DNA of 39,596 bases from a virus. The stretch is taken from positions 1-39,596 of the IMG/VR virus record IMGVR_UViG_3300028024_000018. One strand, written 5' to 3'. This document shows positions 1 to 39,596 of this stretch, in pieces. Every line of letters begins with the position of its first letter. The stretch's first letter is position 1. Both the position numbers and the translations under genes were made by a program. The notes beneath the pieces were generated by a model, which worked only from the letters and a program-made list of their open reading frames with translations, searched no databases and was not told the DNA's origin.

Positions 1-457
<457 letters not shown>

Positions 458-916
458 ATGACAATAATAAAAAAAGCTAAAACGGCATACAACAGCCAGA
501 AGGGCCACGCCAAAAGACGCGGAGTGGACTTCAAACTAACTTTCGAAGAATGGTTCGACTGGTGGCAGTCTACCGGCCACTATCAAGAACGCGGGAGAAA
601 GAAAGACTGCTACGTGATGGCACGCCACAACGATAGCGGCGCTTATGAGTTGGGGAATATTTACTGCTGTACTGTGCAGGAGAATGCGCGGACGAGTAAT
701 AAGCTCAATCCGCGCACGATCAGCAAGAAGGCGCGCGATGCTGCTACTGCCGCCAATACTGGCCGGACGCATAGCAAGACATCGCGGGATAAGATGAGCG
801 CCAGTCAGTCCAAATGGACAAGAAAACCGGCGCAGTTTGAAAAGATGGTCGAGACTAGACAGGCGAACAAAAGTGGTGAGCGAAATCCCTTGCGAACTGC
901 TTCTCGCCGATCGTGA
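458..916 (+). CDS. HNH-like endonuclease with NUMOD3-type repeats
   Basis: A 152-residue basic protein, probably a homing-type nuclease that nicks or cuts DNA at a specific site. Residues 1-45 (K-A-Y-N-S-Q-K-G-H-A-K-R-R-G-V-D-F ... F-E-E-W-F-D-W-W) and the segment near 62-80 (V-M-A-R-H-N-D-S-G-A-Y-E-L-G-N-I-Y-C-C) match the I-HmuI-like pattern in which G-Y/xx/G-N closes an HNH core. The C-terminal third carries NUMOD3-like S-x-x-S-R-D-K-M-S-A-S DNA-binding repeats. It is a clear paralogue of the gene at 29503. AAGGG precedes the ATG by 5 bases. Its 3' end overlaps the convergent 855-1103 gene by 62 bp, suggesting a late arrival. The nuclease call rests on motif resemblance only. Confidence 0.7.
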   Translation: MTIIKKAKTAYNSQKGHAKRRGVDFKLTFEEWFDWWQSTGHYQERGRKKDCYVMARHNDSGAYELGNIYCCTVQENARTSNKLNPRTISKKARDAATAANTGRTHSKTSRDKMSASQSKWTRKPAQFEKMVETRQANKSGERNPLRTASRRS

Positions 917-1103
917 TACGAATGCAATACGCCGGATCTTCGTCGGTTTCTTCTAGTTCGCACTGGTAGCTTCCGAAGGCACTTAAAAGCCAGTCCTCGT
1001 ATTGCGCGACGACAACTTCCGCTTCTTTACGGTCGTTTCCTAGCTCTGCAAAGAATTCAAAGCCGTCGAAGTCTGCGTATTGTTTCCAAGCGAGCTTGTT
1101 CAT
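855..1103 (-). CDS. Small phage protein, possible divergent member of the FKL-box family
   Basis: An 82-residue protein of unknown function. It begins M-N-K-L-A-W-K-Q-Y, has an acidic middle (E-E-T-D-E-D) and ends C-I-R-I-T-I-G-E-K-Q-F-A-R-D-F-A-H-H-F. A helix with tryptophan (Y-E-D-W-L-L), then a strand, then a final helix with spaced phenylalanines resembles the neighbouring family without the exact F-K-L. Its ATG overlaps the stop of the upstream gene (ATGA at 1100-1103), so the two are translationally coupled. The real-gene call rests on this coupling; membership in the family is inference. Confidence 0.65.
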   Translation of the reverse strand: MNKLAWKQYADFDGFEFFAELGNDRKEAEVVVAQYEDWLLSAFGSYQCELEETDEDPAYCIRITIGEKQFARDFAHHFCSPV

Positions 1104-1405
1104 GCTGCACCTCGGAATGGCAACGAAAGGTCATCGACAGGTGCAAATTTCAATTTGAACAGGACGATATGGGAGTCTTCGCTAAGGGTTACTGAAACGC
1201 TGTAATCAGCAGGCGTGACGTTAGTGTGCCCGTAGATACGTACCTCGCCCTGCTCGTTAGTCGTATCGACAGAATCCTTCCACCATTGCTTAAGCTCTTT
1301 GTACTGGGTATAAGCGCGCTTACGGGCACCTGTGCCGAAGTGCCAACAGATATATTGATGACCGGGGAAGTTGGTGTGGTACCGCGTGAGTGTTTCACTG
1401 AACAT
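1100..1405 (-). CDS. FKL-box family small protein
   Basis: A 101-residue protein of unknown function. The centre holds a helix with paired tryptophans (Y-K-E-L-K-Q-W-W-K-D), followed by strands (Y-S-V-S-V-T-L) and the box S-E-D-S-H-I-V-L-F-K-L-K-F. The same order, Trp-helix, strand, acidic turn, F-K-L-x-F/W, is seen in proteins at 1606, 27356, 27647, 28238 and others. Here about ten residues follow the box. It is the first gene of a two-gene unit with 855-1103. The 200 bp upstream (1406-1605) hold no convincing gene. Function unknown; expression as a gene is well supported by paralogues. Confidence 0.75.
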   Translation of the reverse strand: MFSETLTRYHTNFPGHQYICWHFGTGARKRAYTQYKELKQWWKDSVDTTNEQGEVRIYGHTNVTPADYSVSVTLSEDSHIVLFKLKFAPVDDLSLPFRGAA

Positions 1406-1605
1406 GATGCATTTTTCCTTTCGATTGATGGTTTAGATCACCGGAAGGACAGAACAGCGTGTCGTATTAGCGCTCTTGGAACGGTAATAAGGCACGCTGC
1501 TCAGCCAGCTTCCGGCTTGGGTACTGCGCATAGGTTTTTCATTTCAGGTGTCTCAGTGGTGCTGTACGCATCCTAGACAGGATGCCGATGGGACTGGTTA
1601 TGCCT

Positions 1606-1965
1606 TTACAAATCGCTTTCGTCTAGCTCAATATCGCTGAACTGAAGCTTAAACAGCACGTCTGTTGCATCGTCAATCACGTTGACGATCAGGTAGAGAC
1701 ATTGATCACCATACTCGGAGAATTGCAGCGCACTAGAATTGAAGTACCAATTCGAGTCTGAACGATACATATATGGTCGCTTACGGGAATTCGGATGTTG
1801 GTCCGCATGCCACATCAAGACTTGCTCGTAAATCTGGCGAATCCATTTAGGGATTTCACCAGCCAGCCACGTTTCTTTGTGATCGACTCCCAAGCCAACG
1901 GTGAACGTGCTGTATCTTCCCTTGCGGGGACGGGGCGTGTAAGTCCACGGTAAGTCTACTTTCAT
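1606..1965 (-). CDS. FKL-box family small protein
   Basis: A 119-residue protein of unknown function and the longest left-end member of the family. The N-terminal part is basic and aromatic (W-T-Y-T-P-R-P-R-K-G-R-Y). A helix with tryptophan follows (P-K-W-I-R-Q-I-Y-E-Q-V-L-M-W), then strands (C-L-Y-L-I-V-N-V), then D-D-A-T-D-V-L-F-K-L-Q-F-S. The ATG follows an AT-rich spacer with GGAG upstream. It lies downstream of the virion genes in the same direction and could be co-transcribed with them. The family may adopt a compact beta-alpha-beta-beta-alpha fold, an inference from residue pattern only. Confidence 0.75.
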   Translation of the reverse strand: MKVDLPWTYTPRPRKGRYSTFTVGLGVDHKETWLAGEIPKWIRQIYEQVLMWHADQHPNSRKRPYMYRSDSNWYFNSSALQFSEYGDQCLYLIVNVIDDATDVLFKLQFSDIELDESDL

Positions 1966-1980
1966 TTTTACTCCGGATTT

Positions 1981-2187
1981 TTAATGAGCGATTGCGCATT
2001 CGGCATGGCCGGTGCGCCTCAGAAATCTCTGAGGGTTTGCATGATAATCACGTTTCTCGAAGAAGGCAACCGTCTCACTAAAATAATTTTTATACGCCGG
2101 ATTATCCGACGGTAACAATTTCCGAGCGCTGCTATTAATAAACGCGTCGAATGGCGCGAAGCCGCTTTTTGAAAGCGGCTTCATCAT
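1981..2187 (-). CDS. Hypothetical small protein (uncertain)
   Basis: An open frame of 68 codons starting at a tandem ATG-ATG (M-M-K-P-L-S-K-S-G-F) and ending A-E-C-A-I-A-H. Composition is protein-like (A-Y-K-N-Y-F-S-E-T-V-A-F-F-E-K-R-D-Y), with no recognised domain. The first codons coincide with a perfect 11-bp hairpin (2158-2182), which would hamper initiation. It follows the Gly/Ala-rich virion gene by 16 bp. It may be real, or only open sequence downstream of an attenuator. Confidence 0.4.
   Translation of the reverse strand: MMKPLSKSGFAPFDAFINSSARKLLPSDNPAYKNYFSETVAFFEKRDYHANPQRFLRRTGHAECAIAH
2158..2182. terminator. Perfect 11-bp hairpin after the virion operon
   Basis: GAAGCCGCTTT and AAAGCGGCTTC pair perfectly around a 3-base loop. 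It lies just past the last virion gene. There is no U-run on either side, so it may be an attenuator, RNA-processing site or weak terminator rather than a classic intrinsic terminator. Confidence 0.5.
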
Positions 2188-2203
2188 TGGGGCGAATAAA
2201 TTT

Positions 2204-3406
2204 TTAATATTTGCCGGGCAGTAGGTAACTCGGATTCATCGAACCGCCAGCACCCGGCAAGAAGTTACTGCCGCTGCCTAATCCGGCCATTGGATTCTGC
2301 GCAGAGTTGGCGAGCATATTACCGAGCAGCATCTGATAGCTGCTGTTTGACGTTGGGACGTTCGAAACGGTCGGCATTGCGATAACGCCACCAGCACCAG
2401 TCATCATTGGCATTGGTGCGGGAATACCGCCACCACCGCCGTTGCTTCTTGAACCGCTTCGCGCTGCGGGCATTCTCGCCGTTTGCTGTTGTTGCTGAGG
2501 CTGGGCAGCCTGAGAAGCACTGTATGCCTTTTGCCCCGTTGAGAGAGCATTCCCGAGCTTACCAAGCGTAGGGCTATTGAGCGCACCACCCATTGAAGTT
2601 GTAGCACCAGTCCCGTAACCGATGTTCGCGGCACCGTATGTCTCACCAGAAAGACCACCGCCCAATGCACCTGATGAAGTGCCTGTCATGCCGCCACCCG
2701 GCAGCAACCCGCTGAACAAGCCAGTTGGTGCTTCGCCTAACGCGCTTCCATATGCTGTAGGCATTGTGAAAGAGCCGCCAGTGCCGACAGTGCCAGTCAA
2801 ACCAGCGTCACCGAAAGCAGCAGCGCCGTGGAGACCACCATAGAAACCTGTACCGGCTTGGCTTGCACCAGCGCCGACTGACGACCCGACTGCGTTGCCA
2901 ACACCTGTAATAGGGATCATGGCTGACCCTGCACCAGCAGCACCGGCCGCACCAGCGGCAGCAGCGCCTAAACCACCTGTAGCGCCTACTGTTGTCCCTG
3001 CTGTTGCAGCAGCCAGTGAACCCGTCCCCAATGCTGTGCCGGATGTACCGGCAAGCAACCCAGAGCCAAGTCCAGCAGCAGTACCCACGTCTGCGGCACC
3101 CGCGCCAATTGCAGCGGCTGTACCGGCTTCAGCAGAAGCAGCACCAAGCGCTCCAGTAGCTCCAGCGGTTGCGCCTAAACCACCCATCGCTCCTAACGCT
3201 GCTCCGCCAGTGAAATAAACTGCCGCAGCAAGAGCAGCAGCTTCCGCGGGATGTGATTCGATGGTGTTCATCGTGTTATCGATAAAACCGATCTGACGAA
3301 GCGGGTTGATCTTCTTGTCGATAGCTCCAAAAGTCTTTGTGACTGGCGACATCATCTTATCGCCCGTCTGTAGAACCTTCCCCGCTGTATCTGCCATTGC
3401 TCCCAT
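2204..3406 (-). CDS. Gly/Ala-rich virion-associated protein, last gene of the structural operon
   Basis: A 400-residue protein of unknown exact role. The first 70 residues look like a folded or helical domain (T-G-D-K-M-M-S-P-V-T-K-T-F-G-A-I-D-K-K-I-N-P-L-R). The rest is extreme low complexity, Gly/Ala/Ser/Thr, with a Gln run near residues 300-306. Internal virion or ejection proteins of podoviruses often look like this. AGGA lies 7 bases before the ATG at 3406; an alternative ATG four codons in also has GGGAG before it. It follows the collar gene by 10 bp and is the last in the leftward late operon. Open frames on the other strand here are compositional shadows. Confidence 0.75.
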   Translation of the reverse strand: MGAMADTAGKVLQTGDKMMSPVTKTFGAIDKKINPLRQIGFIDNTMNTIESHPAEAAALAAAVYFTGGAALGAMGGLGATAGATGALGAASAEAGTAAAIGAGAADVGTAAGLGSGLLAGTSGTALGTGSLAAATAGTTVGATGGLGAAAAGAAGAAGAGSAMIPITGVGNAVGSSVGAGASQAGTGFYGGLHGAAAFGDAGLTGTVGTGGSFTMPTAYGSALGEAPTGLFSGLLPGGGMTGTSSGALGGGLSGETYGAANIGYGTGATTSMGGALNSPTLGKLGNALSTGQKAYSASQAAQPQQQQQTARMPAARSGSRSNGGGGGIPAPMPMMTGAGGVIAMPTVSNVPTSNSSYQMLLGNMLANSAQNPMAGLGSGSNFLPGAGGSMNPSYLLPGKY

Positions 3407-3416
3407 GTTCTTATCC

Positions 3417-4226
3417 TTAGCTGTTAGAGATTTTCATGACATACGCTAGAGCGTAATACTGCGGAATGACCGTGAAGGGAGCACCAGAACCTGCGTTCCC
3501 AAGGCTAATACCTGTGCCTGAACCGTAGATGCCGATGTTTGAGCCAGAATTAAGAATGCCGATTCCTGTACCTGATACGTTTGTGTTCTGAGCACCACGT
3601 GAACCGTAACCGTTTGGTCCGCTGATAGCAGTGACACCGCCGTTGTCCGCGCCAGCTTGACCAACACCACCATTTGGAATGCTGTGAGCGTGGCCGTTAT
3701 CACTGATTCCGTGACCGTGACCGCCGTCAGCAACAGCATGGCTGTGTCCACCGTCAAACACCGTATGGCTGTGAACAGGCATGTTTGCTTGCGACAGCGT
3801 GTAGGTGAACGTCCCACCAACTGCACCCGGTGCAGAGCCGCCACCAGCAGCGAGAATGAAGCGGTCAACAAGATTTGGTGTGCCGTTCTGACCGTTACAC
3901 AAGGCCCAGTTTGGACCGAACGCAGCAGCGATGTTTGCAACTGAACCGCCCCATAACTTGATCGTGCCGATTGGCTCGTAGTTCTTTAGCTGTTGCAGGT
4001 TGATCGCATCTGTGTTCGCCGTACCTGCTGCCACGCTGTTGATCTGGTGGCTATTCATCGACAGGTTCTGCGCAATACTAAGCCCTGAACCGTTAGCAAC
4101 CTGCGCGATAAACGCAGCGTGTGATTGGAAGTAGAGAGCCGCATTGTTGCCAATGGGCTCTGTTCCTACTGGACCGTTAAGCGAAGCTGTTACGTTAAGT
4201 TGTGAAATTGAGGTTGGAACAGACAT
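3417..4226 (-). CDS. Tail collar-type fibre protein
   Basis: A 269-residue tail fibre or tip protein that probably contacts the host surface. Residues about 85-135 (I-G-T-I-K-L-W-G-G ... W-A-L-C-N-G-Q-N-G-T-P-N-L-V-D-R-F-I-L-A-A-G-G-G) are the phage tail collar domain. Residues 150-185 form a His/Gly repeat (H-S-H, H-G-H, H-A-H), like the metal-binding shaft of T4 gp12-type short fibres. The N-terminus probably anchors it to the tail. Its start overlaps the stop of the upstream gene at 4226. It is far from the other fibre genes (31317-36654), so the phage encodes at least two fibre sets. Confidence 0.88.
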   Translation of the reverse strand: MSVPTSISQLNVTASLNGPVGTEPIGNNAALYFQSHAAFIAQVANGSGLSIAQNLSMNSHQINSVAAGTANTDAINLQQLKNYEPIGTIKLWGGSVANIAAAFGPNWALCNGQNGTPNLVDRFILAAGGGSAPGAVGGTFTYTLSQANMPVHSHTVFDGGHSHAVADGGHGHGISDNGHAHSIPNGGVGQAGADNGGVTAISGPNGYGSRGAQNTNVSGTGIGILNSGSNIGIYGSGTGISLGNAGSGAPFTVIPQYYALAYVMKISNS

Positions 4227-5248
4227 TATAGGTATCCTGATTGTGCAAGTGATGACATAAGACCGGCACCTGAAGTAGCCATACCAGCTACAGCACCGAA
4301 TGGGTTTGCAGTTTGTGTCGTGCTTGAAACACCCTGCGCGCCATTACCAAGAGCACCACTAAGGCCAGATTCCTGGATACCAAGTTGCTCATACGGCTGC
4401 ATCGCGTTTGAATACCACTTCTGATAATCAGCGTTGAGTTGGTTCTGATCGTTCGTTTGCAGCGCTGTACCGCCTGTGTACATCGCGTTGTATTGGTTCA
4501 GCGTGTTCGCATCGAGCGTTGGAGCCAATGACGCAGCCTGCAATGCACGTGATTGAGCCGTGTTGTAATTGCTGCTGTTCAAGTTTGCTGCTTGCAGGTT
4601 CGCGCTCTGGTTTGCCAAGCTTGCTTGTGTTGCCAGTGATGCGTTAGTGCTAGCTGCTTGTGCGGCTGTGTTGTAGGCGTTGCCGTAAATGTTCGCGGAG
4701 TTATTCGCCAGAGTCGTACCGAGCGTCTGGTTCATATCGTTCATAGCATTCTGCTGGGCGCTACCACCAAACGCACCGTTGGTCGCAAACTGCGAGTTCA
4801 GGTTCATTGCGTTCTTGTTGAAGTCTTGCGTGGTCTGCTGGTTAGCTGCGCTCACTTGCTGCTGCAAATATGGGTTCGTCATACTTGCATACGGGTTCTG
4901 CGCTGCGGTCGCCTGCGTTGCGCTGACATTGCCGAAGTTGTTGCCACCGTTATTAGCAGTATTGGCAACTGAACCGCTTACTTGACCACCGACACCACCG
5001 CTATTAGCGAGGTTAGTCATGCCCTGAATAGCACCCGTTTGAGTGCTGTTCGCTTGAGCATATGTGTCACCCTGATACTGCGGAATAGCCTGATTGCTAA
5101 GGTCAGTACTCTTGGTGACAATATCTTGCGCTGCTGGCTTAGCGTAGTCGGGCAGTTCTGTTGTGGTAGTTGAGCTACCACCGCTGCTTCCGCTTGAACC
5201 CATAGGCATATGGCCTAGGGCCTTTCGTTTTAATAGGAAGATCGACAT
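4226..5248 (-). CDS. Asn/Gln/Ala-rich internal virion / ejection-type protein
   Basis: A 340-residue protein rich in Asn, Gln, Ala and Ser. The segment A-I-P-Q-Y-Q-G-D-T-Y-A-Q-A-N-S-T-Q-T-G-A-I (about 50-75) resembles the PxYtGq.va...xxQ signature of a widespread podovirus virion family next to ejection proteins. The middle is predicted helical with regular small residues, and the N-terminus carries a Gly/Ser/Thr linker. AAGGG precedes the ATG. Its position directly after the large ejection protein supports a role in the injected or tail-associated core. The exact function is not established. Confidence 0.75.
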   Translation of the reverse strand: MSIFLLKRKALGHMPMGSSGSSGGSSTTTTELPDYAKPAAQDIVTKSTDLSNQAIPQYQGDTYAQANSTQTGAIQGMTNLANSGGVGGQVSGSVANTANNGGNNFGNVSATQATAAQNPYASMTNPYLQQQVSAANQQTTQDFNKNAMNLNSQFATNGAFGGSAQQNAMNDMNQTLGTTLANNSANIYGNAYNTAAQAASTNASLATQASLANQSANLQAANLNSSNYNTAQSRALQAASLAPTLDANTLNQYNAMYTGGTALQTNDQNQLNADYQKWYSNAMQPYEQLGIQESGLSGALGNGAQGVSSTTQTANPFGAVAGMATSGAGLMSSLAQSGYL

Positions 5249-5291
5249 CTTTGTTCCCTTGTTATTATTTTTATTTTGGGACTGGAGCTAC

Positions 5292-8200
5292 TTACTTCTT
5301 GCGCTTCTCGTCGTTGGTATAGCTAGCAATCTGACCAGCTGTAAGAGCACCGAGCAAACCACCTGCTCCCTTCACCTTGTTCATATTACTTATCAGGCTT
5401 TCTTTGATTACCTTCTTGTCAACGCCTGCTTTCTCAAGCGCAGTAATGGCATCACCGAAACGTTGTGGATGCAGAAGCAACTTCTCAATCGCGTCACGGT
5501 TTGCTGCTGTCGCTTTCTCCAACGAGGCAGCCGAGTCGCCACCTAGTAAGCGGCCAGCGAACTTCGCTGTACCAGTCGCAAACTTGTCACCGAGGAAATC
5601 ACCAGCAGTCGCGCCAAGCTTGCCGAACATCTTCGCGCCTGCAAGCGTAGCTGGCGGACCCATTAACATTCGCATAGCTGTTTGGCCGTGCTCACCAGCA
5701 ATGAAGTTGCCAATACCGTTGCCGCGTTCTGCTGCAACTAGGCTCTCGAATCCTTCTTTCTTCGCCAGATTGCTCGCTGTGTCGCTACCAGCTACCTTCT
5801 CCGTACGAGTCGCATAGCGTTGCAGGTTGTCGCGGACATTGTTCAAGCGGGTCATGTGATCGGCTGCAAAGTCGTTGCCACTTGTCCCAAGTTTTCTAAC
5901 GTCATGCCAAGCAACATTGCCATCTGCACGAGTGTCAAACTTCTTGACCAAGTTGTTCATGTTCTCTTGATGCGCGATCTTCTGCGTGCCTGCTTCTCTG
6001 TCCGCATACATCATTTTGTAGGACAGTGAATTGTTCTCAAGATGGTCGCGTACCTGCTGCGCTGCGACTGGGTCTTTCTCAGCAGCTTGACGAATATAGT
6101 CGTATGACTTGCCGTGCAACCCTTCCGCACTCTTACGATTCATTGACGCAACAGCGTCGTCGCGTAGTTGGCTAAGCTGTGCAAGCTTTGCTTTAGAGAT
6201 TGACTTAGCAGGATCCATTGGATTGGTATTCGCATGCCCTGCTTCGATTGCCTTCACTAGTGAATCGAGCTTGTTGACGTTCAACTTGCCTATTGCGCTA
6301 ACCATGTTCGGATCAGTCAGGAACTTGCTTTCAGCGATCTGTTCAGAACGACGTGCAAACTCTGCATTAACATCAGCGAACCCTTTTACCTTGCTCTCAA
6401 GCGTGTTGTTCAGCTTCTTGCGCAGTGCAAGGAACGCACCCTTCTGCCACTGGTCAGCAGAGGCAATATCCATTGGATTGCTCATGCGCTGGATGTAATC
6501 GTCCAGGTGCATCTTCGCAATGTTGAGGTCTTGCGGAGTGATATGCCCTTTGTTGATTACTGGCGTCTTGTCGAGAGCATTCAGCTTATAGGTTTCAACT
6601 TCACGAAGCGCCTTCTGCATGATTGGTGTATTCAGGGTGTCTGCAAGCTCGCCAGCTACAGGCAATGGCTTTGCTGCACCCAAAACCCCTTCGTACATCG
6701 GTGAGGTAATGAAGTTGCGTTCACGTTCAAGCGCTGCTGTGCGCTCTGATGAACCTGCAAGGCCGTTCCAACCAGCTACTAGGTCATCGTTTGGAGCGTC
6801 GAAGGCACGTTGAATCGCGTTCTCACCATCGTTTAAAGCAACGGTATTAGCACGTCCAAGATTACGCTGCATTGCTGGAGTGTTGAAGACAGTGTCGCTC
6901 TGCGCTGCCGTGACCGGACCCATTTCCGCGTTACCTTGAGCCGCCAATTTGCCTTGGCCCTCTTCGAACGCGTCTCTCATCCCTTGCAGGTGAGTATCGC
7001 TAGTCGCTGCTTGACGCAGATGGTCGGTGTTAGCTTCCGCATTGGCAGTAGCACGAGCTGCAAGACCGGCATTGTTTCCGCTCTTGTCCAAACCTTGTTG
7101 GGTAGCTTGGACTGTTGGGTTTTGTGTCGCTTCTGCTGCTGTACGTTGATAACCGGGTACTGCGCTGTTCGCATTCGCCTGCATCTCTGCTGCTACGTCA
7201 CCCGCCTTCTGGCCTGATGCGTTAATGTTCTCGGCTACCTTCCCTGCCATTGCCTTTTCGGCGTCAGAGAAAGCATCACCTGTCGCTGTGCCCGCTTGCG
7301 TTGCTTGCGCATCTACTCCTGCAAGCTTCTTGGTTGCGCCTGTGACCTTGGATACAATTGGCTTTACCACCGCACCTAGTGCGTGGCCGACAACCCCACC
7401 AGCGGCACCAACTGCTGTGCCTTCGAATGGATGATCAGGGTCACCTAAAAAGCCTTGTGCACCAGTTTGAACAATCGTGTTTCCCAGACCGCCACCGCTC
7501 ATTGGCGTCAGTGCCACGGCACCTGTTAGGTCCGTACCGACACGAGCTACTTTGTCGCCAATGCCGTGATCTACGCTGTCGTAAGCCTGCTGTTGAGCCG
7601 CGTTTGTAGCGTGCAAGTCCTTCACACCCTGTGCTGCATCTTTGGCAAACTGTGAATCTGGAGCAATCCAGTTAGCGCCCTTCGCAATCCATCCCATCAC
7701 TGGGTCAAGCTTGCCGTAGATCGAATCGCGAGCGCCCATCATTACTGGGTTGGTCGTTGTCGTTACTGTGCCGGGAGCCTTATCAGCGGGTTTAGGTCCG
7801 TATTGCTTCAAGAAGCTATCAACATCATCATCCTTACTGTCGGCCTGTGCAGCAGCTTGGGTATCAGTCTTTGCTGGTGCAGGAGCGCCATATTGTTTAA
7901 CGAACGATGCAACGTCTGAAGTGTCTGTGCTTGCTTGTGGCTTCTCGTTTGCATTTGCACTTGTAGAGCCTGTTATTGCACCAAGAACGTTAGACATGAC
8001 GTTAGCCATATTGCTAACCTTGCTGACATACTTGGGGTCTTGAGCATAGCCGCCCTTCTGCAATGCAGTAGCGAATGCTGTTGCATCTTTCGCGCCCACC
8101 GCGTCTGGGTACTTTCTCTGAATCAAGTCCGTATAGGCATTACCAAACGCATCATGGTCTGGGTAGACTTGGTACGCGTCGTTTGATCCGGTCTGATTGT

Positions 8201-8492
8201 CTGTCGCGGTAACACCCTTGCCATTTGTAGACTTGATGTTGCCTAGATTGTTCGTGCCGGGCACTACGTGTTTGCCGTTACCTGTTTCAAGAGCAAGCTG
8301 ACCAGCGATGATAGATGGATCAACGTTTAGCTTGGAAGCGATGTTGTTGATAACAGGCGCGTATGCCTTAGCGAACCCTTGTGGAGTTCCGTCCGCGTTG
8401 CCGCTGCTAACAGGAGCCCAACCGCCGCTTGATGCAGAGTCGGAACCTGTTGAGTCTGCGTTGTCTAATGGTGTCCAACCGTTGTCAGCCAT
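5292..8492 (-). CDS. Large ejection protein with N-terminal GH73 glucosaminidase (virion lysin)
   Basis: A 1066-residue protein. Residues about 38-170 match FlgJ-like N-acetylglucosaminidases: P-S-I-I-A-G-Q-L-A-L-E-T-G-N-G-K-H with the likely catalytic Glu near 69, then N-N-L-G-N-I-K and the Y-x-V-Y-P-D-H-D-A-F-G-N-A-Y segment. This would cut peptidoglycan during DNA entry, like T7 gp16 or P22 ejection proteins with transglycosylase domains. The remainder is long, Ala-rich and helical, ending in a lysine tail. It overlaps the upstream gene (stop/start at 8492). No other lysozyme-like gene is seen in the phage, so this may be its only peptidoglycan hydrolase. Confidence 0.85.
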   Translation of the reverse strand: MADNGWTPLDNADSTGSDSASSGGWAPVSSGNADGTPQGFAKAYAPVINNIASKLNVDPSIIAGQLALETGNGKHVVPGTNNLGNIKSTNGKGVTATDNQTGSNDAYQVYPDHDAFGNAYTDLIQRKYPDAVGAKDATAFATALQKGGYAQDPKYVSKVSNMANVMSNVLGAITGSTSANANEKPQASTDTSDVASFVKQYGAPAPAKTDTQAAAQADSKDDDVDSFLKQYGPKPADKAPGTVTTTTNPVMMGARDSIYGKLDPVMGWIAKGANWIAPDSQFAKDAAQGVKDLHATNAAQQQAYDSVDHGIGDKVARVGTDLTGAVALTPMSGGGLGNTIVQTGAQGFLGDPDHPFEGTAVGAAGGVVGHALGAVVKPIVSKVTGATKKLAGVDAQATQAGTATGDAFSDAEKAMAGKVAENINASGQKAGDVAAEMQANANSAVPGYQRTAAEATQNPTVQATQQGLDKSGNNAGLAARATANAEANTDHLRQAATSDTHLQGMRDAFEEGQGKLAAQGNAEMGPVTAAQSDTVFNTPAMQRNLGRANTVALNDGENAIQRAFDAPNDDLVAGWNGLAGSSERTAALERERNFITSPMYEGVLGAAKPLPVAGELADTLNTPIMQKALREVETYKLNALDKTPVINKGHITPQDLNIAKMHLDDYIQRMSNPMDIASADQWQKGAFLALRKKLNNTLESKVKGFADVNAEFARRSEQIAESKFLTDPNMVSAIGKLNVNKLDSLVKAIEAGHANTNPMDPAKSISKAKLAQLSQLRDDAVASMNRKSAEGLHGKSYDYIRQAAEKDPVAAQQVRDHLENNSLSYKMMYADREAGTQKIAHQENMNNLVKKFDTRADGNVAWHDVRKLGTSGNDFAADHMTRLNNVRDNLQRYATRTEKVAGSDTASNLAKKEGFESLVAAERGNGIGNFIAGEHGQTAMRMLMGPPATLAGAKMFGKLGATAGDFLGDKFATGTAKFAGRLLGGDSAASLEKATAANRDAIEKLLLHPQRFGDAITALEKAGVDKKVIKESLISNMNKVKGAGGLLGALTAGQIASYTNDEKRKK

Positions 8493-10231
8493 TATTCGCC
8501 TCCAAAGATTGGTTTCATTAGAACGCCAGCTTTAACAAGCTGTTCGCGTTTCTTAGGGTCTTTCGCCATAGCCAATGCAGCCTGAATAGCCTTGTCATCA
8601 ACGTTCTTCTGGCTTGCGAATGCCGGGTTGATAAGCGGAGGCTTGTAGTCAACGAACTGCTTTTTCGCATCGTCAGCTACTTGCTGAATTGATGTACCCT
8701 TGCCGTAAGTCTTTTGCTGACCGTTGAGTGTGATCGTTGTTGGCTTTGTCAGGTCGGCTTCGTTACCACCGTTTGCAGAAACGTATGCAGCACGAGCCGC
8801 GTTATCAACTGAGTGGACGTTAGCCATGACCATGTTGAACGCGCTGCTCTGAAGCATCTGTTCTGGTGTTGAGTGACCAGGGTCGGCCTGTGTTTTCGTC
8901 AATTGCTTTTCGATGAACTGGTTTGGACGTGCGCCCGGTGGCAACAAAGACATTTCCTGCGTCACGTTCATGCGCTGGTACATCTGTCGAATAGTGGAGT
9001 TCTCGTTGAAGATACCCGCTGCTTCGTATGCCTTTTGCGCTGCTGCACCAAGAACACCGCCTTGATTGCTCAAGCTTGACAGCGCGTCTTTGGTTTGCAG
9101 AGCACCCATCAAGCCGGTGTATTGATGAACTTGGTCTTCTGCCTTTGCCTGCGCTTCGTGATATGGCTGCACTGCCTTGGAAATTTCCGCTGGAGGCATA
9201 CCACCTGTTTGTGTTGTCGTAACGTTTGGCTGACCATCCTTGCCAGTGCCGCTGTAGACGTTCACGTTGTCGGTAATAGGCGTTGCCTTTGTAACCGATT
9301 GCGTACCGATCTTTGCTTGTGTGCCGGTACGTGGATTGAACGCATACACGTTACCCACGTCATCGTGATTCACGGTCAAATCTGGGAAGTAAGCCTTGAC
9401 GGTCTCAGCAGTACCGCCGTTTGCCAGAATGCCTTGTGGGGTGACGCCGCCTTGACCCGGAGTCGCCATGTACTTACGCAGCGTATCCAAGTTGTTGACC
9501 GTTTGATTGGTCTGGCGTGTGGTCGCGTTTGCCTTGTCGATATTTGCTTGAGCAAGCTGTGCTTGACGCTGATAGTTCAATCGAGCCATATCGTTTTGGA
9601 TCATTTGCTGATGCAGACTGTTGTATGTCTGCTGACCCTGCTGGATGCCCTTACCAACTGCTGAGAAACCTGAGGTTCCGTAGTTGGTGTTAGCGAGCAT
9701 TCCCGCACCAGCGCTCAACAGTGATGTGCCGAAAGCTGGATCACTCATTGTGCGGTCAAGAATCTTATGCAGATATTTTGCAACTGGCCCTTGGTCATCA
9801 GCACTGGTCGTTGCTGCGGTAGTGGCATCGCTAGATGTCGCACCAGCGTCAGTAGAAGCGTCACCAGTGCTTTGGCTAGCGTCGGTAGTGTCCGTGCTAG
9901 CATCCGCTTTAGAAGCGCTGGCAGCGTCTTCCTCTGCTGTCTGTGTTGCTGCATCGTCCGCTTTCTGTGAGTCGGTTGAGTAGCTTGGGTTCGCATCTGA
10001 ACCCACGTTCTTGCTGTCACCCTGTCCGAGTGAGTTCAACAGGCTTTGCGTAGTTGCATCTTGCAGAGGTTGTGTTGTTTCTGATGTTGAGTCAGGACCG
10101 GCAACACCCATCAATGCGGATAAGCCAGTTGTTGGAGCGTTCTGTTGCTGTAATAGAGCTTCCTGTTCTTCGTCGGTTAGCGTTGTTGGCAAACCGGAAG
10201 AACCGCCCAATAGAGATAGAAGTGAAGCCAT
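8492..10231 (-). CDS. Internal virion / DNA ejection protein
   Basis: A 579-residue protein. Residues about 90-145 are a low-complexity Asp/Ser/Thr/Ala linker. After it comes a helical region (Y-L-H-K-I-L-D-R-T-M-S-D-P-A-F-G-T-S-L-L-S-A-G-A-G-M-L-A) and a Gln/Asn-rich coiled stretch (Y-N-S-L-H-Q-Q-M-I-Q-N-D-M-A-R-L-N-Y-Q-R-Q-A-Q). Length, composition and location before the glucosaminidase protein fit podovirus ejection proteins. AAAGGA precedes the ATG. No enzymatic motif was found. Confidence 0.75.
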   Translation of the reverse strand: MASLLSLLGGSSGLPTTLTDEEQEALLQQQNAPTTGLSALMGVAGPDSTSETTQPLQDATTQSLLNSLGQGDSKNVGSDANPSYSTDSQKADDAATQTAEEDAASASKADASTDTTDASQSTGDASTDAGATSSDATTAATTSADDQGPVAKYLHKILDRTMSDPAFGTSLLSAGAGMLANTNYGTSGFSAVGKGIQQGQQTYNSLHQQMIQNDMARLNYQRQAQLAQANIDKANATTRQTNQTVNNLDTLRKYMATPGQGGVTPQGILANGGTAETVKAYFPDLTVNHDDVGNVYAFNPRTGTQAKIGTQSVTKATPITDNVNVYSGTGKDGQPNVTTTQTGGMPPAEISKAVQPYHEAQAKAEDQVHQYTGLMGALQTKDALSSLSNQGGVLGAAAQKAYEAAGIFNENSTIRQMYQRMNVTQEMSLLPPGARPNQFIEKQLTKTQADPGHSTPEQMLQSSAFNMVMANVHSVDNAARAAYVSANGGNEADLTKPTTITLNGQQKTYGKGTSIQQVADDAKKQFVDYKPPLINPAFASQKNVDDKAIQAALAMAKDPKKREQLVKAGVLMKPIFGGE

Positions 10232-10275
10232 TCGTGAATCCTTTCTTGTTCTTGTTATTTATTTCAGATGGGGAA

Positions 10276-10662
10276 TCAGAACGGCCCCACAATGCTGTAC
10301 GTTGCTGTGAACACTGGGGCGTTAGTTGATCCCGCTGTACCTGCTTGCGTGCATACCCAACCCATCAAGACATAGTTGTGTCCATTAGCAGCGACAACAG
10401 ATGGATTGGTGAACGGGATATAGTCGCCCTTGCCATAATTCAGACCGGGTATGATCCCTGTGGGGTTTGTTGTCGTGCCACCAGTTGGAGGTGCGCTAGC
10501 TGCATTCCACTTCGCAGAGAGACGGCCGCTTGACAGCCCATCTAACTGGTCTGCCATGTTGTTCAACACAAGCAGCAGCGCATTGGGGTCTGTGAATGTG
10601 ACGGAGTTACCGTTGACACTCACAGTCTTGCTAGGTAATGTGATCTTTCCGATCTTAGCCAT
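10276..10662 (-). CDS. Small structural protein of the tail module
   Basis: A 128-residue protein of unknown function. The start (M-A-K-I-G-K-I-T-L-P-S-K-T-V-S-V-N-G-N-S-V-T-F) is beta-rich. It continues with P-N-A-L-L-L-V-L-N-N-M-A-D-Q-L-D-G-L-S-S-G-R-L, and the C-terminus is again beta-rich. Its ATG overlaps the stop of the upstream gp10-like gene at 10662, so the two are translationally coupled. The context suggests a tail or tail-needle accessory protein. The family is not recognised with confidence. Confidence 0.75.
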   Translation of the reverse strand: MAKIGKITLPSKTVSVNGNSVTFTDPNALLLVLNNMADQLDGLSSGRLSAKWNAASAPPTGGTTTNPTGIIPGLNYGKGDYIPFTNPSVVAANGHNYVLMGWVCTQAGTAGSTNAPVFTATYSIVGPF

Positions 10663-12158
10663 TAATTTCTACCTCTTGATACGAGCAGCGGATACCACAA
10701 CATCAACTCGAAGTCTCCGTTGAATGTAAGTATCAGGTTATGCCAGCGGGCACTCTGTCCAATGTCGAAACGTGCATCTGAAGCGACAAACGGCCCTGTG
10801 TTTGAGTTTGCGATTAGCGTTGGGTCTGTAGTACCCAATGTTGATCGTCCTTGCCATACCGCAGAACCCGAAGCAGGCTCTAGATAGAAGCGCATCTTGA
10901 ATTGCTGCATGGACGTGTACATCAGGTCATCGCCAAAAGCGTTTGTCGTAATGGTCGCTCCCGTTGAAGTACCTGCAAGTGCCATCAACGTGTTTGTGGT
11001 GTCGAAGAAGCCGGGTGTTACTCGGAACTTGATCCAATACGAAGAGTCGTATGAGACGTTTGGCAGGTTCTGCCATTGGTTCCACAGCGTACCCAAGCCG
11101 TTATATGTGATCTGACCGTTCAGAATCTGCACAAAGCCTTGCATACGCAAGTCCATACGGCCCCACGTCTGCGTTGACCAGTTATAGGTAATGCAGGTGT
11201 CGATTGTTCCGTCTTGCGAATCGTTAGAAACAAACGCCCAATAGATGACGCGCTGTTCTTGGTCATAGAACGAACTCATCTTGTCTTTGTAGTTCGGATT
11301 GAGCTTGTTAAAGAACCAGCGACGCACGTTCGCACCGACAGGTGTTGGCAAACCGTTCAACTGGTATTCGTAGAAGTCGTCCGTACCTACGAAGTACAGC
11401 GCATTGCCAGTTGACACGACTGCCTCTTGACAAGGCGCACCAATGTTCTTCGTAATGGCTTGCCAGCCCCAGTTTGTTGGGTAGCCCATCTGCGTGCCGA
11501 CATACATGGCGCTGCTCTTGAACAGAATTGCGTTGTTACCCAAGCACGCACCCGCTGTAATGCCACCGGGCGTATCGAGCAATCGCCCATACGCTGACAG
11601 TGATTGCAAGTTGGTTGTATCCCATTGGGTATGGTCGTAGACGCCAGAGCAATACCAAGCATCAGGTGTCGCTGCGGCAGCAGGCGCTGAGTTGTTGCAG
11701 ACGAACACTTGTCCGTTCGCAACGAAGATCACCTTGCCAGTTGGTGAGTTTGGAACGTCAGCGAATGCGCCATCTAAGGCAGCTTGTAATGGTGTAGTAC
11801 CGTTGACAGCTAGTGACTCGTTGCCGAACGCAGCAAAGCGCCATTGAGAGCTTGTACCCAATGAGTAACCCGCTGTTCTGCTTTGATCAACCCAAACATT
11901 ACTCACGTTCTCGTAAATCTTGCTTGCTGTTGCTGCGAACTGGCGGTCTGTGCCGTTCAATCTGGCAATGAGTGCGCTACCTAATACTGGTGCCGCTAAT
12001 GTTGAGAGACCACCGTTGACAGGACTGGCTGCGCCCTTGAACCCGATCAATGTCGGGATAACGTTGTTGCAGCTTTGGAAAATGCCCGGTGTGCTCGGAT
12101 CGAGGTCAGGTGCGAAGCCAACTACCTTTTGTGGTTCAATGTCTAGTTTCTTTGCCAT
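10662..12158 (-). CDS. Tail hub / packaged-DNA stabilisation-like protein (P22 gp10 type)
   Basis: A 498-residue protein. The opening (V-V-G-F-A-P-D-L-D-P-S-T-P-G-I-F-Q-S-C-N-N-V-I-P-T-L-I-G-F-K-G), followed by repeated beta-strand blades with W and F (W-V-D-Q-S-R, W-R-F-A-A-F-G-N, W-G-W-Q-A-I), resembles P22 gp10 and related tail proteins that plug the portal after packaging. The C-terminal third (about 365-480) looks like a jelly-roll domain. It lies immediately after the adaptor gene, as expected for an outside-in assembly order. The family call is by pattern and context. Confidence 0.75.
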   Translation of the reverse strand: MAKKLDIEPQKVVGFAPDLDPSTPGIFQSCNNVIPTLIGFKGAASPVNGGLSTLAAPVLGSALIARLNGTDRQFAATASKIYENVSNVWVDQSRTAGYSLGTSSQWRFAAFGNESLAVNGTTPLQAALDGAFADVPNSPTGKVIFVANGQVFVCNNSAPAAAATPDAWYCSGVYDHTQWDTTNLQSLSAYGRLLDTPGGITAGACLGNNAILFKSSAMYVGTQMGYPTNWGWQAITKNIGAPCQEAVVSTGNALYFVGTDDFYEYQLNGLPTPVGANVRRWFFNKLNPNYKDKMSSFYDQEQRVIYWAFVSNDSQDGTIDTCITYNWSTQTWGRMDLRMQGFVQILNGQITYNGLGTLWNQWQNLPNVSYDSSYWIKFRVTPGFFDTTNTLMALAGTSTGATITTNAFGDDLMYTSMQQFKMRFYLEPASGSAVWQGRSTLGTTDPTLIANSNTGPFVASDARFDIGQSARWHNLILTFNGDFELMLWYPLLVSRGRN

Positions 12159-12167
12159 TGAACCGCC

Positions 12168-12785
12168 TTAGTAAGAACGCTTGCGAACAAGCTTTGTCTT
12201 TTGTGGCAGCATGGCTACGCGTGACGCTTGCTTTGCTGAGTCGAGAGCGTTTGACAACATGCCCGCCCATACTTGAATGCGTTCGTCATCCATTACGTAT
12301 GGCTCTGATTCAAGGAGCGTTGCGTACAGATAGATGTTGGGATAGTCTTCCAACAGCCAATTGCTTTCGTTTGTCTCGCTCAACGGTTGCAATTGCTGGT
12401 AGTAATAGACCACCAGTTGGTCTTGTCCGTTTGTCTGAGTCTGCAAGTACAGCTTTCCGCCGAGAATCGTGAACTTCATCGCGTTGTAGCGAGTGTTCTC
12501 AACATCGATACTTTCTGGTGCGATGAAGCTGAGGGTGCGGGTGCCGTATGTGCAGCGGACCATTGCGCCGAAGTCAGACGGCAAGCTGAGAACGTTTGTG
12601 CCTACTGCGGGTGTGATGATGTATGGCGCTGCCACTTGCTGTGGCATGGTCATAATCAAGTCACGCAGACGTACTTCAGCGTTCTTGATGAACAGTGGGA
12701 TTCTGTCCGCTAGGTCGGCACGCTGTAGATACGTGCCAACGACCTTCATCAACTCATCGTATGAGTCGGTTGTGTATATTGCCAA
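12168..12785 (-). CDS. Head-tail adaptor (SU10/gp4-like)
   Basis: A 205-residue protein. The N-terminus (Y-T-T-D-S-Y-D-E-L-M-K-V-V-G-T-Y-L-Q-R-A-D-L-A-D-R-I-P-L-F-I-K-N-A-E-V-R-L-R) is the typical helical opening of podovirus adaptor proteins that bind beneath the portal. A central beta domain (L-P-S-D-F-G-A-M-V-R-C-T-Y) and a C-terminal helical tail follow. GGTGAA lies before the ATG. The SU10-type capsid gene nearby supports the same lineage. Confidence in an adaptor role is good; it could also be labelled tail tubular protein A-like. Confidence 0.82.
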   Translation of the reverse strand: MAIYTTDSYDELMKVVGTYLQRADLADRIPLFIKNAEVRLRDLIMTMPQQVAAPYIITPAVGTNVLSLPSDFGAMVRCTYGTRTLSFIAPESIDVENTRYNAMKFTILGGKLYLQTQTNGQDQLVVYYYQQLQPLSETNESNWLLEDYPNIYLYATLLESEPYVMDDERIQVWAGMLSNALDSAKQASRVAMLPQKTKLVRKRSY

Positions 12786-12826
12786 TTTTTCACCTTGTTC
12801 TTATTATTGTTGGTGAGGTAATGCTG

Positions 12827-13144
12827 TTACTTCTTTGTGAAGTACGGGTTGATCACGAATGCCTGCAAGTTTGGATCAGCCATCATGCGCTGAACGTGCT
12901 TGGACTTGTCCGCTTCAAACTCCGCTACTGTCACGTCGTATGCTTGCAGATACGCTGTAATGGCTGCTGCTGGAAAGTGTGCGAGGTGTCGCAGGTTCTT
13001 GCCATATGTTGCTTGACCGCCAATGTCGTTACGGATGGCCTTTGCTTCTTCAAGCTCCTTGGTAACGTCCGTGCTCTTCTCGACAAACAGTGTGTAGCCG
13101 CTAACGTCCTTGGTTACTCCAACATTTACTTTACTTCTGTCCAT
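12827..13144 (-). CDS. Small head-region protein, unknown function
   Basis: A 105-residue protein (M-D-R-S-K-V-N-V-G-V-T-K-D-V-S-G-Y-T-L-F-V-E-K-S-T-D-V-T-K-E-L-E-E-A-K-A-I). It has an N-terminal beta section followed by helices with several His and Asp. It overlaps the preceding gene by 14 bp and is separated from the adaptor by about 40 bp. Podoviruses often carry one or two such genes between portal and adaptor. No domain was recognised. Confidence 0.75.
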   Translation of the reverse strand: MDRSKVNVGVTKDVSGYTLFVEKSTDVTKELEEAKAIRNDIGGQATYGKNLRHLAHFPAAAITAYLQAYDVTVAEFEADKSKHVQRMMADPNLQAFVINPYFTKK

Positions 13145-13418
13145 TCTTTACTCGCTTTGCTTTTGTCTCTTTTGCTGCTGTTCCTGCGTTTGCGGTTACG
13201 AGCAGCTTCTTCTTAAGCTCGCGGATTGCGCGAGTCATGTACCACTTTGCCTCACGCTCTTCCGGGTTCTGTGCTTCAACCATTGCGTTTGTTGCCGCTT
13301 GCTCAATCTCGTCAAGCGCCTTCATAAGCAATGGGTTTTGCAGCAGAGAGCGAGCGTTGTCGCCCTCGTAAATTGCTGCGTCTAGTTGGCCGTCTGATGC
13401 GGCATTGATAACTGTCAT
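13131..13418 (-). CDS. Small helical head-region protein
   Basis: A 95-residue, mostly helical, basic-tailed protein. The segment A-R-S-L-L-Q-N-P-L-L-M-K-A-L-D-E-I-E-Q-A-A-T-N-A-M, then N-P-E-E-R-E-A-K-W-Y-M-T-R-A-I-R-E-L-K-K-K-L, is a pattern I know from small conserved genes beside podovirus portal genes. Their role is not known to me. The Lys-rich C-terminus (K-A-K-R-V-K-N-G-Q-K) overlaps the next gene's start. It follows the portal stop by 9 bp. Confidence 0.78.
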   Translation of the reverse strand: MTVINAASDGQLDAAIYEGDNARSLLQNPLLMKALDEIEQAATNAMVEAQNPEEREAKWYMTRAIRELKKKLLVTANAGTAAKETKAKRVKNGQK

Positions 13419-13427
13419 GTTCTAACC

Positions 13428-15986
13428 TTATTGTTCTAGTGAATCTTGTCCAGCTTGATCAGGCGCATGGGGATCTGGAGCGTTGCTGATAGTGCTCATC
13501 AGGTTGTCCATCTCTCCGCTCATTTGCATGTTGATGCCAGTAAGCGCTGTCGAGAATGCTTGCTCTGTAGACTGGAATGTCTCAGCGAACATTGCTTGCT
13601 CAGCTTCAGGTGAAACACCAGCCTGGAACGCCGCTTGCTCACGCTGTGCAGAGATAGCGAGGATCGCTTTCAACTGCTCGATTTCCTTTTGCTTCTCTAG
13701 CAACTGCATCTTCAGTTGGAAGTCCATGTGGCGCTGCTCATTGTCTGACTTAGCCTGCGCAGTAATACGCATCGCATCCAATTGCGCTTGGCGCTCTTGT
13801 CGCTGCTGGTCTGCTTGTGCCTTTTGCTGCTGGATTTGCACTTGAGCTTGCATATCTGGCGACATCTGTGGAGGTGGCAATTGTGGAGTTGGTGAAGTTG
13901 GCTTGTGAACAAACTCGCCCACGTTCGCAACACCCAAAGCGCTCAACAAACGTTCGACCGTGTTGTACATAAGGTTCAAATCGGCCATGCCTGTATGCTG
14001 TTGCAGCGCTTGCATTTGCAGGCTCAATACCTGCTGCATAGCCGCTACTGTGCGTGATTGGTCGCCTGTTCCCAGACCAACTTGAACGTCCAAGTCGTAT
14101 TGGTTTCGTGCGTCTGTTGGATCGGCTTCCATTGTTTGACCATTCATGCGAACTTGCATGATCTCGTCTGGATGCTCTGCTAACAGCTTCTGAATACGGA
14201 TGGCGCCTGGCTTAACACCAGTCTCTGCAAAGTGACGTGCGATAAGCTTTGTGCGTGACTCTGAACGGTCTGTCATTGCCAGATAGCCGGTAGCAGTCTC
14301 GTTCACGATATCCGCATCGTTACCGCGTGTCAGCTTCTGTACGCCTGTGTGCTCTTGCTTGATTGTGTCGAACAGTTCTAGCAACTGGATCGAGGATGCG
14401 ACATCACCGCTGCTGTTAGGAACGACACCAACCGCTTCGTTACCGTTGCCATCTACTGGCACGATTGAACCGGGGCCAATGTCAAGCACGTGAGTCAGAT
14501 CGACCTTGCTTGCATCAACCCACAAAGCTGCGTTTGAACCGTGGCTAATGTTGTCGATCATTGATCGCATTACTTGGGTATTCTGCTTCTGTACGTTGAT
14601 CGCCAGTTCTGCAACGCTTAGACCGAACAATGAGTGCTGGATAGGCACGCTGGTCATAACGCAGAACGGATTGCCATCGCATGGCTCGTTAAGCAAGATG
14701 GTGTTCCCTGCTTTCATAATCTTGCGCCACTCGGCAATACCGTCGCCGTCATAGTCCATTAGCAGGTATGCTTCGACAACGAGCACTTCACGCAGACTTG
14801 CATCGCGGTCAGCATTTGCATAGTCAAACGCGTTGGCTTCGCCCATGCGGTTACGTGCGAGGTAGTATTCAGTCAGTGCTGGATCGTCTTCGCGGTCTTC
14901 AATGCTCTCTAGCAAGTCCTCGTCAAAGCCCATTACACGAAGGTCAGAGATTGTCATGCGTCGTGCGTGTGCAGCGTAGCGAGCGTCTTTGATGCGTCGT
15001 GCTGTTGGATCAACGAAGAACTCTTCCAGCGGAATGTTGATGATGCGGATACTTCCCTTCTTCCCATCAGGCACACGAACGATCTTAACGTCGTGCAGCA
15101 TTTGGCTGATGGCAGGAAGATTTGGATCGACTTGCGTGTTTGCAGCGATCTGCATGGGGTTAGCACCCGCTTGCGCTTGCTGTTGAATCTGTTGTGTTAG
15201 AGCAGGTGCTTGTTCGCCTTGTACATTGGCACCGACCATTGCCAAGCCGTGCTGTAGCGTGGTCAGTTCTTCAAGCTGTGGGTTTTGGTATTCTTTGTGA
15301 CCGATGATCTGGCATTCGCCAGCCATAGCTTCGAGAGCGATAGCACCAAACTCAAGGTCAGAGATGCCTTCGTAACGGGTTACTTCAGTCTTGCTATCTG
15401 GTTCCCAGAAAATCTTTACGATGCCACCCGGTGCGATCAATGCGTCACGAATCCATGTACGCATGACCTCGTAACCATCGTTCTGTTGCCATACGTGGTT
15501 GACCATTGCGTTGGTCATTTCCGCGGAGCGTTCTTGCGCGCTGTTACGAGCGATGAAGTCCACAATCTTTTGCGTACCGCAGAATGCTTCCACAAGCGGA
15601 CATTCGAGCCAGTACACGGTGTCTGCTACTGAGGTGTCTACAAAGTCTGAGCGACCTTCACCAGTTGGTTTGAAGTCTCCCTCTGGCTGTGCGAAGAAAT
15701 ACTCCATGCACTTTGTTGCTCGGTGCATGACTTTGTTGCGCACGTAGTCTTTAGCGCGTTCTTGGTACTGGTTTACAATCGAAAGAACTTCTTCCTCAGA
15801 CTTACGCTTACTACCTGTCTCGCCTGTGATATCAACAGACGCATCCATGACAGGACCGTTATCTTGTGGCAATACGCCGGGCAGGATATGAGACAGTTGG
15901 GCTTGCAACTGCTGCTTTACCAAGTCTTGGTCTGGTGCGTCTTGAGGGATGATTGTTGTTGGGCTTGTTGTTGTTTTTCTAGCCAT
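13428..15986 (-). CDS. Portal protein (P22/SU10-like)
   Basis: An 852-residue portal, the dodecameric ring through which DNA is packaged and ejected. The long N-terminal body has portal-like features: W-L-E-C-P-L-V-E-A-F-C-G, D-G-D-G-I-A-E-W-R-K-I-M (typical of P22_portal members), and S-L-F-G-L-S-V-A-E-L. The C-terminus (about 690-800) is a Gln/Ala-rich coiled coil that could form the long barrel inside the head. The length is larger than P22 gp1 (725). It is unusual in lying downstream of the capsid gene instead of directly after terL. A TAAATA-containing element (16022-16029) precedes it, so it may have its own promoter. Confidence 0.87.
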   Translation of the reverse strand: MARKTTTSPTTIIPQDAPDQDLVKQQLQAQLSHILPGVLPQDNGPVMDASVDITGETGSKRKSEEEVLSIVNQYQERAKDYVRNKVMHRATKCMEYFFAQPEGDFKPTGEGRSDFVDTSVADTVYWLECPLVEAFCGTQKIVDFIARNSAQERSAEMTNAMVNHVWQQNDGYEVMRTWIRDALIAPGGIVKIFWEPDSKTEVTRYEGISDLEFGAIALEAMAGECQIIGHKEYQNPQLEELTTLQHGLAMVGANVQGEQAPALTQQIQQQAQAGANPMQIAANTQVDPNLPAISQMLHDVKIVRVPDGKKGSIRIINIPLEEFFVDPTARRIKDARYAAHARRMTISDLRVMGFDEDLLESIEDREDDPALTEYYLARNRMGEANAFDYANADRDASLREVLVVEAYLLMDYDGDGIAEWRKIMKAGNTILLNEPCDGNPFCVMTSVPIQHSLFGLSVAELAINVQKQNTQVMRSMIDNISHGSNAALWVDASKVDLTHVLDIGPGSIVPVDGNGNEAVGVVPNSSGDVASSIQLLELFDTIKQEHTGVQKLTRGNDADIVNETATGYLAMTDRSESRTKLIARHFAETGVKPGAIRIQKLLAEHPDEIMQVRMNGQTMEADPTDARNQYDLDVQVGLGTGDQSRTVAAMQQVLSLQMQALQQHTGMADLNLMYNTVERLLSALGVANVGEFVHKPTSPTPQLPPPQMSPDMQAQVQIQQQKAQADQQRQERQAQLDAMRITAQAKSDNEQRHMDFQLKMQLLEKQKEIEQLKAILAISAQREQAAFQAGVSPEAEQAMFAETFQSTEQAFSTALTGINMQMSGEMDNLMSTISNAPDPHAPDQAGQDSLEQ

Positions 15987-16021
15987 GAATTCGGGTTTCC
16001 TTCCAAAGAGGCTTACCCCGT

Positions 16022-16033
16022 TATTTAGCTAGC
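16022..16033 (-). promoter_or_regulatory. CTAGCTAAATAA element upstream of portal
   Basis: The same 12-mer occurs upstream of terS (20181). Here it lies just past the capsid terminator and 36 bp before the portal ATG. No good -35 is visible at normal spacing. It may be part of a phage-specific promoter. Confidence 0.45.
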
Positions 16034-16045
16034 GCCCAAATGACG

Positions 16046-16065
16046 AAAGGGGCCGAAGCCCCTTT
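16046..16065 (-). terminator. Terminator after major capsid gene
   Basis: The leftward transcript folds into an 8-bp stem, AAAGGGGC / GCCCCTTT, closed by a UUCG tetraloop. It begins 23 bases beyond the capsid stop. The U-run is only three and lies within the stem, so partial read-through into the portal gene is likely. Confidence 0.7.
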
Positions 16066-16087
16066 GTGTGTCGAACGACCTACTGGA

Positions 16088-17056
16088 TTAGTAGCTGCTC
16101 AGATCGCGGATGATGAATGAACCTTCTTCAGCGCGAACTTCCAGTGTCAGTTCCCAGTTGACCATGTACTTGTCGTAAGTACCTGTACGTGCCAACTTTT
16201 CCATACCGACTGATTGCTTTTCAGCAACTGCGAATTGCTTCACGTCCAGACCGTATGCGTTTGTGCTGCCAACTTGTGCCAGAACAATGCTTGGAACGAT
16301 GCTGATTGGACCGAAGTCGGAGTCATATACGTCGATAGCTGTGTGGTAAACCTTGCTGTTTGAAGCAACGTCTTGGAACTTCTGCACACGCTCTTGGAAG
16401 CCTGATACTGTTGACTTGCCGAGTGGTGATACCAACAGTGTTGATACCTTGCCGCCCTTAACGAATGCCTTCTGCATACCAGCGATCAAGAGGTCTTCTG
16501 TCAATGGACGTGCTGTACCTGCTGTGACTGTTGGGTTTGCGAATGTTGTTGTTGAACGGTCGCCCGCAACAACTGAACCACCAACGCCGCACAAAGCGTT
16601 TGTTGTCAGGAAGCCTGCTGCACCCAGCATTTTGCGTGCTGTTACGTTGTCGCCAATCGCGCCTGCTGTACGCTCAAGCAATGTTGCTTCTGCGTCAAGC
16701 TTGATAGCCTTCATGTTGTTGTATGTCAGACGAGCAACTTCAGTCATACCAGCTTCGTCGGAAGCCTTCTGTGCGTCAGTAACTGCGAAGACCTTTTGCA
16801 GGTTCTGTGTGTAGTTACCAATACGTGAGACTGGTGCTTGTGCTTGTGGCACTGCGTCAACGTTTTCCAGAACAGCGTTGTTCAGGTTTGGTGTTGGGAG
16901 AGTGTCGTGCAGCCATTCGTGCAGGTTGTTGGTCGCTGATGTCTTGCCAGCGTTGTCCAAGAACCATGTGTCGTCTGGTGCAATGTTCCAAATTTGATCG
17001 CCCAAGTCTTCACGGTTGTGAATCTTTGCGTCGTATGATGTAACGATATTAGCCAT
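16088..17056 (-). CDS. Major capsid protein (SU10-type, HK97 fold)
   Basis: A 322-residue coat protein. The opening I-V-T-S-Y-D-A-K-I-H-N-R-E-D-L-G-D-Q-I-W, then P-D-D-T-W-F-L-D-N-A-G-K-T-S-A-T-N-N-L-H-E-W-L-H-D-T-L, matches the SU10_MHP family (I..P.dTpfl..ig...a.n..heW..D.L). Further family features are S-R-I-G-N-Y-T-Q-N-L-Q-K-V-F and a C-terminal domain rich in strands ending E-E-G-S-F-I-I-R-D-L-S-S-Y. AAAAGGAT precedes the ATG. It follows the scaffold-like gene and is followed by a terminator, consistent with high, discrete expression. Confidence 0.9.
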   Translation of the reverse strand: MANIVTSYDAKIHNREDLGDQIWNIAPDDTWFLDNAGKTSATNNLHEWLHDTLPTPNLNNAVLENVDAVPQAQAPVSRIGNYTQNLQKVFAVTDAQKASDEAGMTEVARLTYNNMKAIKLDAEATLLERTAGAIGDNVTARKMLGAAGFLTTNALCGVGGSVVAGDRSTTTFANPTVTAGTARPLTEDLLIAGMQKAFVKGGKVSTLLVSPLGKSTVSGFQERVQKFQDVASNSKVYHTAIDVYDSDFGPISIVPSIVLAQVGSTNAYGLDVKQFAVAEKQSVGMEKLARTGTYDKYMVNWELTLEVRAEEGSFIIRDLSSY

Positions 17057-17089
17057 TTTTTATCCTTTTTATTGTTGGCTGATGGTTTT

Positions 17090-18193
17090 TTAGCGGCCGC
17101 GCATCTTGTTCTTAAACATGGCTACAAATGCTTCTTGTGAGCCGTCGTTCTTGAACTTTTCTTGTAGCGCTTTCGCCTCTCGTGCGTTCTGTGTCTGTGC
17201 CTGACGTTTAGTGAAGCCAGGATCAGCCGCTTGTGAAACGCCCGATGTCAAAGTCTTACCAGTTGTGGGCTTTGCCTTCTTCTGGTCTTTAGCTTTTACC
17301 GCCTGATCGTATCTTGCTGCTTTCCACACTACTTCCAGCATACGTGCGTCGTTAAGACCATCCTGTTCCTCTGGTGTAAAGCCAGTTGTGTTCAGGTAGT
17401 CTTGCATCAGCTTCTGGTCACGCTGCAATACTTCAGGGTTCTTCCACTGTGGAAACGTCTTGAACACGATTGCTCGTTGTTCCTTAAGATGTCTCTCAAT
17501 TGCTTGAGTGCGTTCTAGCTCCTCTTGCTTAAGAATCTGCTCTTGATTTGCCTTTGCGTGGGCCATCTGTTGCTGGAGTGCGCCGTAATATTCTTTCTGT
17601 CGAATATATTCAGCAGGATCGTTCTGCAATAATGCATTCCAATCAGGTTGTCGAGCAGTTGCCTGCTCATTCATAAAATTCTGATACTGTGCCAACAAGT
17701 TCTTGAGTACGTCTCGGTCCTTCTGATAGAAAGCCTTGACCTCATCCGCTTCTTTGCGCATTTCGGAAGCTTGATTGAACTTGTTCTCGGACGCACGGAA
17801 TTTCTGTGCATCGGCAATGAGTTCAGATTGCTTAACTTCGATTGTTTTTCCATCTACCTGAAGCTTGATTAGTGGCTCTTCCTCGCTGTCTTCAGTGTCA
17901 CTTGCGTTGGTATCGGTCGAATCGCTGTCAAGTTCTGCTGAGTCTAGGTCGGATGAGTCGTTATCAAGTTCACTAATGTCAACGATATCTGCATCTGCAT
18001 GGGCCTCTGTATCAGCCTGTGCTGTTGCTTGCTCAGGTTTGGATTCAACTGTGTCTGAATCGTTGCTGTGCTTCTCGTTGAAATAGCGGATAAAGTCATT
18101 CTCGCTAAGGGCACCGCCAACATTACCGCCTTGAACTTCTTGGGTTGCGCTTCCAATTGGTTCGCTGGTAGGTGAATTATTTTCTGGTGACAT
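17090..18193 (-). CDS. Scaffold-like head assembly protein
   Basis: A 367-residue protein from the chosen ATG at 18193 (M-S-P-E-N-N-S-P-T), which has AAGGA upstream. A longer frame to 18259 would overlap terL and lacks a ribosome site. Residues about 30-115 are a disordered acidic segment (D-N-D-S-S-D-L-D-S-A-E-L-D-S-D). Then a short fold (I-K-L-Q-V-D-G-K-T-I-E-V-K-Q-S-E-L), long helices with coiled-coil character (E-M-R-K-E-A-D-E-V-K-A-F-Y-Q-K-D-R-D-V-L-K) and a basic tail (M-F-K-N-K-M-R-G-R). Acidic, helical, basic-tailed proteins just before capsid genes are usually scaffolds. The role is inferred from this architecture. Confidence 0.75.
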   Translation of the reverse strand: MSPENNSPTSEPIGSATQEVQGGNVGGALSENDFIRYFNEKHSNDSDTVESKPEQATAQADTEAHADADIVDISELDNDSSDLDSAELDSDSTDTNASDTEDSEEEPLIKLQVDGKTIEVKQSELIADAQKFRASENKFNQASEMRKEADEVKAFYQKDRDVLKNLLAQYQNFMNEQATARQPDWNALLQNDPAEYIRQKEYYGALQQQMAHAKANQEQILKQEELERTQAIERHLKEQRAIVFKTFPQWKNPEVLQRDQKLMQDYLNTTGFTPEEQDGLNDARMLEVVWKAARYDQAVKAKDQKKAKPTTGKTLTSGVSQAADPGFTKRQAQTQNAREAKALQEKFKNDGSQEAFVAMFKNKMRGR

Positions 18194-18215
18194 ATTATTT
18201 ATATTCCTTTTTTTG

Positions 18216-19667
18216 TCATTTGAATACCGTATGGTTACGGCGTATTGGTTGACCGGCATACTTGTTTTTCATGGTGTCGGTCAGCTTTTCTCTCACGAGT
18301 GCCAGATAGCGAAATGCATCTGCTCCGTGACTGAAAATATCGTGGACGACTTCACCTAGTGAGCCGTCGCTGTTTTCTTTGTATCTGTAGCGTTTCAAGC
18401 ACTCAAGCAGCTTTGTGCAGTCTTGGTCTATCCACAGCGTTGGGAACATCATGCGCGCTGCTCGGATACCAACGTCTGGGTTGCTCCCTGGCATAATCTC
18501 AGTGGACCACCCGAAGTTCTTCATGTACGAGTCAACCGTGTTGCCCGTCATGTCGTGATGTGCCGCGTCGTGTGGCAAGTAGACTTTCCCCCAGCTTGTT
18601 ACGCTGTTTAGCTTGCCCCATTCACGAATCTGTTCGTTATACCAAGCAACGTTCTTATTGCGGTTCTCGATATAGCCAACAATGCGGACTTCGCTCAGGT
18701 GTGTCTGCGCTAAGATAATTGCAGTGTTGTCAGCCCAGCCCAAGTCCCATATCTGGTAGACAGGCTTCTGCGGATCAACTGCAACTCGTGTGATACGGTT
18801 TTGTTCTTGTGCCTGCGAGTACTCGTTGAAGTACACGGAGCCGATCAGTGCTGGCAGTACCTTGCCTTCCCAAATCCATTCATACTGGTCAACAGGCAAG
18901 CGTGCCTTGTCTTCAAGGCGTTCCTCGTCAATTGCGTCGATGAACCAAGGGTTATGCTTGAAGTTGACCCAGATGTCACAAACGCGGTCGCTCTTGGTGA
19001 GCACGTAGCGTTGATACACTGCGTCGCTGTCTTGCTGCGGGTTCCATGTAAAGAAGAAGCGTGCTCCTTCATTACGGACAATGGTTGGAATCAAGATTTG
19101 CAGCGAGCGCTCTGTAAGTGCTCGTGCTTCTTCGCCCCAACAAATGTCAACGTCTGAGAACGACTTGATGTTTTCTACTGTCTGATCGCGCAAGCCCTTG
19201 AACATAAAGATAGAGCCGTTCTTGCCTCGTATCTCGTTCTCGGTCGAATCCTCGAAGTAGCTTTCGAGTCCGAGCTTCTCGATCATCTTCTTAAGGGTTG
19301 CGTAGACGGACTGCTTGATGCTGTTCTGCACTTCTCGGAAGCACAAGATGCGAACTGGTGTGTAGTAGGACATCAGCAGCAGAACCAAGCCTGTTGTGTC
19401 TGTTTTCATACCTGCACGTCCACCACGCATGGAAACGAAACGGTAGCTTCGATCAAACAGAGGCATGAAGTTCTCTGTTATCGTAATGCCGTTGTCGTAC
19501 TCCATCCCTTCTAGCTTGTTGCCGAAGGCGTCGATCACGTAAAGAAGCCGTACTTTGCGTGATGCCTCGAATACGCCTATGCGGAATTGGCGGGGCTTTT
19601 GTACTGCGTCTAAATCTTTGTGGGTTTGCTCAATGACCTCAAGACGCTTTAGTAGCGCCTTGTTCAT
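18216..19667 (-). CDS. terL: Terminase large subunit
   Basis: The 483-residue DNA-packaging motor and nuclease. The ATPase domain has a Walker A-like R-G-G-R-A-G-M-K-T-D (81-90), a deviant spacing common in Terminase_3-type proteins. Walker B is V-D-I-C-W-G-E-E-A-R (173-182) and motif III T-W-N-P-Q near 207. The C-terminal nuclease domain shows W-D-L-G-W-A-D-N (about 307-314), H-D-A-A-H-H-D (about 366-372) and V-H-D-I-F-S-H-G-A-D-A-F-R-Y (441-454), supplying the acidic metal ligands. The ATG overlaps the terS stop (ATGA at 19664-19667). This is the best-supported virion gene in the window. Confidence 0.95.
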   Translation of the reverse strand: MNKALLKRLEVIEQTHKDLDAVQKPRQFRIGVFEASRKVRLLYVIDAFGNKLEGMEYDNGITITENFMPLFDRSYRFVSMRGGRAGMKTDTTGLVLLLMSYYTPVRILCFREVQNSIKQSVYATLKKMIEKLGLESYFEDSTENEIRGKNGSIFMFKGLRDQTVENIKSFSDVDICWGEEARALTERSLQILIPTIVRNEGARFFFTWNPQQDSDAVYQRYVLTKSDRVCDIWVNFKHNPWFIDAIDEERLEDKARLPVDQYEWIWEGKVLPALIGSVYFNEYSQAQEQNRITRVAVDPQKPVYQIWDLGWADNTAIILAQTHLSEVRIVGYIENRNKNVAWYNEQIREWGKLNSVTSWGKVYLPHDAAHHDMTGNTVDSYMKNFGWSTEIMPGSNPDVGIRAARMMFPTLWIDQDCTKLLECLKRYRYKENSDGSLGEVVHDIFSHGADAFRYLALVREKLTDTMKNKYAGQPIRRNHTVFK

Positions 19668-20128
19668 TCAGTGGCCTCAGGTGGATTTAATCGACGTGAT
19701 TCCGCTTCTGCTTCCAGTGCTTCAATGCGTTCAACGAGTACGCTTTGCTCGTACACTGTTGCTGTGTTCTTGATCTGGTTGATGATCTCGCTGCCTTCGT
19801 CGGGTGATAGTTCGCCCTTTGAGACAGCTTCAATGATCAGCTCGCACTTTTCGTGGAACGGCAGCTTGCGATCATATTGGAACGTGGTGTTTGGGAGTTT
19901 GCTGCGTGTGGTAGGCACTGCTGTCTTCAGGAACAACTCCATCATGTCTGGGTTGTTTGCCTGAAATGCCTCGGTGACGATGTACTCGTACAGATCGTCC
20001 TCGTTGTATCCCATTACCTTTTTCAAGGCTGCTAGGGAACGAGTCTTTGATGACTTACCGCGTGTGTTGCCGGGTGTTGGCTGGTTCGTCGGGGAAAATG
20101 CGTTTGTTGGCGCTTTACTGTTGCTCAT
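19664..20128 (-). CDS. terS: Terminase small subunit (probable)
   Basis: A 154-residue protein that probably recognises phage DNA for packaging. The N-terminal 30 residues are basic and disordered (T-R-G-K-S-S-K-T-R-S). A helical core follows (L-A-A-L-K-K-V-M-G-Y-N-E-D-D-L-Y-E-Y-I-V-T-E-A). The C-terminal helix K-G-E-L-S-P-D-E-G-S-E-I-I-N-Q-I-K-N ... L-V-E-R-I-E-A-L-E-A-E is typical of small terminase-associated proteins. It is coupled to terL by a 4-bp overlap and is the first gene of the leftward virion operon, behind a terminator and a CTAGCTAAATAA element. The call is mainly from context. Confidence 0.8.
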   Translation of the reverse strand: MSNSKAPTNAFSPTNQPTPGNTRGKSSKTRSLAALKKVMGYNEDDLYEYIVTEAFQANNPDMMELFLKTAVPTTRSKLPNTTFQYDRKLPFHEKCELIIEAVSKGELSPDEGSEIINQIKNTATVYEQSVLVERIEALEAEAESRRLNPPEATE

Positions 20129-20180
20129 CTAGTGTCCTGCTGTGGCCGCCCATGCAGGTGGACCAAGTGGTTTAGACACT

Positions 20181-20192
20181 TATTTAGCTAGA
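20181..20192 (-). promoter_or_regulatory. CTAGCTAAATAA element upstream of terS (candidate late promoter)
   Basis: It lies 53 bp before the terS ATG and directly after a strong terminator. With TTGCGA starting at 20212 (leftward) the spacing to TAAATA is 18 bp, a passable sigma70-type pair. The transcript start would be followed by AAGTG/CACTT, a small hairpin. The repeated 12-mer suggests a shared late signal. Confidence 0.5.
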
Positions 20193-20208
20193 TGAATCGC
20201 ACAGTCGC

Positions 20209-20235
20209 AAAAAAGGCCCCCAAACTGCGGGGGCC
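20209..20235 (-). terminator. Strong intrinsic terminator before virion operon
   Basis: GGCCCCC / GGGGGCC, 7 bp with a 7-base loop, followed on the leftward transcript by six U residues. It ends the membrane-protein/ardB transcript and insulates the terS promoter. Confidence 0.85.
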
Positions 20236-20256
20236 AACGAGGTACTACGAGGGTTC

Positions 20257-20574
20257 TTACAGCAAGTGCATTGCAAGCCAGAAACCAATGCCTACGCCAA
20301 ATCCGGTTATTACTAGGGGTATCAAGCGCAGAACGATAAACAGCGAAAAGCCAATAGCAATAAGCAGCGGTCTGACGACAAGCATGTAGCCGTAGTACAG
20401 ACCCACAGGCACCGCAAAGAGGCATTCAAAGAGTCGTTCACCCGGTGTTGCTGGTTGAAACAAGCCGTATATGCAGAAGAAGCCTATCGCAATGTAGAGC
20501 ACTAGCACATAGATCAGCGCCTGCTCGACTACTTCTTTCCACCAGTTATTTTGTGCTTGCGTCGCTGTTGTCAT
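20257..20574 (-). CDS. Small polytopic membrane protein (possible holin)
   Basis: A 105-residue protein with three or four hydrophobic spans: about 18-40 (L-I-Y-V-L-V-L-Y-I-A-I-G-F-F-C-I-Y-G-L-F), 48-66 (L-F-E-C-L-F-A-V-P-V-G-L-Y-Y-G-Y-M) and 70-102 (ending G-F-G-V-G-I-G-F-W-L-A-M-H-L-L). A short polar N-terminus holds W-W-K-E-V-V-E. AGGGGAAACGAG precedes the ATG. Size and topology would suit a holin, but there is no adjacent endolysin, so this is only a candidate. It lies alone between ardB and the terminator. Confidence 0.7.
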   Translation of the reverse strand: MTTATQAQNNWWKEVVEQALIYVLVLYIAIGFFCIYGLFQPATPGERLFECLFAVPVGLYYGYMLVVRPLLIAIGFSLFIVLRLIPLVITGFGVGIGFWLAMHLL

Positions 20575-20648
20575 CTCGTTTCCCCTTTTCTTAATTTATA
20601 TCTGGAGCCTACGCTTGCTATGGCTTAAATCAACAAAGAAAACCACGT

Positions 20649-21074
20649 TTAGTCAATAGCGCGGTATATGCTTCTCGCTTCTGGGTGCGTTGCTACATAG
20701 TCGCGCAGCTTGTCCCAATGCTCGATCAGCTTTTCGGTTAGCGCTTCGTCTTTTCCGCTCGCTTCCCACATGAGCGTGTTGAGTGCGAACAGGGTGAATA
20801 CGATGCCGGCCGCGTCGGCAGTCATTTCCCCGTCATAGTCGTTGGTAGTCACTTGCAGGCGAAACAATGCGGGGTTTGCTGGTGCAGCGAAGCCGCTGCC
20901 GTTGCTCAACGTGTAGAACTCCCAGTGGCCGCGTTGGTAGCTGTCAGGCGCTAGTTGCTGTGCGTAGTCGTACAGCATTGCTTCGCCTCGCATCATCAGC
21001 TTGGGGCCGAACAGCATGGGTAGGAAGCTCACACGTTGCGCTGTAGGTACTGCTGTAGCGGTGATCTTAGGCAT
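20649..21074 (-). CDS. ardB: ArdB/KlcA-type antirestriction protein
   Basis: A 141-residue protein that in its family blocks type I restriction enzymes, protecting incoming DNA. Motifs: R-V-S-F-L-P-M-L-F-G-P near 13-24, a Y..GHWEFYTLSNGSGF-like core, N-D-Y-D-G-E-M-T-A-D-A-A-G-I-V-F-T-L-F-A-L-N (the diagnostic G-E-M-S/T-A-D-A-A-G-I signature) and C-terminal L-R-D-Y-V-A-T-H-P-E-A-R-S-I-Y-R-A-I-D. The start at 21074 is chosen for its GGAG and agreement with family length; an upstream start would add 24 atypical residues. It stands between the BrnTA terminator and the membrane-protein gene as a defence-evasion moron. Confidence 0.93.
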   Translation of the reverse strand: MPKITATAVPTAQRVSFLPMLFGPKLMMRGEAMLYDYAQQLAPDSYQRGHWEFYTLSNGSGFAAPANPALFRLQVTTNDYDGEMTADAAGIVFTLFALNTLMWEASGKDEALTEKLIEHWDKLRDYVATHPEARSIYRAID

Positions 21075-21136
21075 TTCGTACTCCGTTGTTTTAGGAGCTT
21101 GAGGATAAAGTCTGCCAGTTTGCCAATCACCTAAAG

Positions 21137-21159
21137 AAAAAGGCACCCGTAGGTGCCTT
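21137..21159 (-). terminator. Terminator after brnTA
   Basis: AAGGCACC / GGTGCCTT, 8 bp with a 4-base loop, followed by UUUUUC on the leftward transcript. It separates brnTA from ardB. Confidence 0.85.
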
Positions 21160-21183
21160 ATGTGTTGCTGCTAACAGTGCCGA

Positions 21184-21378
21184 TCAGTGACCGCTCTTTT
21201 TACGTTTAGCGTCTAGCTCTGCTTTGACTTCGGGCCACGGACGCAGTTTTTTGAATTCATCATCGGTAAGTTCATATGTGTCTGAGTCCGCTGCAATGCC
21301 CTTTTGAATTGCTGCTTCTTCCTCGGGCGTATTCAGAATAAGCGTCTTACCCGACCTCGATTTAATTGAGTTGTTCAT
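21184..21378 (-). CDS. brnA: BrnA-type antitoxin
   Basis: The 64-residue antitoxin of a type II pair. BrnA proteins bind the BrnT RNase and repress their own promoter through a C-terminal DNA-binding domain. The sequence has T-P-E-E-E-A-A-I-Q-K-G-I-A-A-D-S-D-T-Y-E-L-T-D-D-E-F-K-K-L-R-P-W-P-E-V, the typical D-T-x-E-L-[ST]-D-x-[ED]-F segment. I chose the internal ATG at 21378 because it matches family length and overlaps brnT by 17 bp; the longer frame adds a Cys-rich stretch that is brnT in another frame. It is shorter than many BrnA proteins, so its DNA-binding tail may be reduced. Confidence 0.85.
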   Translation of the reverse strand: MNNSIKSRSGKTLILNTPEEEAAIQKGIAADSDTYELTDDEFKKLRPWPEVKAELDAKRKKSGH

Positions 21379-21631
21379 AGCGCTGTTGCTCCCGTTTGTT
21401 AGCTTTGCGCAAGCTGATGATCCTCGCCCCGCCGTCTCTGTATGTGAACACGACACAGTACAGCCTAGCACCTATTGGAGCATAACCAATGTAACGTTGC
21501 TCGCTATAGGGAAAGCGGTCGTCTGGCTCCGCTTGCAGCTTGTCCCAGTCCAGCAGGTCAGCGGCTGCAAGGGACACGCCGTGTTTGGCAATGTTCGCCG
21601 CGTTTTTATTGGGGTCGTATGAAATGTCCAT
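21362..21631 (-). CDS. brnT: BrnT-type RNase toxin
   Basis: An 89-residue RelE-fold ribonuclease that halts translation when free of BrnA. Family features are clear: opening D-x-S-Y-D-P-N-K-N-A-A-N-I-A-K-H-G-V-S, then L-L-D-W-D, D-D-R-F-P-Y-S-E-Q-R-Y-I-G-Y, L-Y-C-V-V-F-T-Y-R-D-G-G-A-R-I-I-S-L-R-K-A-N-K-R-E-Q-Q-R-Y. The R-x-I-S-x-R-K-A-x-x-x-E-x-x-x-Y block is the catalytic signature. Toxin before antitoxin is the normal BrnTA order. The promoter must lie in 21632-21672, back to back with the LexA-controlled plus-strand promoter. Confidence 0.93.
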   Translation of the reverse strand: MDISYDPNKNAANIAKHGVSLAAADLLDWDKLQAEPDDRFPYSEQRYIGYAPIGARLYCVVFTYRDGGARIISLRKANKREQQRYEQLN

Positions 21632-21672
21632 GCCGAGAGTTTACGAGCATGGTGGTGCCAATCAAGCAAAGG

Positions 21673-21701
21673 TTGACAGCGCACTACTGTATGGTTGTAC
21701 A
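21673..21701 (+). promoter_or_regulatory. Sigma70 promoter of the SOS-linked gene
   Basis: TTGACA (21673-21678), 17-bp spacer, TGTACA (21696-21701). The -35 is a perfect consensus. The LexA box covers the -10 element, so LexA would block polymerase directly. The predicted start leaves a very short leader before the ATG at 21710. Confidence 0.75.
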
Positions 21702-21704
21702 GTA
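21685..21704 (+). promoter_or_regulatory. LexA box (SOS operator)
   Basis: TACTGTATGGTTGTACAGTA, containing CTGT-N8-ACAG, the LexA consensus of gamma- and betaproteobacteria. It sits in a longer 9-bp perfect inverted repeat (21682-21690 / 21699-21707) and overlaps the -10 box. Confidence 0.85.
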
Positions 21705-21709
21705 GTGGA

Positions 21710-21964
21710 ATGGACCAAACCGACCTGTTGGAGTTCTGGGCCGAGCGTGCTGCGATCATGCAGTTCGACGCCGGTATTGCTCGACCTGATGCAGATTTTT
21801 ATGCTGCGATCTTGACTCGTAAGCTAGCGGATAGGCATGGCATCGAGATACGGCACCACTGGCTGCGGTCGATCACGCGCATGGCGGGTGCGGAATGGTC
21901 GGACGACAAAGGAAAAGTTGTTGTGAAGCGGGAAGAATATTTCCCGCCTCAGTTTAGAGGCTAA
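21710..21964 (+). CDS. SOS-controlled small protein, unknown function
   Basis: An 84-residue protein from ATG 21710 (M-D-Q-T-D-L-L-E-F-W-A-E-R-A-A-I-M-Q-F-D-A-G-I-A-R-P-D-A). This E-R-A-A-I-x-x-F-D-[AG]-G-x-x-R opening is one I know from small proteins scattered through proteobacterial phages and islands, without a firm function. The middle (H-H-W-L-R-S-I-T-R-M-A-G-A-E-W-S-D-D) is Trp- and Arg-rich. An earlier in-frame ATG at 21695 lies inside the promoter and is rejected. Its operator makes it a candidate induction factor (antirepressor, excisionase or replication switch), but the sequence does not show which. Confidence 0.8.
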   Translation: MDQTDLLEFWAERAAIMQFDAGIARPDADFYAAILTRKLADRHGIEIRHHWLRSITRMAGAEWSDDKGKVVVKREEYFPPQFRG

Positions 21965-21970
21965 CGAGGG

Positions 21971-22225
21971 TTAGCGCAGAAAGAAAATAAAAGCTACCAA
22001 GGTTGTCCAAATGACAGCAGGCGCAGACATTAGCGCCAGCTCTGTTCGCGTCAGCGTGATGTACGGACACTCAGCGTAGCTTCTATCTAGCTCCTCCATC
22101 TCTTCTTTCCACTTGATCTGTTCTTTGGTTAGTTCGCTTTCATCTGGACTCTGCCAATAATCCGGCAAGAAGTCGCTACTTCGCAATTTTCTGGAAGAAG
22201 CGAACCCGTTTCCTATAATGCTCAT
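21971..22225 (-). CDS. Small protein with C-terminal membrane anchor
   Basis: An 84-residue protein of unknown function. Residues 1-55 are polar and charged (W-K-E-E-M-E-E-L-D-R-S-Y-A-E-C-P-Y). Residues about 60-83 (T-E-L-A-L-M-S-A-P-A-V-I-W-T-T-L-V-A-F-I-F-F-L-R) form one span at the extreme C-terminus. It is the last gene of a four-gene leftward operon and starts within the stop of the previous gene (TAATG at 22223-22227). It could be a tail-anchored lysis or host-interaction factor. No family recognised. Confidence 0.75.
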   Translation of the reverse strand: MSIIGNGFASSRKLRSSDFLPDYWQSPDESELTKEQIKWKEEMEELDRSYAECPYITLTRTELALMSAPAVIWTTLVAFIFFLR

Positions 22226-22413
22226 TATTCGCCTCGCTTACCAGTCTGGTTAGCGTGCTGCACGAACTTGTCTGCCGCCGAGAAGAAGTCTGCAAACGCC
22301 GCTTCTAGGCGTTCTCGTTCGCCCGGGTTGCTAGCAAAGTAGTGTGAGCATTCCATGCAGTCGCAGAATGGAGGGGAGCCGGGGTCATGCACTCCGAAGC
22401 TTTGAGTTGTCAT
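22225..22413 (-). CDS. Small Cys-containing protein, unknown function
   Basis: A 62-residue protein with P-P-F-C-D-C-M-E-C-S-H-Y-F near the N-terminus (C-D-C-M-E-C plus His, a possible metal site). An acidic amphipathic helix follows (E-R-E-R-L-E-A-A-F-A-D-F-F-S-A-A-D-K-F-V-Q-H-A). Start and stop both overlap neighbours (ATGA with the upstream gene, TAATG with the downstream gene), which strongly supports it as a real gene. Function unknown. Confidence 0.75.
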   Translation of the reverse strand: MTTQSFGVHDPGSPPFCDCMECSHYFASNPGERERLEAAFADFFSAADKFVQHANQTGKRGE

Positions 22414-22670
22414 TTGATACCTCGCTTCGTAGCCTTACTGGTCGTTGCTCTCTTTGTTGCAGCCTTTGGCTTTACTTGATCTGCGGCGTGTTGTGCCAGC
22501 ACAGCAAGAGCGTGTTCCAACGCTCCGACGCGGGTGTTCATCGTGTCGATGCCTTTCACCATCCGCGCAAGCATCTCTTCCATTGGAGCACTGCCCAGTT
22601 CCTGCCATGTTTCTGATTGTGCTTCGATCAAACCGCGTGGCTTACCATTCATGTTGTACTGGCTACCCAT
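22410..22670 (-). CDS. Small helical protein with Lys/Arg-rich tail
   Basis: An 86-residue protein. A central heptad-like helix (M-E-E-M-L-A-R-M-V-K-G-I-D-T-M-N-T-R-V-G-A-L-E-H-A-L-A-V-L) suggests coiled-coil oligomerisation. The C-terminus (K-P-K-A-A-T-K-R-A-T-T-S-K-A-T-K-R-G-I-K) is basic and histone-tail-like, so nucleic-acid binding is possible. It overlaps genes on both sides by stop/start fusion. No family recognised. Confidence 0.75.
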   Translation of the reverse strand: MGSQYNMNGKPRGLIEAQSETWQELGSAPMEEMLARMVKGIDTMNTRVGALEHALAVLAQHAADQVKPKAATKRATTSKATKRGIK

Positions 22671-22804
22671 TATTTTGTTTCTCCTTTGTTCTTGTTCTTG
22701 TCTTTGTTATACGGACCGCGAGTTTTACCTAGCTTGGCCTGTCGCATCTTTTCGATAGATTCTGGCGTGTGTTTGACGCCTTTCCTGTTACCTGTTTTGT
22801 TCAT
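22670..22804 (-). CDS. 44-residue NUMOD3-like basic peptide
   Basis: A short frame, ATG 22804 to TAA 22670, encoding M-N-K-T-G-N-R-K-G-V-K-H-T-P-E-S-I-E-K-M-R-Q-A-K-L-G-K-T-R-G, then a Lys/Asn tail. The H-T-P-E-S-I-E-K-M-R-Q-A-K-L-G segment is a single NUMOD3 DNA-binding motif, as in homing endonuclease tails, but here it stands alone. Its stop overlaps the next start (TAATG), and it is the first gene of the operon. GAGGC precedes the ATG. It may be a solo DNA-binding peptide or the remnant of a homing nuclease. Confidence 0.72.
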   Translation of the reverse strand: MNKTGNRKGVKHTPESIEKMRQAKLGKTRGPYNKDKNKNKGETK

Positions 22805-22827
22805 TGAGGCTCCTATAACTCACCCTG

Positions 22828-22842
22828 TATTTATGTTGTAGG
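22828..22842 (-). promoter_or_regulatory. CCTACAACATAAATA element (leftward)
   Basis: A 15-mer identical to the one before the 25977 operon (25911-25925), found 24 bp upstream of the 22804 start. Probably part of the promoter for the four-gene leftward operon. No clear -35. Confidence 0.45.
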
Positions 22843-22916
22843 TTCACGAGCAACCCCGCCCTTCGGGTAAATAATCAGATACATCTGGTTACGGAGACCG
22901 GTGGCAGGAGTTTTAT

Positions 22917-23336
22917 ATGGGTGACATGCAAAGCTGGAATGGCGTAGACCGCCGTAGATCAGCGATTGAAGTAGCGGAAGACGCCGCAGATACAGCAGAC
23001 GGCGCTAAGATTGATTTAGCCAATCACGTCGTGGAATGTTCCGCGAGGTATAACGTGCTGAATGGCAAGGTCGAGCTTCAAAGCAAGCAGCTTGCGACGC
23101 AGGGTAAGCAGCTTGACAAGGTAGTTGAAGCAGTGGATAAGATTGACGACAAGCTAGACAGCATCATCGACAAGTTCAACGACAGGATGGACGCTAAGGT
23201 CGCTGAGATTCGCAGAGAGATGGACGAGGTAGCCAAGCAAGGGAACGAGCGCTACAGTCATGCGCTCATTGCCGTAATCTCGGTTCTGTGTGCGGTGATT
23301 GGTTGGGGCGTCGATCACTTCAACGTCTTCAAATAA
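22917..23336 (+). CDS. Coiled-coil protein with C-terminal transmembrane anchor (XhlA/holin-like candidate)
   Basis: A 139-residue protein. Residues about 45-108 are a long coiled coil (Q-L-D-K-V-V-E-A-V-D-K-I-D-D-K-L-D-S-I-I-D-K-F-N-D-R-M). Residues about 115-135 (A-L-I-A-V-I-S-V-L-C-A-V-I-G-W-G-V) are one membrane span near the C-terminus. This layout resembles haemolysin XhlA-type proteins that aid phage lysis. GGAG lies 7 bases before the ATG. It is a single plus-strand gene between two leftward operons, with TAAATAAT (22868) upstream. It is the best lysis candidate here, but unproven. Confidence 0.75.
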   Translation: MGDMQSWNGVDRRRSAIEVAEDAADTADGAKIDLANHVVECSARYNVLNGKVELQSKQLATQGKQLDKVVEAVDKIDDKLDSIIDKFNDRMDAKVAEIRREMDEVAKQGNERYSHALIAVISVLCAVIGWGVDHFNVFK

Positions 23337-23351
23337 CCCCTTACCGCTTGC

Positions 23352-23723
23352 CTATAGCTTGCTGGTGCGCTTGCCACGCTTAGTGACTGTCTGCGTAGCA
23401 GCGGGGTCAAGAGCCTCTTGGTCGCTCTCCGGTACGTTCTCAAACACCTGCTCAGCGTTCCCCATCTTAAACACGGTGAACTTATCCGTCTTGAATCTGG
23501 CATTGAGCCTTTCAGCCAAGTTGAAGGCGTGGCCTGGATTGCAAAACGATACCTTCTTGTACTTTGGGCCGGGATAGTCTGTTGCGCTGTTGCGTTCACG
23601 TAGATTGAACGGACGCCCTTCATAGAACACTGCGAAGACGGCGTGCGATTCCAAGATTTCTACCAAGAAATGCTTTTTGCTTGCTGGCATCACTGCCAGT
23701 ATGTTGGGTTTCGGTCTGCTCAT
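23352..23723 (-). CDS. Conserved phage protein of unknown function
   Basis: A 123-residue protein from ATG 23723. Its core ([13 protein letters not shown] ... [35 protein letters not shown]) is a pattern I recognise from uncharacterised phage proteins. The tail is basic ([12 protein letters not shown]). A frame reaching 23960 exists, but this start fuses with the stop of the upstream gene (ATGA at 23720-23723), so the short form is preferred. Confidence 0.75.
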
Positions 23724-23908
23724 ATTGCTTCGAATTCTTGTTGAAACGACCACGCATCGTTCGTGGTTTCGAACAGCAGGCGGACTTTCTGGGATTGGGG
23801 CCAAAGCTGTATCTCGACCGAAATCTTGTTCGCGAGCAGCCAACCAGCGATTGCGATACGGTTTTCCATGAACGCGTTCGCGCTCGTTGTGAGATACATC
23901 TTCGGCAT
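23720..23908 (-). CDS. Small FKL-box-like protein
   Basis: A 62-residue protein: [13 protein letters not shown], a helix with tryptophan ([10 protein letters not shown]), two strands ([16 protein letters not shown]) and [14 protein letters not shown]. The order strand, Trp-helix, strand, strand, acidic turn, aromatic helix is that of the FKL-box family, although the F-K-L itself reads F-Q-Q. It is the smallest complete example and may show the core fold. It is coupled to the next gene by a 4-bp overlap. A GCTAAATA element lies 37 bp upstream. Confidence 0.7.
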
Positions 23909-23944
23909 GGGTGATAGCTTTTCGGCGTGATTGCCGGATACAAG

Positions 23945-23952
23945 TATTTAGC
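23945..23952 (-). promoter_or_regulatory. GCTAAATA element (leftward)
   Basis: The same 8-mer is found before portal, terS and the HNH-AP2 gene. It follows a GCACCA/TGGTGC hairpin (23955-23969). Candidate promoter part for the 23720-23908 gene pair. Confidence 0.4.
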
Positions 23953-24005
23953 CGCACCATGCTGGTGCATCTCGATTCAATCCACTTGGAATAACAGCTA
24001 GTGCT

Positions 24006-24236
24006 TCTCGAATTACCATCGAGCCTTTCCGTTTAGAATTTCTTGGAATTCTTCGCGAATGTCGCAAGCTCCCCATGTCAATTCGATGTAATACAATAGG
24101 GTGTAGACGTGATAGCGGTAATCTTCAATCGTATTTCGAGAAGAAGTTCTGAGAACAATCAATGAGTTGTTCCCGAAGAATTCCATGAGGTATTCGTGAA
24201 ATACTCCGATGAAGTATTCGCGAAGAAAAGCCTCGA
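24006..24236. other. Cluster of TTCnnGAA-type dyads, candidate origin or operator array
   Basis: Within 230 bp there are repeated variants of TTC-N-CGAA / TTCG-N-GAA, including TTCTCGAA near 24008, TTCGCGAA near 24053, TTCGAGAA near 24130, TTCCCGAA near 24172, TTCGTGAA near 24193 and TTCGCGAA near 24218. ATGARGTATTCGYGAA recurs with a 25-bp period (24186 and 24211). TTCTTCGCGAAT at 24051 is the inverted match of 24217-24228. Position beside the polymerase-like gene suggests an origin or operator. Part may instead be coding (24013-24186). Confidence 0.35.
24013..24186 (-). CDS. Hypothetical small protein (uncertain)
   Basis: A 57-codon frame from ATG 24186: [39 protein letters not shown], ending N-G-K-A-R-W. 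The composition looks protein-like and rich in aromatics. The frame is open to 24246 but only via TTG, and neither start has a good ribosome site. It overlaps the TTCnnGAA dyad cluster, so the repeats could be the real feature. Low confidence. Confidence 0.35.
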
Positions 24237-24328
24237 AGGCAATCAATTAGAAAAACAATAATGCTCTTTGGCATTAAAAAATTGCGCACTTCAGGTATTT
24301 GATGGATTTTCTGGCGCGCGCTATCCTG

Positions 24329-24336
24329 TATAAATA
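24329..24336 (+). promoter_or_regulatory. TATAAATA box of the candidate small RNA
   Basis: TATAAATA lies five bases before the first hairpin of the candidate RNA, a plausible -10 distance. Upstream -35 similarity is weak. The same TAAATA core precedes many other units in this phage. Confidence 0.4.
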
Positions 24337-24340
24337 CGAT

Positions 24341-24413
24341 GGGCGTGCAATGCGCCCGCTGTCATTATTTTTAGTGGTTCTTCGAGGGAAGCTGTGGTGG
24401 CTTCCCTCTTTTC
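24341..24413 (+). ncRNA. Candidate small regulatory RNA upstream of the polymerase-like gene
   Basis: About 70-75 bases with no frame. It opens with a 5-bp hairpin (GGGCG / CGCCC, 24341-24357). A single-stranded U-rich segment follows (24365-24377). It ends in a 9-bp terminator hairpin (GAGGGAAGC / GCTTCCCTC) with UUUU. The 13-base segment TTATTTTTAGTGG is perfectly complementary to CCACTAAAAATAA at 24494-24506, in the leader of the next gene. The layout of promoter, 5' hairpin, target-binding segment and terminator is that of a small RNA. Expression and action are inferred. Confidence 0.5.
24384..24412 (+). terminator. Intrinsic terminator of the candidate small RNA
   Basis: A perfect 9-bp stem (24384-24392 / 24400-24408) with a 7-base loop, followed by TTTT. 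It lies 100 bp before the polymerase-like gene. It would end a short upstream transcript or attenuate read-through. Confidence 0.75.
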
Positions 24414-24424
24414 ATTGGAATATT

Positions 24425-24444
24425 GCGAAATCCCGCTATTTCGC
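24425..24444 (+). repeat. Second hairpin in the polymerase leader region
   Basis: GCGAAAT / ATTTCGC, 7 bp with a 6-base loop, followed by TTATTTT. It may be a weak second terminator or a protein-binding site. GATAAATA (24462-24469) and TATAAG (24472) follow, with TTGCGT 16 bp before the latter, giving a possible promoter for the next gene. Confidence 0.45.
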
Positions 24445-24493
24445 TTATTTTGCGTCTGCTTGATAAATAATTATAAGAACCCGGCCTTACCAG

Positions 24494-24506
24494 CCACTAA
24501 AAATAA
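24494..24506 (+). promoter_or_regulatory. Leader segment complementary to the upstream small RNA
   Basis: CCACTAAAAATAA, ending 8 bases before the ATG at 24515, pairs perfectly with 24365-24377. The leader has no Shine-Dalgarno sequence. Pairing here would cover the translation initiation region. Confidence 0.55.
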
Positions 24507-24514
24507 AAATAATA

Positions 24515-25630
24515 ATGACGACAGCAGTCCTTTCAGGTACATACGTACCAAATCTCACAGATAAACATTATAAAGAGCGTACGCTCAAGCGCATTAAGTC
24601 CGCGTATGGCTGGGCATTAGCGGTATTGGGCGACGAACCGCGCGAATTAGCTAAAACTTGGATCGATGATCATCTCGGCCAACAGCAAAATCCGCTTTCC
24701 CAATGGCTCCGATCAAAACTACTGCGCTGCACAGATAATCACTTCTCGTTCGGCTCAGATAAAGCCGTTTGCAAAAAGTACGCGCTGAACCGAACCGGTG
24801 TCGATGAAGTACGGAAAATATTACAAGGCGCAGAACCAACACCCGCCAATGCGAAAATCGGCGCAGTTCAATCAGATACAGACGCCGTGTTCGACCTGAA
24901 GCTGGTTCAGTACTGGGTCACGCACGCATACGGTAAAGAGCTTGAAACCCTCGAATTCGAGTACACGGAGAAAGAGAGTGCCAGACTTTGGCATCCGCTG
25001 CAAAATCTTCGTAAGACCGCGAAAGAACAGGTCTGGAACGCAGCCGGCCTGAAATACAACTACGACATCAAGGCTTGCGCACCAACACTCATCCTCCAGC
25101 ACGCACAAGAACTGGGGATGGACGAGTACCTGTTCGGGATCAACGACTACTTGAAGAACACTGCTGACTTCCGCCAGCACATTTCAGCAATCGCAAACAT
25201 CCCTTTGAAAGACGCAAAGGTACTAGTCAACGCGTTGTTCTGCGGCGCACGACTTGGCGCAAGCAAGGAATTCGCGTTATTTGCTCTGGTTGATTTCGAT
25301 CGCGAGAAGATCACAGCATTGCAGAACGACGCACGCCTCACACAGCTACGTGAAGACATTAAGACCTGCTGGAAAGCAATCGAACCCTCTATGCCTGCAA
25401 TGCAGAACGCAAAGGGACGCAAGCTACCGCTCAACTCACGTCGTAAATGGAATCGCTATTTCGAATTGGAAAGACGTGTTCTGAATGTTGTTCGTGCAGA
25501 ACTGCAACAAGCAGGTATCAAGTGCTTTCTGGAACATGATGGATGGCGTTCTGACACAGCTCTAGATTTGATGCAATTGGAAGAGATTGTGTATAAAGAG
25601 ACCGGATACAGAATTACGATAGTTGCTTGA
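24515..25630 (+). CDS. Minimal single-subunit polymerase-like replicase/primase (putative)
   Basis: A 371-residue protein and the only replication candidate in the phage. Three blocks resemble palm-polymerase motifs in order. Motif A-like Y-N-Y-D-I-K-A-C-A-P-T-L-I-L-Q (181-195) carries Asp184. Motif B-like L-K-D-A-K-V-L-V-N-A-L-F-C-G-A-R-L-G (231-248) has a basic residue, Asn and Gly as in K...N...G. Motif C-like C-F-L-E-H-D-G-W-R-S-D (337-347) carries His-Asp. A conserved-looking helix E-L-E-R-R-V-L-N-V-V-R-A-E-L precedes motif C. No exonuclease, helicase or zinc domain is seen. It is not a reverse transcriptase (no YxDD). Polymerase is my inference from these motifs and genome context; the family is not named with certainty. 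Confidence 0.6.
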   Translation: MTTAVLSGTYVPNLTDKHYKERTLKRIKSAYGWALAVLGDEPRELAKTWIDDHLGQQQNPLSQWLRSKLLRCTDNHFSFGSDKAVCKKYALNRTGVDEVRKILQGAEPTPANAKIGAVQSDTDAVFDLKLVQYWVTHAYGKELETLEFEYTEKESARLWHPLQNLRKTAKEQVWNAAGLKYNYDIKACAPTLILQHAQELGMDEYLFGINDYLKNTADFRQHISAIANIPLKDAKVLVNALFCGARLGASKEFALFALVDFDREKITALQNDARLTQLREDIKTCWKAIEPSMPAMQNAKGRKLPLNSRRKWNRYFELERRVLNVVRAELQQAGIKCFLEHDGWRSDTALDLMQLEEIVYKETGYRITIVA

Positions 25631-25633
25631 AGA

Positions 25634-25662
25634 TTACCACAGCACCACTAACACCCTATTAT
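25634..25662 (+). promoter_or_regulatory. Sigma70-like promoter for the 25679 gene
   Basis: TTACCA (25634-25639), 17-bp spacer, TATTAT (25657-25662). The start site would fall about 8-10 bases before the ATG at 25679, giving an almost leaderless mRNA. No ribosome site is visible there. Confidence 0.45.
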
Positions 25663-25678
25663 ATTAGATCAAAACACC

Positions 25679-25909
25679 ATGCCAACACTCGAAGAACTTC
25701 AACGGCTATCGAAAGACGCAAGCTATTGGTTAGCCAACGACAAAGGCGCTATGAACGCCTTGATGATTCTGCAACACAAGATCGCGCAAAACGAGCCATT
25801 AGCGCAAACGCAGATTGACGGTTTGGAACGCATCAAACGCAAGCTAAACATGGCGCGTCTGGAAGCTTTCCGGCCTAAAGACATAGACTTTGATCACTGG
25901 CGCCGATAA
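25679..25909 (+). CDS. Small helical protein after the polymerase-like gene
   Basis: A 76-residue protein of unknown function: M-P-T-L-E-E-L-Q-R-L-S-K-D-A-S-Y-W-L-A-N-D-K-G-A-M-N-A-L-M-I-L-Q-H-K-I-A-Q-N-E-P-L. It looks wholly helical, with a basic patch (G-L-E-R-I-K-R-K-L-N-M-A-R-L) that could bind nucleic acid. It lies 48 bp downstream of the polymerase-like gene with its own possible promoter and no Shine-Dalgarno sequence. A replication accessory or regulator role is plausible by position only. Confidence 0.65.
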   Translation: MPTLEELQRLSKDASYWLANDKGAMNALMILQHKIAQNEPLAQTQIDGLERIKRKLNMARLEAFRPKDIDFDHWRR

Positions 25910-25910
25910 A

Positions 25911-25925
25911 CCTACAACATAAATA
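25911..25925 (+). promoter_or_regulatory. CCTACAACATAAATA element before the small-gene operon
   Basis: Identical 15-mer to 22828-22842 on the other strand, and 14 of its bases recur at 28922-28935. TTGATC lies 17 bp before TACAAC. The leader that follows forms GGGAGC/GCTCCC (25937-25954) before GGAG and the ATG at 25977. Probable promoter of the rightward operon. Confidence 0.5.
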
Positions 25926-25976
25926 TATACAACGATGGGAGCGCTGATGCTCCCCATTACGGAGAACAACAACAAC

Positions 25977-26222
25977 ATGACAACACTTCGATATCCTGCT
26001 TCATCATTAGAAGCATCAAAGCTCGCTCAGCAGTTACGCGATTGCGCGTTTCACCAAGGCTTCACGCATTACGACATCGACGTCGTAACCCACATTAGCA
26101 TTCACGAAAGCGGCGTTCAGATCGGCACTACCGAGATCGTGGCTCACTTCGTTGATGCATACGACGCGATAGAGTTCAATAAAGCTTTCAGCGCATGGCT
26201 AGCGTCAGGGGAACAACAATGA
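25977..26222 (+). CDS. FKL-box family small protein
   Basis: An 81-residue protein from ATG 25977, preceded by GGAG in the operon leader. A helix (A-S-K-L-A-Q-Q-L-R-D-C-A-F-H-Q-G-F) is followed by strands (Y-D-I-D-V-V-T-H-I-S-I-H, I-G-T-T-E-I-V-A-H-F) and D-A-Y-D-A-I-E-F-N-K-A-F-S-A-W-L, the family box with F-N-K in place of F-K-L. The last residues A-S-G-E-Q-Q are encoded by the ribosome site of the next gene, whose ATG overlaps the stop. First gene of the operon. Function unknown. Confidence 0.75.
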   Translation: MTTLRYPASSLEASKLAQQLRDCAFHQGFTHYDIDVVTHISIHESGVQIGTTEIVAHFVDAYDAIEFNKAFSAWLASGEQQ

Positions 26223-26665
26223 CAATCTTACCAACCACGTTAGCAGCCCTAAGTACGGTTGCTATCCTCTCTTACGCTTTCCAACGCACTTTGAAGCAAA
26301 CCTTCAGCAAGCGCACACAGACCGAGTTCTTCATAGACACTAGAACGGTTCCGTCCGAGCGGGTACTGGATGCGGTTTCATGGATCACGGACAACTTGGA
26401 ATGCGCCTATACGATTAAAACATACGAGTGCACACCGGAAGAGAAAGAGGCGCACACGTTCGAGTATGACAAATGGAAATTACTGCTCGACCTAAGAAAG
26501 AAGGCATACGGCGATGCAGCGTATTCGCCTCCGCACTGGATCGATCCCCCAAAACTCAAAGGAGGATATGCCGTAGTTGTCAATGACGATTCAGAAGCAC
26601 TCAAGCTGAAGCTGATGTTTAGCGACGTGCTGCAAGTTGCGCAAGCGTCAGGAGAACAACAATGA
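26219..26665 (+). CDS. FKL-box family protein with N-terminal membrane segment
   Basis: A 148-residue protein. The N-terminus (T-I-L-P-T-T-L-A-A-L-S-T-V-A-I-L-S-Y-A-F) is hydrophobic, a probable anchor or uncleaved signal, followed by basic residues. Then come a helix with Trp (V-L-D-A-V-S-W-I-T-D-N-L), a Lys/Glu-rich middle, strands (G-G-Y-A-V-V-V-N) and D-D-S-E-A-L-K-L-K-L-M-F-S-D-V-L. It ends with the A-S-G-E-Q-Q junction. It is the family's apparent membrane-bound member. Function unknown. Confidence 0.75.
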   Translation: MTILPTTLAALSTVAILSYAFQRTLKQTFSKRTQTEFFIDTRTVPSERVLDAVSWITDNLECAYTIKTYECTPEEKEAHTFEYDKWKLLLDLRKKAYGDAAYSPPHWIDPPKLKGGYAVVVNDDSEALKLKLMFSDVLQVAQASGEQQ

Positions 26666-26790
26666 ACACAGACTTACTAATTGTGTTGAGCATTGTTTCG
26701 TTCGTTTCGCTATGCAACGTGTTCGTATTCTGGCTTGCAAAAAAGCAAGGATTATTCGCTTTTGCGGCGTCCGGGAGCGAACAACAATGA
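26662..26790 (+). CDS. 42-residue single-pass membrane peptide
   Basis: M-N-T-D-L-L-I-V-L-S-I-V-S-F-V-S-L-C-N-V-F-V-F-W-L-A-K-K-Q-G, then a short tail ending S-G-S-E-Q-Q. One span covers residues 4-25, followed by K-K. Start and stop are both fused to neighbours by the ATGA junction module, which strongly supports translation despite its small size. It could be a lysis, superinfection-exclusion or regulator peptide. The sequence does not say which. Confidence 0.72.
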   Translation: MNTDLLIVLSIVSFVSLCNVFVFWLAKKQGLFAFAASGSEQQ

Positions 26791-26933
26791 CAGTACAAGA
26801 ACTAATCGACGCGCTTAACCTCCTACCGAAGGATGCAGTCGTACACCACTGCGGAGAGATGTGTGCATACGCCACCATTGGTGTGACGTACTTCGAGAAA
26901 GACAATGAAGTCTATCTGGAAAGTGACGCCTAA
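26787..26933 (+). CDS. 48-residue conserved-looking phage peptide
   Basis: M-T-V-Q-E-L-I-D-A-L-N-L-L-P-K-D-A-V-V-H-H-C-G-E-M-C-A-Y-A-T-I-G-V-T-Y. The T-V-Q-E-L-I-x-x-L-x-x-L-P-x-D-A-x-V opening is a pattern seen in many small phage proteins that form a helix plus strand. Its ATG lies within the stop of the preceding gene, in the third junction module. No family name; function unknown. Confidence 0.7.
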   Translation: MTVQELIDALNLLPKDAVVHHCGEMCAYATIGVTYFEKDNEVYLESDA

Positions 26934-26976
26934 CAAGAATAGAGCCGCACGATAAGCGGCACGGAGAATAACAAAG

Positions 26977-27342
26977 ATGAAAGCAAAAATTACAATTCAA
27001 GTTGCGCCAACTAGGTTCGAGAAAGACGAAAAGAGTCCAAGAGACACTTCGGTGTATAGGGCAAAGATACCACTGAGTCTAAGAAGCTCACCTACACCAG
27101 GCGAGGCTTTTACTCATGTGGAAGCAATCTATCGTTGGTGCGTCGAAAAATTTGGCCCTGACGTAATGAACAGCGGGTACAGCTTCAGTTCTCATGTTCG
27201 TGGAGTAACAGCCGAGTTTCACAAAGACGAACGCAAAATGGTTTGGATTAACGAGCCAACACGCGGTTGCGTAGATATCGACCTTCTTTTCTACAACGAC
27301 CAGTTTGAAGCTCTGTTCATCGATACTTGGTGCAACTTGTAA
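26977..27342 (+). CDS. FKL-box-related small protein
   Basis: A 121-residue protein with GGAG and AT-rich spacing before its ATG. Strand-rich N-terminus (K-A-K-I-T-I-Q-V-A-P-T-R-F), helix with Trp (H-V-E-A-I-Y-R-W-C-V-E-K-F-G-P-D-V), strands (V-D-I-D-L-L-F-Y) and an ending N-D-Q-F-E-A-L-F-I-D-T-W-C-N-L. The acidic turn and aromatic final helix fit the family, with F-I-D-x-W in place of F-K-L-x-W. It has no overlap with neighbours. Function unknown. Confidence 0.75.
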   Translation: MKAKITIQVAPTRFEKDEKSPRDTSVYRAKIPLSLRSSPTPGEAFTHVEAIYRWCVEKFGPDVMNSGYSFSSHVRGVTAEFHKDERKMVWINEPTRGCVDIDLLFYNDQFEALFIDTWCNL

Positions 27343-27355
27343 GGCGGGGGCAACA

Positions 27356-27586
27356 ATGACTGAGAAACACTGGGTAACGCTGTTCAGCATACCGCCGTAT
27401 GCTGAACAAGATCCCACTGCTTGGGTCGAGAAACAAAATCTTCGAACCGAGGCGATTAACATGGGCGCGGTCGATATGGTAGCTATGGGCGGAAGCTGCC
27501 CGCATCACAAGCGCTACGTCGCGTTCGCATTTACCAACGATGACGACGCAATGCTGTTCAAGCTCACGTTTTCACAGTACCTCTAA
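27356..27586 (+). CDS. FKL-box family small protein
   Basis: A 76-residue protein from ATG 27356 (GCGGGGGCAAC before it). M-T-E-K-H-W-V-T-L-F-S-I-P-P-Y, a helix (A-W-V-E-K-Q-N-L-R-T-E-A-I-N), strands (K-R-Y-V-A-F-A-F-T) and N-D-D-D-A-M-L-F-K-L-T-F-S-Q-Y-L at the extreme C-terminus. It is a textbook family member and shares F-K-L-x-[FW]-S-Q-Y-L with the next gene. Function unknown. Confidence 0.78.
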   Translation: MTEKHWVTLFSIPPYAEQDPTAWVEKQNLRTEAINMGAVDMVAMGGSCPHHKRYVAFAFTNDDDAMLFKLTFSQYL

Positions 27587-27646
27587 TCCTCCCGCCAAAC
27601 GCTTTCTCCCTGCATGTTAAATACGAACAACAAGGAGAAAGCAATC

Positions 27647-27928
27647 ATGCAAACATTCGAAGTAACTGTACATCCAAGCAAGTACGAAACGCTATGCGAG
27701 CTTCGCAAGTGGTGCGAAGAGAATACGCAAGAGTTTGACGATTCATTCGAGGACGCTGACGAGGCCGATTCCAGCGACCAAAAATACACAGTAGAGAAAG
27801 TACTGCACCTCCTAGACCAGTACAAACTAGGCTATGCAATGCGAATGGGTGAGCTCCCTGTGATGTTCTACTTCTTCAACGAAGTCGATTCAATCCACTT
27901 TAAGCTTCGGTGGAGCCAATACCTATGA
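27647..27928 (+). CDS. FKL-box family small protein
   Basis: A 93-residue protein from ATG 27647, with AAGGAG upstream and TTAAATA further up. Beta start (Q-T-F-E-V-T-V-H-P-S-K-Y-E-T-L), helix with Trp (C-E-L-R-K-W-C-E-E-N-T), acidic insert (D-D-S-F-E-D-A-D-E-A-D-S-S-D), strand V-M-F-Y-F-F-N and ending D-S-I-H-F-K-L-R-W-S-Q-Y-L. Identical final S-Q-Y-L to its neighbour. Stop fused with the next start (ATGA at 27925). Function unknown. Confidence 0.78.
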   Translation: MQTFEVTVHPSKYETLCELRKWCEENTQEFDDSFEDADEADSSDQKYTVEKVLHLLDQYKLGYAMRMGELPVMFYFFNEVDSIHFKLRWSQYL

Positions 27929-28149
27929 TCGATTGTTTCGTCTGCCATCACTGCGGCAAAGTCTGCAAGAGCATTGGAAAGTTTCACCGCTATCATGGCG
28001 ATGCTTGTCCGTACATCAACGTGAGTGCGAGCGAACGTGAAGCAATTTTTGAGAAGACTGGCCGACCATCGCTAGCACGCTATAGGACGATCCGGTACAA
28101 GGACTATGTTCAGGAATTGAGAGCGAAGCAGAACGCTAGCTCAGAATGA
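27925..28149 (+). CDS. Small zinc-finger-like protein
   Basis: A 74-residue protein. The N-terminal C-F-V-C-H-H-C-G-K-V-C-K-S-I-G-K-F-H-R-Y-H-G-D-A-C has C-x-x-C and H-x-x-H/C spacing like a C2H2-type finger, so it may bind one zinc and nucleic acid. The C-terminal half (P-S-L-A-R-Y-R-T-I-R-Y-K-D-Y-V-Q-E-L-R) is basic and helical. Last gene of the rightward operon, coupled to the family member before it by a 4-bp overlap, and followed at once by a terminator. A regulator role is plausible but not shown. Confidence 0.75.
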   Translation: MIDCFVCHHCGKVCKSIGKFHRYHGDACPYINVSASEREAIFEKTGRPSLARYRTIRYKDYVQELRAKQNASSE

Positions 28150-28150
28150 G

Positions 28151-28184
28151 AAAAAGCCCAGCAGGGTCTATTTGCTGGGCTTCT
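28151..28184. terminator. Bidirectional terminator between convergent small-gene operons
   Basis: AGCCCAGCA / TGCTGGGCT, 9 bp with a 9-base loop. Leftward transcripts get UUUUUC after the stem, a good intrinsic signal; rightward transcripts get UUCUU, weaker. It ends both the 25977 operon and the leftward 28892 unit. Confidence 0.82.
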
Positions 28185-28234
28185 TCAATGGAGAAACTTG
28201 TGCCATGACTAACACGCGTTCCTCTCTATTTATA
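28185..28234 (-). other. TATAAATA element and possible second short RNA or peptide
   Basis: On the minus strand TATAAATA (28227-28234) is followed by AGAGAGGAAC and, within 45 bases, the strong leftward terminator. Transcription from it would give a short RNA of about 65-70 bases. It contains a 12-codon frame (M-A-Q-V-S-P-L-K-K-P-S-K). This promoter-short RNA-terminator layout matches that at 24329-24413. Speculative. Confidence 0.3.
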
Positions 28235-28237
28235 CCA

Positions 28238-28594
28238 CTAGCACCACATGAGCTTGAACTGAACAGCAACCGTAGTCTCGCACGCTAATACACATCGGCA
28301 TTGCATTTCTGCCGGACGACTACAGTAGCCGGTGCTAAGTCGAATATTTGTGCTTGCCGTAAGTTTGTCGATGTGACCAGTTTTTGAATCGATTCCAATA
28401 TAGGTCTTGTGCTCGATCCATGAAGTTAGCTGCCACACGTTAGACTTCTTTCCCAGTCCGCAAGGCGCCCCGTATGTATCTTCGAGCCAAGCATATAGAT
28501 CGGCTATGTCTTTTATCTCATCCACATCGATAACTAGCTCTGTCACTTGCGGCTCTATCGAGGTGTGTTCTATTGTCTCAACTACTCTAAACAT
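28238..28594 (-). CDS. FKL-box family small protein
   Basis: A 118-residue protein from ATG 28594. It has strands (V-T-E-L-V-I-D-V), a helix with Trp (D-I-A-D-L-Y-A-W-L-E-D-T-Y-G), more strands (C-R-C-V-L-A-C-E) and the C-terminal T-V-A-V-Q-F-K-L-M-W-C. An upstream extension to 28639 would overlap the preceding gene without a ribosome site and is rejected. It lies 4 bp after the stop of the upstream family member and reads toward the bidirectional terminator. Function unknown. Confidence 0.75.
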   Translation of the reverse strand: MFRVVETIEHTSIEPQVTELVIDVDEIKDIADLYAWLEDTYGAPCGLGKKSNVWQLTSWIEHKTYIGIDSKTGHIDKLTASTNIRLSTGYCSRPAEMQCRCVLACETTVAVQFKLMWC

Positions 28595-28598
28595 TGCA

Positions 28599-28892
28599 TT
28601 ATTCCTGATCGTAGACGGAGTATTCGAAGCGCGCACCAAAGATCATCTTGAACATCAGCGCATGGTGCTCGTCGCCAAAGTCCCATGAAGGAAACTGCCA
28701 AGCCATCATTTGTTTGGTAATTTTGCGCGATTCGGCATCCCATACCATGTAATCGCCGATTTCGCTTTCATCAAGCCACTTATCGATTTGTTGTTGAAGC
28801 GCATACAGCGCTTGTCCCTCTTCCGTGAATAGCTGCACGCTTTTCGAAGCAGCGACGCTTGGTTGATATGTGAACAGGTGTCTTTCTTTCAT
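28599..28892 (-). CDS. FKL-box family small protein
   Basis: A 97-residue protein with AGGAG before its ATG. M-K-E-R-H-L-F-T-Y-Q-P, a helix with Trp (A-L-Q-Q-Q-I-D-K-W-L-D-E-S-E), strand (M-M-A-W-Q-F-P-S-W-D-F) and D-E-H-H-A-L-M-F-K-M-I-F-G-A-R-F-E-Y. The box reads F-K-M-x-F. It is the first gene of a two-gene leftward unit, transcribed from the divergent control region at 28912-28970. Function unknown. Confidence 0.77.
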   Translation of the reverse strand: MKERHLFTYQPSVAASKSVQLFTEEGQALYALQQQIDKWLDESEIGDYMVWDAESRKITKQMMAWQFPSWDFGDEHHALMFKMIFGARFEYSVYDQE

Positions 28893-28911
28893 GTTGTTTC
28901 TCCTTTTTTCG

Positions 28912-28970
28912 ACAACATAATTATTTATGTTGTAGAGCCAGCCATTTAAAACTCAACATAAATAGTTGAG
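28912..28970. promoter_or_regulatory. Divergent control region with two dyads
   Basis: ACAACATAA / TTATGTTGT is a perfect 9-bp inverted repeat with a 4-base spacer (28912-28933). CTCAAC / GTTGAG (28952-28970) is a second. Each contains a TAAATA core, one reading left (28922-28927) and one right (28959-28964), toward the genes at 28892 and 28991. The left element includes CTACAACATAAATA, shared with 22828 and 25911. Likely paired promoters with overlapping operators. Confidence 0.6.
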
Positions 28971-28990
28971 CATTAACAAAGGAGAAGCGA

Positions 28991-29503
28991 ATGCAATTCG
29001 ACGCAAACAAAGCGAACAACCTGATCATTATCAGCAAAGAAGAGGTGCCCGACTTCTGGCACGTGATTCAACCCGGCCTCAAGTACATGGTGGAAGAGAA
29101 GCGCAACCCTGACGGGTGGACACCAAAGATCGTGTTCGACGCGCTGTATCAAGGCAAAGCATCTTGTGTCTTTACATCAATCTTCCGCAGCGAAGACCCA
29201 AAGCTTGGCTACAAGAACCGCGATGCAGCTATCGAAGACAGTTGCGGATTCGGCATCGTGCAGGTTCTTGACGGCCCAGACGGCAAGGCATTCCACATCT
29301 GGATTGCGGTTAGCAACGACACGACAAACAAAGCGCAAGCACCATCAATCCTGACTACGTTTCATGACGAGGTTTGGCAGCTAGCTAAAGATGCTGGGTG
29401 CAAGTACATCACATTCGGCAGCAACCAGAAATGGTGGGCCGATCTAGCACCGCGTTTCGGCTTTGAAGTGCAAGAGGTTAAGTACCGCGTGGAGGTCAAG
29501 TGA
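28991..29503 (+). CDS. Phage protein, possible GNAT-like fold
   Basis: A 170-residue protein with AAAGGAGAAG upstream. The segment F-T-S-I-F-R-S-E-D ... F-G-I-V-Q-V-L-D-G-P-D-G-K-A-F-H-I-W-I-A-V, then I-L-T-T-F-H-D-E-V-W-Q-L-A-K-D-A-G-C-K-Y-I-T-F-G-S-N, W-W-A-D-L-A-P-R-F-G-F-E-V follows the strand-helix-strand-R-x-G-F order of small GNAT acetyltransferases found beside phage structural genes. The acetyl-CoA R/Q-x-x-G-x-A loop is not clear, so activity is doubtful. Stop fused with the next start (TGATG). Confidence 0.7.
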   Translation: MQFDANKANNLIIISKEEVPDFWHVIQPGLKYMVEEKRNPDGWTPKIVFDALYQGKASCVFTSIFRSEDPKLGYKNRDAAIEDSCGFGIVQVLDGPDGKAFHIWIAVSNDTTNKAQAPSILTTFHDEVWQLAKDAGCKYITFGSNQKWWADLAPRFGFEVQEVKYRVEVK

Positions 29504-29925
29504 TGGAATACACATTGGCCGACCGAAACAAATACCACGCGCAGAAATGTGGGGCACGCATACGAGGCATCGACTTCAATCTCACATTTGATCAATGGTG
29601 GGATTGGTGGCAACAAACTAGAAAGTATCCGCAACGCGGAAAAGGTAAAGGGAAATACGTGATGGCTCGGTTCGGCGACATTGGCCCTTACGAGCTTGGA
29701 AATATCTACTGCTGCACTCATGGCGAAAACGTCACAGCAGCGCATAAGGGCGTTAAGCGGTCGCAAGCACATCGCGACAAACTCAGCGCAGCAAACCTTG
29801 GCAAGGTGCATGGGCCTCGTTCACAGGCAACGAAAGACCGTATCAGCGCCGCGCAAAAGGGGCGAGTATTCAGCGAAGAACATAAGGCGGCGATCCGCGC
29901 TGCTAAAGCAAAAGGAAAAAACTGA
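29503..29925 (+). CDS. HNH-like endonuclease with NUMOD3-type repeats (paralogue of 458-916)
   Basis: A 140-residue protein. N-terminal half: R-N-K-Y-H-A-Q-K-C-G-A-R-I-R-G-I-D-F-N-L-T-F-D-Q-W-W-D-W-W, then Y-V-M-A-R-F-G-D-I-G-P-Y-E-L-G-N-I-Y-C-C-T-H-G-E-N, the same layout as the left-end gene and the I-HmuI-like HNH core. The C-terminal half has three NUMOD3-like repeats (S-Q-A-H-R-D-K-L-S-A-A-N-L-G-K, A-T-K-D-R-I-S-A-A-Q-K-G-R, S-E-E-H-K-A-A-I-R-A-A-K-A-K-G-K). GGAGG precedes the ATG. It is tightly fused to genes on both sides (TGATG twice), so it is built into the operon rather than a loose insertion. Confidence 0.75.
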   Translation: MEYTLADRNKYHAQKCGARIRGIDFNLTFDQWWDWWQQTRKYPQRGKGKGKYVMARFGDIGPYELGNIYCCTHGENVTAAHKGVKRSQAHRDKLSAANLGKVHGPRSQATKDRISAAQKGRVFSEEHKAAIRAAKAKGKN

Positions 29926-30158
29926 TGGACGACCTAATCACAACAATCAACGGCTTGGCAACATACCCAAACATCACGGACCTGCACGCACTTGCCACGC
30001 AGATTCAAGCGTACAGCGCGAATGATCAACAGACCGTACTCGCAGCACTGACCAACAAACTGTTGGTGACTGACATCAAGCGATTGATGGGTGGGGATAT
30101 TCCAACAACTATGTTCGGTCCAGCGATCACACCACCTGACGCTAGCACGGATGTTTGA
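29925..30158 (+). CDS. Small phage protein, unknown function
   Basis: A 77-residue protein: M-D-D-L-I-T-T-I-N-G-L-A-T-Y-P-N-I-T-D-L-H-A-L-A-T-Q-I-Q-A-Y-S, helical with few charges, then a Pro/Thr-rich tail. Its ATG overlaps the stop of the HNH gene (TGATG), and its end overlaps the next gene by 8 bp. No recognised family; virion-assembly or tail-region context suggests a minor structural role. Confidence 0.7.
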   Translation: MDDLITTINGLATYPNITDLHALATQIQAYSANDQQTVLAALTNKLLVTDIKRLMGGDIPTTMFGPAITPPDASTDV

Positions 30159-30330
30159 TGTGCAGGTTACGGCGAGGCTAGAAGCAGCAAGCCTGATCTT
30201 CGAGATTCAAGTAAGAGACGAAGAAGGCAATGACCTAACAGACCTATTCCGTTTTTACAGCAGGTTCGAGGAAGAGGACATTGGAAACCCTGACCGAATC
30301 GACGTAACCATAAAGAAGCGCAAGCAGTAA
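30151..30330 (+). CDS. Small beta-rich phage protein
   Basis: A 59-residue protein from ATG 30151: M-F-D-V-Q-V-T-A-R-L-E-A-A-S-L-I-F-E-I-Q-V-R-D-E-E-G-N-D-L-T-D-L-F-R-F-Y. It ends in a basic strand (I-D-V-T-I-K-K-R-K-Q). Two long strands with a turn suggest a small beta domain. It overlaps the preceding gene by 8 bp and is followed at once by a terminator, so it closes the 28991 operon. Function unknown. Confidence 0.65.
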   Translation: MFDVQVTARLEAASLIFEIQVRDEEGNDLTDLFRFYSRFEEEDIGNPDRIDVTIKKRKQ

Positions 30331-30332
30331 CG

Positions 30333-30357
30333 AAAGCCACCGTCAGGTGGCTTTTTT
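30333..30357 (+). terminator. Terminator after the 28991-30330 operon
   Basis: AAAGCCACC / GGTGGCTTT, 9 bp closed by GTCA, running into further T residues. A GCTAAATAA element follows 19 bp later, repeating the terminator-then-element arrangement seen before terS and portal. Confidence 0.88.
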
Positions 30358-30375
30358 CATTTGATGGCTCCGCTC

Positions 30376-30384
30376 GCTAAATAA
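30376..30384 (+). promoter_or_regulatory. GCTAAATAA element before the fibre module
   Basis: Same 9-mer as upstream of terS and portal, here on the plus strand and 55 bp before the HNH-AP2 start. CGCTC/GAGCG hairpin potential follows. Candidate promoter for the late rightward fibre operon; no clear -35. Confidence 0.45.
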
Positions 30385-30438
30385 ATGTAACAACAAAACA
30401 CGCTCGGATTGGAGAGCGGCAAGCAGCGGAAACCAAAG

Positions 30439-30945
30439 ATGACAGAACTCACACAAGAGGCGCTAAAAAGCGTCCTGCATTACAGCCCAGAGACAGGGCT
30501 ATTCACCTACCTCGTAGATCACAAGCGCCACAAAGCTGGCGACATTGCTAACGGCAAGACAGACGCTGGATATATCCAAGTGTCCGTGTTCGCTAAGAAA
30601 TACTACGCACATCGCCTCGCGTTCTTCTACATGACAGGCGCGTTTCCCGATGCACTGGTTGACCACATCAACCGCGTTACGGCCGACAACCGTTGGTCGA
30701 ACCTGCGTCCCGCTACTCCAGCACAAAACACTTTCAATAGCCGTCTCCGCAAGGACAACACAAGCGGCTATCGCGGCGTCTGCAAATCAGGCAACGAATT
30801 TTCCGCATACGTAACCTTTGAACGAAAGCGCCACTACCTCGGCAATTACAGCACGGCTAAAGAAGCTGGTGATGTCGCAGCGGCAGCACGCTTGAAGTTC
30901 TATGGTGAGTTTGCAGGCCCAACAACAACTACAAAAGGGGCATGA
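30439..30945 (+). CDS. HNH endonuclease with C-terminal AP2 domain
   Basis: A 168-residue protein typical of free-standing phage homing nucleases. Residues 57-90 give A-H-R-L-A-F-F-Y-M-T-G-A-F-P-D-A-L-V-D-H-I-N and D-N-R-W-S-N-L-R, the HNH core with D75-H76, N78 and N88. Residues about 108-160 (S-G-Y-R-G-V ... F-S-A-Y-V-T-F ... Y-L-G-N-Y-S-T-A-K-E-A-G-D-V-A-A-A-A-R-L-K-F-Y-G-E-F-A) are an AP2 DNA-binding domain. I use ATG 30439; a TTG ten codons earlier is open but less likely. It sits at the head of the fibre module, a common insertion place. Confidence 0.9.
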   Translation: MTELTQEALKSVLHYSPETGLFTYLVDHKRHKAGDIANGKTDAGYIQVSVFAKKYYAHRLAFFYMTGAFPDALVDHINRVTADNRWSNLRPATPAQNTFNSRLRKDNTSGYRGVCKSGNEFSAYVTFERKRHYLGNYSTAKEAGDVAAAARLKFYGEFAGPTTTTKGA

Positions 30946-30948
30946 CAA

Positions 30949-31320
30949 ATGGCCTATCCATTTTACGCGGGTCAGACATTCAACTACCAAGGTTCGCTTA
31001 CTTTTTTCTTCAACGCTAAGAGTGCGATCTCAGGTGACTCTACCCAGCAACCCGATTACAGCCAATGGGCGATCAACGCTTGGCTGTATGACCAAACAGG
31101 CGAAATCCTGATTGCGACTATCCCAGTCGCCAACGTTTCAAACACGCTAGTACCTGCAAGTAACGGCCTATACACGATGAGCGTGCCAGCTTCCGTTACA
31201 GCGCAATGGCCTATTGGCAAGGCCCAGCTAATCGTACAAGTCACAACCGACTCAGGGGCAGTAATTCCCACGGCTCCGCAATGGCTTCGAATCAAAGCAC
31301 TACCAGGAATCAATCAATGA
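30949..31320 (+). CDS. Small tail/baseplate-associated protein
   Basis: A 123-residue beta-rich protein (Y-A-G-Q-T-F-N-Y-Q-G-S-L-T-F-F-F-N-A-K, W-A-I-N-A-W-L-Y-D-Q-T-G-E-I-L-I-A-T-I, Y-T-M-S-V-P, W-P-I-G-K-A-Q-L-I-V-Q-V-T-T-D-S-G). An Ig-like or BppU-like upper fibre domain is plausible. GGGG precedes its ATG, and its stop fuses with the start of the long fibre gene (ATGA at 31317). It probably links the fibre to the tail; that role is inferred from position. Confidence 0.75.
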   Translation: MAYPFYAGQTFNYQGSLTFFFNAKSAISGDSTQQPDYSQWAINAWLYDQTGEILIATIPVANVSNTLVPASNGLYTMSVPASVTAQWPIGKAQLIVQVTTDSGAVIPTAPQWLRIKALPGINQ

Positions 31321-34300
31321 GTAACAACAACGACAACACACAACTCATATTCACGCTTGAAGGAGACCAGAACCAGCTAGTAGCTAACTTCGGTCCATTC
31401 TTGCCAATGCAGCTTCCAAACACGCTGCAAGATATGGTGAACACAATCGCTGATGCGCAAACATCAGTGCAAGGTGCGAGCGACGCCGCTAACACGGCAA
31501 CAGCACAAGCCAACTTGGCTCAAGCTAGCGCGAACAACTCAGCAGCAAGTGCAGCACAGGCGCAAACATACGCGACTACGGCAACCACTCAAGCTTCTAA
31601 CGCTTCTACTAGCGCAACGAATGCCCTTGGTAGCGCCAACGCGGCGAAGACCTCAGAGAACAATGCAAAGACATCTGAGAGCAACGCGAGCGCAAGCGCA
31701 GGAGCAGCATCACAAAGCCAAACAGCGGCAGCTACATCAGCCACGAATGCGGCTACAAGCGCAACAGCAGCAGCAAGCAGCGCGACAGCAGCTAGCGCAA
31801 GCCAAACAGCAGCGGCAGGTTCCCAGACAGCAGCAAAGACCTCTGAGACCAACGCTAAGACTTCCGAGACAAACGCGGGTAATAGCGCTACAGCGGCAGC
31901 AACAAGCGCAAGCACAGCCACAACTCAGGCAACGAATGCGGGTAACAGCGCAACAGCAGCGGCTACATCAGCGACTAACGCGGGCAATAGCGCAACGTCA
32001 GCTTCAACAAGCGCGAGCACCGCGACAACACAGGCGACTAACGCAAGCAACTCCGCAACAGCAGCGGCTACATCGGCAACCAATGCGGCAACTAGCGCGA
32101 CAGCAGCGGCAGCTTCTGCAAACGGGCTTAACGGCATCGTAACTGTTCCTGTTACCTCATCAGCAATGACGCTGTCAACCGCGCAGTTTGGTAACGGCAT
32201 GATCGTTTTCACTGGCGCTCTCACAGCGAACACAACAATCACTGTCCCTGCTACTGCTCACCCATTCATTGCTGTCAACAACACGACAGGCCTTTTCAGC
32301 CTGACGTTCGCAATGACTGGCGGTTCTAAGACAGTCGCTGTTCCACAAAGCAAAGCGGGTTCACTGTACTGCGACGGAACAACAGGAGTGGCCGGTGCAT
32401 CATCAAGCACTTCAGGCTTGCAGTTCTCCAAGCATACGGAAGTCACTGCTGACACGACGCTTGATCTGACACATGCAGGTTCGATCGTAATTGTTAAAAC
32501 GGCAGGCGTGTCAATCACATTACCCCTTGCAATCAGCTACCAAGCAGGCGCCGGTATTGTTGTTATCAACTATTCAAGCGGTGTGGTCTATGTAAAAACA
32601 CAAGGAACAGATGCGACGGACTTAGGCAACTGGGTCAATCTGGCCGTCTGCGACAACATGTTTTACGAGTCAACCGGTACAACTGCTGCATTGGCCTCAG
32701 GCAATGTGAACTGGAAGATTGCAGGCTACAGTAACTGGTTTTCACCAACATACTACGGTTTGACACTGGCTAGTGGCGCACTGAAATTCCCAGACGGTAC
32801 GACTCAGTCCACGGCAAACAGCACAACCGCACCAACAAGCACGCTTTACACACCTGCTGCAAGCGCGACAAAGATCGTCACAAGCGGTTATAACGTAGGC
32901 TTCGTTCAGGTCTACCAAAATGGCGTGCGCCTTGTATCTGGCAGCGACTATACGGCAACTGACGGTACTAACGTCAATCTGACAGTAGCGGCAAGCGGGA
33001 CTGACCAATACGAAGTGCTGACGCGAGTCACATACACGCCATCAATGGCAGTGCAACCAACTTCCGTTCAATACACGCCAAGCGCAGGTGCTACGTCAAT
33101 TACCGTTTCTCCATACTCCGTAGGCTACGTTGATCTGTATATGAACGGTACACGTCTGTTGAAGGGTATCGACTTCACAGCTACAGACGGCACGACTATT
33201 CAGTTCAACGGCTTCACAGCAGCGGCAAACGACTCCTTTGAAGTTGTTAGCCAAACACCAGTTGCGGTAAGCGGGATGCTTCCGCTGATTGGTGGAACGT
33301 TGACAGGGAACTTGGGCTTTAGCGCAACTGGCGCTCGCATTACTGGTGATTTCACAAACGCAACAAGCAACAGCCGCACACTATTTCAATCATCAACAAC
33401 TGATGGTGTGACGTCAGTCGGTGCTATTCCTAACGGCGTTGGCACTACAGCTCAGTTCGCGGCTTACAACAAACCAGACACGACAAACAGCGTGGCCGCT
33501 CGTATGGGCGTCAATGCAGCCGGTGTCTATTTGGATTCGTATGCTAATGGCTCAGCAACCGCAATGGCTTTGCAATTACAAATTGGCAGCGGCCCAAAGC
33601 TTACGATTGAACCCACATACGGCTTTGTTGGTATTGGTAAAACACCACTTGGCACATCAAGCTCATCACACGGCCGTTTGCAGGTTCAAGGCGCGATCAA
33701 TGCAGAAGGTTACGATGGTAGCGGCAATGGCGGTCAAATTCGATGGATGAATAACAACGCAAGTGGTTATGCATCATTTTTCCGAGATGACGGAAGCTCT
33801 TGTTACCTGATGCAGTCAACGACTCCATACGGCAACTTTGACACTAAGCGACCGTTTGTCTTTACCCACACTACTGGAAACGTGGGTATCGCAACTGATA
33901 ACACGTCATACACGACAATCGGTTCGCAAGGCATTTTATCGTCAGCAGCTTTGAGTATTTCAGGTATCGGTGGTGGTTACACTCTGGGCTTGCGTAATTC
34001 AGCATCAACCGGTGGTTCACTGTGGGCAATTGGTCCCGATGCATCAAACAGCTTTGTGGTTTACAACCAAGGAGCAACTGGTTGCTACATTGTCAACGGC
34101 GGAGCGTCATGGGCGTCAAACTCTGACGAGCGACTGAAGAACGTCCGCAGCCAAATTACTGGCGCTCTTGACGCAGTTGGTTCGCTGCAAACAATGCGTT
34201 ATACATGGAAGGAAGACGACGATTACAACACGGCAATGAATTTGCCTGATGACTCACGCGTCTACGTTGGTTTGATTGCGCAAGAAGTACAAGCCGTGTT

Positions 34301-34493
34301 GCCAGAAGCTGTTTCAACAGCACCAAACGGTTATCTGGGTGTTGAATACTCTACAGTGGTTCCGCTAGCTCTTGCTGCCATCAAAGAACTTAAGACTGCG
34401 AAGGAAGCGCAAGACGGCGAAATCGCAGCAATGAAACAACAAATATCAGAGCTAGTGGCAGCAGTCGCAGCTTTGCAGTCAAAACAAGGATAA
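31317..34493 (+). CDS. Long tail fibre with Ala/Ser/Thr repeats and S74 chaperone
   Basis: A 1058-residue receptor-binding fibre. The N-terminus (L-I-F-T-L-E-G-D-Q-N-Q-L-V) anchors it. Residues about 50-275 are a phage-fibre repeat rich in A-T-S-A-x-N-A-x-x-S motifs. Two related beta domains near 510-640 share Y-T-P-x-A-x-A-T and Y-x-V-G-[FY]-V. The C-terminal ~123 residues open with S-D-E-R-L-K-N, the S74 intramolecular chaperone that trims itself after folding the trimer, and end in a coiled coil. The start at 31317 is set by the ATGA overlap. The shaft repeats are coding, not a DNA repeat array. Confidence 0.92.
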   Translation: MSNNNDNTQLIFTLEGDQNQLVANFGPFLPMQLPNTLQDMVNTIADAQTSVQGASDAANTATAQANLAQASANNSAASAAQAQTYATTATTQASNASTSATNALGSANAAKTSENNAKTSESNASASAGAASQSQTAAATSATNAATSATAAASSATAASASQTAAAGSQTAAKTSETNAKTSETNAGNSATAAATSASTATTQATNAGNSATAAATSATNAGNSATSASTSASTATTQATNASNSATAAATSATNAATSATAAAASANGLNGIVTVPVTSSAMTLSTAQFGNGMIVFTGALTANTTITVPATAHPFIAVNNTTGLFSLTFAMTGGSKTVAVPQSKAGSLYCDGTTGVAGASSSTSGLQFSKHTEVTADTTLDLTHAGSIVIVKTAGVSITLPLAISYQAGAGIVVINYSSGVVYVKTQGTDATDLGNWVNLAVCDNMFYESTGTTAALASGNVNWKIAGYSNWFSPTYYGLTLASGALKFPDGTTQSTANSTTAPTSTLYTPAASATKIVTSGYNVGFVQVYQNGVRLVSGSDYTATDGTNVNLTVAASGTDQYEVLTRVTYTPSMAVQPTSVQYTPSAGATSITVSPYSVGYVDLYMNGTRLLKGIDFTATDGTTIQFNGFTAAANDSFEVVSQTPVAVSGMLPLIGGTLTGNLGFSATGARITGDFTNATSNSRTLFQSSTTDGVTSVGAIPNGVGTTAQFAAYNKPDTTNSVAARMGVNAAGVYLDSYANGSATAMALQLQIGSGPKLTIEPTYGFVGIGKTPLGTSSSSHGRLQVQGAINAEGYDGSGNGGQIRWMNNNASGYASFFRDDGSSCYLMQSTTPYGNFDTKRPFVFTHTTGNVGIATDNTSYTTIGSQGILSSAALSISGIGGGYTLGLRNSASTGGSLWAIGPDASNSFVVYNQGATGCYIVNGGASWASNSDERLKNVRSQITGALDAVGSLQTMRYTWKEDDDYNTAMNLPDDSRVYVGLIAQEVQAVLPEAVSTAPNGYLGVEYSTVVPLALAAIKELKTAKEAQDGEIAAMKQQISELVAAVAALQSKQG

Positions 34494-34499
34494 GAATAA

Positions 34500-35498
34500 A
34501 TGACATCGCAAGCTTATAACGCGGCTCGCGAAGTGGACATCTATGCGGGTGTCCCCTTCTCAAACCGCAATTACATCGTTGATGGCAACTTTGATAGTTG
34601 GATCAACTCTTCAACCGTACTCGGTGTGGCTGGATTCAACAACAACAGCGCCACCATGTATTACAACTATGCGGGTCAAGCGGGAAACGCGACTATCACT
34701 CGCACGTCATGGCCTATGGGCACTGAGCCTGTCGGGATGACGTCACCAACGGTCAATTACCTGAGCCACCAGCAAACAGTCACATCGACCGGTACGGTAG
34801 CAAACGGACTGGCGCCGTACATGAACGGGCGCGTTGAATCAGTACGCACGTTATCAGGCCGCTCTGCCACATTCAGCTGCTGGTTATGGGTCGCATCTGG
34901 GACACAAACAATCACCAACGTGCTGATGCGTCAAGGCTTCGGTACAGGCGGTTCACCGTCCGGGACAGTTATTATCGACCCAACAGTGAACTGGGTTGTA
35001 ACGACCACACCACAACGTTTTTCGGTACGTGTAGATTTCCCAAGCGTAGCCGGTAAAACATTTGGCACGGATGGTAAGGACTGCTTGTATATTGGTATTT
35101 GGTTCCCGACGACATCAGGTTATACGATCAACACTTCACAGTGGCAACTTGAAGCCTGCTCAGCAAATGCCCCAGCGGTAGGTTTGCCTACTGCGTTTGA
35201 GTATCGCGGTGCGCAAGCAGAAATCGCTCGTATTCAACGTTATTTTCAAAGTGGTGCTACTGGTTGGGAATTTCCCGGACCAGCGACTGGGACCTATTCA
35301 TGCGCTCAATGGGTGACGCTGCCAGTAATCATGCGCGGTGCTCCAAATATCGTAATGGGAACGCCATCAGAAAACTCGGTTGCCGGTACTATTAGCGTTG
35401 GGCCAGTCAATGCAGGTTCATTCCGTTATTTTTCAAATAACGCTGGTTCAGGCACTACGCTGTACACCAATTCGTACACGGCCGACGCTCGCCTATAA
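34500..35498 (+). CDS. Tail fibre / carbohydrate-binding-type protein
   Basis: A 332-residue beta-rich protein. N-R-N-Y-I-V-D-G-N-F-D-S-W followed by V-A-G-F-N-N-N-S-A-T-M-Y-Y, Y-M-N-G-R-V-E-S-V-R-T-L-S-G-R-S-A-T-F-S-C-W-L-W-V and W-Q-L-E-A-C matches phage receptor-binding domains with a jelly-roll carbohydrate-binding module (residues about 25-215). E-Y-R-G-A-Q-A-E-I-A-R-I-Q-R-Y-F, near 235-250, begins a second domain. It follows the long fibre by 6 bp with AGGATAAG as ribosome site. It probably binds host surface glycan. Confidence 0.85.
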   Translation: MTSQAYNAAREVDIYAGVPFSNRNYIVDGNFDSWINSSTVLGVAGFNNNSATMYYNYAGQAGNATITRTSWPMGTEPVGMTSPTVNYLSHQQTVTSTGTVANGLAPYMNGRVESVRTLSGRSATFSCWLWVASGTQTITNVLMRQGFGTGGSPSGTVIIDPTVNWVVTTTPQRFSVRVDFPSVAGKTFGTDGKDCLYIGIWFPTTSGYTINTSQWQLEACSANAPAVGLPTAFEYRGAQAEIARIQRYFQSGATGWEFPGPATGTYSCAQWVTLPVIMRGAPNIVMGTPSENSVAGTISVGPVNAGSFRYFSNNAGSGTTLYTNSYTADARL

Positions 35499-35528
35499 AT
35501 AAATCACATGGAGGGCAAACTGCCCTCC
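35494..35528 (+). promoter_or_regulatory. TATAAATA and leader hairpin before the second S74 fibre
   Basis: TATAAATA (35494-35501) overlaps the end of the previous gene. GGAGGGCA / TGCCCTCC, an 8-bp hairpin with a 3-base loop (35510-35528), follows, with no U-run. It may be a promoter with structured leader or an attenuator between fibre genes. Confidence 0.45.
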
Positions 35529-35550
35529 CTAACAGAATAAGAATAATAAT

Positions 35551-36654
35551 ATGGCAAGTACTAATGCTAACAACACGGCGCACGCTGTTGACACGTTAAA
35601 CAACCAAACCATTGGTGGAGTCAAGACCTTCACTGGCGCTAACACTATCATCAATGGCGGAGTCTATGCATACGGTGGGGTGATCGAACTTGGTTCATCA
35701 ACTGGTGCATCAACACCCTTCATCGATTTCCATACAACCGCAGGCGCTAACGATTACGATTCGCGCATCATCGCAACCGGTGGCACTGCTGGTACAAATG
35801 GACAGGGGATTCTAAACTACACAGCGGGCGGCGGTCACGTCTTCACTGGCAACACACAATTTACGAATTCGTTTATAAAACTCTACAGCGCCACTAGCTT
35901 GAGTGGCTACCTTTACTTGACCTCAAGTAGCGGCAGCTACAGCCCATTCTTGCGTAGCAATAGCTCAACGGCTGGTCAATACTGTGTCGAAGTTGTGAAT
36001 TCGGCTAACACTAACGTGAACTTTACCGTGTTTGATGACGGGCGTGCGACTGTGCGCCAGACACTGAACATCGGTAATGCGGTCAACGCCAACAAGACGA
36101 TTATTGGTCAATTCGGACCTGGCTATGGTGCGGCGATTGTTTGCAACCCAATCGTTGATGGCGCGACTGCTTTAATCACAACATCAACCGGCGGCGCAAC
36201 AGCAGGTTCGATCGTGATTAACGGCACGACCACCGCGTATAACACCTCGTCAGATTATCGAATCAAGTCCAACTACGCGCCTATCACTGGTGCTCGTGAC
36301 ACTCTTAACCAGATCAAGTTTTACAACGGCAACATCGAAGAAGTCGCTGATAAGGTCGATTACGTGATCGCGCATGAGTTGCAAGAGGTCTTGCCGTTTG
36401 CAGTACACGGCGAGAAGGATGCAATGGGTATTTGGACGCCGATCTATCGTGAAGGGTTCGATCCAACACAAGCGGAACCTACAGCGGACGACATCGTTGA
36501 TGTTAAGCAGGATCGCGAGTTGCAAGCAGTGGACTACTCCAAGCTGATTCCACGTATCGGCGCAGCAGTGCAGGAGCAGGATGCAGTGATCGTCACACTG
36601 CAAGCTCAAGTGGCAGACCTGCTTGATCGCATCGCAAAGCTGGAAGCGAAGTAA
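35551..36654 (+). CDS. Second tail fibre with S74-type chaperone
   Basis: A 367-residue fibre protein. The beta-helical body has repeating G-G-V, T-G-A-N-T-I-I-N-G and G-N-T-Q-F-T motifs. Residues about 232 onward (S-S-D-Y-R-I-K-S-N-Y-A-P-I-T-G-A-R-D-T-L-N-Q-I-K-F-Y) form an S74 chaperone, followed by A-H-E-L-Q-E-V-L-P-F-A-V-x-G-E-K-D-A and a final coiled coil (V-A-D-L-L-D-R-I-A-K-L-E-A-K). A second self-cleaving fibre in the same operon suggests a branched or alternative receptor apparatus. Followed by a terminator. Confidence 0.9.
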   Translation: MASTNANNTAHAVDTLNNQTIGGVKTFTGANTIINGGVYAYGGVIELGSSTGASTPFIDFHTTAGANDYDSRIIATGGTAGTNGQGILNYTAGGGHVFTGNTQFTNSFIKLYSATSLSGYLYLTSSSGSYSPFLRSNSSTAGQYCVEVVNSANTNVNFTVFDDGRATVRQTLNIGNAVNANKTIIGQFGPGYGAAIVCNPIVDGATALITTSTGGATAGSIVINGTTTAYNTSSDYRIKSNYAPITGARDTLNQIKFYNGNIEEVADKVDYVIAHELQEVLPFAVHGEKDAMGIWTPIYREGFDPTQAEPTADDIVDVKQDRELQAVDYSKLIPRIGAAVQEQDAVIVTLQAQVADLLDRIAKLEAK

Positions 36655-36678
36655 GCGCAGCAGCAGCGTGTCACCACT

Positions 36679-36709
36679 AAGGGAGTAGCCAAAAGCTGCT
36701 CCCTTTTTT
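36679..36709 (+). terminator. Terminator after the fibre operon
   Basis: AAGGGAGTAGC / GCTGCTCCCTT, an 11-bp stem with one G-U pair and a 5-base loop, followed by TTTT. Confidence 0.88.
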
Positions 36710-36791
36710 CATTGGGGCGTCACTTGGTTGTTGATCCTACCAACCATGTCTTTAGACTGGTTTTGTGGCAAATAACTTAGGAAAACAAACC

Positions 36792-37022
36792 ATGTCTTAC
36801 GAACTCCCCCGCGCAGCAAAGTTGTTGAAGGAAGTTGAGAGCAAGTACATCGGCTTTGGTGTTGGTCGCACGCACAAGGTTGGCAAGAAAGTAAAAGTGC
36901 AGCGGTCCCCCGCAGATCCCGGCCTGTTCATTATTTGGTTTGGCAAGACCGAGATTGCAAAGATCGACGCGCTGGAACTGACCAGCACAGTCCAGTACAC
37001 CGACGGACGGGAGCAACTGTAA
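36792..37022 (+). CDS. Accessory operon protein 1, unknown function
   Basis: A 76-residue protein from ATG 36792 (TAGGAAAAC upstream). M-S-Y-E-L-P-R-A-A-K-L-L-K-E-V-E-S-K-Y-I-G-F-G-V-G, then basic loops (R-T-H-K-V-G-K-K-V-K-V-Q-R) and strands (L-F-I-I-W-F-G-K-T-E-I-A-K-I). Highly basic and beta-rich, possibly nucleic-acid binding. First of four small genes ending in one terminator. The upstream 80 bp hold TTGGT/ACCAA dyad potential. No family recognised. Confidence 0.68.
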   Translation: MSYELPRAAKLLKEVESKYIGFGVGRTHKVGKKVKVQRSPADPGLFIIWFGKTEIAKIDALELTSTVQYTDGREQL

Positions 37023-37201
37023 TGCATATCGTCCGCCTCGCTAACTGGATCGATACACACGACCGTCCGCACCCCACGCTTATCAATGAAGACGGCACGC
37101 TTACTGTGTTCTCTGTTGAAGTTTGCGAAGGGGTTGCACACGTAGTTTCTGATGTTATTCCCGCAACGATCAACGATGCACGCGACCTGCTTGGCTACTA
37201 A
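37022..37201 (+). CDS. Accessory operon protein 2, unknown function
   Basis: A 59-residue protein: M-H-I-V-R-L-A-N-W-I-D-T-H-D-R-P-H-P-T-L-I-N-E-D-G-T-L-T-V-F-S-V-E-V, ending N-D-A-R-D-L-L-G-Y. Beta-rich with a final helix. Its start overlaps the stop of gene 1 (TAATG at 37020-37024), supporting translation. No family recognised. Confidence 0.68.
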   Translation: MHIVRLANWIDTHDRPHPTLINEDGTLTVFSVEVCEGVAHVVSDVIPATINDARDLLGY

Positions 37202-37211
37202 GGAGACCAAC

Positions 37212-37649
37212 ATGGAAAAGCAACTTTCGATGACACCCGATGCAATCCGCAAACGCGAGAAGCGTGCTGCTGAGAAAGCACCTACTCCCGCGGAAGACGC
37301 AACGACCATTATCAAAGTAGGTCATGCGCTGTTGCATCACAGGGATGGCAGTGTCACTAAAGACAGCATCTGGGGCATTGCACGCATTGGCAAACACCTC
37401 GTGAAGTTCTATGGTCGTCGCGGAGCAACACCCCGCTTTCGCATTGAAAAGGATGATGGGCTTGCAGATGCGCTCGCAATGTTCGAGCACAAGAAGAACG
37501 GAACCGACTCAAAGAAGCTAGTGCATCTGGAACTTGATGCTGCCGCACAGCTTGAGCTACTTGGCGCTGACTTCATGACGGTACTGTCCGCAGCGTTTTA
37601 CAAAGCAGTGCTGGAAGGCAAAGTTGATCGACGCGCTGTTGAAGAGTAA
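37212..37649 (+). CDS. Accessory operon protein 3, unknown function
   Basis: A 145-residue protein from ATG 37212, preceded by AAGGAGAC. The opening (M-E-K-Q-L-S-M-T-P-D-A-I-R-K-R-E-K-R-A-A-E-K-A) is a basic helix. The body mixes strands (K-F-Y-G-R-R-G-A-T-P-R-F-R-I-E-K) and an acidic/helical end (H-L-E-L-D-A-A-A-Q-L-E-L-L-G-A-D-F-M-T-V-L-S-A-A-F). The pattern could be a DNA-binding regulator, but no HTH is clear. It is the largest gene of the accessory operon. Confidence 0.68.
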   Translation: MEKQLSMTPDAIRKREKRAAEKAPTPAEDATTIIKVGHALLHHRDGSVTKDSIWGIARIGKHLVKFYGRRGATPRFRIEKDDGLADALAMFEHKKNGTDSKKLVHLELDAAAQLELLGADFMTVLSAAFYKAVLEGKVDRRAVEE

Positions 37650-37659
37650 GGAGCTAACA

Positions 37660-37854
37660 ATGCACAATTTCACAATCCTCTACGGCGATGCCGAGATTGC
37701 ACACGCAGAAGCAGAACGTTTCGAAGACGCACGCGAGCAAGCACTGGACGATGCACGCAACTCGTTCTTTGCAGCAGTGCTGGAAGACTGCACGTTTGTA
37801 GCGACTCACCCGACCAGCGTAATCAGCAGGATCGAAGGTCCGCTGTTCCTGTAA
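37660..37854 (+). CDS. Accessory operon protein 4, unknown function
   Basis: A 64-residue acidic protein from ATG 37660, preceded by AAGGAGC: M-H-N-F-T-I-L-Y-G-D-A-E-I-A-H-A-E-A-E-R-F-E-D-A-R-E-Q-A-L-D-D-A-R-N. Mostly helical and Ala/Glu/Asp-rich. Its charge is complementary to the basic proteins before it, so a complex is conceivable. It is followed at once by a strong terminator. Confidence 0.68.
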   Translation: MHNFTILYGDAEIAHAEAERFEDAREQALDDARNSFFAAVLEDCTFVATHPTSVISRIEGPLFL

Positions 37855-37871
37855 AAACACGCTGCACAAAC

Positions 37872-37901
37872 AACGAAGGGGCCGTTCGGCCCCTTCGTTT
37901 T
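37872..37901. terminator. Bidirectional terminator between accessory operon and moron
   Basis: AACGAAGGGGCC / GGCCCCTTCGTT, a perfect 12-bp stem with GTTC loop. A T-run follows on the plus strand and the A-rich flank serves the minus strand. It ends both the 36792 operon and the leftward 37914 gene. Confidence 0.88.
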
Positions 37902-37913
37902 GCTCCGGCAACC

Positions 37914-38336
37914 CTAGCCTTTCACCCTGCAGATTAAGTGAAGTACCTTTGCACCCGGACTGTTCGGTGGGAAAGACTCATAGACCGGTGCACTTTCAAT
38001 CATACTGCTTGGTGATGGTAGACGAACATCACCGTGCCCTGTTGCGCTAACAAACGCAATCCGAGCAGATTGCTGCGTTTCACAGTTAGCGACATTGTGG
38101 TATGCGGACACCATCTTGAAATCGTCGGTACTGTCCGCCAAGACCATTTTCTCCCAGTAGGAGACTTTTGCGCCATTGCGTTCGAACGATCCCGACTCGT
38201 ACCAATAGTCAGCATACGCCGTCTGTCCCGCAGTCTGCGACCGTAGAAGATAGACCCAGTTTCCATCGAACGCGGTCGTGTCAGCGTAGACATTGGTGGA
38301 CAGCGCGACCAACACACAGCAAACTGCCTTTTTCAT
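37914..38336 (-). CDS. Secreted surface-adhesin-E-like protein (lysogenic conversion candidate)
   Basis: A 140-residue exported protein. Residues 1-18 (M-K-K-A-V-C-C-V-L-V-A-L-S-T-N-V-Y-A) are a signal peptide with A-x-A-like cleavage before D-T-T. The mature part (W-V-Y-L-L-R-S, A-Y-A-D-Y-W-Y-E-S-G-S-F-E-R-N-G-A-K-V-S-Y-W-E-K, a single Cys pair C...C near 90 and 134) resembles surface-adhesin E domains. It is not a virion protein. It is placed between the accessory terminator and the integrase, a usual site for lysogenic-conversion genes. Host-benefit function is inferred. Confidence 0.75.
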   Translation of the reverse strand: MKKAVCCVLVALSTNVYADTTAFDGNWVYLLRSQTAGQTAYADYWYESGSFERNGAKVSYWEKMVLADSTDDFKMVSAYHNVANCETQQSARIAFVSATGHGDVRLPSPSSMIESAPVYESFPPNSPGAKVLHLICRVKG

Positions 38337-38372
38337 TCCCCGCCTCTTCTCTATTTTTTGTGCTCATGCATT

Positions 38373-39362
38373 TTATCCGATCTTTGCGGCCAGTTCCTCA
38401 GGCGTTGTGTGGTAGTAACGCGCAAGCATCTTTGGGTTGCTGTGTCCCGTCACTGCACTTAACTCGATGACGTTAGGCAGCTTCTTTGCTAGTCGTGTTG
38501 TCGCCATGTGCCTGAGATCATGGAAATTAAAGTCTTCGATACCTGCACGCTTACACAAGCGCCACCAAGCACTGTCCACCACATACGAACTGATCGGGAA
38601 CACGCGCTTATCTATACGCGGCATGGCATCGATAATCTGAACAGCTTTGGTACTCAGAGGAACTGTGCGCGACTTGCCGTTTTTAGTAATGGGAAGATGT
38701 GCGGTACGTCGTTCCAAGTCCACTCGATCCCATGTGAGCTTCAATAGCTCCCCGCGCCGCATCGCTGTTTCCAGAGCGACTTGCACTAGTGGATACAGAA
38801 CGGGATTGCGCCTTGCATGGCTACCGGGGCGAAGCTCATGCAATAAGACGACCAACTGCTCGTCGGTAAGTAAGCGGTTTCTGCCCGGTGGGAGTTTGGG
38901 CTTTTTGACCTTGTAGCACGGGTTCTCGACCTTCAGACCCCACTCTCTGCAAGCGTGATTAATGATGCCCTGAATATTGGCAAGCTCACGCGCAACCGTT
39001 GCTGGACTTACTTCTTCTATTCGTTCGTCTCTGTACTGTGCGACAACTGTTGGGGTCAGGTTATAAACGCTGTACTGCCCTATCCAGCTTTTCGCTATCT
39101 TGCCGAGCCGAAAGTACTCGCTTCGATTGTCGTAATTACGCTTTGGTATTTCAACGTTCCTATAACGCTCCACAAGGTCTTTGAACAGTATGTCCTTGGC
39201 CTCGGAAGCGTCTACAAACGTGCGGCTGTACATGGCGGCCTCTACTTCAGCCGCCCATGCTTTTGCCTCTGCGTGCGAATTGAACGTTTTGTTTTGCTTG
39301 GGATAACCCTTTACCGCGATGCGTGCGAGCCACTTGTCTCCACGCTGTACGAAGCTAGCCAT
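38373..39362 (-). CDS. int: Tyrosine integrase
   Basis: A 329-residue lambda-type recombinase that joins attP and attB. The N-terminal arm-binding domain (about 1-60) is followed by a core-binding domain (about 60-160). Catalytic residues fit Arg202 in T-A-M-R-R-G-E-L-L, Lys227 in T-K-N-G-K-S-R, His281-x-x-Arg284 in F-H-D-L-R-H, His307 in G-H-S, and Tyr316 in R-Y-Y-H. The gene points toward the phage interior with attR about 100 bp behind its start. AGGA precedes the ATG. No excisionase gene is recognised nearby. Confidence 0.95.
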   Translation of the reverse strand: MASFVQRGDKWLARIAVKGYPKQNKTFNSHAEAKAWAAEVEAAMYSRTFVDASEAKDILFKDLVERYRNVEIPKRNYDNRSEYFRLGKIAKSWIGQYSVYNLTPTVVAQYRDERIEEVSPATVARELANIQGIINHACREWGLKVENPCYKVKKPKLPPGRNRLLTDEQLVVLLHELRPGSHARRNPVLYPLVQVALETAMRRGELLKLTWDRVDLERRTAHLPITKNGKSRTVPLSTKAVQIIDAMPRIDKRVFPISSYVVDSAWWRLCKRAGIEDFNFHDLRHMATTRLAKKLPNVIELSAVTGHSNPKMLARYYHTTPEELAAKIG

Positions 39363-39371
39363 ATGATCCTC

Positions 39372-39390
39372 AGTTGCACTCTAGTTGCAC
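39372..39390 (+). repeat. Candidate integrase arm-type sites (right arm)
   Basis: AGTTGCAC occurs twice (39372-39379 and 39383-39390), 11 bp apart in direct orientation, between the integrase start and attR. The TTGCAC cores and spacing repeat those at 238 and 249. Arm-site function is inferred. Confidence 0.5.
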
Positions 39391-39435
39391 TTTCGAGGAA
39401 ATTTCGGCTGGAAACTTGAGCTAAACCCTTGTTTA

Positions 39436-39501
39436 TTAAGGTGAAAAGCAAGGTCCACTAACGTCGCAGTTGATGCACTCGTCGGTAATCATCAAGGCCA
39501 T
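39436..39501 (-). pseudogene. Displaced 5' end of the host ferredoxin gene
   Basis: The native start, ATG 39501, reads M-A-L-M-I-T-D-E-C-I-N-C-D-V, then crosses the att core into phage DNA, adds S-G-P-C-F-S-P and stops at TAA (39438-39436). With only 13-14 native residues it cannot bind a cluster. The body of the gene lies at 1-128. Its promoter still fires toward the integrase side, so this short transcript may persist. Confidence 0.88.
39461..39480. repeat. attR core (right prophage junction)
   Basis: Matches 108-127 at 19 of 20 bases. Host DNA and the native ferredoxin start lie to its right. Phage DNA with arm-type sites and the integrase gene lies to its left. Confidence 0.9.
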
Positions 39502-39563
39502 GCTTCTCTCACTTCACGCCGGCTGAAACCGGCTTAATCCGTCAAGCCGACAGTTTACGCCGG

Positions 39564-39596
39564 TTACGGTTGCGCCGCCGAAGTGCCGCCGTCCGG
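39564..39596 (-). CDS. C-terminal end of a host gene, possibly coaD (runs off right edge)
   Basis: Eleven codons, P-D-G-G-T-S-A-A-Q-P-stop, upstream of the ferredoxin start on the same strand. The spacing of about 60 bp and the known coaD-ferredoxin order in Burkholderia-like genomes suggest phosphopantetheine adenylyltransferase. The visible tail is far too short to prove it. A 5-bp hairpin (GCCGG/CCGGC) lies between the two genes. Confidence 0.4.
   Translation of the reverse strand, partial: PDGGTSAAQP

Follow-up and report, generated by a model that had tools for sequence, protein, structure and literature searches.

The locus analysed here raises the question of what a single short protein can do for the replication of a phage in which no other replication gene is visible. 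The window (the whole stretch of 39,596 nucleotides that was analysed, IMG/VR virus record IMGVR_UViG_3300028024_000018) contains a gene, here called pol, for which a preliminary description had proposed, from three sequence blocks, a minimal palm polymerase acting as primase, replicase or phage transcriptase. The gene is a single intact ATG-TGA frame of 371 codons, and the matching frame of the opposite strand is interrupted by several stops. It heads a group of rightward genes and faces a leftward structural operon (about 2.2-23.9 kb). Searches of about 27 other window proteins against Pfam and PHROGs give tail, head, terminase, ejection, endolysin, integrase, HNH and antirestriction matches and no helicase, primase, clamp or polymerase, so that the absence of any other visible replication gene, as first described, holds within the limits of these two collections. 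Several further small ORFs have no assigned function, and an unrecognised loader or SSB may be among them; the ORF directly downstream of pol (25679-25909, 76 aa) has no Pfam match. The relatives that carry pol likewise encode no recognised helicase, primase or other polymerase: DnaB finds no match in 11 related virus records, and Walker-A proteins of the relatives are mostly terminase-like.

Other features of these genomes are of separate interest. The antirestriction protein of the window (20649-21146, minus strand) matches Pfam PF03230 with an E-value of 7e-28. Three genes encode HNH-type nucleases (458-916, 29500-29925 and 30409-30945), the first two of which belong to phrog_16521, a family that recurs near pol in many relatives. 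The gene for a 1095-aa tail fibre contains a 105-bp tandem repeat in 2.3 copies (31868-32111), and a related phage contig (L014, 14406-15182) encodes a protein that looks like a polyphosphate kinase 2 (GRDAAGKS).

The family of the protein had not been annotated before; it comprises 29 aligned phage and prophage members, with two distant relatives on plasmids. Members were obtained from IMG/VR (5 loci, then 20) and, further, by a motif scan; matches in a genome collection are a Caballeronia udeis prophage (79% identity) and a Legionella MAG. Mean column identity across the 29 proteins is 45%, and the invariant residues include R157, D184, R220, K235, G244, H341, D342 and G343. The A-, B- and C-like blocks first described are present residue for residue and are conserved above chance. 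In one relative (L079, 13008-14141, minus strand) pol is split over two frames, which reflects either a broken gene or a sequencing error. The family is rare: the one carrier among 300 sampled genomes of the Caballeronia host family is the C. udeis genome already found. Between the window and this prophage (L023) the polymerase is 79% identical, the integrase (13 kb from pol in the window) 56%, and a short neighbouring ORF is common to both, while the rest of the 21 kb stretch compared scarcely matches. Because pol is the sole gene cluster common to all 22 genomes and contigs compared, and is carried by phages with different terminases, it behaves as a movable module.

Sequence searches do not place the family directly. 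Neither single-protein searches of Pfam, PHROGs and PDB (nothing significant) nor family profiles against the same collections give a polymerase match, and tblastn against 50,697 phage records of INPHARED finds none. Matches to melibiase (best E 0.002), to DUF families and to helicases cover short weak stretches and are judged to be chance; no non-polymerase family exceeds its curated threshold. The fold is more informative. An AlphaFold2 model built on 21 sequences (pLDDT 88, pTM 0.80) predicts an N-terminal domain of three helices (17-37, 47-54, 60-69), two wing strands (about 70-74 and 88-91) and a further helix (93-105), that is, a helix-helix-helix-beta wing-helix topology according to DSSP. 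The predicted core consists of a long helix (123-145), the D184-bearing strand (181-185), the helices of the fingers (188-242; helix O spans 231-242) and a hairpin around D342 (337-346). In Foldseek searches of viral models the best named matches, at E-values from 6e-6 to 9e-5, are polymerase proteins of the Zamilon and Qinghai Lake virophages; phage DNA polymerase I is also among them. Against the PDB this model gives weak matches, mostly to palm polymerases and none at E <= 0.001; a second model, based on a shallow 5-sequence alignment, has T7 DNA polymerase at the top (E 0.002, prob 1.00), followed by reverse transcriptases, mitochondrial RNA polymerase and PadR-type winged-helix regulators. 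The predicted fold matches A-superfamily polymerases, in support of the initial reading; neither a fold lacking a palm nor a confident match to a non-polymerase family, the two outcomes that would have spoken against it, was obtained. The N-terminal domain is likely to be a DNA-binding winged helix, to judge from its predicted topology and weak fold matches; its sequence profile finds no convincing winged-helix family.

The residues of the active site depart from those of known A-superfamily enzymes. Motif A follows the consensus D-I-x-x-[C/S/A]-A, and in motif-anchored alignment the last residue, alanine in 29 of 29 proteins, occupies the position of E710 in E. coli Pol I. This glutamate is the ribose gate of Pol I and excludes ribonucleotides. 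The equivalent of F762 is asparagine in 27 of the 29 (N239 in the window protein), small or polar residues, or methionine, take the place of Y766, and the Pol I R754 equivalent and the aromatic residues of motif B are absent. The position of Y639 in T7 RNA polymerase is not aromatic either. A tolerance of ribonucleotides is predicted from this pattern. R157, in the hairpin ahead of motif A, we take to be the template-strand arginine position of TV-Pol and PolA.

A link to named polymerases is provided by plasmids. The window protein finds, by tblastn, a 538-aa protein of the Polaromonas plasmid pW9NP1 (E 8e-5), encoded directly upstream of the plasmid's RepA. A second plasmid, pH8NP1, also carries a relative, and this protein in turn finds gp030 of Microcystis phage Ma-LMM01 (E 6e-5), in whose genome a TV-Pol element has been described (PMC2579912) and where gp030 adjoins two transposase genes; the E-values of this chain are single-pair values and not calibrated on a database. 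The family profile aligns with the two plasmid proteins at 98.5% probability over the arginine hairpin and motifs A-C; its direct comparison with gp030 is weak (E 0.005, prob 7%). Both plasmids are small Arctic Polaromonas plasmids of the RepA_C type, each with an unannotated A-superfamily polymerase-like gene (L007, 37-1653; L025, 5926-7431). Profile comparisons with canonical PolA, T7-like RNA polymerase and divPolA2 give nothing significant.

TV-Pol (Iyer, Abhiman and Aravind 2008, PMC2579912), exemplified by gp030 and the virophage polymerase-helicases, is accordingly the known system to which the protein is tied both by its best named fold matches and by the sequence chain. Shared with it are a minimal A-superfamily core that lacks a nuclease domain (371 aa, no match to an exonuclease family), a setting in mobile elements or phages, an arginine in the β-hairpin before motif A (R157, also aligned in the plasmid proteins) and two catalytic aspartates, present in 29 of 29 proteins and modelled on strand 181-185 and hairpin 337-346 of an RRM-type palm. 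The differences are equally clear. The fingers RxxxK signature of TV-Pol is lacking: K235 is invariant, and position 231 is L, E, S, P, V, T, Y or Q, never R; aligned gp030 likewise has no RxxxK. TV-Pols are fused or adjacent to a D5-type helicase or to a resolvase, integrase or transposase; here no helicase is recognised in the window or the relatives, and the integrase of the window lies 13 kb from pol. The family further differs in its own N-terminal domain, its paired cis element (see below) and the alanine at the E710 position. Because the RxxxK signature and the helicase or recombinase linkage are absent, the family is not filed under TV-Pol.

The Pfam DNA_pol_A profile finds no match, and A189 and N239 stand in place of E710 and F762 of DNA polymerase I. 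The single-subunit RNA polymerase profile finds no match, and neither Tyr639 nor genome-wide promoters are seen. There is no sequence match to AEP primases, the catalytic fold of ColE2 Rep, and none is among the fold matches listed. The CcPol-MP and PolA-SSB primases of SCC elements (PMC7581432, PMC10061031) resemble the protein in having a PolA-type catalytic domain in a mobile element, and for CcPol-MP use as a primase has been shown; in contrast to pol, CcPol retains E710 and F762 (PMC7581432) and requires an OB-fold partner and a helicase operon (PMC7581432, PMC10061031), an operon not seen here. The divPolA1 and divPolA2 proteins of Caudoviricetes (PMC11348598) are, like pol, divergent phage PolA palms, with a truncated or replaced thumb and, in divPolA2, an extra N-terminal domain. 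Their phages, unlike the carriers of pol, also encode a regular DNA polymerase, and the family profile has no significant match to the divPolA protein AUR84708.

What sets this family apart is a paired DNA element, which is new here. Nearly all of the 22 relatives compared carry its core, ACCCTA[T/G]TGT, within pol or next to it. Usually there are two copies, the first some 300-400 bp from the start of the gene and the second at its end. Both copies of the window lie outside the gene, each with a second block, TTGAAGATTACC; one is strong by profile and the other is recognised by comparison with the first (Table 1). The orientation is inverted in the window and direct in most relatives, several of which carry direct repeats of 40-50 nt flanking the catalytic half of the gene. 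Leave-one-out profiles give 34 hits at E <= 0.02 (one of them from the window; G006 and G012 are near-duplicates). Every one falls in the interval from -430 to +1260 relative to pol, and the remainder of the 503 kb has none; variants in two further genomes (G001 and G004) are seen by eye. A scan of IMG/VR by motif alone returns 43 stretches, 13 of which have two copies; pol is encoded on every one of these 13, and 7 of them are independent of the motif definition. Single matches without pol number 23, about as many as chance would give in so large a collection. The copies of one genome vary together: their right flanks are 89% identical, as against 43% between genomes (permutation p 5e-5). The second copy frequently is non-coding, beyond the stop codon, or lies in a different frame, so that the constraint acts on the DNA, and a duplicated YPIVxQV peptide is ruled out as the source of the repeat. 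Paired, co-varying sites are the mark expected of a sequence-specific reader; homogenisation by recombination is the alternative. The second core is absent from the Caballeronia prophage, the plasmid loci have no copy, and no comparable repeat pair is evident at the Polaromonas plasmid and Ma-LMM01 polymerase genes. Downstream of pol in G004 (13664-13712 region, L031) lie 24-bp direct repeats (AATAAGAACTGGAAATCCTGATAT) of iteron-like appearance, and an inverted repeat that carries a variant of the element.

Table 1. Features of the pol locus, in coordinates of the window.
Feature	Position	Strand	Evidence
Cis element copy 1; core ACCCTATTGTA (24092-24102), minus strand TTGAAGATTACC-N14-ACCCTATTGTATTA	24079..24128	-	Leave-one-out E 8e-3; conserved in Caballeronia prophage
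AT-rich leader between divergent operons	24080..24514	.	Base composition; conserved with L023, unlike most of the surrounding phage
Terminator-like hairpin in pol leader, GAGGGAAGC/GCTTCCCTC	24384..24408	+	Stem kept in L023 by paired change (GGGAAAC/GTTTCCC)
pol gene (P0001), 371 aa, A-superfamily-like palm polymerase	24515..25630	+	Family of relatives; AlphaFold2 pLDDT 88.4, pTM 0.80
N-terminal domain, aa 17-105, predicted winged-helix topology, proposed element reader	24563..24829	+	DSSP on AlphaFold2 model; weak Foldseek matches to PadR family
Predicted catalytic core, aa 120-371 (thumb-like helix, hairpin, palm, fingers)	24872..25627	+	AlphaFold2 models, Foldseek
R157, S-x-R-L-W-H-P-x-Q hairpin ahead of motif A	24983..24985	+	Invariant 29/29
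Motif A, YDIKAC 183-188 with D184, then A189 at the E. coli Pol I E710 position	25061..25078	+	D184 and A189 invariant 29/29; AlphaFold2 strand 181-185
Motif B / helix O, KVLVNALFCGARLG 235-248, with K235 and G244	25217..25258	+	Invariant 29/29; AlphaFold2 helix 231-242
Motif C, EHDGW 340-344, with H341 and D342	25532..25546	+	H341, D342 and G343 invariant 29/29; AlphaFold2 hairpin 337-340/343-346
Cis element copy 2; core ACCCTATTATA (25653-25663), from the pol stop codon, inverted relative to copy 1	25627..25676	+	Comparison with copy 1

The DNA ahead of pol is also unusual. By GC content the 300 bp upstream of the gene rank in the lowest 0.2% of the window, and several relatives have the AT-richest part of their available sequence at the pol end. 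The leader has a folding z-score of -3.4 (window 24300-24530; L023 9540-10046) and no match in Rfam. A 13-bp inverted repeat of the window leader (TTATTTTTAGTGG / CCACTAAAAATAA) would cover the region just 5' of the start codon. Attenuation of pol by leader structures is possible.

A polymerase with its own matching pair of DNA sites suggests a role in finding a start point and making the first primer there. The best explanation, held with moderate confidence, is that the protein is a minimal PolA/TV-Pol-like polymerase with an N-terminal DNA-binding domain, serving as replication initiator and primase of the phage in one. The N-terminal domain would recognise the paired elements in or beside its own gene, their AT-rich flank would open, and the PolA-like active site (D184, D342, K235, H341) would synthesise a short primer; since alanine replaces the glutamate ribose gate, this would probably consist of ribonucleotides. 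Host helicase and DNA polymerases would then take over elongation; reliance on a host helicase fits the lack of DnaB matches and the scarcity of non-terminase Walker-A proteins. ColE2 Rep, a plasmid-specific initiator primase that binds the origin and makes the first RNA primer, which the host elongates (PMC4538821), would work in the same way with an unrelated catalytic fold, AEP rather than PolA-type. The fold class and the element, with its confinement to the pol locus and its co-variation, are results of computation. Here pol is a candidate reader and the element a candidate origin; binding, de novo priming, the sugar used and the hand-over to the host are inferred. Against this explanation stand the missing RxxxK arginine described for TV-Pol, the single profile-strong element copy of the window, the lack of the second core in the Caballeronia prophage, the position of copy 1 inside coding sequence in most relatives, an odd place for an origin, and the two plasmid relatives, which have no element and possess their own RepA. 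Four points go beyond the preliminary description: the element, an N-terminal domain that probably binds DNA, the lost ribose gate, and kinship with TV-Pol and CcPol-MP. Of the three roles proposed there, that of primase, as initiator, is favoured and that of phage transcriptase is not.

The transcriptase would be a miniature T7-like RNA polymerase with the element as its promoter. The A-superfamily fold, with mitochondrial RNA polymerase among the matches, is compatible with this, as is alanine at the motif-anchored position of G542 in T7 RNA polymerase; read as its reverse complement, TAATACAATAGGGT, the element bears a faint resemblance to the T7 start region ATAGGG, and the T7 promoters phi1.1A/B sit just after the RNA polymerase gene. 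However, the cognate-looking element is confined to the pol locus, at about two copies per genome with no promoter set before other operons, and more than two promoters would be needed for phage-wide transcription; together with the non-aromatic Y639 position and the lack of a profile match, this makes such an enzyme unlikely. It is similarly improbable that the protein is a true TV-Pol-style replicase (prim-pol) copying the whole phage genome. The virophage polymerase-helicases among its nearest fold relatives point in this direction, and TV-Pols have been proposed both to prime and to polymerise (PMC2579912), but a helicase would be expected alongside and none is recognised in any relative; the E710 and F762 equivalents are lost, the size is truncated and there is no proofreading domain. 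A third possibility, to which we give little weight, is that the element is read by another factor (a regulator, HNH nuclease or recombinase), for instance as a pair of recombination sites, and that pol serves repair or another role. The direct repeats around the catalytic half, the HNH genes common nearby and a possible homogenisation of the near-identical copies agree with this; yet pol is the sole gene common to all element carriers, HNH clusters are not universal, and the orientation of the pair differs between the window and most relatives. An inactive or decaying relic, as the lost motif B aromatics and R754 equivalent and the split L079 gene might suggest, is very improbable given catalytic D, H and K residues invariant over 29 diverged proteins and long intact frames in nearly all of them.

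To our knowledge, nearly all known primases are of the DnaG or AEP types. The full form of the preferred explanation, which we advance tentatively as a serious possibility, is a self-contained initiator primase of the PolA superfamily, outside both types, which would read its own paired element and prime with RNA, without a phage helicase or SSB, as a module moving between unrelated tailed phages. If this is true, a one-gene initiator of PolA type that reads its own origin would illustrate how few parts a replicon requires, and would offer a compact system for studying primer-independent initiation by a PolA fold. The replication of a set of small tailed phages with no recognisable helicase, primase or conventional polymerase would be explained as well.
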